50,007 nt of DNA from Eubacteriales bacterium. GTDB taxonomy: Bacteria; Bacillota; Clostridia; Lachnospirales; Lachnospiraceae. A program made the translations under genes and the position numbers. Shown here piece after piece: positions 1-50,007 of this stretch. Position 1 is the first letter of the stretch, and the number at the start of each line of letters is the position of its first letter. The notes below the pieces were generated by a model. That model did no database searches. It was not told the origin of the DNA and worked only from the letters and a program-made list of their open reading frames with translations. Location of the stretch: contig JAUNDE010000011.1 in NCBI GenBank assembly GCA_030526265.1, positions 1 through 50,007 of the forward strand. The letters run 5' to 3'.

Positions 1-2
1 AA

Positions 3-41
3 GCTGTAAAAGAATGTGAAGAAATCTCAAGAAGTTTATAA
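3..41 (+). CDS. possible C-terminal tail of an upstream gene (partial)
   Basis: From base 3 one frame stays open for 12 codons and ends in TAA at 39-41, while the other two + frames stop at 7-9 and 17-19. The stop lies about 20 bases before a strong intrinsic terminator, as expected for the end of a transcription unit running in from the left. The fragment is too short to assign a function, and the reading frame is only inferred. Confidence 0.35.
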   Translation, partial: AVKECEEISRSL

Positions 42-62
42 TCTTAACATTGAATTTGAATT

Positions 63-111
63 ACACACAGGAAAAACGGACGCACAACCCCGATTTCCTG
101 TGTGTTTTTTG
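63..111 (+). terminator. intrinsic terminator of the upstream unit
   Basis: A perfect 12-bp stem (ACACACAGGAAA at 63-74 with its complement at 94-105) closes a 19-base loop and runs into a T-tract. It ends whatever gene enters from the left of the window. Confidence 0.85.
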
Positions 112-191
112 TTCTTATTATGGAGACGAAATACGAAAGACATTACCTTTTGTTCCAATGCTCCCATCCGAATATGACTTTTACTGTATGA

Positions 192-220
192 TTGACATCG
201 AAGAAAACAATTAAAATATT
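192..220 (+). promoter_or_regulatory. probable sigma-A promoter for the proline iminopeptidase gene
   Basis: A consensus -35 (TTGACA, 192-197) is followed after exactly 17 bases by AATATT (215-220), a 4/6 match to the -10 box. This predicts a leader of about 85 nt before the ATG at 314. Apart from this promoter I see no convincing gene between the terminator ending at 111 and base 313. Confidence 0.5.
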
Positions 221-313
221 ATGTCGGGAGCGGGCTTACGGGTTTACATGATTTGATGAAAATGTTAGAATATACCCATATTATATTTGATTTGCTAATC
301 GGAGGTATAACAA

Positions 314-1198
314 ATGAAAATAACAGAAGGCTACATGCCATATTTAGGCTACAAAACATACTACCGAATTGTCGGAGAAAATACGGGTAATAAGAAACCG
401 CTGGTGCTTCTTCATGGCGGCCCGGGATCAACACATAATTATTTCGAGACACTGGACAGACTCGCTGAAGAGGATGGTCGTCAGCTGATCATGTACGATC
501 AGATCGGATGTGGAGAATCATATCTTGACGGACATCCGGAGCTCTGGAATGCAAAGGTGTGGATCGGTGAGCTGATCGCGCTCAGAGAGCACCTCGGATT
601 AGATGAGATCCATCTTCTCGGACAGTCATGGGGCGGTATGCAGCTTCTTGATTATGTATGTAATTACAAACCGGAAGGACTTAAGAGTCTGATCCTTTCA
701 AGTACGCTTCCGGCATCCTGGATGTGGGGGATCGAGCAGCATCGTATGATCAAAGAATTACCACAGGAATATCAGGATGCGATCGAGAAGGCGACAAGCA
801 CAGGAGATTACAGTGATCCTGTATATCAGGCAGCAGAGACAGAATATATGCTTCGTCATGCAGCCGGAGCGGTTACGGAGGATTCTCCGGAGTGTCTGCG
901 CAGACCGGTCAGAAAAGGTGGAGAGGCTTACGTTGTAGGCTGGGGTCCAAACGAATACACACCACAGGGAACATTGAAAGATTATGATGTTACAGAACAG
1001 CTCAAAGATATCAAAGAACCAACACTTGTCATCAGTGGAGGAAATGATCTCTGTACACCATACATAGCAAAATACATGTACGACAGAATTCCGAATTCTG
1101 AGTGGGAGCTTTTCCGTACATGCCGTCATATGTGCTTCGTTGAGGATAATGACAGATATGTTGAACTCATGAAAGAATGGCTGAATAAGAACGATTAA
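314..1198 (+). CDS. pip: proline iminopeptidase-family alpha/beta hydrolase
   Basis: This 294-residue protein is probably a cytoplasmic peptidase that removes N-terminal proline from small peptides. The family signature HGGPG lies at residues 34-38 (oxyanion hole), and the nucleophile elbow GQSWGG at 103-108 places the catalytic serine at 105. Asp245 (in GGNDLCTP) and His272 (in CRHMCF) complete the likely triad. The length is normal for the family. The start is set by GGAGG at 301-305, and no signal peptide is visible. It is a single-gene unit with its own promoter and terminator. The fold is certain. Proline specificity is inferred from the HGGPG and GQSWGG motifs; a related hydrolase role is possible. 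Confidence 0.9.
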   Translation: MKITEGYMPYLGYKTYYRIVGENTGNKKPLVLLHGGPGSTHNYFETLDRLAEEDGRQLIMYDQIGCGESYLDGHPELWNAKVWIGELIALREHLGLDEIHLLGQSWGGMQLLDYVCNYKPEGLKSLILSSTLPASWMWGIEQHRMIKELPQEYQDAIEKATSTGDYSDPVYQAAETEYMLRHAAGAVTEDSPECLRRPVRKGGEAYVVGWGPNEYTPQGTLKDYDVTEQLKDIKEPTLVISGGNDLCTPYIAKYMYDRIPNSEWELFRTCRHMCFVEDNDRYVELMKEWLNKND

Positions 1199-1203
1199 TG
1201 ATA

Positions 1204-1230
1204 GAGGGGCGCGGATGTGCCCCTTTTATT
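1204..1230 (+). terminator. intrinsic terminator after pip
   Basis: The stem AGGGGC (1205-1210) pairs with GCCCCT (1219-1224) around an 8-base loop and is followed by TTTTATT. A GTG that could extend the next gene (1217) lies inside this hairpin, which argues against that start. Confidence 0.75.
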
Positions 1231-1291
1231 CTGCCGGGAAACGGAGTTTTCAGAGAATCAAAAACGGATCCTTGAAAGGAGTATGTCTATC

Positions 1292-2086
1292 GTGGCAACA
1301 ATAGAGGAATACTATAACAAATTTAATGAAGAGAAGAGACTGAACAGCAGGCACGGACAGGTTGAGTTTCGCACATCCATGAAATATATTCATAAATACC
1401 TGGAAGAGATCGTTAAGATTACCGGGAAAGAGAAAAATGAGACAAAGATTCTTGATGTCGGAGCAGGAACGGGAAGATACAGTATTGCACTCGCTGAAGA
1501 AGGTTATGATGTGACTGCGCTCGAGCTTGTGAAGCATAATCTTGGAAGGCTGAAAGCAAAGTGCGGCAAAGTACATGCGTATCAGGGAAATGCGATGAAA
1601 CTGAAACGGTTCGCGGACGAGAGCTTTGACCTTACACTTGTGTTTGGACCGATGTATCATCTGCATGGTTCGGATGAGAAGCTTTGGGCACTTTTAGAGG
1701 CAAAGCGTGTTACAAAATCAGGCGGAGTGATTCTTGTGGCATATATCATGAATGAGTATAGCGTGATCACGTATGCATTTAAGGAAAGACATATCAAAGA
1801 GGCTCTTGAGACGGGAATGCTTGATGAGACATATCACTGTACCGAAACAGCAAATGAGCTGTACAGCTTTGTCCGTCTGGAAGATATGCAGGAATTAAAT
1901 GAAAGAGCCGGGCTGAAAAGGATACAGGTGATCGCGGCAGACGGAGCGGCGAATTATATGCGACCATTCTTAAATGCACTCGATGATGAAGAGTTCGAAG
2001 CTTTTGTGCAGTACCATATGGCGACCTGTGAGCGAATGGATCTGATGGGGGCGACCAGCCATACTGTAGATATTTTGAGGAAATAA
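1292..2086 (+). CDS. class I SAM-dependent methyltransferase
   Basis: Residues about 53-64 carry motif I of Rossmann-type methyltransferases (LDVGAGTGRYS), followed by an acidic residue at the end of strand 2 (ALELV) and a motif IV-like segment (DLTLVFGPMYHL). The protein therefore very probably binds S-adenosylmethionine; its substrate cannot be read from the sequence. The preferred start is GTG at 1292, because AAGGAG at 1276-1281 lies 10 bases upstream. The in-frame ATG at 1283 is only one base from that site, and the GTG at 1217 is inside the pip terminator. The predicted product is about 264 residues. Neighbours give no pathway clue. Confidence 0.85.
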   Translation: MATIEEYYNKFNEEKRLNSRHGQVEFRTSMKYIHKYLEEIVKITGKEKNETKILDVGAGTGRYSIALAEEGYDVTALELVKHNLGRLKAKCGKVHAYQGNAMKLKRFADESFDLTLVFGPMYHLHGSDEKLWALLEAKRVTKSGGVILVAYIMNEYSVITYAFKERHIKEALETGMLDETYHCTETANELYSFVRLEDMQELNERAGLKRIQVIAADGAANYMRPFLNALDDEEFEAFVQYHMATCERMDLMGATSHTVDILRK

Positions 2087-2127
2087 CCATCGTCTCAAAG
2101 TATTCCATAGCGTGAATGCCAGAAGCA

Positions 2128-2136
2128 TGATATAAT
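2128..2136 (+). promoter_or_regulatory. possible extended -10 promoter element
   Basis: TGATATAAT is a perfect -10 hexamer with the extended TGn element. No good -35 box is present at the usual distance, which is common for extended -10 promoters. It lies 56 bases upstream of the acetate-kinase-like gene. Confidence 0.45.
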
Positions 2137-2191
2137 GAGCCATATTATATAATATTTAGAAAACATTGAGTTTATCAGCAGGAGGAATAAT

Positions 2192-3376
2192 ATGAAAATT
2201 CTTGTATGTAATGTGGGAAGCACATCACTTAAGTTTAAGCTGTTTGATATGCCGTCCGAGCATGTGCTTGTACAGGCAGGTATTGAGCGTGTCGGCAATC
2301 CGGACGGAGGACTGTATAAATTTAAGACTGAGACGGTAGATTATAAAGAAGAGCGAATGGTCATAAAGGATTACCGCGCAGGGATCGAGATCTTCCTGAA
2401 CATGATGCTCGAGTATCATGTGATCGGATCACTGGATGAGATATCTGCAATCGGCTTCAAGACCGTTCTCTCGAAAGGACATCTTGGCGTGCATGTGATC
2501 GATGATGCGGTTCTTAAGGGAATGGAAGATTATCTTGTTGTCGCACCGGCACATAACAAACACTATCTTGCTGCAGTTCGAACAATTCAGGAGATCCTTC
2601 CGGAGACAACACTTGTCGGTGTATTTGAGACAGCATTCCATCAGACAATTCCGGAAGAGGCATATGTTTATTCTGCCCCGTATGAGTGGTATGAGAAATA
2701 CGGTGTCCGCCGTTTTGGATATCATGGAGCGTCTCATTCTTATGTGGCAGCAAATTTAAATGAACGTCTTGGTGAGCATTACAGAGCTGTTTCCTGTCAT
2801 CTGGGAGGAAGCTGTTCGCTCTGTGCGATCGTAGATGGAAAGAGTGTAGATACAAGCTTCGGACTTTCTCTTCAGGCAGGACTTCCGCAGAGTAATCGTT
2901 GCGGTGACATTGATCCGTACCTTATCTTCTATATGGTAAATTCATGCGGAAAGACACTGGAAGAAGTAGAGAAAGAACTTGGAACGCAGAGTGGACTTCT
3001 CGGTATTTCCGGTGTGTCTGGCGATCTTCGTGATGTGCTTGCGGCAGCAGATGGGGGAAATGAGAGAGCAAAGCTCGCGGTTGATATCTTCATCCATGAT
3101 CTTGTGAAATATATTGGCGGCTATGCTGCTGTCATGGGAGGAATTGATGCGGTCGCATTTACCGGAGGAATCGGAGAGAACAGTGAGTATGTGAGAGGAC
3201 GTGTGATAGAAAAACTTGCGTTCCTTGGAATTAAGCTTGCATATGAGCCTAAGAAAGATGAAACAGTGACGAAATTGACAGATGAAGCGTCAAACGTGTC
3301 TGTTTTTGTGATCCCGGCAAATGAAGAACTGGGTGTTGCAAGAGCAACTTTAAAAGCAGTTTCTGCTGATCAGTAA
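2192..3376 (+). CDS. divergent acetate/propionate kinase-family protein
   Basis: This 394-residue protein spans the whole acetokinase fold: N-terminal NVGSTSLKFKLF, the FGYHGASHSYV phosphate-binding segment, RCGDID (Arg236), SGLLGISG, FTGGIGENS and C-terminal IPANEE. Several hallmark residues differ from canonical AckA. The GHRVVHGG segment reads GFKTVLSKG (active-site Arg becomes Lys90), the catalytic Asp of FDTAFHQ is Glu146, and CHLGNGAS reads CHLGGSCS. ATP and acyl-phosphate chemistry is likely from the fold, but the substrate need not be acetate. There is no adjacent phosphotransacetylase, so it is probably not the main fermentative acetate kinase. The start follows AGGAGG at 2181-2186. 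Confidence 0.85.
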   Translation: MKILVCNVGSTSLKFKLFDMPSEHVLVQAGIERVGNPDGGLYKFKTETVDYKEERMVIKDYRAGIEIFLNMMLEYHVIGSLDEISAIGFKTVLSKGHLGVHVIDDAVLKGMEDYLVVAPAHNKHYLAAVRTIQEILPETTLVGVFETAFHQTIPEEAYVYSAPYEWYEKYGVRRFGYHGASHSYVAANLNERLGEHYRAVSCHLGGSCSLCAIVDGKSVDTSFGLSLQAGLPQSNRCGDIDPYLIFYMVNSCGKTLEEVEKELGTQSGLLGISGVSGDLRDVLAAADGGNERAKLAVDIFIHDLVKYIGGYAAVMGGIDAVAFTGGIGENSEYVRGRVIEKLAFLGIKLAYEPKKDETVTKLTDEASNVSVFVIPANEELGVARATLKAVSADQ

Positions 3377-3410
3377 AGTTAAGGATTCGAGATAGAACGG
3401 AGGGGTGATT

Positions 3411-3752
3411 ATGAAGAAAAAACTTGCATTACTGATGACCGTCATCATGATTGTTTTATGTTTTACCGGATGCAAGGCAAAATATGCTGACAGTGAGTAT
3501 CTTGGAACATGGAAAGCAACAACCGCTCAAGCATCAGGAGTCGATCTTTCTGTAGATTCTCTTTTTGACAGTCTCGTACTTACGCTTGATGAGTCAGGTG
3601 AAGCTGCACTTGATGTCAATGGTGAAGTGAGTAAAGGAGAATGGGAAGAGACAGAAAAGGGCTTCACCGTCGATGGGGAGTTAGAGTTTACTGTTGACGG
3701 AAGTGCAGCTACAGTGGAATATGAGGGTATGACAATTACATTTGAACACTAG
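3411..3752 (+). CDS. small predicted lipoprotein
   Basis: The product has about 113 residues and begins with a lysine-rich, hydrophobic signal sequence ending in a lipobox (CFTGC), so it should be lipidated at that cysteine and anchored outside the membrane. The mature part is short and acidic, with alternating strand-like segments reminiscent of small lipocalin-like lipoproteins. I do not recognise a function. The start is ATG 3411 with GGAGGGG at 3399-3405; the GTG at 3405 overlaps that site and is rejected. It lies 34 bases after the kinase-like gene and is probably cotranscribed. Confidence 0.75.
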   Translation: MKKKLALLMTVIMIVLCFTGCKAKYADSEYLGTWKATTAQASGVDLSVDSLFDSLVLTLDESGEAALDVNGEVSKGEWEETEKGFTVDGELEFTVDGSAATVEYEGMTITFEH

Positions 3753-3757
3753 AAGCC

Positions 3758-3788
3758 GACATTTTATCTATGCGTTAGGATAAATGTC
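3758..3788. terminator. hairpin between convergent genes, possible bidirectional terminator
   Basis: GACATTT at 3758-3764 pairs with AAATGTC at 3782-3788, and the stem extends inward with one bulge. It lies exactly at the 3' ends of the two converging genes. There is no long T-tract, so its terminator role is only likely. Confidence 0.4.
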
Positions 3789-4610
3789 TTCGAAAGAAAG
3801 GCTTCTCCAGTGTTTTCCGTAACTGAAATTCTTATCAAATTGTTCCGGGAGTGGCGTATTATTTTCCAGTGTGTCGCGATAGTGCAGGATGTTGCGGATA
3901 CATTCATCAATTGCATTCTCGTACAGTTTGTCCAAAAGACAGCAGTAGTATTGACAGTCTGGATCGGCAGTGGGACTCATGATCAGTCCACCGAGTTTGT
4001 CATACTGATGGATTGCTTTCAGTATGCTCAGTATGATGACACGTTTCAGTCCACGCGGAGCATGGATCAGCCTCAGCATAATACGCATCCAGTGAAGTGT
4101 CTGACGGATCTGTCCGGCATTTACAGATGGAAAACATTCGGCAATGGTGAGGCTGTTGCCGACGGTTGGTTTTAAGTGATCGATCGTAAGTGTTTTCTCA
4201 GGGGACAAGCCGTCTTTGCGCATAAGATAACAGTCGAATTCAGCTTCGATCTTATTGTGGTGTATTCCGCTGACATCGATCATTTTCTGAATATATGGAT
4301 GGCACATGTAATCTAATGTGTAATGACAGATAAAACCGTAAAGATAAGCGCACAGCTTTTGTTTCCCAAGGCTGGAATCATAGATGATTTTTGCCTGGGA
4401 AAAGAAGGTGTGCCCTTTTTGTTTGTGGATCACTCTGCCAAGTGTATTGATTTTGTTCTGCCTGAATGGATTATCATAGAACAGTATATCCGGACCGTGA
4501 AGCCCGATGTCGAACAGCTGTCTGTAAGGTCTGATTTCATTTTGAAGCTGTTCCGGAAGGCGTTCAAATACATCGTTTCCAAATCTGTAATGAGCGTAAG
4601 TTGTTGGCAT
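3768..4610 (-). CDS. zinc-dependent phospholipase C-family protein
   Basis: The N-terminus MPTTYAHYRFG, the following GLHGPDILFYDNPF and the FICHYTLDYMCHPY segment match the zinc-dependent phospholipase C fold, with His and Asp residues placed as metal ligands. The product has about 280 residues. No secretion signal is visible, so a cytoplasmic location and a non-toxin role are plausible; the substrate is unknown. The start chosen is the second of two adjacent ATGs (4608-4610), which lies 6 bases from AGGAGG (complement of 4617-4622). It is the only gene on the minus strand in this window. Confidence 0.85.
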   Translation of the reverse strand: MPTTYAHYRFGNDVFERLPEQLQNEIRPYRQLFDIGLHGPDILFYDNPFRQNKINTLGRVIHKQKGHTFFSQAKIIYDSSLGKQKLCAYLYGFICHYTLDYMCHPYIQKMIDVSGIHHNKIEAEFDCYLMRKDGLSPEKTLTIDHLKPTVGNSLTIAECFPSVNAGQIRQTLHWMRIMLRLIHAPRGLKRVIILSILKAIHQYDKLGGLIMSPTADPDCQYYCCLLDKLYENAIDECIRNILHYRDTLENNTPLPEQFDKNFSYGKHWRSLSFEDIYPNA

Positions 4611-4625
4611 CATGCACCTCCTGAT

Positions 4626-4654
4626 TTGCAATTCATATGATTTGGGTTTATAGT
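4626..4654 (+). promoter_or_regulatory. probable sigma-A promoter for the YybS-like gene
   Basis: TTGCAA (4626-4631), a 17-base spacer and TATAGT (4649-4654) lie 36 bases upstream of the ATG at 4690. The -10 is a 5/6 match and the -35 a 4/6 match. Confidence 0.5.
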
Positions 4655-4689
4655 ATCAGATATATATTATTTTGGAAAGAGAGAGAATC

Positions 4690-5613
4690 ATGAATAAAAA
4701 AACAATTAAAATCACGACAGGAGCGGCGATCATTGCGATATTTGCGATCTTACTGATTGTAAACAGGCAGACGGGACTTATGTTTGAGGAGATATTTATG
4801 TATTTCTTCCCGATTCCGATGATCGCGTTCTCGGCACAGTATGGATGGAAGAGCAGTATCCCGGTGCTTGTTTCAATGGCATTTTTTGCTTTTTTCTTTG
4901 GAACATTCACGACCATCTTTTATGCGACATCAGAGGCAATGATCGGTCTTGTGTTTGGCGATATGATCTATCGCAAAGCAGATATGACAAAGACATTGCT
5001 GGTAGTCATGGGGCTGTCTTCTGCAGTGAATGTTCTGAATACGATCGTATTGGCGAGCCTTTTTGGGGTGAATCTCAGTGAAGAAATTGCTGAGATCCAG
5101 AAAATGCTGGATTCGGTTATCACAAAGTCCGGAATGGTACTCCCTGACGGAATTCTGACAGACAACTATGTGATGCAGATGCTGGTTGTCTCAATGATCG
5201 TTTTGGGGCTGGCACAGGGATTTGTCATCTACGAATTCAGTCTTCTGATTCTTCGAAGACTTCGATTCCAATTTCCAAATCCCAGATCGATTTACAGTCT
5301 GTTTCCGCCGAAATGGACAGGACTGGTCGGTATGGTTGCGTATTATCTGTATACGTATACACTTGCAAATCCACTGTCCAATGAAGTACTGCAGACAGTC
5401 ATTCAGGCATCCGGAATGTTTGCGGATCTGTATCTTGTGACATTTGGATTCATTGGTATTTCATTCTTTTTGAAAGGGCGCCTGCAGGTGCCGGCCATTT
5501 TGAAAGTGATCATCTGTGTGTTGATCTTCTTTACAGTGCCGCTGTTGGTTCTTATGGCAGGTGTGCTGTACATTGTGACGGATTATCACAGGTCGTGTGG
5601 TTATGACAAGTAA
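4690..5613 (+). CDS. YybS-like (DUF2232) multi-pass membrane protein
   Basis: The product of about 307 residues is almost entirely hydrophobic, with roughly eight predicted membrane spans and short loops. Its layout and the FPIPMIAFSAQYGWK segment match the YybS/DUF2232 family of Firmicute membrane proteins, whose function is not established. The start is ATG 4690, preceded by a GAAAGAGAG ribosome binding site; the upstream in-frame TTG at 4672 has no site. It has its own promoter and terminator and so forms a single-gene unit between the phospholipase-like gene and clpB. Confidence 0.75.
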   Translation: MNKKTIKITTGAAIIAIFAILLIVNRQTGLMFEEIFMYFFPIPMIAFSAQYGWKSSIPVLVSMAFFAFFFGTFTTIFYATSEAMIGLVFGDMIYRKADMTKTLLVVMGLSSAVNVLNTIVLASLFGVNLSEEIAEIQKMLDSVITKSGMVLPDGILTDNYVMQMLVVSMIVLGLAQGFVIYEFSLLILRRLRFQFPNPRSIYSLFPPKWTGLVGMVAYYLYTYTLANPLSNEVLQTVIQASGMFADLYLVTFGFIGISFFLKGRLQVPAILKVIICVLIFFTVPLLVLMAGVLYIVTDYHRSCGYDK

Positions 5614-5635
5614 ATGATGAATTATAACAGTTTAC

Positions 5636-5687
5636 TTAGTAAAAGCTGCTCATCCGGTCAGGGAACAGAGCGGCTTTACTTATTTTT
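5636..5687. terminator. intrinsic terminator before clpB, probably bidirectional
   Basis: AAAGCTGCTC (5642-5651) pairs with GAGCGGCTTT (5668-5677). The stem lengthens outward through AGTAAA/TTTACT with one bulged A, and a T-rich run follows. T-rich sequence on the other strand would also allow termination there. Confidence 0.75.
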
Positions 5688-5758
5688 CAAAGTCAGAATA
5701 GCTACGATCAGCAATGCGATGGTTAATATAATTATGCAATTGTAAAAAGAAAATAAAA

Positions 5759-5785
5759 TTAGCACTCACTACTTGACAGTGCTAA
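5759..5785. promoter_or_regulatory. CIRCE operator (HrcA binding site) of clpB
   Basis: TTAGCACTC (5759-5767), nine bases, then CAGTGCTAA (5777-5785) matches the CIRCE inverted repeat with a single mismatch in the right arm. It overlaps the -35 box of the clpB promoter, so HrcA binding should block transcription until heat stress. This is a direct sequence match to a well-described operator. Confidence 0.92.
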
Positions 5786-5801
5786 TAACGGGTGCTATGC
5801 T
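5773..5801 (+). promoter_or_regulatory. sigma-A promoter of clpB
   Basis: A consensus TTGACA (5773-5778), exactly 17 bases and TATGCT (5796-5801) form a strong vegetative promoter interleaved with the CIRCE operator. Transcription should start near 5808, which leaves a leader of about 50 nt before the clpB ATG. Confidence 0.85.
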
Positions 5802-5856
5802 TCGGTTAGAACAGGAAAACAAAAAGATTTTTTCATTTATGAAGGAGGTTTTGTTT

Positions 5857-8439
5857 ATGAATATACAGAAATTTACGCAGAAATCCATTCAGGCGATCAG
5901 TGAACTGGAAAAGGTTGCGATCCAGAATGGAAATCAGGAAATTGAGCAGGAGCATCTGTTTTATGTTCTTCTCACACAGGAAGATGGATTGATCCCGAAA
6001 ATGATTGAGAAAATGGGACTGAATACAAATTATGTTCTGACACGGGTAGAGCAGATGATCGCAAAAAGACCAAAGGTACAGGGAGGAAAGCAGTACGTTG
6101 GTCAGGATCTGAATCAGGTTCTTATCCATGCAGAGGATGAGGCGAAACAGATGGGAGACGAATATGTATCGGTGGAGCATCTGTTCCTGGCACTTCTTCA
6201 GCATCCTGGCAGAGATATGAAGACACTGCTTCGTGAGCTTGGAATCAGCAGAGAGGGATTTCTGCAGGCACTCTCGACCGTGCGCGGCAATCAGAGAGTG
6301 ACAAGTGATAATCCGGAAGCTACGTATGATACACTGAATAAGTATGGAAGTGATCTTGTTGAACGTGCAAGAGAGCAGAAGATGGATCCTGTGATCGGAA
6401 GAGATGCAGAGATCCGGAATGTGATCCGTATCCTGTCAAGAAAGACAAAGAATAATCCGGTGCTGATCGGTGAACCGGGAGTTGGTAAGACAGCCGTGGC
6501 AGAAGGCCTTGCGCAGAGAATTGTAAAAGGAGATGTGCCGGAAGCGCTGAAGAATAAGACGATCTTTTCGCTTGACATGGGAGCGCTTGTCGCAGGAGCA
6601 AAATACAGAGGAGAGTTTGAGGAACGTCTGAAAGCGGTGCTTGAAGAAGTGAAAAACAGTGATGGACGTATCATTTTGTTCATTGATGAGCTTCATACGA
6701 TCGTCGGAGCGGGCAAGACAGACGGTGCGATGGATGCAGGCAATATGTTGAAGCCGATGCTTGCAAGAGGTGAACTCCACTGTATCGGTGCAACGACACT
6801 CGATGAGTACAGACAGTATATTGAGAAGGATGCCGCACTGGAGCGAAGATTCCAGCCGGTGCTTGTCGATGAGCCGACCGTGGAAGATGCTATTTCGATT
6901 CTTCGTGGCCTGAAAGAGCGATACGAGGTATTCCATGGAGTCAAGATCACAGACGGTGCGCTTGTAGCAGCTGCGACACTTTCGAATCGTTATATCTCCG
7001 ATCGATTCCTGCCGGATAAGGCGATCGATCTCGTGGATGAAGCGTGTGCACTGATCAAGACAGAACTTGATTCCATGCCTACAGAACTGGATGAATTAAA
7101 CCGTCGTATCATGCAGATGGAAATTGAAGAAGCTGCACTGAAAAAGGAAGAAGACCGTCTGAGCAAAGAACGTCTGGAACACTTGCAGGAAGATCTTGCT
7201 GAGCTTAAGGAGGAGTTCTCCGGAAAGAAAGCACAGTGGGACAATGAAAAATCTGCGGTTGAGCGTGTTCGCAAATTACGTGAAGAGATTGAAACGGTCG
7301 GAAAAGAGATCCAGAAAGCGCAGCAGGAATATGACCTGAACAGAGCGGCGGAACTGCAATATGGAAAACTGCCGGAATTGCAGAAACAGCTTCATGAACT
7401 GGAGTCTCAGACAAGAGATGAAGACCGTGCACTTGTACATGAGTGCGTGACGGATGAAGAGATTGCAAAGATCGTTTCGAGATGGACGGGAATCCCGGTT
7501 GCCAAATTGAACGAGAGTGAGCGCAACAAAACATTACAGCTTGCCGACGAGCTCCACAAGAGAGTGATCGGACAGGATGAAGGCGTTGAGCTCGTGACAG
7601 AAGCAATCATCCGTTCCAAAGCCGGAATCAAAGATCCGACGAAGCCAATCGGCTCGTTCCTGTTCCTCGGACCTACCGGTGTAGGAAAGACAGAGCTTGC
7701 CAAAGCTCTGGCAGAGAGTCTGTTTGACGATGAATCCAATATGGTTCGAATTGACATGAGTGAGTATATGGAGAAACACTCTGTATCTCGTCTGATAGGA
7801 GCTCCTCCGGGATATGTCGGATATGACGAGGGTGGTCAGCTCACAGAGGCAGTAAGAAGAAAACCATATTCAGTTGTTCTCTTCGATGAAGTGGAAAAGG
7901 CGCATCCGGATGTATTCAACGTACTTCTCCAGGTGCTGGATGACGGACGAATCACCGATTCACAGGGACGTACCGTGGATTTCAAAAATACGATCCTGAT
8001 CATGACTTCAAACATCGGTTCTGCATATCTTCTGGATGGCATTGGTGAAGATGGTGAGATCAGTAAGGAAAGTGCTGATGCTGTGATGGCAGATCTGCGT
8101 GCCCATTTCAGACCGGAGTTCCTGAACCGACTGGATGAAACGATCATGTTCAAGCCGCTTACAAAAGACAATGTATATCATATCATTGATCTTCTTGTGG
8201 CAGACGTGAACAGACGTCTCGCTGAAAAGGAGATTTCGATCCGTCTCACAGAAGCGGCGAAACAGAACATTGTCGAAGGAGGTTATGATCCGACATACGG
8301 AGCAAGACCGCTCAAGAGATATCTGCAGAAACATGTAGAGACGCTTGCGGCAAAGATCATGCTTCAGGGCGGGGTTGGAACAGACCAGACAATTGTGATC
8401 GATGAAGAAAATGGAAAGCTGAGTGCAAAAGCAGAATAA
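5857..8439 (+). CDS. clpB: ATP-dependent disaggregase ClpB
   Basis: This 860-residue Hsp100 ring ATPase works with DnaK to pull proteins out of aggregates. The Clp N-domain covers residues 1 to about 145. AAA module 1 has Walker A GEPGVGKT near 205. The long charged coiled-coil M-domain at about 400-530 is the ClpB hallmark that separates it from ClpA and ClpC. AAA module 2 has Walker A GPTGVGKT near 605, followed by GAPPGYVGY. The frame is open from 5773, but that stretch contains the promoter and CIRCE. The true start is ATG 5857 behind AAGGAGG (5842-5848). HrcA control is read from the CIRCE site. Confidence 0.97.
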
Positions 8440-8484
8440 AAAGATATTCACTTTTTGAAGTAAATATGTTAGTATACAGACAAG

Positions 8485-8531
8485 AGCAGTTGCGAATTAT
8501 ATTTTTATAAATAGATTCGCAGCTGCTTTTT
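8485..8531 (+). terminator. intrinsic terminator of clpB
   Basis: A 13-bp stem (8485-8497 with 8515-8527, one G-U pair) with an A/T-rich loop runs into a T-tract. This is a textbook strong terminator. Confidence 0.88.
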
Positions 8532-8578
8532 GTTGCCATGCATCCGGAAGAAGCTGCCGGTGGCAGATTCTGTAGGTC

Positions 8579-8645
8579 ATGGCGACGAGGCAAGCGACAT
8601 CGTGCCTGCACGAAATGTTATTTGCCGACCGCTGATCAAAGCGAG
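8579..8645 (+). ncRNA. unidentified structured RNA element, copy 1 (upstream of yitT)
   Basis: The leader of yitT carries a segment that recurs at 48100-48168. It starts ATGGCGACGAG and ends GACCGCTGATCA. Visible pairings are TGGCG (8580-8584) with CGCTG (8630-8634), GGCAA (8589-8593) with TTGCC (8622-8626), and a hairpin CGTG (8601-8604) with CACG (8609-8612). The internal loop is ACGA facing GAC. The second copy keeps every pairing, with one compensatory change. It is not a member of any riboswitch class I can name. Whether it is a riboswitch, another regulatory RNA or a repeat element is open. Confidence 0.45.
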
Positions 8646-8669
8646 ATATACAAAAGGAGGATAATAACG

Positions 8670-9527
8670 ATGTTGAAAAAGATAAACTACAAAGAACTTG
8701 GACTGGATCTGCTTGCGGATGTAGTAGGAGGTATGCTGGTAGCTGTTGGTGTGTATAATTTCGCACTGAATGCCAATTTCCCGGTTGCGGGATTTTCCGG
8801 AATTGCAATTGTCTTATATCATCTGTTTGGGATACCGGTAGGTACGGCGACGATTCTTCTGAATATCCCGGTTACGTTTCTCTGTTTCAAATTTCTCGGA
8901 AAGAGATTTCTGTTCAGATCACTGAAGTCTATGCTGATCTCTTCGATCCTCATCGACTATGTAGCGCCGCTGCTTCCTGTATATAATGGTGAGAGGATTC
9001 TTGCTGCAATCTGTATGGGTGTATTGTGTGGTGCCGGATATGCGATCATTTACATGAGAGATTCTTCTACTGGAGGACAGGATTTTATTACGATGTCAAT
9101 TAATAAGTTGCTTCCACATGTTACGATTGGATCTGCTTCACTTGTTCTTGATATTGTTACGATTCTGATCGGAAGTCTTCTTGTGTTCCGCGAGATGGAT
9201 GGTCTGTTATATGGTGTGATCGTATCATATATCATGGCTACACTTATGGATCGTATCATGTACGGAATCTATGAAGGGAAAATGACACTTATCATTACCG
9301 AACGCGGAGAAGATATCGTGAATCAGATTGACGAGCATTCCGGCAGAGGTGCAACGATTTTAAAAGGAGTCGGGGGATATTCAAAGAGAGACAAGGATGT
9401 TGTCCTCTGTGCATGCAATAATAAGGAAATGTACCGGATCAAGCGTCAGGTGAAAGAAATCGATCCAAAGGCATTTACTATTATCGTAGAGTCAAACGAA
9501 GTGGTCGGAGAAGGCTTCCGGGAATAG
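8670..9527 (+). CDS. YitT-family membrane protein with DUF2179 domain
   Basis: The 285-residue product has an N-terminal integral membrane part of five or six spans with the YitT signatures (NFPVAGFSGIA, STGGQDFI). A soluble C-terminal DUF2179 domain of about 75 residues follows, including GRGATILKGVGGYS and ending in TIIVESNEVVGEGF. The family is widespread in Firmicutes and has no firm biochemical function. The frame is open from 8538, but ATG 8670 follows AAAGGAGG at 8653-8660. The extension would run through the structured element just upstream and is rejected. Confidence 0.9.
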   Translation: MLKKINYKELGLDLLADVVGGMLVAVGVYNFALNANFPVAGFSGIAIVLYHLFGIPVGTATILLNIPVTFLCFKFLGKRFLFRSLKSMLISSILIDYVAPLLPVYNGERILAAICMGVLCGAGYAIIYMRDSSTGGQDFITMSINKLLPHVTIGSASLVLDIVTILIGSLLVFREMDGLLYGVIVSYIMATLMDRIMYGIYEGKMTLIITERGEDIVNQIDEHSGRGATILKGVGGYSKRDKDVVLCACNNKEMYRIKRQVKEIDPKAFTIIVESNEVVGEGFRE

Positions 9528-9559
9528 CACGGAGAAGGCCTCAGAGAATAGCAGTTTCG

Positions 9560-9588
9560 TTGACACGCAAGGTTTGCCGCGATATAAT
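9560..9588 (+). promoter_or_regulatory. perfect consensus sigma-A promoter of the cell-wall ligase operon
   Basis: TTGACA (9560-9565), 17 bases and TATAAT (9583-9588) match the consensus exactly. Transcription should start near 9595, about 70 nt before the ATP-grasp ligase. The transcript starts with a small hairpin (GATGC/GCATC, 9594-9612). Confidence 0.9.
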
Positions 9589-9665
9589 AAAGTGATGCTA
9601 TATGGAAGCATCTCTGAAATAGAAAAAAGATTATTATCGATTCAATAAAGGGGAATATAATCAGT

Positions 9666-10877
9666 ATGAAATTCAAAGAGAGAAAATTTATTCCGGTTCT
9701 GCTCGGAGGAGATATCAATACGTATAGTGTGGCACGTGCTTTTTATGAGCAGTATCAGGTGAGATCCTATGTGTTCGGCAAGTACCAGACCGGACCGAGT
9801 TACAACAGTCAGATTACGATCTACGAGGGGAATCCGAAGATCGATACCGATGAATATTTCATGAAGCGGATCACAAAATTTGCGAGACAGCATAAGGATA
9901 AGAAGATTCTTCTGATCGGCTGCGGAGACAGTTATGTCGCACTTGCAAGCCGCCACAAAGATGAACTTCCGGAGAATGTGATCGCACCGTACATTGATTT
10001 TGATCTTATGGACAGCCTCCAGCAGAAGGAGCGCTTCTATGAGCTCTGTGAAAAGCATGGGGTAGATTATCCGAAGACGATCGTTTACAAGAAGGAAATG
10101 GGACTTGACTTTGCGTGTGAGTTCCCGTATCCGGTGATCTTAAAACCATCGAACAGTATTGCATACTGGGAGCATCCGTTCGAGACACAGAATAAGATCT
10201 ACAAGATCAAAAACAGAAAAGAGCTCGAGAAAGTCATCACGCAGATCTATGATGCGGGATATGACGATGATCTGATCATTCAGGATATGATCCCGGGAAA
10301 TGATGAGTACATGCGAGTTCTTACATCATATTCAGACCGTAACGGAAAAGTAAAGATGATGTGTCTTGGACATGTTCTTTTAGAGGAACATACTCCGCAT
10401 GGACTCGGAAATCATGCAGTGATTATCACTGAACCAAACAAAGAACTGATGGGTCGTGTGAAGAATCTGCTGGAAGATCTTCATTATGTTGGATTTTCGA
10501 ATTTTGATATCAAATATGATGAGAGGGATAACACATACCGTTTCTTTGAGATCAATACAAGACAGGGACGAAGCAATTATTATGTGACCGGCTCAGGATT
10601 TAACGTAGCGAAATACTTTGTTGAAGACTATATATATAATCGTGAACTTCCATATGAAGAAGCTACGGAAGAGCATCTGTGGATGACTGTTCCGAGGAGA
10701 GTTGCATACAAGCATGTAAAAGATCCGGAATATGTTGCGAAGATGAAAAAGCTCGTAAAAGAAGGAAAAGTTGTAAATCCGGTATTTAAAAAAGGAGATC
10801 TGAGGCCAAACCGTTTCCTTCGAATGTTAAAAACGCATTTGAAACAGTATAAATACTTCGATACTTATTACAAATAA
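9666..10877 (+). CDS. ATP-grasp carboxylate-amine ligase, D-aspartate ligase-like
   Basis: This 403-residue cytoplasmic enzyme begins with an N-terminal nucleotide-fold segment (GGDINTYSVARAF) and LLIGCGDSYV. An ATP-grasp core follows, with YPVILKPSNS for ATP binding, the acidic LIIQDMIPG and the metal-binding FFEINTRQGRSN. ATP-grasp ligases join a carboxylate to an amine through an acyl-phosphate. Its overall pattern and its position immediately before an Asp/Glu racemase recall the D-aspartate ligase (Asl) of Enterococcus faecium, which adds D-Asp to peptidoglycan precursors. That role is inferred from context; another amino acid could be the substrate. It is the first gene of an operon with the next two. 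Confidence 0.85.
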   Translation: MKFKERKFIPVLLGGDINTYSVARAFYEQYQVRSYVFGKYQTGPSYNSQITIYEGNPKIDTDEYFMKRITKFARQHKDKKILLIGCGDSYVALASRHKDELPENVIAPYIDFDLMDSLQQKERFYELCEKHGVDYPKTIVYKKEMGLDFACEFPYPVILKPSNSIAYWEHPFETQNKIYKIKNRKELEKVITQIYDAGYDDDLIIQDMIPGNDEYMRVLTSYSDRNGKVKMMCLGHVLLEEHTPHGLGNHAVIITEPNKELMGRVKNLLEDLHYVGFSNFDIKYDERDNTYRFFEINTRQGRSNYYVTGSGFNVAKYFVEDYIYNRELPYEEATEEHLWMTVPRRVAYKHVKDPEYVAKMKKLVKEGKVVNPVFKKGDLRPNRFLRMLKTHLKQYKYFDTYYK

Positions 10878-10887
10878 AGGAATCAAT

Positions 10888-11601
10888 ATGGAAAATAAAA
10901 TCTACAAACTAGGTGTCATTGGCGGAATGGGACCGGAAGCGACCAGTTATTTTTACGATTGTATCACAGGGCATACGGAGGCTTCCTGTGATCAGGAGCA
11001 TATCGATATGGTGATCCTGAGCCATGCTACGATGCCGGACCGTACAGAAGCGATTATTACCGGAGAGGATAAGCATCTGATTGAACTTTTGAAAGAAGAT
11101 GCAAGAACGCTGGAACAGCTGGGGGTGGCAAATATTGCCATCACATGTAACACATCACATTATTTCTTTAAACATATTCAGAAAGCAGTAAATATTCCTG
11201 TGATCAATATGATTCAGGAAAGTGTGAATTATGCGGTCAGGAATTTTGAGGATGTGAAGCGAATCGGAATCATGGCGACGGATGGCACGATCAATTCCCG
11301 TATTTATCACAAGGCATGTAAGGAGGCCGGAGTTATACCGGTGAAGCCTTCCGCGGAGAGACAGCAGGATGTCATGTCATTGATCTATGATGACATCAAG
11401 GCAGGGAAGCCGGGAGATCGAAAGAAATTTGACCGTGTAATGAAAGAGTTCATGCGCAAGGGATGCGATGTTGTGATTCTTGCGTGTACAGAATTATCTG
11501 TATTTAAGAGAAAACACGAAGTTCCGTCCATGTGCCTTGATGCGATGGATGTGCTGGTGAGAGAATCGATCATTCGATCGGGAGCGACCTATAAAGATTA
11601 G
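10888..11601 (+). CDS. aspartate/glutamate racemase-family protein
   Basis: This 237-residue PLP-independent racemase starts with the family signature GVIGGMGPEATSYF. It carries two catalytic cysteines, Cys87 in ITCNTSH and Cys200 in ILACTELS, which act as the acid-base pair. It interconverts L- and D-aspartate or glutamate. The gene starts 10 bases after the ATP-grasp ligase and ends 12 bases before a MurE-like ligase. This suggests it supplies a D-amino acid to those enzymes, although a general MurI-type role is not excluded. The GPEAT form is more typical of aspartate racemases than of MurI. Confidence 0.88.
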   Translation: MENKIYKLGVIGGMGPEATSYFYDCITGHTEASCDQEHIDMVILSHATMPDRTEAIITGEDKHLIELLKEDARTLEQLGVANIAITCNTSHYFFKHIQKAVNIPVINMIQESVNYAVRNFEDVKRIGIMATDGTINSRIYHKACKEAGVIPVKPSAERQQDVMSLIYDDIKAGKPGDRKKFDRVMKEFMRKGCDVVILACTELSVFKRKHEVPSMCLDAMDVLVRESIIRSGATYKD

Positions 11602-11613
11602 GAGAATCTGAAG

Positions 11614-13140
11614 ATGGCAGAGATGAAATACTATACAGCTGCAAGTTACGTGGATCTGATGAAAGAGCGTGAGATGCTTGCAGAATACAATTTATATGAA
11701 AAAGATGAGACCGTCATCAAGCTTTTGACTTACAATTCAAAAGAAGTTGTGCCAGATACAATGTTTATCTGCAAAGGAGCCGCGTTTAAAGCAGAGTATC
11801 TAAAAGAGTCTGTACAGAAAGGTGCAGTCTGTTATATCAGTGAGCAGAAATATGAGCTGGAGGAAGAGGTACCTTACATCCTTGTAAAAGATATCAGAAA
11901 AGCGATGTCTGTGCTTGCAAACTACTATTACAACAATCCGTGGGAAGACCTTACGGTTGTGGGAATAGGAGGAACAAAGGGAAAATCGACTTCTGCATAT
12001 TATATGAAATCAGTTGTGGATGATTTTCTTGCCGCACAGAGCAAAACAGACAGTGCGGTGATCTCTTCGATTGATATATATGACGGCAAATCGACAGTGG
12101 AATCTCATATCACGACGCCGGAGGCTGTGGAGCTTCAGTGCCATTTCCGCAATGCACTTGACTGCGGAATGGAATATGCACAGATGGAGATCTCTTCACA
12201 GGCGCTGAAATATCACAGAGTGGATGATATGAAGTTTGATGTTGCAGTATTTTTGAATGTGTCAGAAGACCATATCAGCCCGATTGAACATGCTGATTTT
12301 GAGGATTATTTTTCGTCCAAGATGCTGATGTTTGCGAAGACAAAGACGGCGGTCGTCAATCTGGATGCAGACTATATCGACCGGATCCTGAAAGAAGCAG
12401 AAGCATCGGAGGAAGTGATCACATTCAGTACGAAGAATCCGGATGCTGATTACTACGCATATAACATCGTAAAAGACGGACAGAATACGAATTTTATGGT
12501 GAGATGCGCAGAGTTCGACGAGCAGTTTACACTGACGATGCCGGGACTTTTCAATGTGGAGAATGCACTTGGGGTGATTGCATCTGCAGTAAGAATCGGA
12601 ATTCCAAAAGAATATATTCATTCGGGACTTCTGCGTGCCCGTTCGAGCGGAAGAATGGAACTGTATGCAAGTGAGGATAAGAAAATTCTTGCAATCGTCG
12701 ACTATGCACACAATAAGCTCAGTTTTGAGAAGCTGTTCTCGTCCATGCGGGAGGAATATCCGGAGTATGAGATCATAGCTGTTTTCGGATGTCCTGGAAA
12801 GAAAGCGCTGATCCGAAGACGCGACCTCGGTACAGTTGCAGGACAGTATTCGAAAAAGGTTTACCTGACAGCGGAGGATCCGGGATATGAGCCGGTAGAA
12901 GATATCTCGAAAGATATCGCGCAGTATGTGGAAGCGCAGAATTGCCCGTATGCTATGATCGAGGATCGTGGTGATGCGATCAGAGATGCGATTAGAACTG
13001 CCGAGGGAAAGACCCTTCTTCTCGTTACCGGTAAAGGAGGAGAGACAAGACAGAAGTATGGTTCACAGTATATTGACTGTCCTTCTGACGTGGAATATGT
13101 CAAACGATATTTAAAAGCGTATGATGAGGGTGCATTATAG
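11614..13140 (+). CDS. MurE-like ligase with non-DAP specificity motif
   Basis: This 508-residue Mur ligase has the ATP loop GGTKGKST near 118-125, the ISSQAL segment and the C-terminal VDYAHN motif. It is as long as normal MurE. Two positions that mark DAP-adding MurE are changed: DNPR reads EDPG (residues about 421-424), and GKGHE reads GKGGE (about 473-477). The cognate enzyme at 14011 keeps both. It therefore probably adds a different amino acid, or acts on a different muramyl-like acceptor. Being third in an operon with the racemase and ATP-grasp ligase supports a dedicated cell-wall or peptide modification. Assignment as a Mur ligase is firm; its substrate is not. Confidence 0.85.
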   Translation: MAEMKYYTAASYVDLMKEREMLAEYNLYEKDETVIKLLTYNSKEVVPDTMFICKGAAFKAEYLKESVQKGAVCYISEQKYELEEEVPYILVKDIRKAMSVLANYYYNNPWEDLTVVGIGGTKGKSTSAYYMKSVVDDFLAAQSKTDSAVISSIDIYDGKSTVESHITTPEAVELQCHFRNALDCGMEYAQMEISSQALKYHRVDDMKFDVAVFLNVSEDHISPIEHADFEDYFSSKMLMFAKTKTAVVNLDADYIDRILKEAEASEEVITFSTKNPDADYYAYNIVKDGQNTNFMVRCAEFDEQFTLTMPGLFNVENALGVIASAVRIGIPKEYIHSGLLRARSSGRMELYASEDKKILAIVDYAHNKLSFEKLFSSMREEYPEYEIIAVFGCPGKKALIRRRDLGTVAGQYSKKVYLTAEDPGYEPVEDISKDIAQYVEAQNCPYAMIEDRGDAIRDAIRTAEGKTLLLVTGKGGETRQKYGSQYIDCPSDVEYVKRYLKAYDEGAL

Positions 13141-13194
13141 AAGTATTCTTGTTACAGAGAATTTATGTGAATACCAATGAAGGCGGAAAGGGAA

Positions 13195-13833
13195 ATGAAA
13201 AAAGGAATGAAAAAGTGTAAAGTGCTTCTCTGTGCGGCTGTGGCAGTGTTTATGCTTGCTGCATGCCAGAAAGAGGAACTTTTTGATGCAAAGGGATATG
13301 TTCAGGGCGTTCTTGATGCCTGCTATCACGGGGAGTACGCAGCACATGCAGAAGATGTCGGACAGACAGAAGATGAAATCAGAGAAGGTATTGAAAGTGC
13401 TGATTACGAGGAAGCGGAGAATGCGTTGAAAGGTACTGCAATGCAGGTGACGGAAGAGCATATCGCACAGTATTTGGAATTGATCACGGGGGCATATAAA
13501 AAGATCGAATATACGGTGGGTGAAGCTGTTGAAGATGAGAATGGGAACTTTACAGTGGAAGTCAGTGTCGTTCCGTTAGGTATGCTTGACTCATTGGAAG
13601 AGATTTTCACAAATAAGCTTACAGAAGCCGTGAATAATGGAACTTCAGAAGAGGAGTACATGGATATTTTCCTTGTGTCAATCAAAGAATCGATTGACGC
13701 GGCAGAAACCTTTGATCCTGTTACTGTGACATTTCATGTGAATTACACAGAAGATGCAGATGGAAACAGAGTGTATGACATTGAAGAAGATGATATGACA
13801 TCGTTTGATAATATTGCGATTCATCAGCAATAA
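13195..13833 (+). CDS. predicted lipoprotein of unknown function
   Basis: The product of about 212 residues has a lysine-rich signal sequence and the lipobox MLAAC, so it is expected to be anchored on the outer face of the membrane. The remainder is acidic, mostly helical in appearance early on, and ends in alternating strand-like segments with DADGNRVYDIEED. I do not recognise a named family. Of three in-frame ATGs (13177, 13195, 13207), 13195 has the best spacing to GGAAAGGG. It lies 54 bases behind the MurE-like gene and may be cotranscribed with it. Confidence 0.75.
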   Translation: MKKGMKKCKVLLCAAVAVFMLAACQKEELFDAKGYVQGVLDACYHGEYAAHAEDVGQTEDEIREGIESADYEEAENALKGTAMQVTEEHIAQYLELITGAYKKIEYTVGEAVEDENGNFTVEVSVVPLGMLDSLEEIFTNKLTEAVNNGTSEEEYMDIFLVSIKESIDAAETFDPVTVTFHVNYTEDADGNRVYDIEEDDMTSFDNIAIHQQ

Positions 13834-13842
13834 AGAATATTT

Positions 13843-13881
13843 AAGAGAGATGCGCAGAAAGCGTGTCTCTCTTGATTTTTT
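13843..13881 (+). terminator. intrinsic terminator after the lipoprotein gene
   Basis: AAGAGAGATGCGC (13843-13855) pairs with the segment at 13861-13873, with two wobble pairs and an AGAAA loop, and is followed by GATTTTTTG. A second possible stem (TCTGCCC at about 13893 with GGGCAGA at about 13926, then TTTT) lies just downstream. Confidence 0.82.
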
Positions 13882-13950
13882 GTTATCTCGTCTCTGCCCA
13901 AAGTGATCTGTTTCGACATTTGAAGGGCAGATTTTGGATAACGGAAAATG

Positions 13951-13979
13951 TTGACGATGGTATATCTTTGTGTGAAAAT
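13951..13979 (+). promoter_or_regulatory. possible sigma-A promoter of murE
   Basis: TTGACG (13951-13956), 17 bases and GAAAAT (13974-13979) lie 31 bases before the TTG start. The -35 is good and the -10 is a 4/6 match. This position also argues against the upstream ATG start at 13948. Confidence 0.45.
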
Positions 13980-14010
13980 AATAAATAAAGCTCATGCTGG
14001 AGAGTGTGAT

Positions 14011-15534
14011 TTGAGATTACAGAGAGTATTGTATTCGCTTACGTATGATGTGATCTGTGGTACAGACGGGCAGGAAATCAGAGAGATTCAGTATGATTCC
14101 AGAAGGGTGAAAAAAGGAGATCTGTTTGTCTGCCTGAAAGGATTCAGAACAAATGGACACCTCTTTATAGACCGTGCGTTGGATAAGGGAGCTTCGGCAA
14201 TTGTAATTCAAAACGATGAAAGGAAAGCTCTGGAAGCAAAGAAAATGTGGGCAGATCAATCCCTCACTGTCATCAGCGTTTCAGACACGAGATATGCGCT
14301 TGCATATATGGCAGCGGCATATTATGATTATCCATTCCGGAAGCTTCGAACAATTGGAATCACAGGTACAAAAGGAAAGACAACAACTTCATATATGATA
14401 CGCGCCGGACTGATGGAGTCAGGACATAAAACGGGTCTGATCGGGACGATCGGGATTCACACCGGAAAGCGACAGATAAAGAGTAAAAACACAACACCGG
14501 AGTCGCTGGAGGTGCACCGGATGATGAATGAAATGGTGGAGGCCGGGTGTGACAGCGTTGTGATGGAGGTCTCCTCGCAGGCACTAAAGATGAGCCGCGT
14601 CGAGGGAATCCTGTTTGACATCGCCATTTTTACAAATTTTGGAGAGGATCATATCGGACCGGGGGAACATCGGGACAGAAGAGAGTATCTCCAGTGTAAA
14701 AAGAGGCTGTTTTCGCAGTGCATCGTTGGAATTGGAAATGTTGATGACAAATGTTATGAAGAAATTGTTGGCGATTCTGAATGTGAAAAGATCACATATG
14801 GATTTGGTGAAAATGCAGATTATATGGCAGGACAGGTGGAGAAGACATGGATCAATGGAATGCCGTCCGTTTCTTTTGTCCTCCGGAGAGATCGATCGCT
14901 GCTGGAAAAAGAGAAAGCGCCAGGCATAGAGGAATTAAAAATAGACCTGTCGATGCCCGGAGAATTCAATGTAATGAATGCACTTGCCGCGACTGCGGCA
15001 CTTCAGAAGCTGAAAATCACAGATGAAGTGATCATAAGAGCGATGAGACAGATGATCGTTCCGGGAAGGATGGAGTGTGTGGATGCGTTTCCTGACTGCA
15101 AGGTGTACATTGATTATGCACACAATGAGATGAGTTTGACAGAAAGCCTGAAAATCTTAAGAGCATACTGCCATGGAAGACTGATCGTTCTTTTTGGATG
15201 TGGGGGAAACAGACCGAGAGAAAGAAGATTTGGTATGGGCAAGACGGCAGGGATCTATGCGGATTATGCAATTATTACGACGGATAATCCAAGATTTGAA
15301 AGCCCACAGTCTATTTTGGATGATATTGAATGCGGAATCAGACAGACAGCAGGAAAATATATAATAATTGAAGATCGAGAAAGAGCAGTCGAGTATGCTC
15401 TGAAGAATCATCTTCCGGGTGATGTGATACTGATCGCAGGCAAGGGGCATGAGACATATCAGGAAATAGGCGGGATCAAGATCCCGATGGACGACAGAAA
15501 ACTGGTGAGGAAATGTACGCAGATATTATCATAG
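14011..15534 (+). CDS. murE: UDP-MurNAc-tripeptide synthetase MurE (DAP-adding type)
   Basis: This 507-residue Mur ligase catalyses ATP-dependent addition of the third stem-peptide residue to UDP-MurNAc-L-Ala-D-Glu in the cytoplasm. It shows QYDSR near the N-terminus, the ATP loop GTKGKTT near 119, and the diagnostic DNPR at 425-428 with GKGHE at 477-481, which point to meso-diaminopimelate. The frame is open to an ATG at 13948, but TTG at 14011 is preferred. GGAGAG lies 6 bases upstream, the resulting N-terminus (MRLQRVLYSL) aligns with normal MurE, and the longer version would include the promoter. Its 3' end overlaps priA by 22 bases. Confidence 0.93.
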   Translation: MRLQRVLYSLTYDVICGTDGQEIREIQYDSRRVKKGDLFVCLKGFRTNGHLFIDRALDKGASAIVIQNDERKALEAKKMWADQSLTVISVSDTRYALAYMAAAYYDYPFRKLRTIGITGTKGKTTTSYMIRAGLMESGHKTGLIGTIGIHTGKRQIKSKNTTPESLEVHRMMNEMVEAGCDSVVMEVSSQALKMSRVEGILFDIAIFTNFGEDHIGPGEHRDRREYLQCKKRLFSQCIVGIGNVDDKCYEEIVGDSECEKITYGFGENADYMAGQVEKTWINGMPSVSFVLRRDRSLLEKEKAPGIEELKIDLSMPGEFNVMNALAATAALQKLKITDEVIIRAMRQMIVPGRMECVDAFPDCKVYIDYAHNEMSLTESLKILRAYCHGRLIVLFGCGGNRPRERRFGMGKTAGIYADYAIITTDNPRFESPQSILDDIECGIRQTAGKYIIIEDRERAVEYALKNHLPGDVILIAGKGHETYQEIGGIKIPMDDRKLVRKCTQILS

Positions 15535-17741
15535 ATATTACGCATGAAAAACTGGATAAAGTATTTCAATATATCGTTCCGGAAGAACTGAAAGAGCTTT
15601 TGGAAGTCGGCATGGAGGTCGTTGTCCCGTTTGGGCGCGGTAATCATGAGACGAGAGGATATGTGGTTGGATTTTCCGGGAAAGCAGATTATGAAGCTGA
15701 CAGGATGAAAGAAATACTCCGTGTAGAAGAAAAGAGCATTGCGATCGAGTCAAAGCTTGTGAAACTTGCTGCATGGATGAAAGAGTCTTACGGCGGCACG
15801 ATGATACAATCGCTAAAGACTGTGCTTCCGATTAAGAGGAAAGAACAGGAAGCGAAGAAGAGAACGATCAGGTGCATTTTAAGTGAAGAAGAAGGAAAAA
15901 GGAAACTGGAGTATTATCTTGGGAAGAACCAGAAGGCGAGAGCCAGATTACTTGCGGCACTCCTCGACGATGGAGAACTTGATTATGGCCTGGTGACGAA
16001 GAAACTTCACGTAACTGCATCTGTGATCCGTGCGCTGGAAGAACAGGGAGTTCTGAAGGTTGAGTCAGAAAGGATTTTCCGGAATCCGTTTATTGAAAAA
16101 AGTGATAAAAAAAATGATTTTGAATACACAAAAGGACAAAAAGATGCAATTGAGACATTTACAGAGGATTACGACGAGGGGCGTTATCGTACGTATCTTG
16201 TTCACGGAATAACAGGAAGCGGAAAGACAGAGGTCTATATGGAAATGATCGCGCATGTTGTGGCACAGGGGAGGCAGGCGATCGTTCTTATTCCGGAGAT
16301 AGCACTTACCTATCAGACGGTCATGCGGTTCTATCGGAGATTCGGGGAACGGGTATCAATATTGAATTCCAGAATGTCAGCCGGAGAACGTTTTGATCAG
16401 ATGCAGAGAGCAAAAATGGGCGAGATTGATGTGATGATCGGACCGAGATCAGCTCTTTTTACTACATTTCCGGACCTCGGACTGATCGTGATCGATGAAG
16501 AACATGAAGGAACGTACAAAAGTGAGCAGACCCCCCGTTATCATGCGAGAGAGACTGCGGTGAAAAGAGCAGAGCTTGAGCATGCCAGTGTTGTCCTTGG
16601 ATCTGCAACACCGTCTCTGGAGAGTTATTACCGGTGTGAGAAGAAAGAATATGTACTGCTTAAGCTTACAGAGCGCGCCGGAAGTGGAGCAGTGCTTGCG
16701 GATGTTCATATCGCTGATATGAGAGAGGAGCTTGCAAAGGGGAACAGAAGTATTTTCAGTGATCTGTTAAAAGAAAAGATAAGAGAACGACTTGATAAGA
16801 AAGAACAGATCATGTTGTTTATCAACCGCAGAGGGTATGCAGGATTTATTTCCTGCAGATCCTGCGGCTATGTTGTAAAATGTCCGCACTGTGATGTCTC
16901 GATGTCCGTTCATAATAATGGAAAGATGGTCTGTCATTATTGCGGACATGAAGAAAAAGTGATCAGGAAATGTCCAAAGTGCGGATCCTCACATGTCGGC
17001 GGATTTAAGGCGGGAACGCAGCAGATCGAGAGCCTGATCAAAAAGGAATTCCCGACTGCGGGAGTTTTGCGTATGGATATGGATACAACTCGCGCAAAAG
17101 ATGGATATGAGAATATCCTGTCTTCGTTTGCAAATGGGGAGGCAGATATCCTGATCGGCACGCAGATGATCGTGAAGGGACATGATTTCCCGGCGGTGAC
17201 GCTGGTTGGCGTTCTTGCGGCAGATATGTCACTGAATGTAGGTGATTACAGGTCTTCAGAGAGGACTTTTCAGCTTCTGACGCAGGCCGGTGGAAGAGCC
17301 GGAAGAGGAGAACGTCATGGAGAGGCTGTGATCCAGACGTACAGTCCGGATCACTATAGTATCGTAAATGCTTCGAGGCAGGATTATGCGGCATTTTATC
17401 AGGAAGAAATGGCTTTTCGAAAGCTGATGGGCTATCCGCCGGCAGAGCATTTGCTGGCGGTGCTGATGATGGGAAAAGATGAGAAGCATCTTGATATGGC
17501 AGCTGATTATCTGAAAGAATATGTGGACAGATTTTGTGGTGAGAAGCTTCAGGTGATCGGTCCGGCGACGCCGTACGTATCAAAAGTAAGCGACGTTTAT
17601 CGAAAGATTCTCTACCTAAAAAGTGAAGAATATGATATGCTTGTAAAGATCAAAAACTATATGGAGAAATATATTGAGATCAACTCGGGATATAAGACAC
17701 TGAAGATTCAGTTTGATTTTGATCCGATGAGTGTGTTTTGA
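15513..17741 (+). CDS. priA: primosomal replication helicase PriA
   Basis: This 742-residue superfamily 2 helicase restarts collapsed replication forks by loading DnaB with its partners. The N-terminal DNA-binding domain (residues 1 to about 105) begins YADIIIDI. Walker A GITGSGKTEVY lies near 232, the DEEH box near 328, and a zinc-binding region with paired cysteines (CRSC, CPHC, CHYC, CPKC) at about 448-492. QAGGRAGRG marks helicase motif VI. The ATG lies inside the end of murE, implying coupled translation. The length is typical. Confidence 0.96.
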   Translation: MYADIIIDITHEKLDKVFQYIVPEELKELLEVGMEVVVPFGRGNHETRGYVVGFSGKADYEADRMKEILRVEEKSIAIESKLVKLAAWMKESYGGTMIQSLKTVLPIKRKEQEAKKRTIRCILSEEEGKRKLEYYLGKNQKARARLLAALLDDGELDYGLVTKKLHVTASVIRALEEQGVLKVESERIFRNPFIEKSDKKNDFEYTKGQKDAIETFTEDYDEGRYRTYLVHGITGSGKTEVYMEMIAHVVAQGRQAIVLIPEIALTYQTVMRFYRRFGERVSILNSRMSAGERFDQMQRAKMGEIDVMIGPRSALFTTFPDLGLIVIDEEHEGTYKSEQTPRYHARETAVKRAELEHASVVLGSATPSLESYYRCEKKEYVLLKLTERAGSGAVLADVHIADMREELAKGNRSIFSDLLKEKIRERLDKKEQIMLFINRRGYAGFISCRSCGYVVKCPHCDVSMSVHNNGKMVCHYCGHEEKVIRKCPKCGSSHVGGFKAGTQQIESLIKKEFPTAGVLRMDMDTTRAKDGYENILSSFANGEADILIGTQMIVKGHDFPAVTLVGVLAADMSLNVGDYRSSERTFQLLTQAGGRAGRGERHGEAVIQTYSPDHYSIVNASRQDYAAFYQEEMAFRKLMGYPPAEHLLAVLMMGKDEKHLDMAADYLKEYVDRFCGEKLQVIGPATPYVSKVSDVYRKILYLKSEEYDMLVKIKNYMEKYIEINSGYKTLKIQFDFDPMSVF

Positions 17742-17765
17742 TCTGAATGAACAGAAAAGAAAGCT

Positions 17766-17781
17766 GTCAGCTTAAGCTGAC
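17766..17781. repeat. 16-bp perfect palindrome upstream of def
   Basis: GTCAGCTTAAGCTGAC is its own reverse complement. It sits in the 107-base gap between priA and def, about 70 bases before the def ATG. It could be an operator or a small hairpin. No T-tract follows, so it is not a terminator. Confidence 0.6.
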
Positions 17782-17848
17782 CGGAACCGCGCCAGGTCTC
17801 ACGTGCGTTCGATTTGAACAGACTGATATAGAAAAGAGGAGATAAAAA

Positions 17849-18322
17849 ATGGCACTGAGAGAGATAAGAGTAATGGGAGATGGAGTTCTCGAAAAGAAAT
17901 GTAAAGAAGTAACAAAGATGACTCTTCGCACAAAAATTCTGATCGAAGATATGCTTGATACGATGTATGAAGCACAGGGGGTTGGCCTTGCAGCGCCTCA
18001 GGTCGGAATATTGAAGAGGATCGTTGTGATCGATATCGGAGAGGGGCCAATTGTTCTGATCAATCCTGAGATACTTGAGACTGCAGGAGAACAGACCGGC
18101 GATGAAGGCTGTCTGAGTGTACCTGGAAAAGCAGGTACGGTAACCCGTCCGAATTATGTGAAAGTAAAAGCGCTGAATGAAGATATGGAAGAAGTAATCT
18201 ACGAGGGAGAAGAACTTCTTGCACGTGCATTCTGTCATGAGATCGACCATCTGGACGGACATCTTTATGTGGAACTGGCAGAAGATGGAATTCATGACGT
18301 ACACTATGAGGAGGAAGAATAA
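17849..18322 (+). CDS. def: peptide deformylase
   Basis: This 157-residue metalloenzyme removes the formyl group from nascent proteins at the ribosome. All three motifs are present: [18 protein letters not shown] (metal-ligand Cys) and HEIDHLDG (two metal-ligand His and the catalytic Glu). The start follows AGAGGAG. The stop codon abuts the ATG of fmt, so the two formyl-cycle genes are translationally linked. It is the first gene of the long housekeeping cluster that continues to thiN. Confidence 0.97.
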
Positions 18323-19252
18323 ATGAGAATCATCTTTATGGGAACACCGGATTTCTCGGTGGGAACATTAGAAGCGCTGATCGAAGCGGGTCATGAAGTA
18401 GTACTTGCGGTAACACAGCCTGACAAACAGAAAGGACGTGGAAAGGCAATGCAGTTTCCGCCGGTAAAGGAATGCGCACTGGCTCACGGGATTCCTGTGT
18501 TCCAGCCAAAACGAGTGCGTGAACCTGAGTGTATTGAGGAACTTCGCAAATACAATGCGGATGTCATGGTTGTCATTGCATTCGGTCAGATACTTCCAAA
18601 AGAAATTCTGGAAATGCCAAAATATGGCTGCGTGAATGTCCATGCATCACTTCTTCCGAAATACCGCGGTGCCGCACCGATTCAGTGGGCTGTTATTGAC
18701 GGCGAGAAAGTGAGCGGTGTCACGACAATGCAGATGGATGAAGGGCTTGACACCGGTGATATGATCCTTAAGACAGAGATCGTGCTGGATGAGAAAGAAA
18801 CAGGTGGAAGTCTTCATGACAAACTGGCAGATGCAGGGGCAAAGCTCTGCGTGGAGACACTGAAAGCGATCGAAGAAGGAACTGCAACGTTTACAAAGCA
18901 GGGAGACAGCCCGACAGCATATGCGAAAATGCTGGACAAGAAGCTTGGTCAGATTGACTGGAACAGATCAGCTGCTGAGATTGAACGTTTGATCCGCGGA
19001 TTGAATCCATGGCCAAGTGCATATACGAACTGGAATGATAAAGTGATGAAAATATGGGAAGCTGAGGTGGAAGAGGAATCTTCAGATGCACCTGTCGGAA
19101 CAGTAGTGAGAGTGACGAAAGAAGCATTTTATGTTCAGACAGGAGAGGGGCAGCTGAAAGTTCTGGCTCTTCAGATACCTGGTAAGAAACGTATGGAAGC
19201 AGATGCATTTCTGCGTGGTTATCAGGTTGAAGAAGGAACATTATTAAATTAA
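18323..19252 (+). CDS. fmt: methionyl-tRNA formyltransferase
   Basis: This 309-residue enzyme transfers formyl from 10-formyl-THF to initiator Met-tRNA. The N-terminal transferase domain starts RIIFMGTPDFSV and contains the folate-site signature VHASLLPKYRGAAPIQWA (catalytic Asn/His/Asp region). The C-terminal OB-like domain follows NPWPSAYT. It is paired directly with def, which removes the group it adds. Length and order are normal for Firmicutes. Confidence 0.97.
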   Translation: MRIIFMGTPDFSVGTLEALIEAGHEVVLAVTQPDKQKGRGKAMQFPPVKECALAHGIPVFQPKRVREPECIEELRKYNADVMVVIAFGQILPKEILEMPKYGCVNVHASLLPKYRGAAPIQWAVIDGEKVSGVTTMQMDEGLDTGDMILKTEIVLDEKETGGSLHDKLADAGAKLCVETLKAIEEGTATFTKQGDSPTAYAKMLDKKLGQIDWNRSAAEIERLIRGLNPWPSAYTNWNDKVMKIWEAEVEEESSDAPVGTVVRVTKEAFYVQTGEGQLKVLALQIPGKKRMEADAFLRGYQVEEGTLLN

Positions 19253-19265
19253 GGAGGTCTTTGAT

Positions 19266-19985
19266 ATGTTTGGTGGATATTATTATGGGTTCGGACTTGA
19301 TCCGACATATATACTTGTACTGATCGGTGTGATGATCTGTCTTTTGGCTTCATCGAAGATGAATGCAACATTTAACAGATATTCCAGAGTCAGGAGCAGA
19401 AATGGTATTACAGGAAGAGACGCTGCAGAGCGGATTCTCCACAATGCAGGAATCTATGATGTGAGTGTGGAACATGTCCGTGGTAATCTTACCGATCATT
19501 ATGATCCGAGAAACAAAGTGCTCAGACTGTCAGATGCGACATATCAGTCGACTTCGATCGCGGCTGTCGGTGTCGCAGCACATGAATGTGGACATGCGAT
19601 CCAGCATGCATATGGATATGCACCGCTTTCTATCAGAAGTGCACTTGTTCCTGTTGCGAACTTTGGAAGTACACTTGCCTGGCCGCTGATCCTGATCGGT
19701 CTGTTTATGAACAGTGAGATGTCAATCGTATTGTTAAATGCCGGAATACTTATGTTCTCTCTCGCAGTTCTTTTCCAGATTGTGACACTTCCGGTAGAAT
19801 TTAATGCATCGGGCAGAGCGTTAAAGCTTCTTGGGGACAATGGTATGCTGTATGAGGAAGAAGTAAGAGATGTGCGAAAAGTGCTCAGCGCAGCAGCACT
19901 TACGTATGTTGCCAGCGCAGCCTCTGCAATTTTGCAGCTGCTTCGAATTCTGATTCTTACAGGCAATCGCAGAAACAGAAATTAG
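19266..19985 (+). CDS. membrane zinc metallopeptidase (YugP type)
   Basis: This 239-residue membrane protein carries the zinc motif HECGH (an HExxH form) in VAAHECGHAIQHAYGY and at least four hydrophobic spans. It matches the Zn_peptidase_2 / YugP family. Natural substrates are not known; a role in membrane protein turnover is only a guess. The start follows AAGGAGG 14 bases after fmt, and it is embedded in the def-fmt-rsmB operon as in many Clostridia. Confidence 0.92.
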   Translation: MFGGYYYGFGLDPTYILVLIGVMICLLASSKMNATFNRYSRVRSRNGITGRDAAERILHNAGIYDVSVEHVRGNLTDHYDPRNKVLRLSDATYQSTSIAAVGVAAHECGHAIQHAYGYAPLSIRSALVPVANFGSTLAWPLILIGLFMNSEMSIVLLNAGILMFSLAVLFQIVTLPVEFNASGRALKLLGDNGMLYEEEVRDVRKVLSAAALTYVASAASAILQLLRILILTGNRRNRN

Positions 19986-20003
19986 TCGTATCGGAGCTGC
20001 ATT

Positions 20004-21308
20004 ATGGGGAATACAGTAAATGAAAGAGAGCTTGTGATGGAGGTGCTGCTGGCTGTTACGAGAGACGGCCAGTACAGCCATCTTGCGCTTGGAAGCATGC
20101 TTGAGAAATATCAGTATCTGAGCAAAAATGAGCGCGCTTTTATCACAAGAGTTTCAGAGGGAACGCTGGAACATATGATAGAGATTGACTATATCATCAA
20201 TCAGTTCTCGAAAGTGAAAGTTAATAAAATGAAGCCTGTCATACGGGCGATTGTCAGGAGCGCAGTTTATCAGTTGAAGTATATGGACAGCGTTCCTGAT
20301 TCTGCTGTCTGCAATGAGGCGGTTAAACTGGCAGGTAAGCGTGGATTTTCCGGTCTCAGGGGATTTGTAAACGGGCTTCTCAGAAACATCAGCAGAAATA
20401 TGGATGAAGTGAAATATCCGGATCCGTCAGATAAGATCCGCTGGCTTTCTGTTACATACTCGATGCCGGAATGGATCGTGAAACAGCTGCTTTCTGATTA
20501 TCCGGAGGAGACTGTCGCGGCTATACTTGAGGATTTTCAGAAAGAAAAGCCGACATCCGTCAGATGCAACTTAAGTAAGATCAGCCGGGAGGACCTGAAA
20601 AAAGCATTGGAAGAAGAGAGTGTCACAGTGAAGCTTCACCCGACACTTGACTGTGCGATGTATTTGTCTGATTATGATTATCTCGGAGCACTTGAGTGCT
20701 TCGAAAAAGGTTACTTTCAGGTTCAGGATGTGAGCTCGATGGAAGTAGCCGTGTGGGCAGCTCCAAATGAAGGGGATTATATTATCGATGTGTGCGCTGC
20801 TCCCGGAGGGAAATCGCTCCATCTTGCAGATATGCTTCGGGGGACCGGCCATGTGGAAGCAAGAGATCTGACAGAATACAAAGTAAATTTGATTCTTGAC
20901 AATATTGAACGGAGCGGCCTGAATAATATTGATGCAGTTTGTATGGACGCGACTGTTCCTGATGAGACGTCCATCGATAAGGCGGACATTGTGATTGCAG
21001 ATATTCCCTGTTCTGGGCTCGGTGTACTTGGGAAAAAGACAGACCTGAAGTACAAGATGACAGAACAGATGCAGCAGGATCTCGTGAAGCTTCAGAGAGA
21101 AATATTATCGGTTGTTCATCGGTATGTGAAGCCGGGAGGAAAGCTTCTGTACAGTACATGTACCATCCACAGAGCAGAAAATGAAGAGAATGCAAAGTGG
21201 TTTGAAGCGCAGTATCCGGAATTTGAAAAAGTTCGTGAAAGGCAGTTTATCCCGGGTGTGGATGAGAGCGATGGATTTTACATTGCGGAATTCAGACGAA
21301 ATGTATAA
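20004..21308 (+). CDS. rsmB: 16S rRNA m5C967 methyltransferase RsmB
   Basis: This 434-residue protein has an N-terminal NusB-like RNA-binding domain (about residues 1-130) and a C-terminal SAM-dependent methyltransferase. The catalytic part shows DVCAAPGGKSLHLA for SAM binding, the acidic DIPCSGLG with one catalytic cysteine, and YSTCTIHRAENEEN with the other. It methylates C967 in helix 31 of 16S rRNA. It starts 18 bases after the peptidase gene in the same operon. Confidence 0.95.
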   Translation: MGNTVNERELVMEVLLAVTRDGQYSHLALGSMLEKYQYLSKNERAFITRVSEGTLEHMIEIDYIINQFSKVKVNKMKPVIRAIVRSAVYQLKYMDSVPDSAVCNEAVKLAGKRGFSGLRGFVNGLLRNISRNMDEVKYPDPSDKIRWLSVTYSMPEWIVKQLLSDYPEETVAAILEDFQKEKPTSVRCNLSKISREDLKKALEEESVTVKLHPTLDCAMYLSDYDYLGALECFEKGYFQVQDVSSMEVAVWAAPNEGDYIIDVCAAPGGKSLHLADMLRGTGHVEARDLTEYKVNLILDNIERSGLNNIDAVCMDATVPDETSIDKADIVIADIPCSGLGVLGKKTDLKYKMTEQMQQDLVKLQREILSVVHRYVKPGGKLLYSTCTIHRAENEENAKWFEAQYPEFEKVRERQFIPGVDESDGFYIAEFRRNV

Positions 21309-21374
21309 ATTATTATTAATCTCATAGAAAGGAAAAAGGATCATTATACAGTATGATCCGGATGTGAGTGGTCA

Positions 21375-22421
21375 ATGAGAAAAAAGGATATTTGTTCCTG
21401 CACATATAAAGAACTTCAGATGGAGATGCAGGAGATCGGAGAGAAACCGTTCCGTGCAAAACAGATCTACGAATGGCTGCATGTAAAGCTTGCGGGTGAA
21501 TTTGATGAGATGACAAATCTGTCAAAAGCGCTCAGGCAGAAATTAGAGGAGCAGTATGAGATCCGCAAAGTGTCGATGATTGACAGACAGATTTCCAAAA
21601 TGGATCCGACTGAAAAGTTTTTGTTCGAGTTATATGATGGGAACATGGTAGAAAGTGTGCTTATGAAGTACAATTACGGCAATTCTGTCTGTATCTCATC
21701 ACAGGTTGGATGCAGAATGGGATGCAGGTTCTGTGCGTCGACGATCGGAGGAAAACTCCGTGATCTGACACCGTCTGAGATGCTCGGTCAGATTTACCAG
21801 ATTCAGAAAATCTGTGGAGAAAGAATTTCAAATATCGTCGTGATGGGAACGGGAGAACCGTTAGATAATTATGACAATTTTTTGAAGTTTGTACATATGA
21901 TCAGTGATGAACATGGACTGCATATCAGTCAGAGAAACATTACAGCTTCGACATGCGGCATTGTACCGAATATGAAGCGGCTTGCCGAAGAAGGTCTGCA
22001 GATAACGCTGGCTCTGTCACTTCATGGATCGAGTCAGCAGAAAAGACAGGAACTTATGCCGATCGCGAAGAAGTATGAACTGTCAGAAGTACTTGAAGCA
22101 TGTGATTATTATTTTGAGAAGACCGGACGAAGAATTACGTTTGAATACAGTCTTGTCCAGGGAGTGAATGATACGCAGGAAGATTTGAAGGGACTTGTTG
22201 ATATTATGAAGAACCGGAACTGTCATATGAATCTGATTCCGGTTAACCCGATCAAGGAAAGAAACTTCCGGAAACCAAGCCGTAAAAATGCTTTGGAATT
22301 CAAAAATAAACTTGAACATAACGGAATAAATGTTACAATAAGAAGGGAAAGAGGCTCTGATATTGACGGGGCTTGCGGACAATTAAGACGACGTCATATA
22401 GAATCCCAAGAGGAGAATTAG
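21375..22421 (+). CDS. rlmN: dual-specificity 23S rRNA/tRNA adenine C2-methyltransferase RlmN
   Basis: This 348-residue radical SAM enzyme makes m2A2503 in 23S rRNA and m2A37 in some tRNAs. The radical SAM cluster motif CRMGCRFC (Cx3Cx2C) and GTGEPLDNYDN are present. The C-terminal GACGQL region supplies the second catalytic cysteine. A 7-bp hairpin (GGATCAT/ATGATCC) lies just before it, without a T-tract. The ribosome binding site is weak. The stop codon abuts the phosphatase ATG. Confidence 0.96.
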   Translation: MRKKDICSCTYKELQMEMQEIGEKPFRAKQIYEWLHVKLAGEFDEMTNLSKALRQKLEEQYEIRKVSMIDRQISKMDPTEKFLFELYDGNMVESVLMKYNYGNSVCISSQVGCRMGCRFCASTIGGKLRDLTPSEMLGQIYQIQKICGERISNIVVMGTGEPLDNYDNFLKFVHMISDEHGLHISQRNITASTCGIVPNMKRLAEEGLQITLALSLHGSSQQKRQELMPIAKKYELSEVLEACDYYFEKTGRRITFEYSLVQGVNDTQEDLKGLVDIMKNRNCHMNLIPVNPIKERNFRKPSRKNALEFKNKLEHNGINVTIRRERGSDIDGACGQLRRRHIESQEEN

Positions 22422-23165
22422 ATGAAATATTATGCAATGACAGATGTCGGAAGACGACGTGAAGTGAATCAGGATTATGTATATGCGACTGACAAACCGG
22501 TTGGTCCATTTCCAAACTTGCTTGTGGTTGCCGATGGAATGGGCGGACACAAAGCAGGTGATTTTGCGTCTAAATTTACCGTTCAGGTAGTCATCAGAGA
22601 ACTTGAAAAAAGTAAGATCGACAGACCGGAAGCGATTCTGAAAAAGGTGGTTCAGACTGCGAATAAGGAGCTGATCCATGCTGCAAGCAAAGACTTAAAG
22701 CTTGAAGGAATGGGAACAACGCTTGTAGTCGCTACGGTAGTTGCAAATACATTATATTTCGCAAATATTGGGGACAGTCGTTTGTATCTGATAGATGATA
22801 ACATCAGACAGTTATCAAAAGACCATTCTCTTGTGGAAGAGATGGTAAGGCTCGGTGGGATCAAAGCAGAAGATGCAAGAAACCACCCGGACAAGAATAT
22901 TATTACTCGAGCTATGGGTGTCAAATCCAAGGTCGAGGCTGATTACTATGAATTCCGTCTCAAACGGGGAGATAAGATTTTGATGTGTACGGATGGGCTT
23001 AGTAATATGGTGGAAGATGAAGATATGTTTGGACTGATTAAGGGGTCAAGGGATGTTGTAGAAGCAGTGCAGATGTTGATCGACAGAGCCAACAGCAATG
23101 GAGGAAGAGATAACATCGGAGTTGTGCTTGCAGAACCAATTGTCAGTGAGGAGAGTGTGTGGTGA
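22422..23165 (+). CDS. stp: PP2C-type Ser/Thr phosphatase (Stp/PrpC)
   Basis: This 247-residue metal-dependent phosphatase has the full set of PP2C motifs: RREVNQD near the start, VADGMGGHKAG (metal-binding Asp-Gly), IGDSRLYL, CTDGLSNM and GGRDNIGVV. It reverses phosphorylation by the PASTA kinase encoded next, and the two reading frames overlap by 7 bases, which is the classic arrangement. It starts directly after rlmN. No membrane segment is visible, so it should be cytoplasmic. Confidence 0.95.
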   Translation: MKYYAMTDVGRRREVNQDYVYATDKPVGPFPNLLVVADGMGGHKAGDFASKFTVQVVIRELEKSKIDRPEAILKKVVQTANKELIHAASKDLKLEGMGTTLVVATVVANTLYFANIGDSRLYLIDDNIRQLSKDHSLVEEMVRLGGIKAEDARNHPDKNIITRAMGVKSKVEADYYEFRLKRGDKILMCTDGLSNMVEDEDMFGLIKGSRDVVEAVQMLIDRANSNGGRDNIGVVLAEPIVSEESVW

Positions 23166-25192
23166 AAGACGGCATTTACTTAGGAAAGAGATATGAAGTA
23201 TTAAGTAAGATCGGTGCCGGCGGAATGGCAGATGTATATAAAGGAAAAGATCATATGCTGAACCGCTATGTGGCGATCAAAGTATTAAAAAGAGAATTCC
23301 GCGAAGATTCAGGCTTCGTTAAAAAGTTTAAATCAGAAGCTCAGGCGGCAGCAGGTCTTATGCATCCGAACATTGTAAATGTATATGATGTTGGTGAGGA
23401 TCGTGGTCTTTACTATATGGTTATGGAGCTTGTAGAAGGAATTACGCTGAAAGATTATATTGACAAAAAGGGACGTCTGTCTGCAAAAGAAGTGATCAGC
23501 ATTGCAATTCAGATGTGCAATGGTATTGAGGCGGCTCATGGAAGACAGATTGTTCACAGAGATATCAAACCGCATAATGTGATCATTTCCAGGGAAGGAA
23601 AAGTAAAAGTAACAGACTTTGGAATAGCAAAGGCTACGACTTCTGCTACAGTCAGCACGTCTGCGATGGGCTCTGTGCATTACACATCGCCTGAGCAGGC
23701 AAGAGGAGGATATGTCGATACAAAGAGTGATATTTACTCGATCGGTATCACGCTGTATGAGATGGTTACCGGGAAAGTGCCTTTCAATGGAGAGTCTGCA
23801 GTGGAAGTCGCTGTCAAACATCTGCAGGAAGAGATTGTTCCGCCTTCAGAGATTGTCCCGGATATTCCGTACAGTCTGGAACAGATCATCCTGAAATGTA
23901 CGCAGAAGATATCAGAACGCAGATATGGCAATATCGCAGAACTAATCCAGGATCTGAAGCGCGCGCTGATCGATCCGGATGGAGATTTCGTTCGAATTGC
24001 ATATAATAATGCAGATACGGTGATCTTATCGGAAGATGATCTTGGAGATATCCGTGATTCATATTCGAAGAAGAAGAAAGAACGTTATGACGATGACGGA
24101 TATGAAGATGAGTATGAGGATGAGTACGAAGATGGGTATGACGAAGAATACGAAGAAGATTATGACGACGACGATTATGATGACAAGAGAGAACATGAAG
24201 AGGAAGTAAACCCTCGTATGAATAAGATCATGAAGATCATGACCATCGTGGTCGCAGTGCTTGTTCTTTTGGTACTTGGTGTTGTTGTCGGAAAAGCAAC
24301 CGGACTTCTGAAATTTGGTCAGGGCATCACAGCGGTTGATTCAGAAGGCAGAGTCAAGGTTCCTGCTCTTGTTGGAAGAACAGAAGGCGAAGCGAAGTCG
24401 ATTTTGGAGGAAGCTGGTTTTCGCTGTGTTGTTGCGGAACGCCGTTCATCGAAAAAGTATAAAGAAGGACTTGTTATCGAACAGAATCCGGTTGAAGGAA
24501 AGAAGCTAAAGAAGGGTTCTGATGTGGAGATTGTTGTGAGTTCAGGAATTGATAAAGAAGAAATACCAGTTCCGGATGTAGAGGGAAGAGACGAAGAAGA
24601 AGCGCAGAAAATCCTGGAAGATGCCGGCTTTAAGAATATCACATCTGAGGCTGTGTACAGTGAAGAAGAACAGGGTGTTGTTATTGGAACTGATCCGACT
24701 GCGGGAACTAAAGTTGACAAAAATACAACGATCAAGATGAAAGTAAGCAAGGGATCAGAAAAAATTCCTGTGCCAAATGTTGTCGGCAAATCAGAAAATG
24801 ATGCAAAGAGTGAGATCACAGATGCGGGGCTCACCATTTCTACAGTAGAGACGGAATACAGTGAAAGTTACGAGACCGGACTGGTGATCAGACAGGATCC
24901 GGCCGGAGGAAAAGTGGAAAAGGGCAGCAGCGTAAGTCTCGTTGTAAGTCTCGGAAAGAAACCGGAAGAGAAACCGAAGGTGCCAAGCATCGTCGGAGCC
25001 AGTGAGAGCAGTGCGAAGCAGATGATTATCAATGCCGGTCTGACGGTTTCTGATACGACGTATATTTCTAGTGATACAGTTCCGGCGGGATGTGTCATCA
25101 GCTGTAGTCCGGGTGTCGGAACAGAACTGTCAAAAGGTGCATCTGTCAGCATCGTGATCAGTACCGGTGCAGCGCCTGAGGAGCAGCAGTAG
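23159..25192 (+). CDS. PASTA-domain Ser/Thr kinase (PknB/Stk1/PrkC)
   Basis: This 677-residue membrane kinase senses cell-wall material. The cytoplasmic kinase domain (residues about 8-270) has GAGGMADVYKG, VAIKVLK, VHRDIKPHN and DFGIAK. An unusual Asp/Glu/Tyr-rich linker of about 40 residues (about 310-349) precedes a single membrane span (about 360-380). Four PASTA repeats lie outside, each with P(D/N/S/A)(V/L/I)xG and NAG/EAG-type helices. PASTA domains bind peptidoglycan stem fragments. The start is GTG 23159, with GTG 23162 as an alternative; both lie within the phosphatase gene. Confidence 0.95.
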   Translation: MVKDGIYLGKRYEVLSKIGAGGMADVYKGKDHMLNRYVAIKVLKREFREDSGFVKKFKSEAQAAAGLMHPNIVNVYDVGEDRGLYYMVMELVEGITLKDYIDKKGRLSAKEVISIAIQMCNGIEAAHGRQIVHRDIKPHNVIISREGKVKVTDFGIAKATTSATVSTSAMGSVHYTSPEQARGGYVDTKSDIYSIGITLYEMVTGKVPFNGESAVEVAVKHLQEEIVPPSEIVPDIPYSLEQIILKCTQKISERRYGNIAELIQDLKRALIDPDGDFVRIAYNNADTVILSEDDLGDIRDSYSKKKKERYDDDGYEDEYEDEYEDGYDEEYEEDYDDDDYDDKREHEEEVNPRMNKIMKIMTIVVAVLVLLVLGVVVGKATGLLKFGQGITAVDSEGRVKVPALVGRTEGEAKSILEEAGFRCVVAERRSSKKYKEGLVIEQNPVEGKKLKKGSDVEIVVSSGIDKEEIPVPDVEGRDEEEAQKILEDAGFKNITSEAVYSEEEQGVVIGTDPTAGTKVDKNTTIKMKVSKGSEKIPVPNVVGKSENDAKSEITDAGLTISTVETEYSESYETGLVIRQDPAGGKVEKGSSVSLVVSLGKKPEEKPKVPSIVGASESSAKQMIINAGLTVSDTTYISSDTVPAGCVISCSPGVGTELSKGASVSIVISTGAAPEEQQ

Positions 25193-25195
25193 CAT

Positions 25196-26074
25196 ATGCA
25201 GGGAAAAATTATCAAAGGTATTGCCGGATTCTACTACGTTGATGTAGCAGGATCCGGTATTTATGAATGTAAGGCAAAAGGAATCTTCCGGAAAGAAGGT
25301 GTCAAACCGCTTGTCGGTGACGAGGTTTGTATCGAGGTTCTCAGCGAAGATGATAAAGAAGGCAGCATTACGGAGATATTGCCGAGAAAGAATGAACTGA
25401 TCAGGCCAGCTGTCGCGAATGTGGATCAGGCGCTTGTTGTGTTTGCGGTCAGGAAACCGAAACCACATTTCAATCTGCTGGACCGTTTCCTGATCATGAT
25501 GGAATGCAAAGAGATTCCGGTAATCCTGTGCTTTAACAAGCAGGATCTCTCGGATGAAGGAGAAATCGAAGAGATCAGAAGGATCTATGAGCCGGCCGGA
25601 TATCAGGTCATATTCATCAGCGCCCGCAAAGAGGAGAGGATCGATGAGATCAAACGCATTCTGAAAGGAAAGACAACGACAGTTGCAGGCCCGTCAGGAG
25701 TCGGAAAATCATCGCTGATCAACTGTCTCCAGGAAGGTGTACAGATGGAGACAGGATCCGTAAGTGTGAAGATCGATCGCGGAAAGCACACGACCAGGCA
25801 TTCGGAGCTGATCATGATCGACACAGAGACCTATATTATGGACACGCCGGGATTCAGTTCTCTGTATACAAATGATTTCGAAAAAGAAGAGCTGAAATAT
25901 TACTTCCCTGAGTTTACACCGTATGAAGGGATGTGCCGGTTCCATGGATGTGATCATGTACATGAGCCGGGATGCGCAGTGAAGGAAGCGCTGGAAGAAG
26001 GAAAGATCCATCCGGTCAGATATCAGAATTATTTGGAATTATATAATGAGATTAAAGATAAAAGGAGATATTAA
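25196..26074 (+). CDS. rsgA: ribosome small subunit-dependent GTPase RsgA
   Basis: This 292-residue assembly GTPase releases maturation factors from the 30S subunit. An N-terminal OB fold comes first. The GTPase is circularly permuted: G4 (FNKQDL) comes before G1 (GPSGVGKSSLIN) and G3 (DTPGF). A C-terminal zinc finger carries the Cys/His set in CRFHGCDHVHEPGC. It starts 4 bases after the kinase gene, the standard position in Firmicutes. Confidence 0.96.
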   Translation: MQGKIIKGIAGFYYVDVAGSGIYECKAKGIFRKEGVKPLVGDEVCIEVLSEDDKEGSITEILPRKNELIRPAVANVDQALVVFAVRKPKPHFNLLDRFLIMMECKEIPVILCFNKQDLSDEGEIEEIRRIYEPAGYQVIFISARKEERIDEIKRILKGKTTTVAGPSGVGKSSLINCLQEGVQMETGSVSVKIDRGKHTTRHSELIMIDTETYIMDTPGFSSLYTNDFEKEELKYYFPEFTPYEGMCRFHGCDHVHEPGCAVKEALEEGKIHPVRYQNYLELYNEIKDKRRY

Positions 26075-26076
26075 AA

Positions 26077-26739
26077 ATGAAGTACAAAGTTGCACCATCA
26101 ATCTTATCAGCAGACTTTACCCAGCTTGGAAATCAGATCAGAGAGATCGAGGAAGCAGGAGCGGAGTATTTACACTTTGATGTGATGGATGGAATGTTTG
26201 TCCCAAACATTTCGTTTGGTATTCCGGTTATGAAATCGATCAGAAGCGCAACCGGTCAGGTGATGGATGCGCATCTGATGGTACAGGATCCGATCCGATA
26301 TGTGGACGCCTTTAAAGAGGCAGGCGCAGATCTTATCACAGTTCATTTTGAAGCATGTCCGGATGTGAGAGCATGTCTTGAAAAGATCAAAGAAGCCGGA
26401 ATAAAAGCAGGACTTTCTATCTGCCCGGCAACACCGGTAGAAGTAGTGAAAGAGTATCTTGATATTGTCGATATGATCCTCGTGATGTCTGTTGTTCCTG
26501 GAGCAGGCGGACAGGCATTTATTCCTGAGTCATTAGACAGAATTAAAGAAGTTCGCGAAATGATCGCGCAGAGTGGCCGTGAGATTGACATCCAGGTAGA
26601 CGGAGGCATTAAGGTTTCAAATGCAAAAGACGTTCTGGATGCCGGAGCTAATATTCTTGTTGCCGGTTCTGCGATATTCAAAGGTGATCTTGCAAAAAAT
26701 ACAAAAGATTTTCTGGAGATAATGAAGGATTATGAGTAA
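26077..26739 (+). CDS. rpe: ribulose-phosphate 3-epimerase
   Basis: This 220-residue TIM-barrel enzyme of the pentose phosphate pathway interconverts ribulose-5-P and xylulose-5-P. It shows APSILSADF at the start, the metal ligands in HFDVMDGMFVPN and DAHLMV, SVVPGAGGQ, and QVDGGI near the phosphate site. AAGGAGA lies just upstream of the ATG, 2 bases after rsgA. It overlaps thiN by 8 bases. Confidence 0.96.
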   Translation: MKYKVAPSILSADFTQLGNQIREIEEAGAEYLHFDVMDGMFVPNISFGIPVMKSIRSATGQVMDAHLMVQDPIRYVDAFKEAGADLITVHFEACPDVRACLEKIKEAGIKAGLSICPATPVEVVKEYLDIVDMILVMSVVPGAGGQAFIPESLDRIKEVREMIAQSGREIDIQVDGGIKVSNAKDVLDAGANILVAGSAIFKGDLAKNTKDFLEIMKDYE

Positions 26740-27400
26740 GTGTGCGGTTATTATCAGCGGTGGTGCATTGGATGATGCATTTGCACTGGACGTTTTGAAT
26801 GAAATAGAAGACCGGCTGGTCATCGGAGTGGACGCGGGGGTGAAGTTCCTTTATCGCAATCAGATTCTTCCGAATTATATCGTGGGAGATTTTGACAGTT
26901 TGTCTGAAGAGATCGTTACCTATTACAAAAAAGAGACGAAGGTGCCGATCAGAGAATTTAATCCTGTGAAAGATGCGTCAGATACGGAGATCGCGATTCG
27001 ATTCGGGATGACACTTGGATGTGAAAGACTTATAATTTTGGGGGCAACCGGTAATCGCATGGATCATATGTGGGCGAATGTTCAGTCACTTTCGATCGCG
27101 CTTAAAGCGGGGGTTCAGGCAGAAATACTGGACAAATGGAATCGTATTCGTCTTATCGACGGCAGGACTGTTCTGAAGAGAGAAGAGGCTTTTGGAAAAT
27201 ATTTCAGTATATTTCCGCTCGGAAGCAATGTGATGGATCTCAGTATTACGGGGGCAAAGTACCCACTCTCTCACTATACACTGACATCGTCATGCAGTAT
27301 GTGTGTCAGCAATGAGTTCAGTTCGGATGAGGTGACCATTGATTTTCCTATCGGTGTCGTCATTCTTATGGAGACAAGAGATAAGAGTGATATCAGGTAG
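26732..27400 (+). CDS. thiN: thiamine diphosphokinase
   Basis: This 222-residue enzyme transfers pyrophosphate from ATP to thiamine, making TPP directly. The catalytic N-terminal part has VIGVDAGVKFLY, GDFDSL and the Asp-rich KDASDTEIA. A C-terminal beta-rich TPP-binding part (YPLSHYTLTSS, then SNEF) follows. It is the last gene of the def-to-thiN cluster. Its product supplies the cofactor used, among others, by the pyruvate oxidoreductase encoded at 42345. Confidence 0.93.
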   Translation: MSKCAVIISGGALDDAFALDVLNEIEDRLVIGVDAGVKFLYRNQILPNYIVGDFDSLSEEIVTYYKKETKVPIREFNPVKDASDTEIAIRFGMTLGCERLIILGATGNRMDHMWANVQSLSIALKAGVQAEILDKWNRIRLIDGRTVLKREEAFGKYFSIFPLGSNVMDLSITGAKYPLSHYTLTSSCSMCVSNEFSSDEVTIDFPIGVVILMETRDKSDIR

Positions 27401-27530
27401 GACCTGGGAATGGAAACTGTTGTCAGAAATACTTATAATTGCGAGATGATCTATTAGGAAAACTAATAATTATTCAATTAAAAAAATAATCAATACTGAT
27501 CAAAGAATTTGATGACTATTTTCTTTCCTG

Positions 27531-27539
27531 TGCTATAAT
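27531..27539 (+). promoter_or_regulatory. extended -10 promoter of the purine salvage operon
   Basis: TGCTATAAT carries a perfect TATAAT (27534-27539) with the extended TGn. A TTGATG lies 19 bases upstream of the hexamer. Transcription should start near 27546 and give a leader of about 165 nt. The 130 bases between thiN and here hold only A/T-rich sequence and a weak 5-bp hairpin (ATTAG/CTAAT). Confidence 0.6.
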
Positions 27540-27569
27540 CAAGGAGAAATAAATACTGTCAAATTCGTC

Positions 27570-27629
27570 AAAGATATATTGCAGGACGGGAAACCTGTTG
27601 TCATTCCTATTCTGTGGTATATCTTTTTT
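27570..27629 (+). promoter_or_regulatory. terminator-like attenuator hairpin in the adenine deaminase leader
   Basis: AAAGATATA (27570-27578) pairs with TATATCTTT (27618-27626), enclosing a small inner stem CAGG/CCTG (27582-27585 with 27594-27597), and is followed by a T-rich run. It lies inside the leader between promoter and gene, so it looks like a conditional terminator. A second, GC-rich hairpin (CAGGCAG/CTGCCTG, 27653-27678) follows. The conserved core of the purine riboswitch is not present. Confidence 0.5.
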
Positions 27630-27712
27630 CTTTTTACGGATTTCGGATCAATCAGGCAGCAAATGGATGCCCTGCCTGAGCAAAATAAAAATCATATAAA
27701 CAGGAGGATACT

Positions 27713-29497
27713 ATGATGGAAAGAACAGTGGAGAATCTGAAGGAACGGATCCGCGCAGGACGCGGGATCATTCCGGCACACAAGGTGATCAAAGGCGGAC
27801 AGCTTGTAAATGTTATGTCCAGCGAGATCTACCCGGCTGACATTGCAGTGTACGGAGACATGATCGCAGCAATCGGTGATGTAGAGGCATACATCGGAGA
27901 GGATACCGAGATCATCGATGCAGCCGGTTACTATCTGACACCTGGTATGATTGACGGACATATCCACAGCGAGTGCAGCAAGCTCAGTATTACAAGCTAC
28001 GCAAAAGCGGTTGTGCCGCATGGAACAACAAGTATGATCTCAGGACTTGATGAGTACATTTCCGTATCAGGACTGGAGGGACTTCGTGAAGTCCTGGATG
28101 AGGTGAAACAGAGCCCTCTGAAAGTATTCTGGGGTGCACCATTCAAAACACCGTATACAATTCCAAAATCAACAGTATCTTTTAATATTACAAAAGAAGT
28201 TCATGAGGAAGTTCAGAAATGGCCGGAGTGTTTCGGTGTGTGGGAGACTGTAAGAGAATTCCTTCAGGAGGAAGATGAAGATACACTCGGAGCAATCGCG
28301 ACAGCGTCAAAGAACCGTCTTCCGGTATTCGGATGTGCGCCAATGGCAGTCGGAAATGATCTGAACGGTTATCTCTGCGGCGGAGTAAGACTGGATCATG
28401 AAAGCTATACACATGAAGAAGTGGTTGAGAAGATGAGAAAAGGTATGCATATGCTGATCCGTGAATCTTCTGTCACTCATTTTCTTGCAGAAAATATGAG
28501 AGCCGTAACAGAAGTGAATCCGGCATTTGCACGTCGTGTAAGCTTCTGTACCGATGACGTGACAGCGACAGATGTTCTCTCCAAAGGTCATCTTGACAAT
28601 GTTGTCCGTCTTGCGATCAAGGCAGGTGTTGATCCGATGACAGCGATCCAGATGGCAACAATCAACAGTGCGGAAGCATACCGTATCGATCACCTGATCG
28701 GATCGATCTGTCCTGGAAGAATTGCCGATATTCTTTTCGTTTCAAACCTCGAAGAATTCGAAGTGAAGAAGGTTATGACAAACGGTAAGATGGTAGCAGA
28801 AAACCATAAGATCTCCTATGACCTTCAGGCACCGGCAAGAAGCAGTGTGCTCAAAGGACAGCTGAAATGCAAACTTACAACAAAAGAAAACTTTGAATAT
28901 AAAGTAGATATCCAGAACGGAGAGGCAGATGTTCTCGCGATGGATGTCAAAGGTCCATTTGTCCGCAAGAGAAGAGACGTCGTATTAAAAGTGGAAAATG
29001 GTATCGTTCTTCCGGATCCGGAGCAGGATGTTGCAATGGTATCTGTACTGGAGAGATTCGGAAGAAACGGAAATCAGTCACTTGCATTCTGTTCCGGATG
29101 GAATCTGAAAAAAGGAGCAATGGCTTCTTCGGCAGCACCGGATGACAATGATCTTGTTGTAATGGGTGTGAGTGCAGAAGATATGTCCATCGCTGCGAAC
29201 TATGTCATCGAACAGGGCGGCGGACAGGTCGTTGTTGCGGATGGAGAGATTCTTGAATTCCTTCCTCTTCCGGTAGGAGGTATCGTAAGTGATGCGGAGC
29301 CGGAGGAAGTAGCGGCAATGGAGAGGAAGATCGATGAGGCAGCAAGATCACTTGGATCAGAACTTCCGGATCCGATGATGTACATGTTCTTCCTTCCGAT
29401 TACAGCGATTCCGGATTATGCGATCACAGATGTTGGTCCGGTTGACTATGTAAATCTGAAAATATTTGATCCAATTTTAAACCTGAGAGAGAAATAG
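27713..29497 (+). CDS. adenine deaminase paralog with altered metal-site motifs
   Basis: This 594-residue amidohydrolase has the adenine deaminase layout: an amidohydrolase barrel and the large C-terminal domain (SIAANYVIEQGGGQVVV). The HxH metal motif (GHIH, His83/His85), DHE (228-230) and FCTDD (to Asp282) remain. However, DPHE is replaced by GLDE (111-114), and the GHGPG histidine segment by FGCAPMA (207-212). The neighbour at 29511 keeps both motifs. It may therefore act on another purine or aminopurine, or be a poor deaminase. The start follows AGGAGG at 27702-27707; ATG 27716 is an alternative. It is the first gene of an operon with the true adenine deaminase. Confidence 0.85.
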   Translation: MMERTVENLKERIRAGRGIIPAHKVIKGGQLVNVMSSEIYPADIAVYGDMIAAIGDVEAYIGEDTEIIDAAGYYLTPGMIDGHIHSECSKLSITSYAKAVVPHGTTSMISGLDEYISVSGLEGLREVLDEVKQSPLKVFWGAPFKTPYTIPKSTVSFNITKEVHEEVQKWPECFGVWETVREFLQEEDEDTLGAIATASKNRLPVFGCAPMAVGNDLNGYLCGGVRLDHESYTHEEVVEKMRKGMHMLIRESSVTHFLAENMRAVTEVNPAFARRVSFCTDDVTATDVLSKGHLDNVVRLAIKAGVDPMTAIQMATINSAEAYRIDHLIGSICPGRIADILFVSNLEEFEVKKVMTNGKMVAENHKISYDLQAPARSSVLKGQLKCKLTTKENFEYKVDIQNGEADVLAMDVKGPFVRKRRDVVLKVENGIVLPDPEQDVAMVSVLERFGRNGNQSLAFCSGWNLKKGAMASSAAPDDNDLVVMGVSAEDMSIAANYVIEQGGGQVVVADGEILEFLPLPVGGIVSDAEPEEVAAMERKIDEAARSLGSELPDPMMYMFFLPITAIPDYAITDVGPVDYVNLKIFDPILNLREK

Positions 29498-29510
29498 GAG
29501 AAAAGAAGTT

Positions 29511-31241
29511 ATGAAAGAATCATTAAAGAAACTGATCGACGTTGCAGCAGGAAGAGTTCCGGCAGACGTTGTAATTAAAAACTGTAAAGTTGTAAATGTA
29601 TTTTCCGGAAAGATCGCAGAGGGAAATATCGCACTCTGTGACGGACAGATCGCCGGAATCGGTGATTACGAAGGCAAAGAAGTGATCGATGCCGAGGGAA
29701 GATATGCAGCACCTGGCTTTATCGACAGCCATATTCATATCGAATCATCATACGTAAGCCCGGAAGAGATCGGCAGACTGCTCGTGCCGCACGGCGGAAC
29801 AACGATCATCGCAGACCCGCACGAGATCGTGAATGTATGTGGGATTGACGGACTTGACTACATGATGGAGGCTGCAAAGAGAACAGCACTTGACATTAAA
29901 TATGTACTTCCATCCTGTGTTCCTGCGACACCATTTGAGCATGCAGGAGCAGTGATCAATGCACCTGAGATGGAAGAACCGATCACAAGAGATAACATTC
30001 TCGGTCTTGGTGAGTTCATGAACTTCCCGGGCGTGATCATGGCAGATGACATGGTTCTTGAGAAGCTTCTTGTGGCTAAGAAAGAAGGTAAATTCATCGA
30101 CGGACACGGACCTGGAATCACAGGAAAAGAACTGAATGCCTATACATCCGCAGGAATTCTTGCCGATCATGAGTGCTCTACGGTAGAAGAGATGAATGAC
30201 CGTCTGGAAAGAGGTCTGTATATCCTGTTAAGACAGGGTTCTGCATGCCATAACCTTCGTCCTCTTCTGAAAGGAATGACAGAGATGAACAGCAGAAGAT
30301 GCCTTCTCTGCTCAGATGACCGTCAGCCAAAGACGATCCTTCACGAGGGACACCTCGATAATCACCTTCGCATCTGTGTGGAAGAAGGGGTTGATCCTGT
30401 GACAGCGATCCGTATGGCTACGCTGAATGCAGCAGAGTGCTTCGGTCTGAAAGACAGAGGTGCGATCGCACCGGGATACCGTGCAGACATTGTTCTTCTT
30501 GATGATCTGAAAGATTTCAAGGTAAATAAAGTATTTGTAGAAGGTAAGCTGACAGCAAGCGAGGGAACTTACATTCCTGAGATCGAGCCATATGATATCT
30601 CTTCTGTAAAGGGAAGTGTTATCGTAAAAGATTTCTCCACAGAGAAGCTGAAAATGCATCTGAAGTCAGATAAGGTGAATGTGATCGGAATCCTTCCTGG
30701 AGGTGTTGTTACAGCGAAAGAGACAGCGCAGATCACACTCGATGAGAATGGCGAATTTGTCAGAAATCCGGAAGAGGACATCGTAAAGGTTGCGGTTGTT
30801 GAAAGACATCAGGGTACCGGAAATGTTGCATGCGGATTTCTGAAAGGATATGGAATCAAAGAAGGAGCAGTGGCACTTTCTATCGCACACGATTCCCACA
30901 ATATCATTGTTGTAGGTGTGAGTGACGAAGAGATGGCATTCGCTGTAGAGAGCCTGATCGCACAGGAAGGCGGAATCGTCCTCGTGAAAGATGGTAAAGT
31001 CGTAGAGAGCATGCCGATGCCGATCGCGGGACTGATGAGTGACCAGAGCGGTGAATGGGTAGACCAGAAGCTTACAGATATTCATGAGAAGGCATTCTCT
31101 GAGCTTGGAATCAACGGTGATGTGGAACCTGTGATGACACTTTGCTTCATGTCGCTTGCAGTAATTCCGGAAGTGAAACTGACAGACATGGGACTTTTCG
31201 ATGTGACTACATTCTCGTTCATCCCGGTGGAGGCAGAGTAG
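29511..31241 (+). CDS. ade: adenine deaminase
   Basis: This 576-residue cytoplasmic metalloenzyme converts adenine to hypoxanthine and ammonia for purine salvage. The canonical motifs are present: SHIHIESS (His74/His76), ADPHEIVNVCG (102-105), GHGPGITGKEL, ADHECST, CSDDRQP and the C-terminal adenine deaminase domain with IAHDSHNI. The length matches the family. It lies 13 bases after its divergent paralog and 6 bases before the ABC transporter genes, suggesting that imported purines or nucleosides feed it. Confidence 0.95.
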   Translation: MKESLKKLIDVAAGRVPADVVIKNCKVVNVFSGKIAEGNIALCDGQIAGIGDYEGKEVIDAEGRYAAPGFIDSHIHIESSYVSPEEIGRLLVPHGGTTIIADPHEIVNVCGIDGLDYMMEAAKRTALDIKYVLPSCVPATPFEHAGAVINAPEMEEPITRDNILGLGEFMNFPGVIMADDMVLEKLLVAKKEGKFIDGHGPGITGKELNAYTSAGILADHECSTVEEMNDRLERGLYILLRQGSACHNLRPLLKGMTEMNSRRCLLCSDDRQPKTILHEGHLDNHLRICVEEGVDPVTAIRMATLNAAECFGLKDRGAIAPGYRADIVLLDDLKDFKVNKVFVEGKLTASEGTYIPEIEPYDISSVKGSVIVKDFSTEKLKMHLKSDKVNVIGILPGGVVTAKETAQITLDENGEFVRNPEEDIVKVAVVERHQGTGNVACGFLKGYGIKEGAVALSIAHDSHNIIVVGVSDEEMAFAVESLIAQEGGIVLVKDGKVVESMPMPIAGLMSDQSGEWVDQKLTDIHEKAFSELGINGDVEPVMTLCFMSLAVIPEVKLTDMGLFDVTTFSFIPVEAE

Positions 31242-31247
31242 GGAAGT

Positions 31248-32780
31248 ATGAGAGAAAAGACAGCAAAAGAACCTGTTCTGGAGATGAGAAAGATCACCAA
31301 GAAGTTTGGAAAGGTGACTGCGAATAAAAATGTGGATCTGTCTCTTTATCCGGGAGAGATCCATGCACTCCTTGGAGAAAACGGAGCGGGTAAGAGTACA
31401 TTGATGAATATTCTGACCGGTATTTATAAAGCAAACAGCGGTAGCATCTATTTTAAAGGCGAGAAGGCAGATATCAAATCTCCTCGTCATGCGGTAGATA
31501 TGGGAATCGGTATGGTACATCAGCATTTCCATCTGATCCCTACGCTGACAGCAGCGGAAAATGTGTTCCTTTACACGCCGGAATGCAAGACAGTCCTCAA
31601 CAAAAAAGAGATGGAAGAAGCGATCAGAAAGTGTTCTCATGAATTCCATCTCGATATTGATCCGTCGGCAATGGTGTGGCAGATGTCTGTCGGAGAACAG
31701 CAGAGAGTAGAGATCGTAAAGCTTCTGTACCGCGGCGCTGACCTTCTCATCCTTGATGAGCCGTCAGCGGTTCTCACAGCGCAGGAAGCAGAAGAAATGT
31801 TTAAGACACTCCGCGCGATGGCAGAGAGCGGAAAGAGCGTCGTCGTTATTTCTCACAAGATGAATGAGGTTATGCAGTTTGCAGACAGAATCACGGTGTT
31901 GAAAGGCGGAATGGTCGAAGATACAATGCCGGTCGAAGAGGCGACGATCGAGCGTCTTACAAGAGCGGTGGTAGGAGAAAGAGAATTAAAACCGCAGAAA
32001 AACGACGGATCGAACAGGCAGGAGAAGGTCGTTCTTGAAGTGAAGAACCTTTCTGTGAAAAATGATAAAGAACTCCCGGCAGTCAGGAACGTAAGCTTTG
32101 ATATTCATGCGGGCGAGATCTTTGGAATCGCAGGTGTTGCCGGCAACGGACAGAAAGAACTTGCAGAAGCAATCGCGGGACTTCGAAAGTCTGAGGAAGG
32201 AAGCATCATTGTAAATGATGAGACTGTGACAGGACTTTCCGTGAAGGAACGAATTGAGAAGAAGATTGCTTTTATCCCGGAAGACAGACTTCATATGGGA
32301 CTTGTTCCGGATATGACAATGGATGAAAACCGCATCCTGAAACAGTTTGACAGTCCTGATTTCAGCAAAAACCATCTTTTGAAAAAGAAAAATATCAGAA
32401 GTGTGGTTGAGGCTGAGATCGAGAAGCACGACATCAAGATCGCCGGAATGAACGCTCCGGTATCCCTGATGTCCGGAGGAAACCAGCAGAAATTACTGAT
32501 TGCCAGAGAAGTGGGATCTGAGCCGGATCTTTTGATCGCGGCTTATCCGGTCAGAGGTCTTGACATCGGTGCGACAGAAGCGATCCATGACATTCTTTTC
32601 GAACAGTGTAAAAAAGGAGTGGCAGTACTTCTGATCTCAGAGGAGCTCGATGAGCTGTTCCAGATGTCAGACCGGATCGGTGTTCTGTGTGATGGTGAGA
32701 TGATGGCGGTTCTTCCGAGGGAAGAAGCAGATTATGATACAATAGGAAGGCTGATGTCGGGTGAACGTTATGAGAAGTAG
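31248..32780 (+). CDS. ABC transporter ATP-binding protein, BMP/nucleoside type (NupA-like)
   Basis: This 510-residue protein carries two fused ATPase domains. The first has Walker A GENGAGKST, signature MSVGEQQRVEI and Walker B LLILDEP. The second has a degenerate Walker A (GVAGNGQKEL) but a full signature MSGGNQQKLLIARE, with AAYPVRGLD in place of the usual Walker B. This pattern is typical of importers served by BMP-family lipoproteins for purine nucleosides. It follows ade directly, and its end overlaps the first permease gene. Confidence 0.92.
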   Translation: MREKTAKEPVLEMRKITKKFGKVTANKNVDLSLYPGEIHALLGENGAGKSTLMNILTGIYKANSGSIYFKGEKADIKSPRHAVDMGIGMVHQHFHLIPTLTAAENVFLYTPECKTVLNKKEMEEAIRKCSHEFHLDIDPSAMVWQMSVGEQQRVEIVKLLYRGADLLILDEPSAVLTAQEAEEMFKTLRAMAESGKSVVVISHKMNEVMQFADRITVLKGGMVEDTMPVEEATIERLTRAVVGERELKPQKNDGSNRQEKVVLEVKNLSVKNDKELPAVRNVSFDIHAGEIFGIAGVAGNGQKELAEAIAGLRKSEEGSIIVNDETVTGLSVKERIEKKIAFIPEDRLHMGLVPDMTMDENRILKQFDSPDFSKNHLLKKKNIRSVVEAEIEKHDIKIAGMNAPVSLMSGGNQQKLLIAREVGSEPDLLIAAYPVRGLDIGATEAIHDILFEQCKKGVAVLLISEELDELFQMSDRIGVLCDGEMMAVLPREEADYDTIGRLMSGERYEK

Positions 32781-33837
32781 AATCAGATTTGAAAAAAGAG
32801 AAAATATCAGCATGCTCAGAACGCTTATCATGTCAGTTGTATTTGTATTTCTGGCACTTGTATTCTGTGGATTTATCATTGCTTCGGTAGGATTTAATCC
32901 CATCGAAGTATATGGAAAGATGATTACGAAAGTATTCTTTTCAGGAAAAGGCATCCGTAAGATGGTAGAGGCAAGTCTGCCGCTGATGTTCTGTGCACTT
33001 GGAGTTGCCCTGACATTTAAGATGAACCTGAACAATATCGGGGCAGAAGGACAGTATGCAATGGGCGTCATCGGAGGAGGAGCATTTGTGCTGTTCGGGC
33101 CTCAGATCGAGGGACCGGCAGGTATGGTGATCACAGCACTCTGCTGCTTCCTTGGCGGTGCGGTGTGGGCTTTGGTCCCGGCGCTTACGAAAGCTTATTG
33201 GGATGTCAACGAAAGTATCACGACATTGCTGTTAAATTATATTGCGCTTATGATCTTAAGTTATCTGTGCCTCGGACCATGGAAGAAGCCGGGACAGAAC
33301 GTCGGTCAGACAGAGAGAATCCCAAGAGGGCTGGAACTTCCGGAGATCGGAAACACAGGAATCAATGTCGGGCTGATCTTTGGGATCCTTGTGGCAGTGC
33401 TGATCTATCTTGCATATCGCTGTACAACGGACGGCTATCAGCTGTCTGTGATCAGAAGCAGTAAAAATGCTGCCAGATATGCCGGTATCAATATCAGGAG
33501 AAATATTATTTTCGTTATGCTGCTCAGTGGAGGTCTGGCAGGTCTTGGCGGATTTGTTCAGTATTCGGCAGTTACACACCGAATTATGGAAGGAATGCCG
33601 AACAATGCAGGATATACGGCCATTGTTATCGCATATCTCAGTCGCCTGAACCCGCTTGTAGTAATTATTGTATCCATTCTTTTTGCGGGATTGCAGAACA
33701 GCAGTGCAACAGTACAGGTTCTCGGGGTTCCGACTCAGATCGCAACGATGATCCAGGGAACGATCATGCTGTTCGTGATCGCTTCGGAATTCTTCCAGAA
33801 ATATAAACTTGTAAGAGTGAAGGAGGTGGAAGAATAA
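32770..33837 (+). CDS. ABC transporter permease, BMP/nucleoside type (NupB-like)
   Basis: The product of about 355 residues has eight to ten membrane spans and the family region NLNNIGAEGQYAMG, which pairs with the ATPase. The ATG at 32770 is preferred. An in-frame GTG at 32761 with GGAAGG upstream is possible and would add three residues. The gene overlaps the ATPase gene by 11 bases and the second permease by one base, so the four transporter genes form one unit. Confidence 0.92.
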   Translation: MRSRIRFEKRENISMLRTLIMSVVFVFLALVFCGFIIASVGFNPIEVYGKMITKVFFSGKGIRKMVEASLPLMFCALGVALTFKMNLNNIGAEGQYAMGVIGGGAFVLFGPQIEGPAGMVITALCCFLGGAVWALVPALTKAYWDVNESITTLLLNYIALMILSYLCLGPWKKPGQNVGQTERIPRGLELPEIGNTGINVGLIFGILVAVLIYLAYRCTTDGYQLSVIRSSKNAARYAGINIRRNIIFVMLLSGGLAGLGGFVQYSAVTHRIMEGMPNNAGYTAIVIAYLSRLNPLVVIIVSILFAGLQNSSATVQVLGVPTQIATMIQGTIMLFVIASEFFQKYKLVRVKEVEE

Positions 33838-34763
33838 TGACATTACTTATTTCACTATTGTCAGGTGCTCTCGTATATGCAGTGTCTGTTATGTATGCCG
33901 GAATCGGTGAGACATTTTCGGAGCGTGCGGGTGTCATGAACCTCGGAGTAGAAGGCGTTATGCTGATGGGGGCTGTGAGCGGATATATCACAGCGGTCCA
34001 TACACAGAATCTTCCGCTGTCCTTTCTCGTTGTACTTCTGACCGGTGCGGTTCTTGGCTTATTATTCGCCTTTCTCACCGTAACCCTTCAGTCTGACCAG
34101 ACGGTCTGCGGTATGGCGATGCTTATTTTCGGTACAGGACTGAGCGGATTCCTCGGAAAAGACGTGGCAGGTGTTGCCGCAAACCTGAAGTTTGAGATTA
34201 TAAAAATACCGGGACTTTGCAGGATCCCGATTCTCGGAAAAGTTCTCTTTGAACAGAATCTTCTGGTATATGCGATGTATATCATTGTTCCACTTTCGGT
34301 ATTCTATATTTACAGGACAAGATATGGATTGAAACTTCGTGCACTCGGAGAGAATCCGGCTGTTCTGGATGCTGCCGGAGATAACGTATTTGCGATGCGT
34401 TATGGATACGTTGTGTTCGGAAGTATGATGATGGCAGTGAGTGGTGCCTGTGTATCGCTTGCCAACACGAACTTCTGGGCAAGTGGTATGACAGCGGGAA
34501 AAGGATGGATTGCATTTGCACTCGTTGCATTTTCATCCTGGAATCCACTGATGCTCACATGTGGAGCATTGCTCTTTGGATTTATCAGCTGTCTCGGAAG
34601 TAATCTGCAGATCTACCTTCCTCAGATTCCGACGGAAGTGTTCAGTATGCTGCCGTATATCGCAACGATCGCAGTATTTATTCTCTCAACCGGTAATTTC
34701 CGTAGGAAACATACTGCGGAGCCTGCGGCACTTATGAAACCGTATGACAGAGAAAGCAGATAA
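33837..34763 (+). CDS. ABC transporter permease, BMP/nucleoside type (NupC-like)
   Basis: This 308-residue multi-span permease contains GETFSERAGVMNLGVEGVMLMGA, the hallmark of the second permease in this importer family. Start and stop of neighbouring genes overlap as TAATG at 33836-33840, with AAGGAGG upstream, indicating coupled translation and a heterodimeric channel with the preceding permease. The purine substrate is inferred from the two deaminase genes upstream and the binding protein downstream. Confidence 0.92.
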   Translation: MTLLISLLSGALVYAVSVMYAGIGETFSERAGVMNLGVEGVMLMGAVSGYITAVHTQNLPLSFLVVLLTGAVLGLLFAFLTVTLQSDQTVCGMAMLIFGTGLSGFLGKDVAGVAANLKFEIIKIPGLCRIPILGKVLFEQNLLVYAMYIIVPLSVFYIYRTRYGLKLRALGENPAVLDAAGDNVFAMRYGYVVFGSMMMAVSGACVSLANTNFWASGMTAGKGWIAFALVAFSSWNPLMLTCGALLFGFISCLGSNLQIYLPQIPTEVFSMLPYIATIAVFILSTGNFRRKHTAEPAALMKPYDRESR

Positions 34764-34837
34764 CAGGAATGTATATATCCACTGGATATTGCAGATATAG
34801 AAACACATAAGGTTGCTTAATCACTAAGGAGGAAAAA

Positions 34838-35968
34838 ATGAAAAAGAAATTATTAAGTGTATTAGTAACAACTGCAATGGCTGCTGCATTGCTTGCCGGA
34901 TGTGGCGGAAGTTCTGAATCAGAGAGCTCAGAGGCATCTGGTGAAACAAAAGACGTAAAAGATCTTGTGATCGGTGAGATCCATTATTCTGTTGTTGAAG
35001 ATGGCGGCTGGGCACAGGGAATGCATGAAGGTATCGTAACTGCATGTGAAAATCTTGGAATTGACACAGAGACAAATCTTCTTACAATGGAAGAAATCGC
35101 AGAAGAAGATACAGCACTTGTAGAGTCTACAGTAGAAGAACTCGTAGATAACGGCGCAGACATCATCTTTGGATGTTCAGCCGGATACGCAACAATTCTT
35201 GCAGAGCTTCAGGAAGAATATCCGGATGTGATCTTTGCTCAGCAGGGAAATGATGTATATGACAATATCGTAGAGTTCCAGATCCGTGGATACGAAGGTG
35301 ATTTCCTTACAGGTTACCTCTGTGCACTGATGAATGAAGGTTCTGATGAGCTTGGATTCTGTGCAAGTATGGATGAGGCATCTGTTCGTACAGCAGTGAA
35401 CTCTTTTGCACTTGGCGCAAAATATGCAAATCCAAACGCAAAAGTACAGGTAGTATGGGCTGACAGCTGGTATGATCTTGACATTGAGTCTCAGAATGCA
35501 AAGACACTCATCGACAAAGGTATCAAATACATGGGTATGGAAGCTTCTTCACCGGCAGTTCCACAGACATGTGAGGAGAACGGAGCATTCTGTATCGGAT
35601 ATAACGTAGATATGGAAGCGAGTGCACCAGGTGCAGTTCTTACAAGCTTTGTATGGAACTGGGCACCGATCTTCGAAGACATCATGCAGAAGACAGCTGA
35701 CGGAACAATTGAGATCTCAGCGAACTACTACGAAGGTGGAGAGTGTGCTGCACTTGCACCATTTAACGCAGATCTTGTACCTGAAGAGATTCAGAAACAG
35801 GTGGAAGAACTGAAAGAGAAAGTTCTGAGCGGTGAAGTGGCAATCTACGGCGGAGAGCTCAAAAATGATAAAGGTGAAGTTCTCGTAGAAGCAGGCGAAG
35901 TAATGTCAGATGAAGATATTCTTGCACAGGACTTCTTTGTAGAGAATGTTATCGGCGGAAAGAACTAA
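34838..35968 (+). CDS. BMP-family substrate-binding lipoprotein
   Basis: This 376-residue protein has a signal sequence ending in the lipobox LLAGC, followed by a Ser/Glu-rich linker and a periplasmic-binding fold of the BMP (basic membrane protein / PnrA) family, for example VIFAQQGNDVYDN and LGFCASMDE. PnrA-like proteins bind purine nucleosides. It should deliver substrate to the permease pair just upstream. The start follows AAGGAGG. It lies 74 bases after the permease gene and ends in a strong terminator. Confidence 0.93.
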   Translation: MKKKLLSVLVTTAMAAALLAGCGGSSESESSEASGETKDVKDLVIGEIHYSVVEDGGWAQGMHEGIVTACENLGIDTETNLLTMEEIAEEDTALVESTVEELVDNGADIIFGCSAGYATILAELQEEYPDVIFAQQGNDVYDNIVEFQIRGYEGDFLTGYLCALMNEGSDELGFCASMDEASVRTAVNSFALGAKYANPNAKVQVVWADSWYDLDIESQNAKTLIDKGIKYMGMEASSPAVPQTCEENGAFCIGYNVDMEASAPGAVLTSFVWNWAPIFEDIMQKTADGTIEISANYYEGGECAALAPFNADLVPEEIQKQVEELKEKVLSGEVAIYGGELKNDKGEVLVEAGEVMSDEDILAQDFFVENVIGGKN

Positions 35969-35992
35969 TTAAAACCAAAATAACAATGAATG

Positions 35993-36034
35993 AGAAGCTG
36001 TTATGACCATGAGAGGTCGTAGCAGCTTCTTTTA
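35993..36034 (+). terminator. intrinsic terminator of the purine salvage/transport operon
   Basis: A 16-bp stem (35993-36008 with 36015-36030, two wobble pairs) with a 6-base loop is followed by T residues. It ends the operon that starts near 27546. Confidence 0.85.
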
Positions 36035-36056
36035 AGACAAAGGAGTGAATAGGGTT

Positions 36057-36983
36057 ATGTCGAAGTCTAAAATTGCAGTAGTGGGAGTTGGCGGTGTCGG
36101 AGGATATCTTGCAGGAATGCTCTGTAAAACATATGAAAATGTGACAGTCGTTGCGAGGGGAGACAGAAAAACATCCATTGAGAAACACGGAATCGTGTTA
36201 CACAGTGACTGTAACGGTGAGATTGTGTCAAGACCGGCGAAAGTTGTTTCAAGCTGTCGGGAATTAGGGGAGCAGGATTATATTTTCGTCTGTGTGAAAA
36301 ATTATTCTCTGAAAGAGGTATGTGAGGAACTTAAAAGTGTTGTGACGGATGACACGATCGTGATACCTGTCATGAACGGTGCGGATGTGGGAGAACGCGT
36401 AAGAGAATATCTCGGAAAAGGAATCATCGTGGATTCGCTGATCTATATCGTTGCATTTGCAAATGAAGATTATTCGATTACGCAGCAGGGAGACTTTGCA
36501 AATCTTCGCATCGGTCAGGTTATGGATCCTTATCCGGAGGCAGTAACAGCGGTTTCTAATCTTCTTGCCAAAGCGTCGATCTCTCATAAAATCTCAGATG
36601 ATATCGAGTGCGATATCTGGAAGAAATATATGCTGAACTGCGCGTACAATGTACTGACAGCATACTATGATCTTACAATCGGAGAACTACGTGGAGATGA
36701 GACAAAGGCAAAAGAGTACGAAAGTCTCGTGTATGAGGCATATGCTGTAGCCGCCAGAAAAGGCGTAAATATGGATAAGAAGTATGCAGACAAAACGATC
36801 GACCAGTTTTACCACAAGCTTGCGGACAATGCGACGAGTTCATTGCAGCGCGATTATCGCGATCACAAAATGACCGAGCTTGAGACGTTCAGCGGATACA
36901 TTGTCAGAGAGGCAGAGAAACAGGGCGTGGAAGTCCCGGTGTCAGCCCGCATGTATGAGGGATTGAAAAAAAGAGAAATTTAA
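36057..36983 (+). CDS. ketopantoate reductase-family oxidoreductase
   Basis: The product of about 308 residues has an N-terminal Rossmann NADP-binding motif (AVVGVGGVGGYLAG), CVKNYSL and VIPVMNGADV. The C-terminal helical domain contains the IWKKYMLNCAYN segment with the catalytic Lys and Asn of the ApbA/PanE family. It could reduce 2-dehydropantoate for pantothenate synthesis, but no pan genes are nearby and many family members act on other 2-keto acids. The start is ATG 36057; the in-frame GTG at 36045 overlaps the ribosome binding site. Confidence 0.85.
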   Translation: MSKSKIAVVGVGGVGGYLAGMLCKTYENVTVVARGDRKTSIEKHGIVLHSDCNGEIVSRPAKVVSSCRELGEQDYIFVCVKNYSLKEVCEELKSVVTDDTIVIPVMNGADVGERVREYLGKGIIVDSLIYIVAFANEDYSITQQGDFANLRIGQVMDPYPEAVTAVSNLLAKASISHKISDDIECDIWKKYMLNCAYNVLTAYYDLTIGELRGDETKAKEYESLVYEAYAVAARKGVNMDKKYADKTIDQFYHKLADNATSSLQRDYRDHKMTELETFSGYIVREAEKQGVEVPVSARMYEGLKKREI

Positions 36984-36987
36984 TATG

Positions 36988-37016
36988 TTGAAATAAAAGG
37001 CCCGATATGCTACGAT
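36988..37016 (+). promoter_or_regulatory. sigma-A promoter of ychF
   Basis: TTGAAA (36988-36993), 17 bases and TACGAT (37011-37016) with an extended TG directly precede ychF. The promoter overlaps the terminator of the preceding gene, so one short stretch serves both functions. Confidence 0.6.
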
Positions 37017-37043
37017 AAATTAGTTATATTGGGCTTTTATTTT
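37000..37043 (+). terminator. intrinsic terminator before ychF
   Basis: GCCCGATAT (37000-37008) pairs with ATATTGGGC (37026-37034), with one wobble, then TTTTATTTT follows. It ends the ketopantoate reductase-like unit. Confidence 0.7.
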
Positions 37044-37060
37044 AGGAGGAAATATAAAAT

Positions 37061-38161
37061 ATGAAACTGGGAATCGTTGGACTTCCAAATGTTGGAAAAA
37101 GTACATTGTTTAATTCACTGACGAAAGCAGGTGCAGAATCAGCGAACTATCCATTCTGTACGATTGACCCGAACGTGGGTGTTGTTACAGTTCCGGATGA
37201 ACGTCTGAATGTTCTTGGAGAAATGTATCATACGAAGAAGATCATCCCTGCAGCGATCGAGTTTGTTGATATCGCAGGACTTGTAAAAGGCGCATCAAAG
37301 GGTGAGGGACTTGGTAATCAGTTCCTTGCAAATATCAGAGAAGTAGATGCGATCGTACATGTTGTGCGCTGTTTTGAGGACAGCAATATCGTGCACGTAG
37401 ACGGAAGCATCAATCCGATGCGTGATATCGAGACGATCAACTTCGAGCTGATCTTCTCGGATATCGAAGTGCTGGACAGAAGAATTGCGAAGACGGTAAG
37501 ATCTGCAAGAAATGATAAGGCAGCTGCGAAAGAACTGAAGCTGCTCGAGAAGGTGAAGGCACATCTGGAGGAAGGGAAACTCGCAAAGAATTTCACGGAT
37601 GTGGAGGATGAAGATGAAGAAGCGCTGCTTAAGAGCTATAATCTTCTCACTGGAAAGCCGGTCATTTTTGCTGCGAATGTCATGGAAGATGATCTTGCAA
37701 ATGACGGGGCAGACAATACTGGTGTGAATGCGATCAGAGAGTACGCAAAAGCAGAGCACTGTGAAGTGTTCGTAGTATGTGCACAGATTGAGCAGGAGAT
37801 CGCAGAGCTGGATGATGATGAGAAGAAGATGTTCCTTGAGGATCTGGGACTTGAAGAGTCAGGACTTGAGAAACTGATCAAGGCAAGCTACAGTCTTCTC
37901 GGACTGATCAGCTACCTTACAGCAGGTGAGCCGGAAGTCCGTGCGTGGACAATTACGAAAGGAACAAAGGCACCACAGGCAGCAGGAAAGATCCACACGG
38001 ATTTTGAGCGTGGCTTTATCCGTGCGGAAGTTGTGGCATACGATGATCTGATCGAATGTGGATCACATGCAGCGGCAAAGGAAAAGGGACTTGTCCGTCT
38101 GGAAGGAAAGGAATATGTCGTTCAGGACGGCGATATTATGCTGTTCCGGTTTAATGTATAG
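37061..38161 (+). CDS. ychF: redox-regulated ATPase YchF
   Basis: This 366-residue Obg-like P-loop protein hydrolyses ATP rather than GTP and associates with ribosomes. It shows GLPNVGKSTLFN (G1), NYPFCTIDPNVG (G2), DIAGLVKGASKGEGLGN (G3) and NVME in place of the usual NKxD G4, as is normal for YchF. The C-terminal TGS domain starts about FLTAGEPEVRAW-like sequence and ends GDIMLFRFNV. It has its own promoter and lies 29 bases before lgt. Confidence 0.96.
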   Translation: MKLGIVGLPNVGKSTLFNSLTKAGAESANYPFCTIDPNVGVVTVPDERLNVLGEMYHTKKIIPAAIEFVDIAGLVKGASKGEGLGNQFLANIREVDAIVHVVRCFEDSNIVHVDGSINPMRDIETINFELIFSDIEVLDRRIAKTVRSARNDKAAAKELKLLEKVKAHLEEGKLAKNFTDVEDEDEEALLKSYNLLTGKPVIFAANVMEDDLANDGADNTGVNAIREYAKAEHCEVFVVCAQIEQEIAELDDDEKKMFLEDLGLEESGLEKLIKASYSLLGLISYLTAGEPEVRAWTITKGTKAPQAAGKIHTDFERGFIRAEVVAYDDLIECGSHAAAKEKGLVRLEGKEYVVQDGDIMLFRFNV

Positions 38162-38190
38162 CCGCCGGATAATATGAGAGGATTTCGAAA

Positions 38191-39099
38191 ATGAATAAGA
38201 TGATAGATTTCCCGAATTTGGGAATCCATTTGGAAAACGTTGAAAAATCTGTTTCTGTCTTTGGGTTTGAGATAGCATATTATGGAATGATTATCGGTCT
38301 TGGTATTCTGGCAGGAATCTGTATTGCGATGTATATGGCGAAAAGGACGAATCAGGATCCGGAAATATATATTGATCTTGGTATTTACGGAGTGTTCTTT
38401 GGCGTCATCGGAGCAAGAATCTATTATGTTCTGTTTTCTTGGGATATGTATAAGGACGACTTGCTGAGTGTATTCAATATTCGTCAGGGAGGCCTGGCAA
38501 TATACGGGGGCGTGATCGCTGCCGTGATCACGGTGATCGTTTTTGCGAGGATCAAAAAGCTCAGCGCACGTAAGCTGATGGATACGGCGTGTTACGGACT
38601 GGTGCTTGGACAGGCGATCGGAAGATGGGGAAATTTCTTTAACAGGGAGGCGTTCGGTGACTATACTGACGGGCTTTTTGCGATGAGACTTCCGCTTGAT
38701 GCGGTTCGAAGTGCGGATGTGACAGAGAAAATGAGAGAGCACATGGAGATGATTGATGGGAAATGTTTTGTGCAGGTGCATCCTACGTTTCTGTATGAAT
38801 CGCTTTGGTGCGTCTTTGTACTGATTCTTCTGCTGTTATATCGGAAGAGGCAGATGTTTCGCGGAGAAATCTTCCTTGTATACCTTGCGGGATATGGATT
38901 TGGAAGATTTTGGATTGAAGGTTTGAGGACAGATCAGCTTCTCCTGCCTGGAATCGGATGGCCGGTATCGAGAGTGCTGGCAGGACTTCTCTTTGTTGTA
39001 TCTGTGACCATGATCATAAGAACACGAAATACGATCTATCGCAGGCGTACCATGCATAAGAAAAGAAAACATGAAACGGTTGTCACAGATGAAGATTAA
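38191..39099 (+). CDS. lgt: prolipoprotein diacylglyceryl transferase
   Basis: This 302-residue integral membrane enzyme transfers diacylglycerol from phosphatidylglycerol to the lipobox cysteine of prolipoproteins. It has about seven membrane spans, the signature GRWGNFFNREAFG (which carries the essential Arg and Asn) and HPTFLYES. It is needed for the several lipoproteins encoded in this window. A terminator-like hairpin follows. Confidence 0.95.
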   Translation: MNKMIDFPNLGIHLENVEKSVSVFGFEIAYYGMIIGLGILAGICIAMYMAKRTNQDPEIYIDLGIYGVFFGVIGARIYYVLFSWDMYKDDLLSVFNIRQGGLAIYGGVIAAVITVIVFARIKKLSARKLMDTACYGLVLGQAIGRWGNFFNREAFGDYTDGLFAMRLPLDAVRSADVTEKMREHMEMIDGKCFVQVHPTFLYESLWCVFVLILLLLYRKRQMFRGEIFLVYLAGYGFGRFWIEGLRTDQLLLPGIGWPVSRVLAGLLFVVSVTMIIRTRNTIYRRRTMHKKRKHETVVTDED

Positions 39100-39120
39100 A
39101 ACATATGACACCTGGAAGAC

Positions 39121-39170
39121 AGGAGCCCATTTTACTGAAAACAGTAAGAAGGGCTCTTATATTTTGGGTT
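39121..39170 (+). terminator. intrinsic terminator after lgt
   Basis: GAGCCC pairs with GGGCTC around an inner stem (TTTTACTG with CAGTAAGA) closed by an AAAA loop. A TTATATTTT run follows. Confidence 0.7.
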
Positions 39171-39240
39171 AAAATAGCTGTTATGAGGTACAGTGACTTG
39201 AAAAAATTAGTTTTTTCATGGAAAAAATGTCAAAACGGTG

Positions 39241-39269
39241 TTGACTTCATCACTTTAAAGCGCTATACT
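39241..39269 (+). promoter_or_regulatory. sigma-A promoter of the TrpXYZ-type operon
   Basis: TTGACT (39241-39246), 17 bases and TATACT (39264-39269) form a strong promoter 33 bases upstream of the ATG. The leader is too short to hold a T-box or riboswitch. Confidence 0.8.
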
Positions 39270-39302
39270 GACAAAGGATTATTTACCAGGGAGGATTTGA
39301 AA

Positions 39303-40259
39303 ATGAAAAAATTATTGTCAGTATTACTTGCTGCGACAATGTGTCTCGGACTTGTTGCATGCGGTAATTCATCAGAAACAAAGTACAAAGTAGGTATCTG
39401 TCAGCTTGTGCAGCATGATGCTCTTGATGCGGCTACAGAAGGCTTTCAGGCTGCGATCGTAGATGAACTTGGAGAGGATGCTGTTGAATTTGATCTTCAG
39501 AATGCACAGGGAGATTCCGCTACATGTTCGACGATCGTAAATGGATTTGTATCAAATGACGTAGATCTTATTATGGCAAATGCGACACCTGCACTTCAGG
39601 CAGCACAGGCAGGAACAAATGAGATCCCGATTCTTGGAACATCTGTTACAGAATATGGTGTTGCACTTGGAATCGAAGATTTCAATGGACTGGTTGGAAC
39701 AAATATCTCCGGAACATCTGACCTCGCTCCGCTTGATCAGCAGGCAGCAATGTTCAAGGAATTATTGCCGGATGCGAAAAATATAGGACTTATTTACTGT
39801 ACAGCAGAGGCAAACTCACAGTATCAGGTAGATACCGTACAGGCAGAACTCGAGAAGCTTGGATATACATGCAAACAGTATGGATTTGCTGATTCCAACG
39901 ATCTCAGCTCAGTAGCTACAACAGCAGCAGATGAATCAGATGCGATCTATGTACCGACAGATAATACAGTAGCTGCCAACACAAGCATCATCGACAACAT
40001 ATGCCGTCCGGCAGGCGTTCCGATCATTGCAGGAGAAGAAGGTATCTGTGAGGGATGCGGTATTGCAACACTTTCAATCAGCTACTATGATCTTGGATAT
40101 GCAACAGGTAAGATGGCTGTTAAGATTCTGAAGGGTGAAGAGAAGATTGAAGAGATGCCAATCGAGTATGCTCCTCAGTTTACAAAAAAATACAATGCAG
40201 CAATTTGTGAAGAGCTTAATATTACAGTTTCTGATGAGTATGAAGCAATTGGAGAGTAA
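39303..40259 (+). CDS. ABC transporter substrate-binding lipoprotein (TrpX-like)
   Basis: This 318-residue protein has a signal sequence ending in the lipobox GLVAC and a binding-protein fold of the ABC_sub_bind family (KVGICQLVQHDALDAATEGF, then GVPIIAGEEG). Relatives called TrpX belong to importers predicted to carry aromatic amino acids, but the substrate cannot be read here. The frame is open from 39105, but ATG 39303 follows GGGAGGA and carries the signal peptide. The longer version would include the promoter and is rejected. Confidence 0.9.
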   Translation: MKKLLSVLLAATMCLGLVACGNSSETKYKVGICQLVQHDALDAATEGFQAAIVDELGEDAVEFDLQNAQGDSATCSTIVNGFVSNDVDLIMANATPALQAAQAGTNEIPILGTSVTEYGVALGIEDFNGLVGTNISGTSDLAPLDQQAAMFKELLPDAKNIGLIYCTAEANSQYQVDTVQAELEKLGYTCKQYGFADSNDLSSVATTAADESDAIYVPTDNTVAANTSIIDNICRPAGVPIIAGEEGICEGCGIATLSISYYDLGYATGKMAVKILKGEEKIEEMPIEYAPQFTKKYNAAICEELNITVSDEYEAIGE

Positions 40260-40290
40260 TAAAGTAATTCAAATGATATGATTTCATGAA

Positions 40291-40318
40291 GGGCAGCGAG
40301 ACTTTTTGTCTCGCTGTT
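40291..40318 (+). terminator. intercistronic hairpin between binding protein and permease genes
   Basis: GGCAGCGAGAC pairs with GTCTCGCTGTT around a TTTTT loop. The T-tract after it is poor (CTTGG), so it may act as a partial terminator or an mRNA-stabilising hairpin. Either would keep the binding protein in excess over the membrane parts. Confidence 0.6.
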
Positions 40319-40346
40319 CTTGGTGCAGAATGGGTAGGGTGAAAAA

Positions 40347-41267
40347 ATGAACGTTATGAATCTGATCGGTGCAATGCCTGGCGCATGTGCACAGGGACTG
40401 ATATGGGGGATTATGGCAATCGGTGTCTATCTTACATTCCGAATCCTTGACATCGCAGACCTGACGGTAGATGGGACACTGTGTACCGGAGGCGCGGTCT
40501 GCATTATGGCTATGATGTCCGGAAAAAATGTATGGGTTGCGCTTGCGCTGGCTTTGATCGCCGGAATGATCGCGGGACTCGCGACAGGCTTTCTCCATAC
40601 ATTTATGGGGATCCCGGCAATTCTGGCAGGAATCCTGACACAGCTTGGGTTATATTCGATTAATCTGAAAATTATGGGGAAAGCGAATCAGGCGATCAAC
40701 GTTGATCAGTATGATCTCCTTGTTTCGCTTCGTTATATCAAAGGTGTGGCACTCACAAAAAATACATTGTTTATCGTTGCGGTCATGATTGTTGTTTTGA
40801 TCGTGATCCTCTACTGGTTCTTTGGAACAGAGCTTGGTTCTGCGATCCGTGCTACAGGATGCAATGCGAAAATGGCGAGAGCGCAGGGAATCAATACGGC
40901 ATTTAACCGTGTGCTTGGGCTGATGCTTTCCAATGGCCTGGTTGCTCTTTCGGGAGCGCTGCTCTGCCAGTATCAGGGATTTGCAGATATCAATATGGGC
41001 CGTGGAGCGATCGTAATCGGCCTTGCGGCTGTCATCATCGGAGAAGCAATCTTTGGAAGGATCTTCCGCAATTTTGGACTGAAGCTTCTGGCGGTAGGAC
41101 TTGGTTCGATCATTTACTATATGGTGCTTCAGGTAGTGATCTGGATGGGAATTGACACAGATCTTTTGAAACTGTTGTCTGCCTGCGTGGTTGCTGTCTT
41201 CCTTGCGATTCCTACATGGAAGAGCAGATATTTTGCAAAACCTGTGAAAAGAGGAGGCGATAAATAA
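40347..41267 (+). CDS. ABC transporter permease (TrpY-like)
   Basis: This 306-residue permease has eight or more membrane spans, with YLTFRILDIADLTVDGTL near the N-terminus and GCNAKMARAQGIN as the likely contact loop for the ATPase. It partners the lipoprotein upstream and the ATPase downstream. The binding-protein gene lies 87 bases upstream; the ATPase gene overlaps by one base (TAATG). Confidence 0.91.
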   Translation: MNVMNLIGAMPGACAQGLIWGIMAIGVYLTFRILDIADLTVDGTLCTGGAVCIMAMMSGKNVWVALALALIAGMIAGLATGFLHTFMGIPAILAGILTQLGLYSINLKIMGKANQAINVDQYDLLVSLRYIKGVALTKNTLFIVAVMIVVLIVILYWFFGTELGSAIRATGCNAKMARAQGINTAFNRVLGLMLSNGLVALSGALLCQYQGFADINMGRGAIVIGLAAVIIGEAIFGRIFRNFGLKLLAVGLGSIIYYMVLQVVIWMGIDTDLLKLLSACVVAVFLAIPTWKSRYFAKPVKRGGDK

Positions 41268-42061
41268 TGCTGGAGATTAAAAATATTCATAAAACATTTA
41301 ATGTTGGGACAATTAATGAAAAACATGCATTGAAAGGTGTCAGCCTCACTCTGGAGGAAGGAGATTTCGTGACTGTGATCGGCGGAAACGGTGCCGGTAA
41401 ATCTACCATGCTGAATGCGATCGCCGGTCTGTGGCCGATCGATGAGGGCTCGATCATCATTGATGGAAAGGATGTGACGAAGCTTCCGGAGCACAAAAGA
41501 GCAGCATTTCTCGGAAGAGTGTTCCAGGATCCGATGAATGGAACCGCAGCAACCATGAACATCGAAGAGAACCTCGCGCTTGCGAACAGACGGGGCCAGA
41601 AGAGAACACTGCGCGCAGGCATTAAGGCGAGTGAAAGGGAAGTTTACAAAGAGCTTCTTGCGACACTGGGACTTGGACTCGAGGAGCGTATGACATCAAA
41701 GGTTGGTCTTCTGTCAGGAGGTCAGCGTCAGGCACTTACACTTCTGATGGCAGCGCTTAAGAAACCGAAGCTTCTGCTTCTGGATGAGCACACAGCGGCG
41801 CTTGACCCAAAGACTGCTGCAAAGGTTCTGGAAACGACAGAACAGATCGTGCAGAAAAATCATCTGACGACTCTGATGATCACACACAACATGAAAGATG
41901 CCATCGCACACGGCAATCGTCTGATCATGATGATGGATGGAAAGATCATTCTTGATATCAGAGGGGAAGAAAAGAAAAAGCTGACTGTTGAAGATCTGCT
42001 TCACAAGTTTGAAGAGGCTAGCGGCGAGGAATTCGTAAGTGATAAGGCAATTCTAGGATAA
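41267..42061 (+). CDS. ABC transporter ATP-binding protein (TrpZ-like)
   Basis: This 264-residue ATPase has Walker A GGNGAGKST, signature LSGGQRQALTL, Walker B LLLLDEHTAALD (with His where Pro is usual) and the switch His in ITHNMKDA. It is the third gene of the importer operon, translationally coupled to the permease. A strong terminator follows. Confidence 0.93.
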   Translation: MLEIKNIHKTFNVGTINEKHALKGVSLTLEEGDFVTVIGGNGAGKSTMLNAIAGLWPIDEGSIIIDGKDVTKLPEHKRAAFLGRVFQDPMNGTAATMNIEENLALANRRGQKRTLRAGIKASEREVYKELLATLGLGLEERMTSKVGLLSGGQRQALTLLMAALKKPKLLLLDEHTAALDPKTAAKVLETTEQIVQKNHLTTLMITHNMKDAIAHGNRLIMMMDGKIILDIRGEEKKKLTVEDLLHKFEEASGEEFVSDKAILG

Positions 42062-42097
42062 GATATGTTTCTTCGATTTGAAATATATGATTATGGG

Positions 42098-42160
42098 ATC
42101 TACGGAATGTTTCTGGCTGTCTGTGAAGCAGCCGGATGCTTCTGAAGATCCTTTTTGTCT
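42098..42160 (+). terminator. intrinsic terminator of the TrpXYZ-type operon
   Basis: A long imperfect hairpin, with GGATC...GGCTG on the left and CAGCC...GATCC on the right, is followed by TTTTTG. It fills much of the 283-base gap before nifJ. Confidence 0.7.
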
Positions 42161-42189
42161 GTGTATATGAATAAAAACAAGACAGATAC

Positions 42190-42218
42190 TGGACTTTTTC
42201 GGGGTAGAAGTTTATAAT
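42190..42218 (+). promoter_or_regulatory. sigma-A promoter of nifJ
   Basis: TGGACT (42190-42195), 17 bases and a perfect TATAAT (42213-42218) predict a start near 42225 and a leader of about 120 nt. The leader contains overlapping inverted repeats. Confidence 0.75.
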
Positions 42219-42344
42219 ATGTTTACGATGAAACGAGACTGCGCATAAGTATTTATACCTATAAATGATTTGTGCTATAGGGAGCGCAGGTTATGCGTTT
42301 ATGCAATGTTTTAATGATAAACAAATTTAAGGAGGAAATTAACA

Positions 42345-45300
42345 ATGGCAAGAAAAATGAAGACCATGGATGGAAACCATGCAGCAGCTCATGCTTCTTA
42401 TGCATTTACTGATGTTGCAGCGATCTACCCGATCACCCCATCATCTGTTATGGCTGAGGCTACTGATGAGTGGGCTACACAGGGAAGAAAGAACATCTTT
42501 GGACAGGAAGTACAGGTTACTGAAATGCAGTCTGAGGCTGGAGCAGCAGGTACTGTTCATGGATCATTGGCAGCAGGTGCTCTGACAACAACATACACAG
42601 CATCTCAGGGATTACTTCTTATGATCCCGAACCTTTACAAGATTGCCGGAGAGCAGCTTCCGGGTGTATTTAACGTATCAGCACGTGCACTTGCAAGCCA
42701 TGCATTATCAATCTTTGGTGATCACTCTGACGTATATGCATGTCGTCAGACAGGATGTGCAATGCTCTGTGAGTCAAGTGTTCAGGAAGTTATGGACCTT
42801 ACACCGGTTGCACACCTCGCAGCAATCAAAGGAAAGATTCCATTTATCAACTTCTTCGATGGATTCCGTACATCTCACGAGATCCAGAAGATCGAGACAT
42901 GGGATTATGAAGATCTGAAAGATATGGCAGATATGGACGCAATCGATGCATTCAGAAAGAACGCATTGAATCCAAATCACCCATGCCAGAGAGGTTCAGC
43001 TCAGAACCCTGACATTTTCTTCCAGGCAAGAGAAGCATGTAATCCATACTACGATGCTATGCCGGCAATCGTGCAGGAATACATGGACAAAGTAAATGAG
43101 AAGATCGGAACAGACTACAAACTGTTCAACTACTATGGTGCAGCAGATGCAGAGAGAGTTATCGTTGCTATGGGATCTGTATGTGATACGATCGACGAGA
43201 CAATTGATTACCTCATGGCAGCAGGCGAGAAAGTCGGTGTCGTAAAGGTTCGTCTTTACAGACCATTCTGTGCACAGGCACTGATCGATGCAATTCCGGA
43301 TACAGTTAAGACAATCTCTGTACTTGACAGAACAAAAGAGCCGGGAGCACTTGGCGAGCCACTTTACCTTGACGTAGTTGCAGCCCTCAAAGGATCTAAA
43401 TTCGATGCAGTTCCTGTTCTTTCAGGACGCTACGGATTAGGCTCTAAAGATACAACACCTGCACAGATCGTTGCTGTATTCCATAACACAGAGAAGAAAC
43501 TCTTCACAATCGGTATCGTGGATGACGTTACAAATCTTTCTCTTGAAGTTGGAGCTCCTATCGTTACAACACCGGAAGGAACAACAAACTGTAAATTCTG
43601 GGGACTTGGAGCTGACGGTACTGTTGGTGCGAACAAGAACTCTATCAAGATCATTGGTGATAATACAGATATGTATGCTCAGGCATACTTTGATTATGAC
43701 TCTAAGAAATCTGGCGGTGTTACAATGTCTCACCTCCGTTTCGGAAAGAGCCCGATCAAATCAACATATTTGATTCATAAAGCAAACTTTGTTGCATGTC
43801 ACAATCCTTCTTATGTGAACAAATACAACATGGTTCAGGAACTCGTAGACGGCGGTACATTCCTTCTGAACTGTCCATGGGATATGGAAGGACTTGAGAA
43901 ACACCTTCCGGGACAGGTGAAAGCATTCATCGCTAACCACGATATCAAATTCTACATTATCGATGGTATCAAGATCGGTAAGGAGATCGGACTTGGCGGA
44001 CGTATCAATACAGTTCTTCAGTCTGCATTCTTCAAACTTGCAGCGATCATTCCGGAAGAGGAAGCAATCGACCTTATGAAGAAAGCTGCTAAGGCTGCTT
44101 ACGGTAAGAAGGGTGACAAGATCGTACAGATGAACTACGATGCGATCGATGCAGGTGCAAAACAGGTTGTTGCTGTTGAAGTTCCTGAGAGCTGGAAAAC
44201 ATGTGAAGACGAAGGACTTTTCACACCGGAAGTAAAAGGTGGAAGAGACGACGTTGTTGCATTCGTTAAGAATATTCAGTCTAAGGTAAATGCTCAGGAA
44301 GGTAACTCACTTCCGGTATCAGCATTCGTTGACTACGTAGACGGAACAACTCCATCAGGATCATCTGCATACGAGAAACGTGGTATCGCAGTTGATATCC
44401 CGGTATGGAAACCGGAAAACTGTATCCAGTGTAACCGCTGTGCATATGTATGTCCACACGCTGTTATCCGTCCGGTAGCTCTTACAGACGAAGAGGCTGC
44501 AAACGCTCCGGAAGGCATCGAGACAATCCCAATGATCGGTATGCCGGGAATGCACTTCACAATGACAGTATCTGCTTATGACTGTACAGGTTGTGGATCA
44601 TGTGCAAATGTCTGCCCAGGTAAGAAGGGTGAGAAAGCTCTTGTTATGGGTAACATGGAAGCAAACGCAGGTGCTCAGAAATACTTCGATTTCGGAAGAG
44701 AGATTCCTGTAAAACCTGAAGTAGTTGCTAAATTCAAAGAAAATACAGTAAAAGGAAGCCAGTTCAAACAGCCACTCCTTGAGTTCTCAGGAGCATGTGC
44801 AGGCTGTGGAGAGACTCCATACGCAAAACTTATCACACAGCTGTTCGGTGACAGAATGTACATTGCAAATGCTACAGGATGTTCATCAATCTGGGGTAAC
44901 TCATCACCTTCTACACCATATACAGTAACTCCGGAAGGAAAAGGACCGGCTTGGGCTAACTCACTTTTCGAAGATAATGCTGAATTTGGTTATGGTATGT
45001 TACTCGCTCAGAAAGCTCTCAGAGAAGGTCTGAAAGCGAAAGTTGAGCAGGTTGCAGCATCTGAGGCAGCTTCAGAGGAAGCAAAGGCAGCATGTGCTGA
45101 GTGGCTTGACACATATTCATGCGGAGCAACAAACGGAACAGCTACAGACAAGCTTGTTGCTGCACTGGAAGGATGCGACTGCGAAGTATGTAAGGACATC
45201 GTAAACAACAAAGATTTCCTTGCTAAGAAATCACAGTGGATCTTCGGTGGAGACGGATGGGCTTACGATATCGGATTTGGTGGTGTTGACCACGTTCTTG

Positions 45301-45878
45301 CAAGTGGCAAAGATATCAACATCATGGTATTTGATACAGAGGTTTACTCTAACACAGGCGGACAGTCTTCTAAATCTACAAAGACAGGTGCGATCGCTCA
45401 GTTCGCAGCCGGTGGTAAAGAGACAAAGAAGAAAGACCTTGCCGGTATCGCAATGAGCTACGGATACGTATACGTTGCACAGATCGCTATGGGTGCTGAC
45501 TTCAATCAGACTGTAAAAGCAATCACAGAGGCTGAGGCTTATCCGGGACCATCACTGATCATTGCTTACGCTCCATGTATCAACCATGGTATCAAGAAGG
45601 GTATGAGCAAAGCTCAGACAGAGGAACAGCTTGCAGTTGAATGCGGATACTGGAATAACTTCAGATTCAATCCTGCTGCTGACAACAAGTTCACTCTTGA
45701 CAGCAAAGAGCCTAAGATGGAAGGATATCAGGACTTCCTGAACGGAGAAGTTCGTTACAACGCTCTTGCAAGATTCAATCCTGAAAAAGCAGAAGTAATG
45801 TTTGCTCAGAATGAAAAAGAAGCAAAAGAAAGATATGAATATTTGAAGAAACTCGTTGATCTCTATTCAGCAGAGTAA
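42345..45878 (+). CDS. nifJ: pyruvate:ferredoxin (flavodoxin) oxidoreductase
   Basis: This 1177-residue single-chain enzyme oxidises pyruvate with CoA to acetyl-CoA and CO2 and reduces ferredoxin. It is the central step of clostridial fermentation. Domains in order are the N-terminal pyrimidine-binding part (AIYPITPSS), a CoA-binding region, and two 4Fe-4S sites near residues 692 and 745 (CIQCNRCAYVCPH and CTGCGSCANVCPG). The TPP-binding C-terminal part follows, with CAGCGETPY, GDGWAYDIGFGG near 968 and SNTGGQSSKST. Codon use is visibly more biased than in its neighbours (ctt, gtt, aca and aac preferred), as expected for a highly expressed gene. The start follows AAGGAGG. Confidence 0.97.
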   Translation: MARKMKTMDGNHAAAHASYAFTDVAAIYPITPSSVMAEATDEWATQGRKNIFGQEVQVTEMQSEAGAAGTVHGSLAAGALTTTYTASQGLLLMIPNLYKIAGEQLPGVFNVSARALASHALSIFGDHSDVYACRQTGCAMLCESSVQEVMDLTPVAHLAAIKGKIPFINFFDGFRTSHEIQKIETWDYEDLKDMADMDAIDAFRKNALNPNHPCQRGSAQNPDIFFQAREACNPYYDAMPAIVQEYMDKVNEKIGTDYKLFNYYGAADAERVIVAMGSVCDTIDETIDYLMAAGEKVGVVKVRLYRPFCAQALIDAIPDTVKTISVLDRTKEPGALGEPLYLDVVAALKGSKFDAVPVLSGRYGLGSKDTTPAQIVAVFHNTEKKLFTIGIVDDVTNLSLEVGAPIVTTPEGTTNCKFWGLGADGTVGANKNSIKIIGDNTDMYAQAYFDYDSKKSGGVTMSHLRFGKSPIKSTYLIHKANFVACHNPSYVNKYNMVQELVDGGTFLLNCPWDMEGLEKHLPGQVKAFIANHDIKFYIIDGIKIGKEIGLGGRINTVLQSAFFKLAAIIPEEEAIDLMKKAAKAAYGKKGDKIVQMNYDAIDAGAKQVVAVEVPESWKTCEDEGLFTPEVKGGRDDVVAFVKNIQSKVNAQEGNSLPVSAFVDYVDGTTPSGSSAYEKRGIAVDIPVWKPENCIQCNRCAYVCPHAVIRPVALTDEEAANAPEGIETIPMIGMPGMHFTMTVSAYDCTGCGSCANVCPGKKGEKALVMGNMEANAGAQKYFDFGREIPVKPEVVAKFKENTVKGSQFKQPLLEFSGACAGCGETPYAKLITQLFGDRMYIANATGCSSIWGNSSPSTPYTVTPEGKGPAWANSLFEDNAEFGYGMLLAQKALREGLKAKVEQVAASEAASEEAKAACAEWLDTYSCGATNGTATDKLVAALEGCDCEVCKDIVNNKDFLAKKSQWIFGGDGWAYDIGFGGVDHVLASGKDINIMVFDTEVYSNTGGQSSKSTKTGAIAQFAAGGKETKKKDLAGIAMSYGYVYVAQIAMGADFNQTVKAITEAEAYPGPSLIIAYAPCINHGIKKGMSKAQTEEQLAVECGYWNNFRFNPAADNKFTLDSKEPKMEGYQDFLNGEVRYNALARFNPEKAEVMFAQNEKEAKERYEYLKKLVDLYSAE

Positions 45879-45897
45879 TCTCAGATAAATGATCTCA

Positions 45898-45927
45898 GAC
45901 CCGTCGGCAACGCCGGCGGGTCTTTTT
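45898..45927 (+). terminator. intrinsic terminator of nifJ
   Basis: GACCCGTCGGC pairs with GCCGGCGGGTC around an AAC loop (one wobble) and is followed by five T residues. It is very stable. Confidence 0.9.
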
Positions 45928-45945
45928 AAGAAAGGATTTGCTATT

Positions 45946-46746
45946 GTGGAAAATAAAATGACTGGTATGAAAGAAATGATGAAAAAAATTCAGACAGGAG
46001 CGGATTTATTTGTTGTTTTTTCAGATTGCACAAAACTTCCGTTTGTGGAATGTGATGAGACAACGTTCGATGATGAAGTTCTTATTTTCACTGAAAAAGA
46101 ACTGGCCGGTACGAAGTATTCTGTGCTTGTCGAGCAGGGAGACCCGGTAAGGGTTCTGAATCTTCCGGTAAAAAACAGACTTCCTTTTTTTGTCAGTCTG
46201 TATTCTCTGGGAGTAAATGCTGTGCTTGTGAACCAGGGAGCCGGGGATGAGATTCGAATCCCGCTTGAGAGTATCGTGAGAAGGCCTGAGCTGCCGAGAT
46301 TTTCAAGTGGACTGAGACAGGAAATGCTGGAAAAGAATATACAGGTAAAAGACATGCAGTTCCGTGTTGAGAATCCTGAATTTCATCTGACAAGCATTTA
46401 TTTTATCCAGTTATTGAAGAGTAAAAGGGCAAAAGAGCACGAGGAAGAACTTAAAGAACTGAATGAAGAAATGATCGCACATTTTCGTAAAGGAAACTAT
46501 ATAGCGGTCAGATCTGAAAAAAATGAAATCCCTCTTCTTAAGAGAGGCGAAAATGACTGTTTCCGGCCATTGTTTACAGATGCACAGGAATTCATGAAAT
46601 TTCAGCAGAAAAAGCCTGATGTGAAACTGAAAACATCAATCGTAACAGAAGCGGAAGTGATGGAACATCTGGATCCGGCAGCGAGTGGTATTGTGATCAA
46701 TCCAATGGGAGTCGGAATTATTATCCGGTCACAAAAAAAGAAATAA
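45946..46746 (+). CDS. SseB-family protein
   Basis: The product of about 266 residues has an N-terminal SseB-like domain (about residues 10-110, with PFFVSLYSLGVNAVLVNQG) and a second half resembling the same fold (FRPLFTDAQEFMKFQ, then GIVINPMGVGIII). Its function is not known. GTG 45946 is the likely start, with AAAGGA 9 bases upstream; the open frame before it would read through the nifJ terminator. It is cytoplasmic, with no membrane segment. It stands between nifJ and azlC without an obvious link to either. Confidence 0.75.
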   Translation: MENKMTGMKEMMKKIQTGADLFVVFSDCTKLPFVECDETTFDDEVLIFTEKELAGTKYSVLVEQGDPVRVLNLPVKNRLPFFVSLYSLGVNAVLVNQGAGDEIRIPLESIVRRPELPRFSSGLRQEMLEKNIQVKDMQFRVENPEFHLTSIYFIQLLKSKRAKEHEEELKELNEEMIAHFRKGNYIAVRSEKNEIPLLKRGENDCFRPLFTDAQEFMKFQQKKPDVKLKTSIVTEAEVMEHLDPAASGIVINPMGVGIIIRSQKKK

Positions 46747-46775
46747 AATGATATGGTTACAAGAAGGATGAAGAA

Positions 46776-47486
46776 ATGAGCAACAGACTTACATTTAAAA
46801 GGGGAATCAAAGACGGTATTCCCATCTGTCTCGGATATATACCGGTTTCCTTTGCTTTTGGCATCACAACGATCGTAATGGGGGTGCCGGGGTGGACAGC
46901 TATTCTGGTATCATTGACGAATCTGACTTCGGCAGGACAATATGCCGGGGTTGAAATGATTGCTGAAAAATGTGCATATTTTGAGCTTGCGTTGACGGTA
47001 TTTGTTATCAATCTGCGATATATGTTAATGTCGCTTGCTGTCTCACAGAAGCTGGAGCCGGGGATTCCTGCATGGCAAAAGATGATTTTCGGTTTTGGTA
47101 TTACCGATGAGACGTTTGTTATGGCATCGATTCAGAAGGGAAGACTGAATACCTCCTATATGCTTGGACTGATCGCACTGCCGATATTTGGATGGAACTT
47201 CGGAACGATCGCAGGTGTGATCGCATCGGGTCTTCTTCCTGGAAATATGCAGAGTGCACTTGGTATTGCGCTTTATGCAATGTTTATTGCGATCATCATT
47301 CCACCGGCTGCAGAGAATCCGAAGGTCATGATCATAGCCGGAATAGCGATTGCAATATCCTGCATCATGTTCTATACACCGGTACTTTCCGGTGTGTCTT
47401 CCGGAATGCGTGTGATCATTGCTTCAGTGATCGCGGCGGCTGCGGGAGCATACTTCTTTCCAAAGAAGGAGGTAAGTATTTCATGA
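46776..47486 (+). CDS. azlC: AzlC-family branched-chain amino acid exporter subunit
   Basis: This 236-residue membrane protein with about six spans has the AzlC signatures KDGIPICLGYIPVSFAFG and LTSAGQYAG near the N-terminus and GITDETF in the middle. With AzlD it forms a two-component exporter of branched-chain amino acids or analogues. Its stop overlaps the azlD start as ATGA. Confidence 0.93.
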   Translation: MSNRLTFKRGIKDGIPICLGYIPVSFAFGITTIVMGVPGWTAILVSLTNLTSAGQYAGVEMIAEKCAYFELALTVFVINLRYMLMSLAVSQKLEPGIPAWQKMIFGFGITDETFVMASIQKGRLNTSYMLGLIALPIFGWNFGTIAGVIASGLLPGNMQSALGIALYAMFIAIIIPPAAENPKVMIIAGIAIAISCIMFYTPVLSGVSSGMRVIIASVIAAAAGAYFFPKKEVSIS

Positions 47487-47794
47487 CATCAAGAGAGATA
47501 CTGATCTGTATTCTGATCATGGCGCTTGTGACCTATATTCCAAGAGTATTGCCGCTGTTGCTTTTTCGGAAGCCGATCGAGTCAAAGTTTATTCTGGATT
47601 TTCTGGATTATATTCCATATACTGTGCTTGGTGCAATTACATTTCCGGGAATTATCTATGCGACGGGAGATTATGCAACAGCAGTTGCAGGAACGATCAC
47701 AGCAATCTTTCTGGCATTCAGGAAACAGAATCTTGTAGTGGTTGCTATTGGTGCGATCGTGGTGGTGTACATTACCGGAATGATTTTCGGTTAA
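47483..47794 (+). CDS. azlD: AzlD-family small membrane subunit
   Basis: This 103-residue protein has three or four spans and the AzlD features TYIPRVLPLLLFRK and LDYIPYTVLGAITFPG. It is the partner of AzlC, with a 4-base overlap and AAGGAGG inside the azlC end. The same frame is open further upstream, but that stretch is only a shadow of azlC. Confidence 0.92.
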   Translation: MTSREILICILIMALVTYIPRVLPLLLFRKPIESKFILDFLDYIPYTVLGAITFPGIIYATGDYATAVAGTITAIFLAFRKQNLVVVAIGAIVVVYITGMIFG

Positions 47795-47801
47795 ATTAAT
47801 A

Positions 47802-47830
47802 TCAATCGAGGTTGAAGGTTGACTTTTTTT
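47802..47830 (+). terminator. possible weak terminator after azlD
   Basis: TCAATC can pair with GGTTGA (one wobble), followed by C and seven T residues. The stem is short, so termination may be incomplete. The T-run also overlaps a possible -35 (TTGACT, 47819-47824) for the riboswitch transcript, with a poor -10 (TAAAAC, 47842-47847). Confidence 0.4.
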
Positions 47831-47865
47831 ATCATTAGTGATAAAACAATATATATTGTGAATAA

Positions 47866-48028
47866 CTTGGTAGAGGTGCGGCTTTCATGAGTATCTTTGA
47901 AGCGATAGTCCGGCAGACTGTTTTGAGAGAAAGGGAAAATCGCCGAAGGAATGGTTCCGGCCGGGAATCAGACCTGGGACGAGGCAGAAGATGCTTCGTA
48001 CTGTCACAAATGTGGAGCGCTATCATGG
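47866..48028 (+). ncRNA. lysine riboswitch (L-box)
   Basis: The conserved core segments of the lysine aptamer appear in order. They are GAGGTGCGGC with CATGAGTATCTTTG, GGGAAAATCGCCGAAGG, GGTTCCGG paired with its partner, CTGGGACGAGG, the AGAAGATGCTTCGTACTGTCA hairpin region, and the closing GTGGAGCGCTATC that pairs back with GGTAG at the 5' end. The five-helix junction is intact by eye. Lysine binding should favour the terminator immediately downstream and switch off the NhaC-family gene. Confidence 0.93.
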
Positions 48029-48053
48029 ATTACGAAAGAGCAGGCTTGTTATG

Positions 48054-48092
48054 CCATGTATATCGTTCTGTGAGCGGTGTACATGGTTTTTT
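48054..48092 (+). terminator. expression-platform terminator of the lysine riboswitch
   Basis: A 12-bp stem (48054-48065 with 48075-48086, two G-U pairs) with a 9-base loop is followed by six T residues. It lies 26 bases after the aptamer. Confidence 0.85.
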
Positions 48093-48099
48093 GTTTGTT

Positions 48100-48168
48100 A
48101 TGGCGATGAGCCAAAGTCCGTGCTCGCATGAGACCCTGGCGACCGCTGATCATTGATATGAAGCGAAG
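48100..48168 (+). ncRNA. unidentified structured RNA element, copy 2 (between riboswitch terminator and NhaC gene)
   Basis: This is the second copy of the element at 8579-8645. It starts ATGGCGATGAG and has GACCGCTGATCA at 48141-48152. TGGCG (48101-48105) can pair with CGCTG (48144-48148), GCCA (48110-48113) with TGGC (48137-48140), and CGTG (48119-48122) with CATG (48127-48130). The second stem swaps a G-C pair of copy 1 for C-G, so pairing is kept while the sequence changes. The internal loop ATGA/GAC is kept. The element is transcribed only if the lysine riboswitch terminator is passed, unless it has its own promoter, which I do not see. Confidence 0.45.
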
Positions 48169-48276
48169 CAGAATAGAGGTGATCAGGCGATGAGCTTGCA
48201 CAGATGGACATTTGGCAGATGTTATTTACAAAGGGAAACTATAATAGGAAACAAAAGAGAGAAAGAGGTTATGATT

Positions 48277-49887
48277 ATGAGAAATGCAAAACACAAATGG
48301 ATGTGGGCAGTTTCCACAGTACTGTTAGCAGTTATGTGCTGTCCTGTGTTGGCGTTTGCTGCAGAAGAGGCTGAAGAATATGTGCCTGCGATGTATGCAA
48401 GTTTCTGGGCACTTGTTCCGCCGATCGTGGCGATTGCTCTTGCGCTGATCACAAAAGAAGTTTACAGTTCACTGTTTGTAGGAATTCTGATCGGAGGACT
48501 TTTCTATTCGGGATTCTCATTTGAGGGAACGATCAATCACGTATTCCAGGATGGTATCATCGGAGTGCTTTCCGACGGATATAATGTTGGTATCCTTGTA
48601 TTCCTTGTCGTACTTGGTATTATGGTGTGTCTGATGAACAAAGCCGGCGGTTCGGCTGCATTCGGACGTTGGGCAGAGACACATATCAAGACGCGTACAG
48701 GTGCACAGCTTGCAACGATCGTTCTTGGATGCCTGATCTTCATCGATGATTATTTCAACTGTCTTACAGTCGGCAGTGTTATGCGTCCGGTAACAGACAA
48801 ACACAATATCTCACGTGCAAAGCTGTCTTATCTGATTGACGCGACAGCAGCTCCGGTCTGCATCATTGCTCCGATTTCATCATGGGCAGCAGCAGTGACC
48901 GGTTTCGTTGAGGGAGAAGACGGATTCTCTATCTTTATCCGCGCAATTCCATTTAACTTCTATGCACTCCTCACGATCGTGATGATGCTTGGTCTTGTAT
49001 TCTTTAAGATGGATTACGGCCCGATGAAAGTGCATGAAGACAATGCAGAGAAGAAAGGTGACCTTTACACGACACCTGACAGACCGTACGCAAATGCAGA
49101 GAATGAAGCACCGAGCAGCAGGGGAACAGTTATCGACCTGGTTTTCCCAATCGCATCTCTGATCATCGCATGTGTGATCGGAATGATCTGGACAGGCGGA
49201 TTCTTCAGTGGAGAAGGATTTGTCACAGCATTCTCTAACAGTGATGCATCGGTTGGTCTTGCAGTGGGAAGTTTTATTGCATTTATCATCACAATCGTAT
49301 TCTACCTTGTCCGCAGAGTGTTGAAATTCAGCGAATGTATGGAATGTGTACCGGATGGATTTAAGGCAATGGTACCGGCGATCCTGATCCTTACACTTGC
49401 ATGGACACTGAAGGCAATGACAGACAGCCTCGGTGCAGCAGTCTTCGTAGCAGGTGCAATGGAAAATGTAGCAGGAGGACTTGTAAATCTTCTTCCGGCG
49501 ATCATCTTCCTTGTAGGATGCTTCCTCGCTTTTGCGACAGGAACATCATGGGGAACATTTGGTATTCTTATTCCGATCGTAGTTGCAGTATTTGCAGGAA
49601 CAAATGAGACAATGATGATCATTTCAATCTCTGCATGTATGGCTGGCGCGGTTTGTGGAGACCACTGCTCACCGATCTCAGATACAACGATCATGGCATC
49701 TGCCGGCGGACAGTGTAATCACGTAAATCACGTATCTACACAGCTTCCATATGCCCTTACAGTAGCGGCAGTGTCATTCGTGACATATATCGTAGTAGGA
49801 TTTGCTCAGTCTGCATTTATCGCACTTCCGGTTGGAGTAGTGCTGATGCTTGGAGTTCTTCTGGTTCTTAGAAAAAAGAATGCATAG
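48277..49887 (+). CDS. NhaC-family antiporter-like protein, predicted lysine transporter (LysW type)
   Basis: This 536-residue membrane protein has an N-terminal signal-like segment ending near AFA and 11 or 12 spans. The NhaC-family features are ATAAPVCIIAPISSWAA, FATGTSWGTFGI and CGDHCSPISDTTIMAS. The family exchanges Na+ and H+, but members under L-box control have been proposed as lysine transporters (LysW), and the riboswitch here supports that. The start chosen is ATG 48277, 8 bases after AGAGG; ATG 48271 is only 2 bases from it, and the frame opened at 48190 has no ribosome binding site. Confidence 0.92.
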   Translation: MRNAKHKWMWAVSTVLLAVMCCPVLAFAAEEAEEYVPAMYASFWALVPPIVAIALALITKEVYSSLFVGILIGGLFYSGFSFEGTINHVFQDGIIGVLSDGYNVGILVFLVVLGIMVCLMNKAGGSAAFGRWAETHIKTRTGAQLATIVLGCLIFIDDYFNCLTVGSVMRPVTDKHNISRAKLSYLIDATAAPVCIIAPISSWAAAVTGFVEGEDGFSIFIRAIPFNFYALLTIVMMLGLVFFKMDYGPMKVHEDNAEKKGDLYTTPDRPYANAENEAPSSRGTVIDLVFPIASLIIACVIGMIWTGGFFSGEGFVTAFSNSDASVGLAVGSFIAFIITIVFYLVRRVLKFSECMECVPDGFKAMVPAILILTLAWTLKAMTDSLGAAVFVAGAMENVAGGLVNLLPAIIFLVGCFLAFATGTSWGTFGILIPIVVAVFAGTNETMMIISISACMAGAVCGDHCSPISDTTIMASAGGQCNHVNHVSTQLPYALTVAAVSFVTYIVVGFAQSAFIALPVGVVLMLGVLLVLRKKNA

Positions 49888-49922
49888 GAACAGGAAACAA
49901 TTGAATCTATGAATAATAAGAA

Positions 49923-49957
49923 GGTCATCGCAGCTTTTTTGCTGCGGTGATCTTTTT
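49923..49957 (+). terminator. intrinsic terminator of the NhaC-family gene
   Basis: A 12-bp stem (49923-49934 with 49941-49952, two wobbles) with a T-rich loop is followed by five T residues. Confidence 0.88.
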
Positions 49958-49959
49958 CG

Positions 49960-50007
49960 GTTTGCGCGCCATGGGCGCGCTCTAACGGGTGCAAGTCCCG
50001 AACATGC
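49960..50007 (+). mobile_element. 5' end of a group II intron, probably bacterial class C (cut off by window edge)
   Basis: Immediately after the terminator T-run the sequence reads GTTTGCGCGCCATGGGCGCG, then CTCTAACGGGTGCAAGTCCC and GAACATGC. This closely resembles the start of domain I of class C group II introns such as the Oceanobacillus iheyensis intron, which contains CAUGGGUGCA, AGGGUGAGAGUCCCGAAC in the same order. Class C introns typically insert just behind intrinsic terminators, exactly as here. The exact first base is uncertain by a few positions. The reverse transcriptase gene would lie beyond the window. Confidence 0.75.

Follow-up and report, generated by a model that had tools for sequence, protein, structure and literature searches.

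The window (the whole 50,007-nucleotide stretch analysed here) carries two copies, A and B, of a short structured element, one between clpB and yitT and the other between a lysine riboswitch and an NhaC-like gene (Table 1). The preliminary description had recognised two similar elements in the leaders of these genes and both were recovered, although its limits for copy A (8579-8645) had to be replaced by those of Table 1. Membrane transporter-like genes do follow both copies, encoding a YitT-family protein (PF02588) and a protein of the Na+/H+ antiporter family (PF03553); for the latter only the family assignment was retained, its score being far below the cut-off of the NhaC equivalog. The lysine riboswitch before this gene was confirmed as RF00168. 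An intrinsic terminator had also been proposed before each copy. Terminator-like hairpins are present at both places, but copy A does not touch its T-tract, a 44-nt unit lying between the two.

Table 1. Features at the two copies in the window. R1 and R2 are the covariance models described below; the R1 scores of copies A and B are not independent, as R1 was built from these two copies.
Feature	Position	Strand	Basis
Terminator-like hairpin and T-tract between clpB and yitT	8482..8531	+	inverted repeat 8482-8497/8515-8530, then T's
44-nt second module (GTTGCCATGCATCCGG...TCTGTAG) on the T-tract, before copy A	8532..8575	+	near-identical unit in G000:C95, diverged one in L142
Copy A, hairpin-1 part; hairpin 2 not recognisable	8576..8638	+	R1 86.8 bits, R2 54.3 bits
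YitT-family membrane protein gene, context downstream of copy A, outside the element	8670..9527	+	PF02588, E 6e-49
Lysine riboswitch aptamer, context	47863..48030	+	RF00168, 101.8 bits
Terminator hairpin and T-rich tract after the lysine riboswitch	48054..48096	+	inverted repeat 48054-48068/48072-48086, fold
Copy B, hairpin-1 part	48097..48152	+	R1 61.3 bits, R2 38.4 bits
Copy B, hairpin-2 part, overlaps TGATCA end	48148..48184	+	MFE fold of 48040-48186 (z -4.06 for this whole stretch, terminator included)
Degenerate shortened second unit in tandem (GGCGATGAG...ATTTGGC)	48186..48216	+	read from sequence; direct repeat
Na+/H+ antiporter-family (NhaC-like) gene, context downstream of copy B	48277..49887	+	PF03553, E 8e-54

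The sequence GACCGCTGATCA occurs exactly twice in the window and three times on the forward strand of the whole genome, where the reversed-pattern control gave no match. The third genomic occurrence was rejected as a copy of the element, as it lies inside a coding sequence, presumably ispD. When copy B was padded with N to match the register of copy A, all 21 proposed pairs were standard wherever letters were present on both sides; four pairs were altered on both sides and two on one side, which was equalled by 32 of 500 shuffles. RNAfold gave the same stems for A and B with modest z-scores (-2.1 and -1.2, respectively), in agreement with the earlier observation that the same stems form although the primary sequence differs. 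Since A and B alone prove little, further copies were sought.

In 7 of 10 genus relatives yitT has in front of it the same hairpin as that at 8482-8531, and the element is absent there. A TTGACA/TATAAT-like promoter precedes yitT in 7 of the 10 relatives (window 8448-8531), from which a transcript would start almost at the hairpin. The conserved terminator-like hairpin has a AGAGCAGYNGCGAATTATANTTTTATAGTTTGC-like sequence followed by GCTGCTTTTTT, with its loop sequence also conserved, and might function in attenuation or as a short RNA. The different 44-nt hairpin module (GTTGCCATGCATCCGG...TTCTGTAG) shares the niche of the element, standing on a T-tract or behind a unit: it was found near-identical before a truncated copy at G000:C95 (L229 1456, +) and diverged behind a full unit in L142 (6829, +).

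Architecture and covariation of the unit

A unit is about 90-100 nt long and consists of an imperfect hairpin (hairpin 1) around a nearly invariant AYGA/GA internal loop, followed by a second hairpin (hairpin 2). The order is the end of the T-tract, GTTATGGC, P0, P1, the AYGA/GA loop, a long variable stem, CGACYGCTAATCA and hairpin 2, other subtypes starting with GTGAAGGC, GTGTTAAC, GTATTGGC or CGCGAAG at the 5' side. The variable stem of hairpin 1 is often closed by CUUG, and the loop of hairpin 2 is often GCGAAGC or GCAAAGC. Head-to-tail units were spaced 89-97 nt in the arrays read and wider in others, with subtypes sometimes mixed; tandem partial units, like the one after copy B, are present at other copies too. 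The 17 left-end loci inspected for longer autonomous versions proved to be full units or fragments, apart from one array and a chance match in coding sequence. At L171 (6123-6283, -), an internally deleted 40-nt unit is repeated four times head to tail.

The 52 distinct copies of hairpin 1, in an alignment fitted to the model, showed two-sided changes in 20 of the 21 pairs, and 92.3% of the cells pair as against 70.3% on shuffling, copy counts being inflated by the relatedness of copies. For the same 52 sequences the proposed structure scored 0.499, and structures slid along the alignment reached at most 0.086. Whole units were aligned with MAFFT (alignment A4, 37 of 45 selected units, eight left out by eye), and the structure drawn by the analyst on that same alignment gave two-sided changes in 28 of 38 pairs (hairpin 2, 11 of 14). 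The preliminary description had argued from two copies for selection on base pairing, and this larger set bears it out more strongly than was claimed. In A4, the 5' tip finds its partner at the end of hairpin 1 and not at the unit's 3' end, where the terminal inverted repeats of a MITE would place it; in a related subtype, GTTGCA is closed by TGCAAC (L066, L072). The subtype starting with GTTGCAMNAGNCY on the T-tract (L072 1988 +; L062, L065, L066), which has the TGCAAC closure in L066 and L072, is alike in its inner hairpin, and continuous pairing seems to replace the AYGA/GA loop.

The asymmetric internal loop, reported earlier as conserved between A and B, proved to be among the most conserved parts of the element. 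Among 13 subtype examples chosen by hand, AYGA was present in 12 and ACAA in one, and GA plus one nucleotide stood opposite in all 13. The surrounding P1 varied (GCG/CGC, GCA/TGC, GTG/CAC, ACA/TGT, ATA/TAT, GTA/TAC). A canonical kink-turn has a 3-nt bulge opposite nothing, with tandem sheared G.A pairs next to a helix. By sequence, the element resembles it in its asymmetric loop and in the tandem G.A possible beside a helix, but differs in that the loop is 4x3, with one extra nucleotide on the second strand.

With a strand-blind pairing score, the stems contained 47 G.T as against 12 A.C mismatches (22:7 in hairpin 1 and 25:5 in hairpin 2), and the ratios without the outermost pair were 28:11 and 58:22 in the two alignments. 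P1 was symmetric in this respect, with three G.T and three A.C of 79. The excess of G.T over A.C shows that folding is mainly that of the sense strand. As G.T is tolerated better than A.C in DNA as well, the excess names the strand and not RNA over DNA.

Distribution of the repeat

The covariance model R1, built from copies A and B, was searched with strict filters and rough E-values against 397 sampled Lachnospiraceae genomes. Matches were obtained in 62 of them at E<=0.1 and in 46 at E<=0.001, with no match in the other 335 at E<=0.1. This search, which the preliminary description had recommended, thus gave many further copies, and with covariation. R1 matches numbered 13 in G166 (the maximum), 11 in G187, 8 in G086 and 7 in the window's own genome, and left ends of the element numbered up to 20 in one genome. 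Of 11 genus genomes, the model R2, built on the whole unit from 37 sequences, matched 9 at E<=0.1 (up to 15 matches each) and 8 at E<=0.001 (up to 11 each); in the class it matched 8 of 391 genomes, two of which, from other families, gave 10 and 8 matches. Among 24 genus matches read, some weak ones (e.g. L338, L339, L342, L343, L346, L347) were devoid of the AYGA loop. All seven matches read in G153 comprise the inner stem of copy B (GCCAAAGTCC...GAGACCTTGGC) and stand on T-tracts. In G693, from another family, the unit lies within a longer conserved repeat with its own upstream hairpin (L249, L255, L259, L262, L265, L267, L270, L272).

At least 117 stretches were found in named genomes with the pattern GTTATGGCRAYGAG N25-50 CGACYGCTAATCA. 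Among the 80 stretches listed by title, most were from Lachnospiraceae, Butyrivibrio, Kineothrix, Eubacterium, Acetatifactor and Colinaster; some were titled only 'bacterium' or 'Eubacteriales', and one was from Oscillospiraceae. The flanks of G166, G187, G086 and G017 were exactly identical to those in Acetatifactor sp. RUI119, Kineothrix sp. MSJ-39, SRR11489746_bin.3 and a Butyrivibrio MAG, respectively, which identified the sampled family as Lachnospiraceae. Patterns ending in TGATCA or TGA recovered only the window's own copies from 150 family and 11 genus genomes, TAATCA being the usual ending of the copies found afterwards. The element is a multi-copy interspersed repeat in Clostridia, mostly Lachnospiraceae. 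It is chromosome-borne; the exact pattern had no match in 2.9 million viral contigs, 72,556 plasmid records gave no match either, and 50,697 phage records yielded one partial match (47%) and no full copy. No Rfam family was detected at the element with gathering or relaxed thresholds, in the window or at nine further loci. Contigs of the JAGHUN MAG (L093, L097, L117, L158 at both ends, L159) end within about 35 bases of a copy, so that assembly from short reads is probably interrupted at the repeat and its copy number underestimated.

Position relative to terminators and genes

Upstream context was evaluated in a base set of 123 copies, of which seven with short upstream sequence were dropped. 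In the remaining 116 (at least 50 nt of upstream sequence), T was present at -1 in 110 and at -3 in 111. After nine tandem copies had also been dropped, 94 of 107 passed a strict hairpin-plus-T test, the stem ending 3-10 nt from the element, as compared to 14 of 1975 random and 19 of 1980 nearby positions (about 1%). Among the 13 misses, examined by eye, 11 were terminators with longer loops or A+T-rich stems, L105 was not a terminator and L169 was ambiguous; L199 passed at the threshold, yet was not terminator-like in appearance. Tandem junctions lack a T-tract. The GC-rich subtypes at L059, L248, L251 and L340 were judged by eye to be opposite to the neighbouring gene and not behind a terminator. 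Neighbouring genes were assigned mechanically for 92 copies, those with less than 600 nt upstream (23) and in tandem (8) being left out: the nearest upstream feature was co-directional in 83 (80 ORFs and 3 tRNAs) and the next downstream ORF in 61. The common context of the copies is the upstream terminator.

Such a position might be the outcome of selection if the element were useful to the host at the 3' end of transcripts, for readthrough processing or as an mRNA 3'-end or insulator RNA. Its exact placement behind terminators in several genera, the sense-strand structure and the co-directional upstream features (83 of 92) would fit this explanation, which we nevertheless hold to be unlikely: the element is patchy, 335 of 397 family genomes being without a match at E<=0.1, it occurs as arrays and fragments, and its upstream genes have little in common. 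In the latter set (72 of 73 proteins, L141 left out), no Pfam family was common to more than four, these being TPR repeats.

The preliminary description had considered the element as a cis-regulatory RNA, a riboswitch or kink-turn leader, for transporter genes. Strong covariation, the conserved internal loop, the location of both A and B in leaders and the co-directional ORF next downstream in 61 of 92 copies are all compatible with such a role. However, among the downstream genes (52 of 56 co-directional proteins within 400 nt; L105, L113, L154 and L162 left out) no Pfam family was common to more than three. The copies are scattered, similar copies occur at unrelated sites with unrelated flanks, partial units occur in tandem, the position of the copies is set by the upstream terminator, and the element is missing before yitT in relatives. 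That description had itself put forward scatter without relation to downstream genes as evidence against a riboswitch, and the listing of the downstream genes revealed just this, so that by its own reasoning the riboswitch reading falls; we consider it most improbable. Copies A and B need not regulate yitT or the NhaC-like gene; single copies may have been co-opted. It is a warning for annotation that copies situated in leaders may be mistaken for orphan riboswitches.

Spread of the repeat and its possible routes

Units of the same genome are more alike than those of different genomes. Median unit identity was 0.93 within genomes (147 pairs) and 0.75 between genomes (335 sampled pairs), as compared to 0.54 and 0.51, respectively, for the 40 nt upstream of the units; 62 of the 123 copies, from 14 genomes with at least two loci each, with full flanks and not in tandem, were used. 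The genomes G086 and RGIG406, which represent sister species, differ in occupancy in both directions. At site 1, RGIG406 (L203) has two full units and one broken unit directly behind a terminator; in G086 (L132) the terminator is kept and 52 nt of other sequence follow until the flanks align again. At site 2 it is G086 (L081) that is occupied, by a unit within a stretch of 93 nt following the terminator; RGIG406 has 84 nt of unrelated A+T-rich sequence instead, with both flanks aligning at about 89%. L081 is one of five G086 sites compared with RGIG406, all of which except L085 could be placed. L084, L086 and L087 are occupied in both genomes, one of them with an extra unit in RGIG406; the array length differs at another shared site too, making two shared sites with a length difference. 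No target duplication was seen in the two occupied/empty pairs, where the host stretch at the T-tract is replaced. As the two differing sites lack polarisation by an outgroup, they may also represent losses.

Fragments of the element keep the 5' end. In L088-L204, as judged by eye, 18 units were left-only and none was right-only without the left tip. Here, 25 left-only rows had been reduced by two coding hits and five diverged full units, and eight rows elsewhere were left out. The 12 right-only rows included one in L088-L204, which keeps the left tip; the others were mostly diverged or internally deleted, one looked like chance, and L053 and L210 were ambiguous. Selection to keep the terminator could also give such a bias towards the 5' end.

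Selection on structure, per-genome families, docking, stacking, the two occupied/empty pairs and the 5'-keeping fragments, all read from the sequences, are best explained by a non-autonomous, chromosome-borne, structured interspersed repeat that multiplies in the genomes of clostridia and takes its place immediately 3' of intrinsic terminators, and we regard this explanation as probable. The site behind a terminator would be tolerated because no gene is broken there.

Three explanations of how such a repeat might move were weighed against first-pass searches for reverse transcriptase (RVT_1) and Y1 transposase in draft genomes 93-100% complete, the Y1 search covering carriers other than RGIG406. 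RVT_1 was found in the carriers G785 (RGIG406; 5 matches), G356, G277, G122 and G693, and was not found in G187, G086, G000 and G166, each with 7-20 copies or left ends. Y1 was found in the carriers G166, G277 and G122, and also in G150 and G151; Y1_Tnp was not found in the carriers G000, G187, G086, G017 and G356. Thus neither enzyme was detected in G187, G086 and G000, and G086 holds a copy that is absent from RGIG406. These enzymes were not detected in several carriers, and no full copy turned up among the viral, plasmid and phage sequences, so that the mobilizer may be lost, of another kind, or absent.

The target would suit an element derived from a group IIC intron, or carried along by group IIC intron machinery, and inserted by reverse splicing into DNA behind a terminator hairpin. 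An intron would have to be longer than the roughly 95 nt of the element. In fragments of the element it is the 3' end that is lost, whereas an inserted intron, when reverse transcribed, would be truncated at its 5' end. For bacterial-C (group IIC) introns, insertion immediately after Rho-independent terminators is described in the portion of PMC8919778 on which we draw. As far as that portion goes, the element shares this target (94 of 107 by the strict test) and the sense orientation, and differs in its length, 3' truncation and tandem stacking. The sequence behind the T-tract starts with GT in many subtypes, and RGIG406 has RVT_1 matches. However, the nine loci scanned had no Rfam group II ribozyme match, four carriers are without a detected reverse transcriptase, and the copy of G086 that RGIG406 lacks lies in one of these, so that we give this origin little credence.

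A REP-like repeat, moved as single-stranded DNA by a Y1 (RAYT or IS200/IS605) transposase, would likewise account for short hairpins, tandem clusters and chromosomal per-genome families, and Y1 genes are present in the carriers G166, G277 and G122. RAYT-associated REP and BIME sequences are similar in being short intergenic hairpin repeats in clusters and per-genome families, in the part of PMC6006769 available. In contrast to the inverted doublets of these, the element lies head to tail, in one orientation behind terminators; the GT[AG]G foot 5' of the hairpin is absent, the 5' ends being GTTATGG, GTGAAGG, GTGTTAA, GTATTGG and CGCGAAG, and five carriers have no Y1_Tnp match. This route is therefore very unlikely in our estimate.

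No dedicated enzyme would be needed if the host DNA polymerase stalled at a terminator hairpin and the T-tract 3' end annealed to another A-tract or element site, copied the element and rejoined the host further on, selection or drift then keeping the copies. The 5' junction at the T's, the variable 3' ends, the 52 nt and 84 nt of host sequence behind the T-tract without a counterpart in the occupied sites, and the carriers without detected RT and Y1 all point in this direction. Against it, the choice of this sequence over any other behind terminators is left unexplained, the T-tract is missing at tandem junctions, and there are only two pairs, both unpolarised, in which intergenic sequence may differ for other reasons. 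We consider template switching of this type conceivable but rather doubtful.

For the spreading repeat that we favour, we tentatively suggest the following scheme; that it would need neither reverse transcriptase nor Y1 is conceivable but less likely than not. The folded sense strand would be added at a hairpin plus T-tract; copying would run from the T-tract outwards and rejoin the host further on, and host sequence beside the T-tract would be replaced for that reason. The terminators might then act as a genome-wide docking array, with units stacking in tandem and the last one aborted. Copies A and B would have landed behind the clpB/yitT and lysine-riboswitch terminators by the same route.

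Small interspersed chromosomal repeats of a comparable kind are BOX, RUP and SPRITE of Streptococcus pneumoniae, which have predicted structure, are modular and transpose slowly, and which, in the portion of PMC3049150 used here, show no clear relation to the function of flanking genes. The element is like BOX in being multi-copy, intergenic, structured, modular and unrelated to particular genes. In one pneumococcal case, a BOX and two T-box riboswitches together make up a composite RNA (same portion of PMC3049150), which may be set beside copy B following a lysine riboswitch. In this comparison of organisation, BOX and RUP differ in having terminal inverted repeats and target duplications, and SPRITE is itself terminator-like whereas the element sits behind other terminators. 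The best reading is that the element is like BOX and REP in kind and like group IIC introns in target, likenesses that stop short of membership in either. Among the open-licence PMC papers listed, judged by title and start of abstract, none describes this repeat; an unnamed model of it within PMC8040213 is possible. An abundant, strongly covarying element with no Rfam family is now placed in a major group of gut bacteria, and its exact docking at terminators in several genomes without detected RT or Y1 poses a testable question, namely by what means copies of a folded repeat of 95 nt come to be placed at the ends of transcription units.

A second repeat was encountered at the L087 site, where a palindromic sequence of about 66 nt (query 1641-1706, upstream of the L087 element) precedes the element in G086 and RGIG406 has another T-tract at that place. 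Dozens of matches to this palindromic repeat are present in both G086 and G785.
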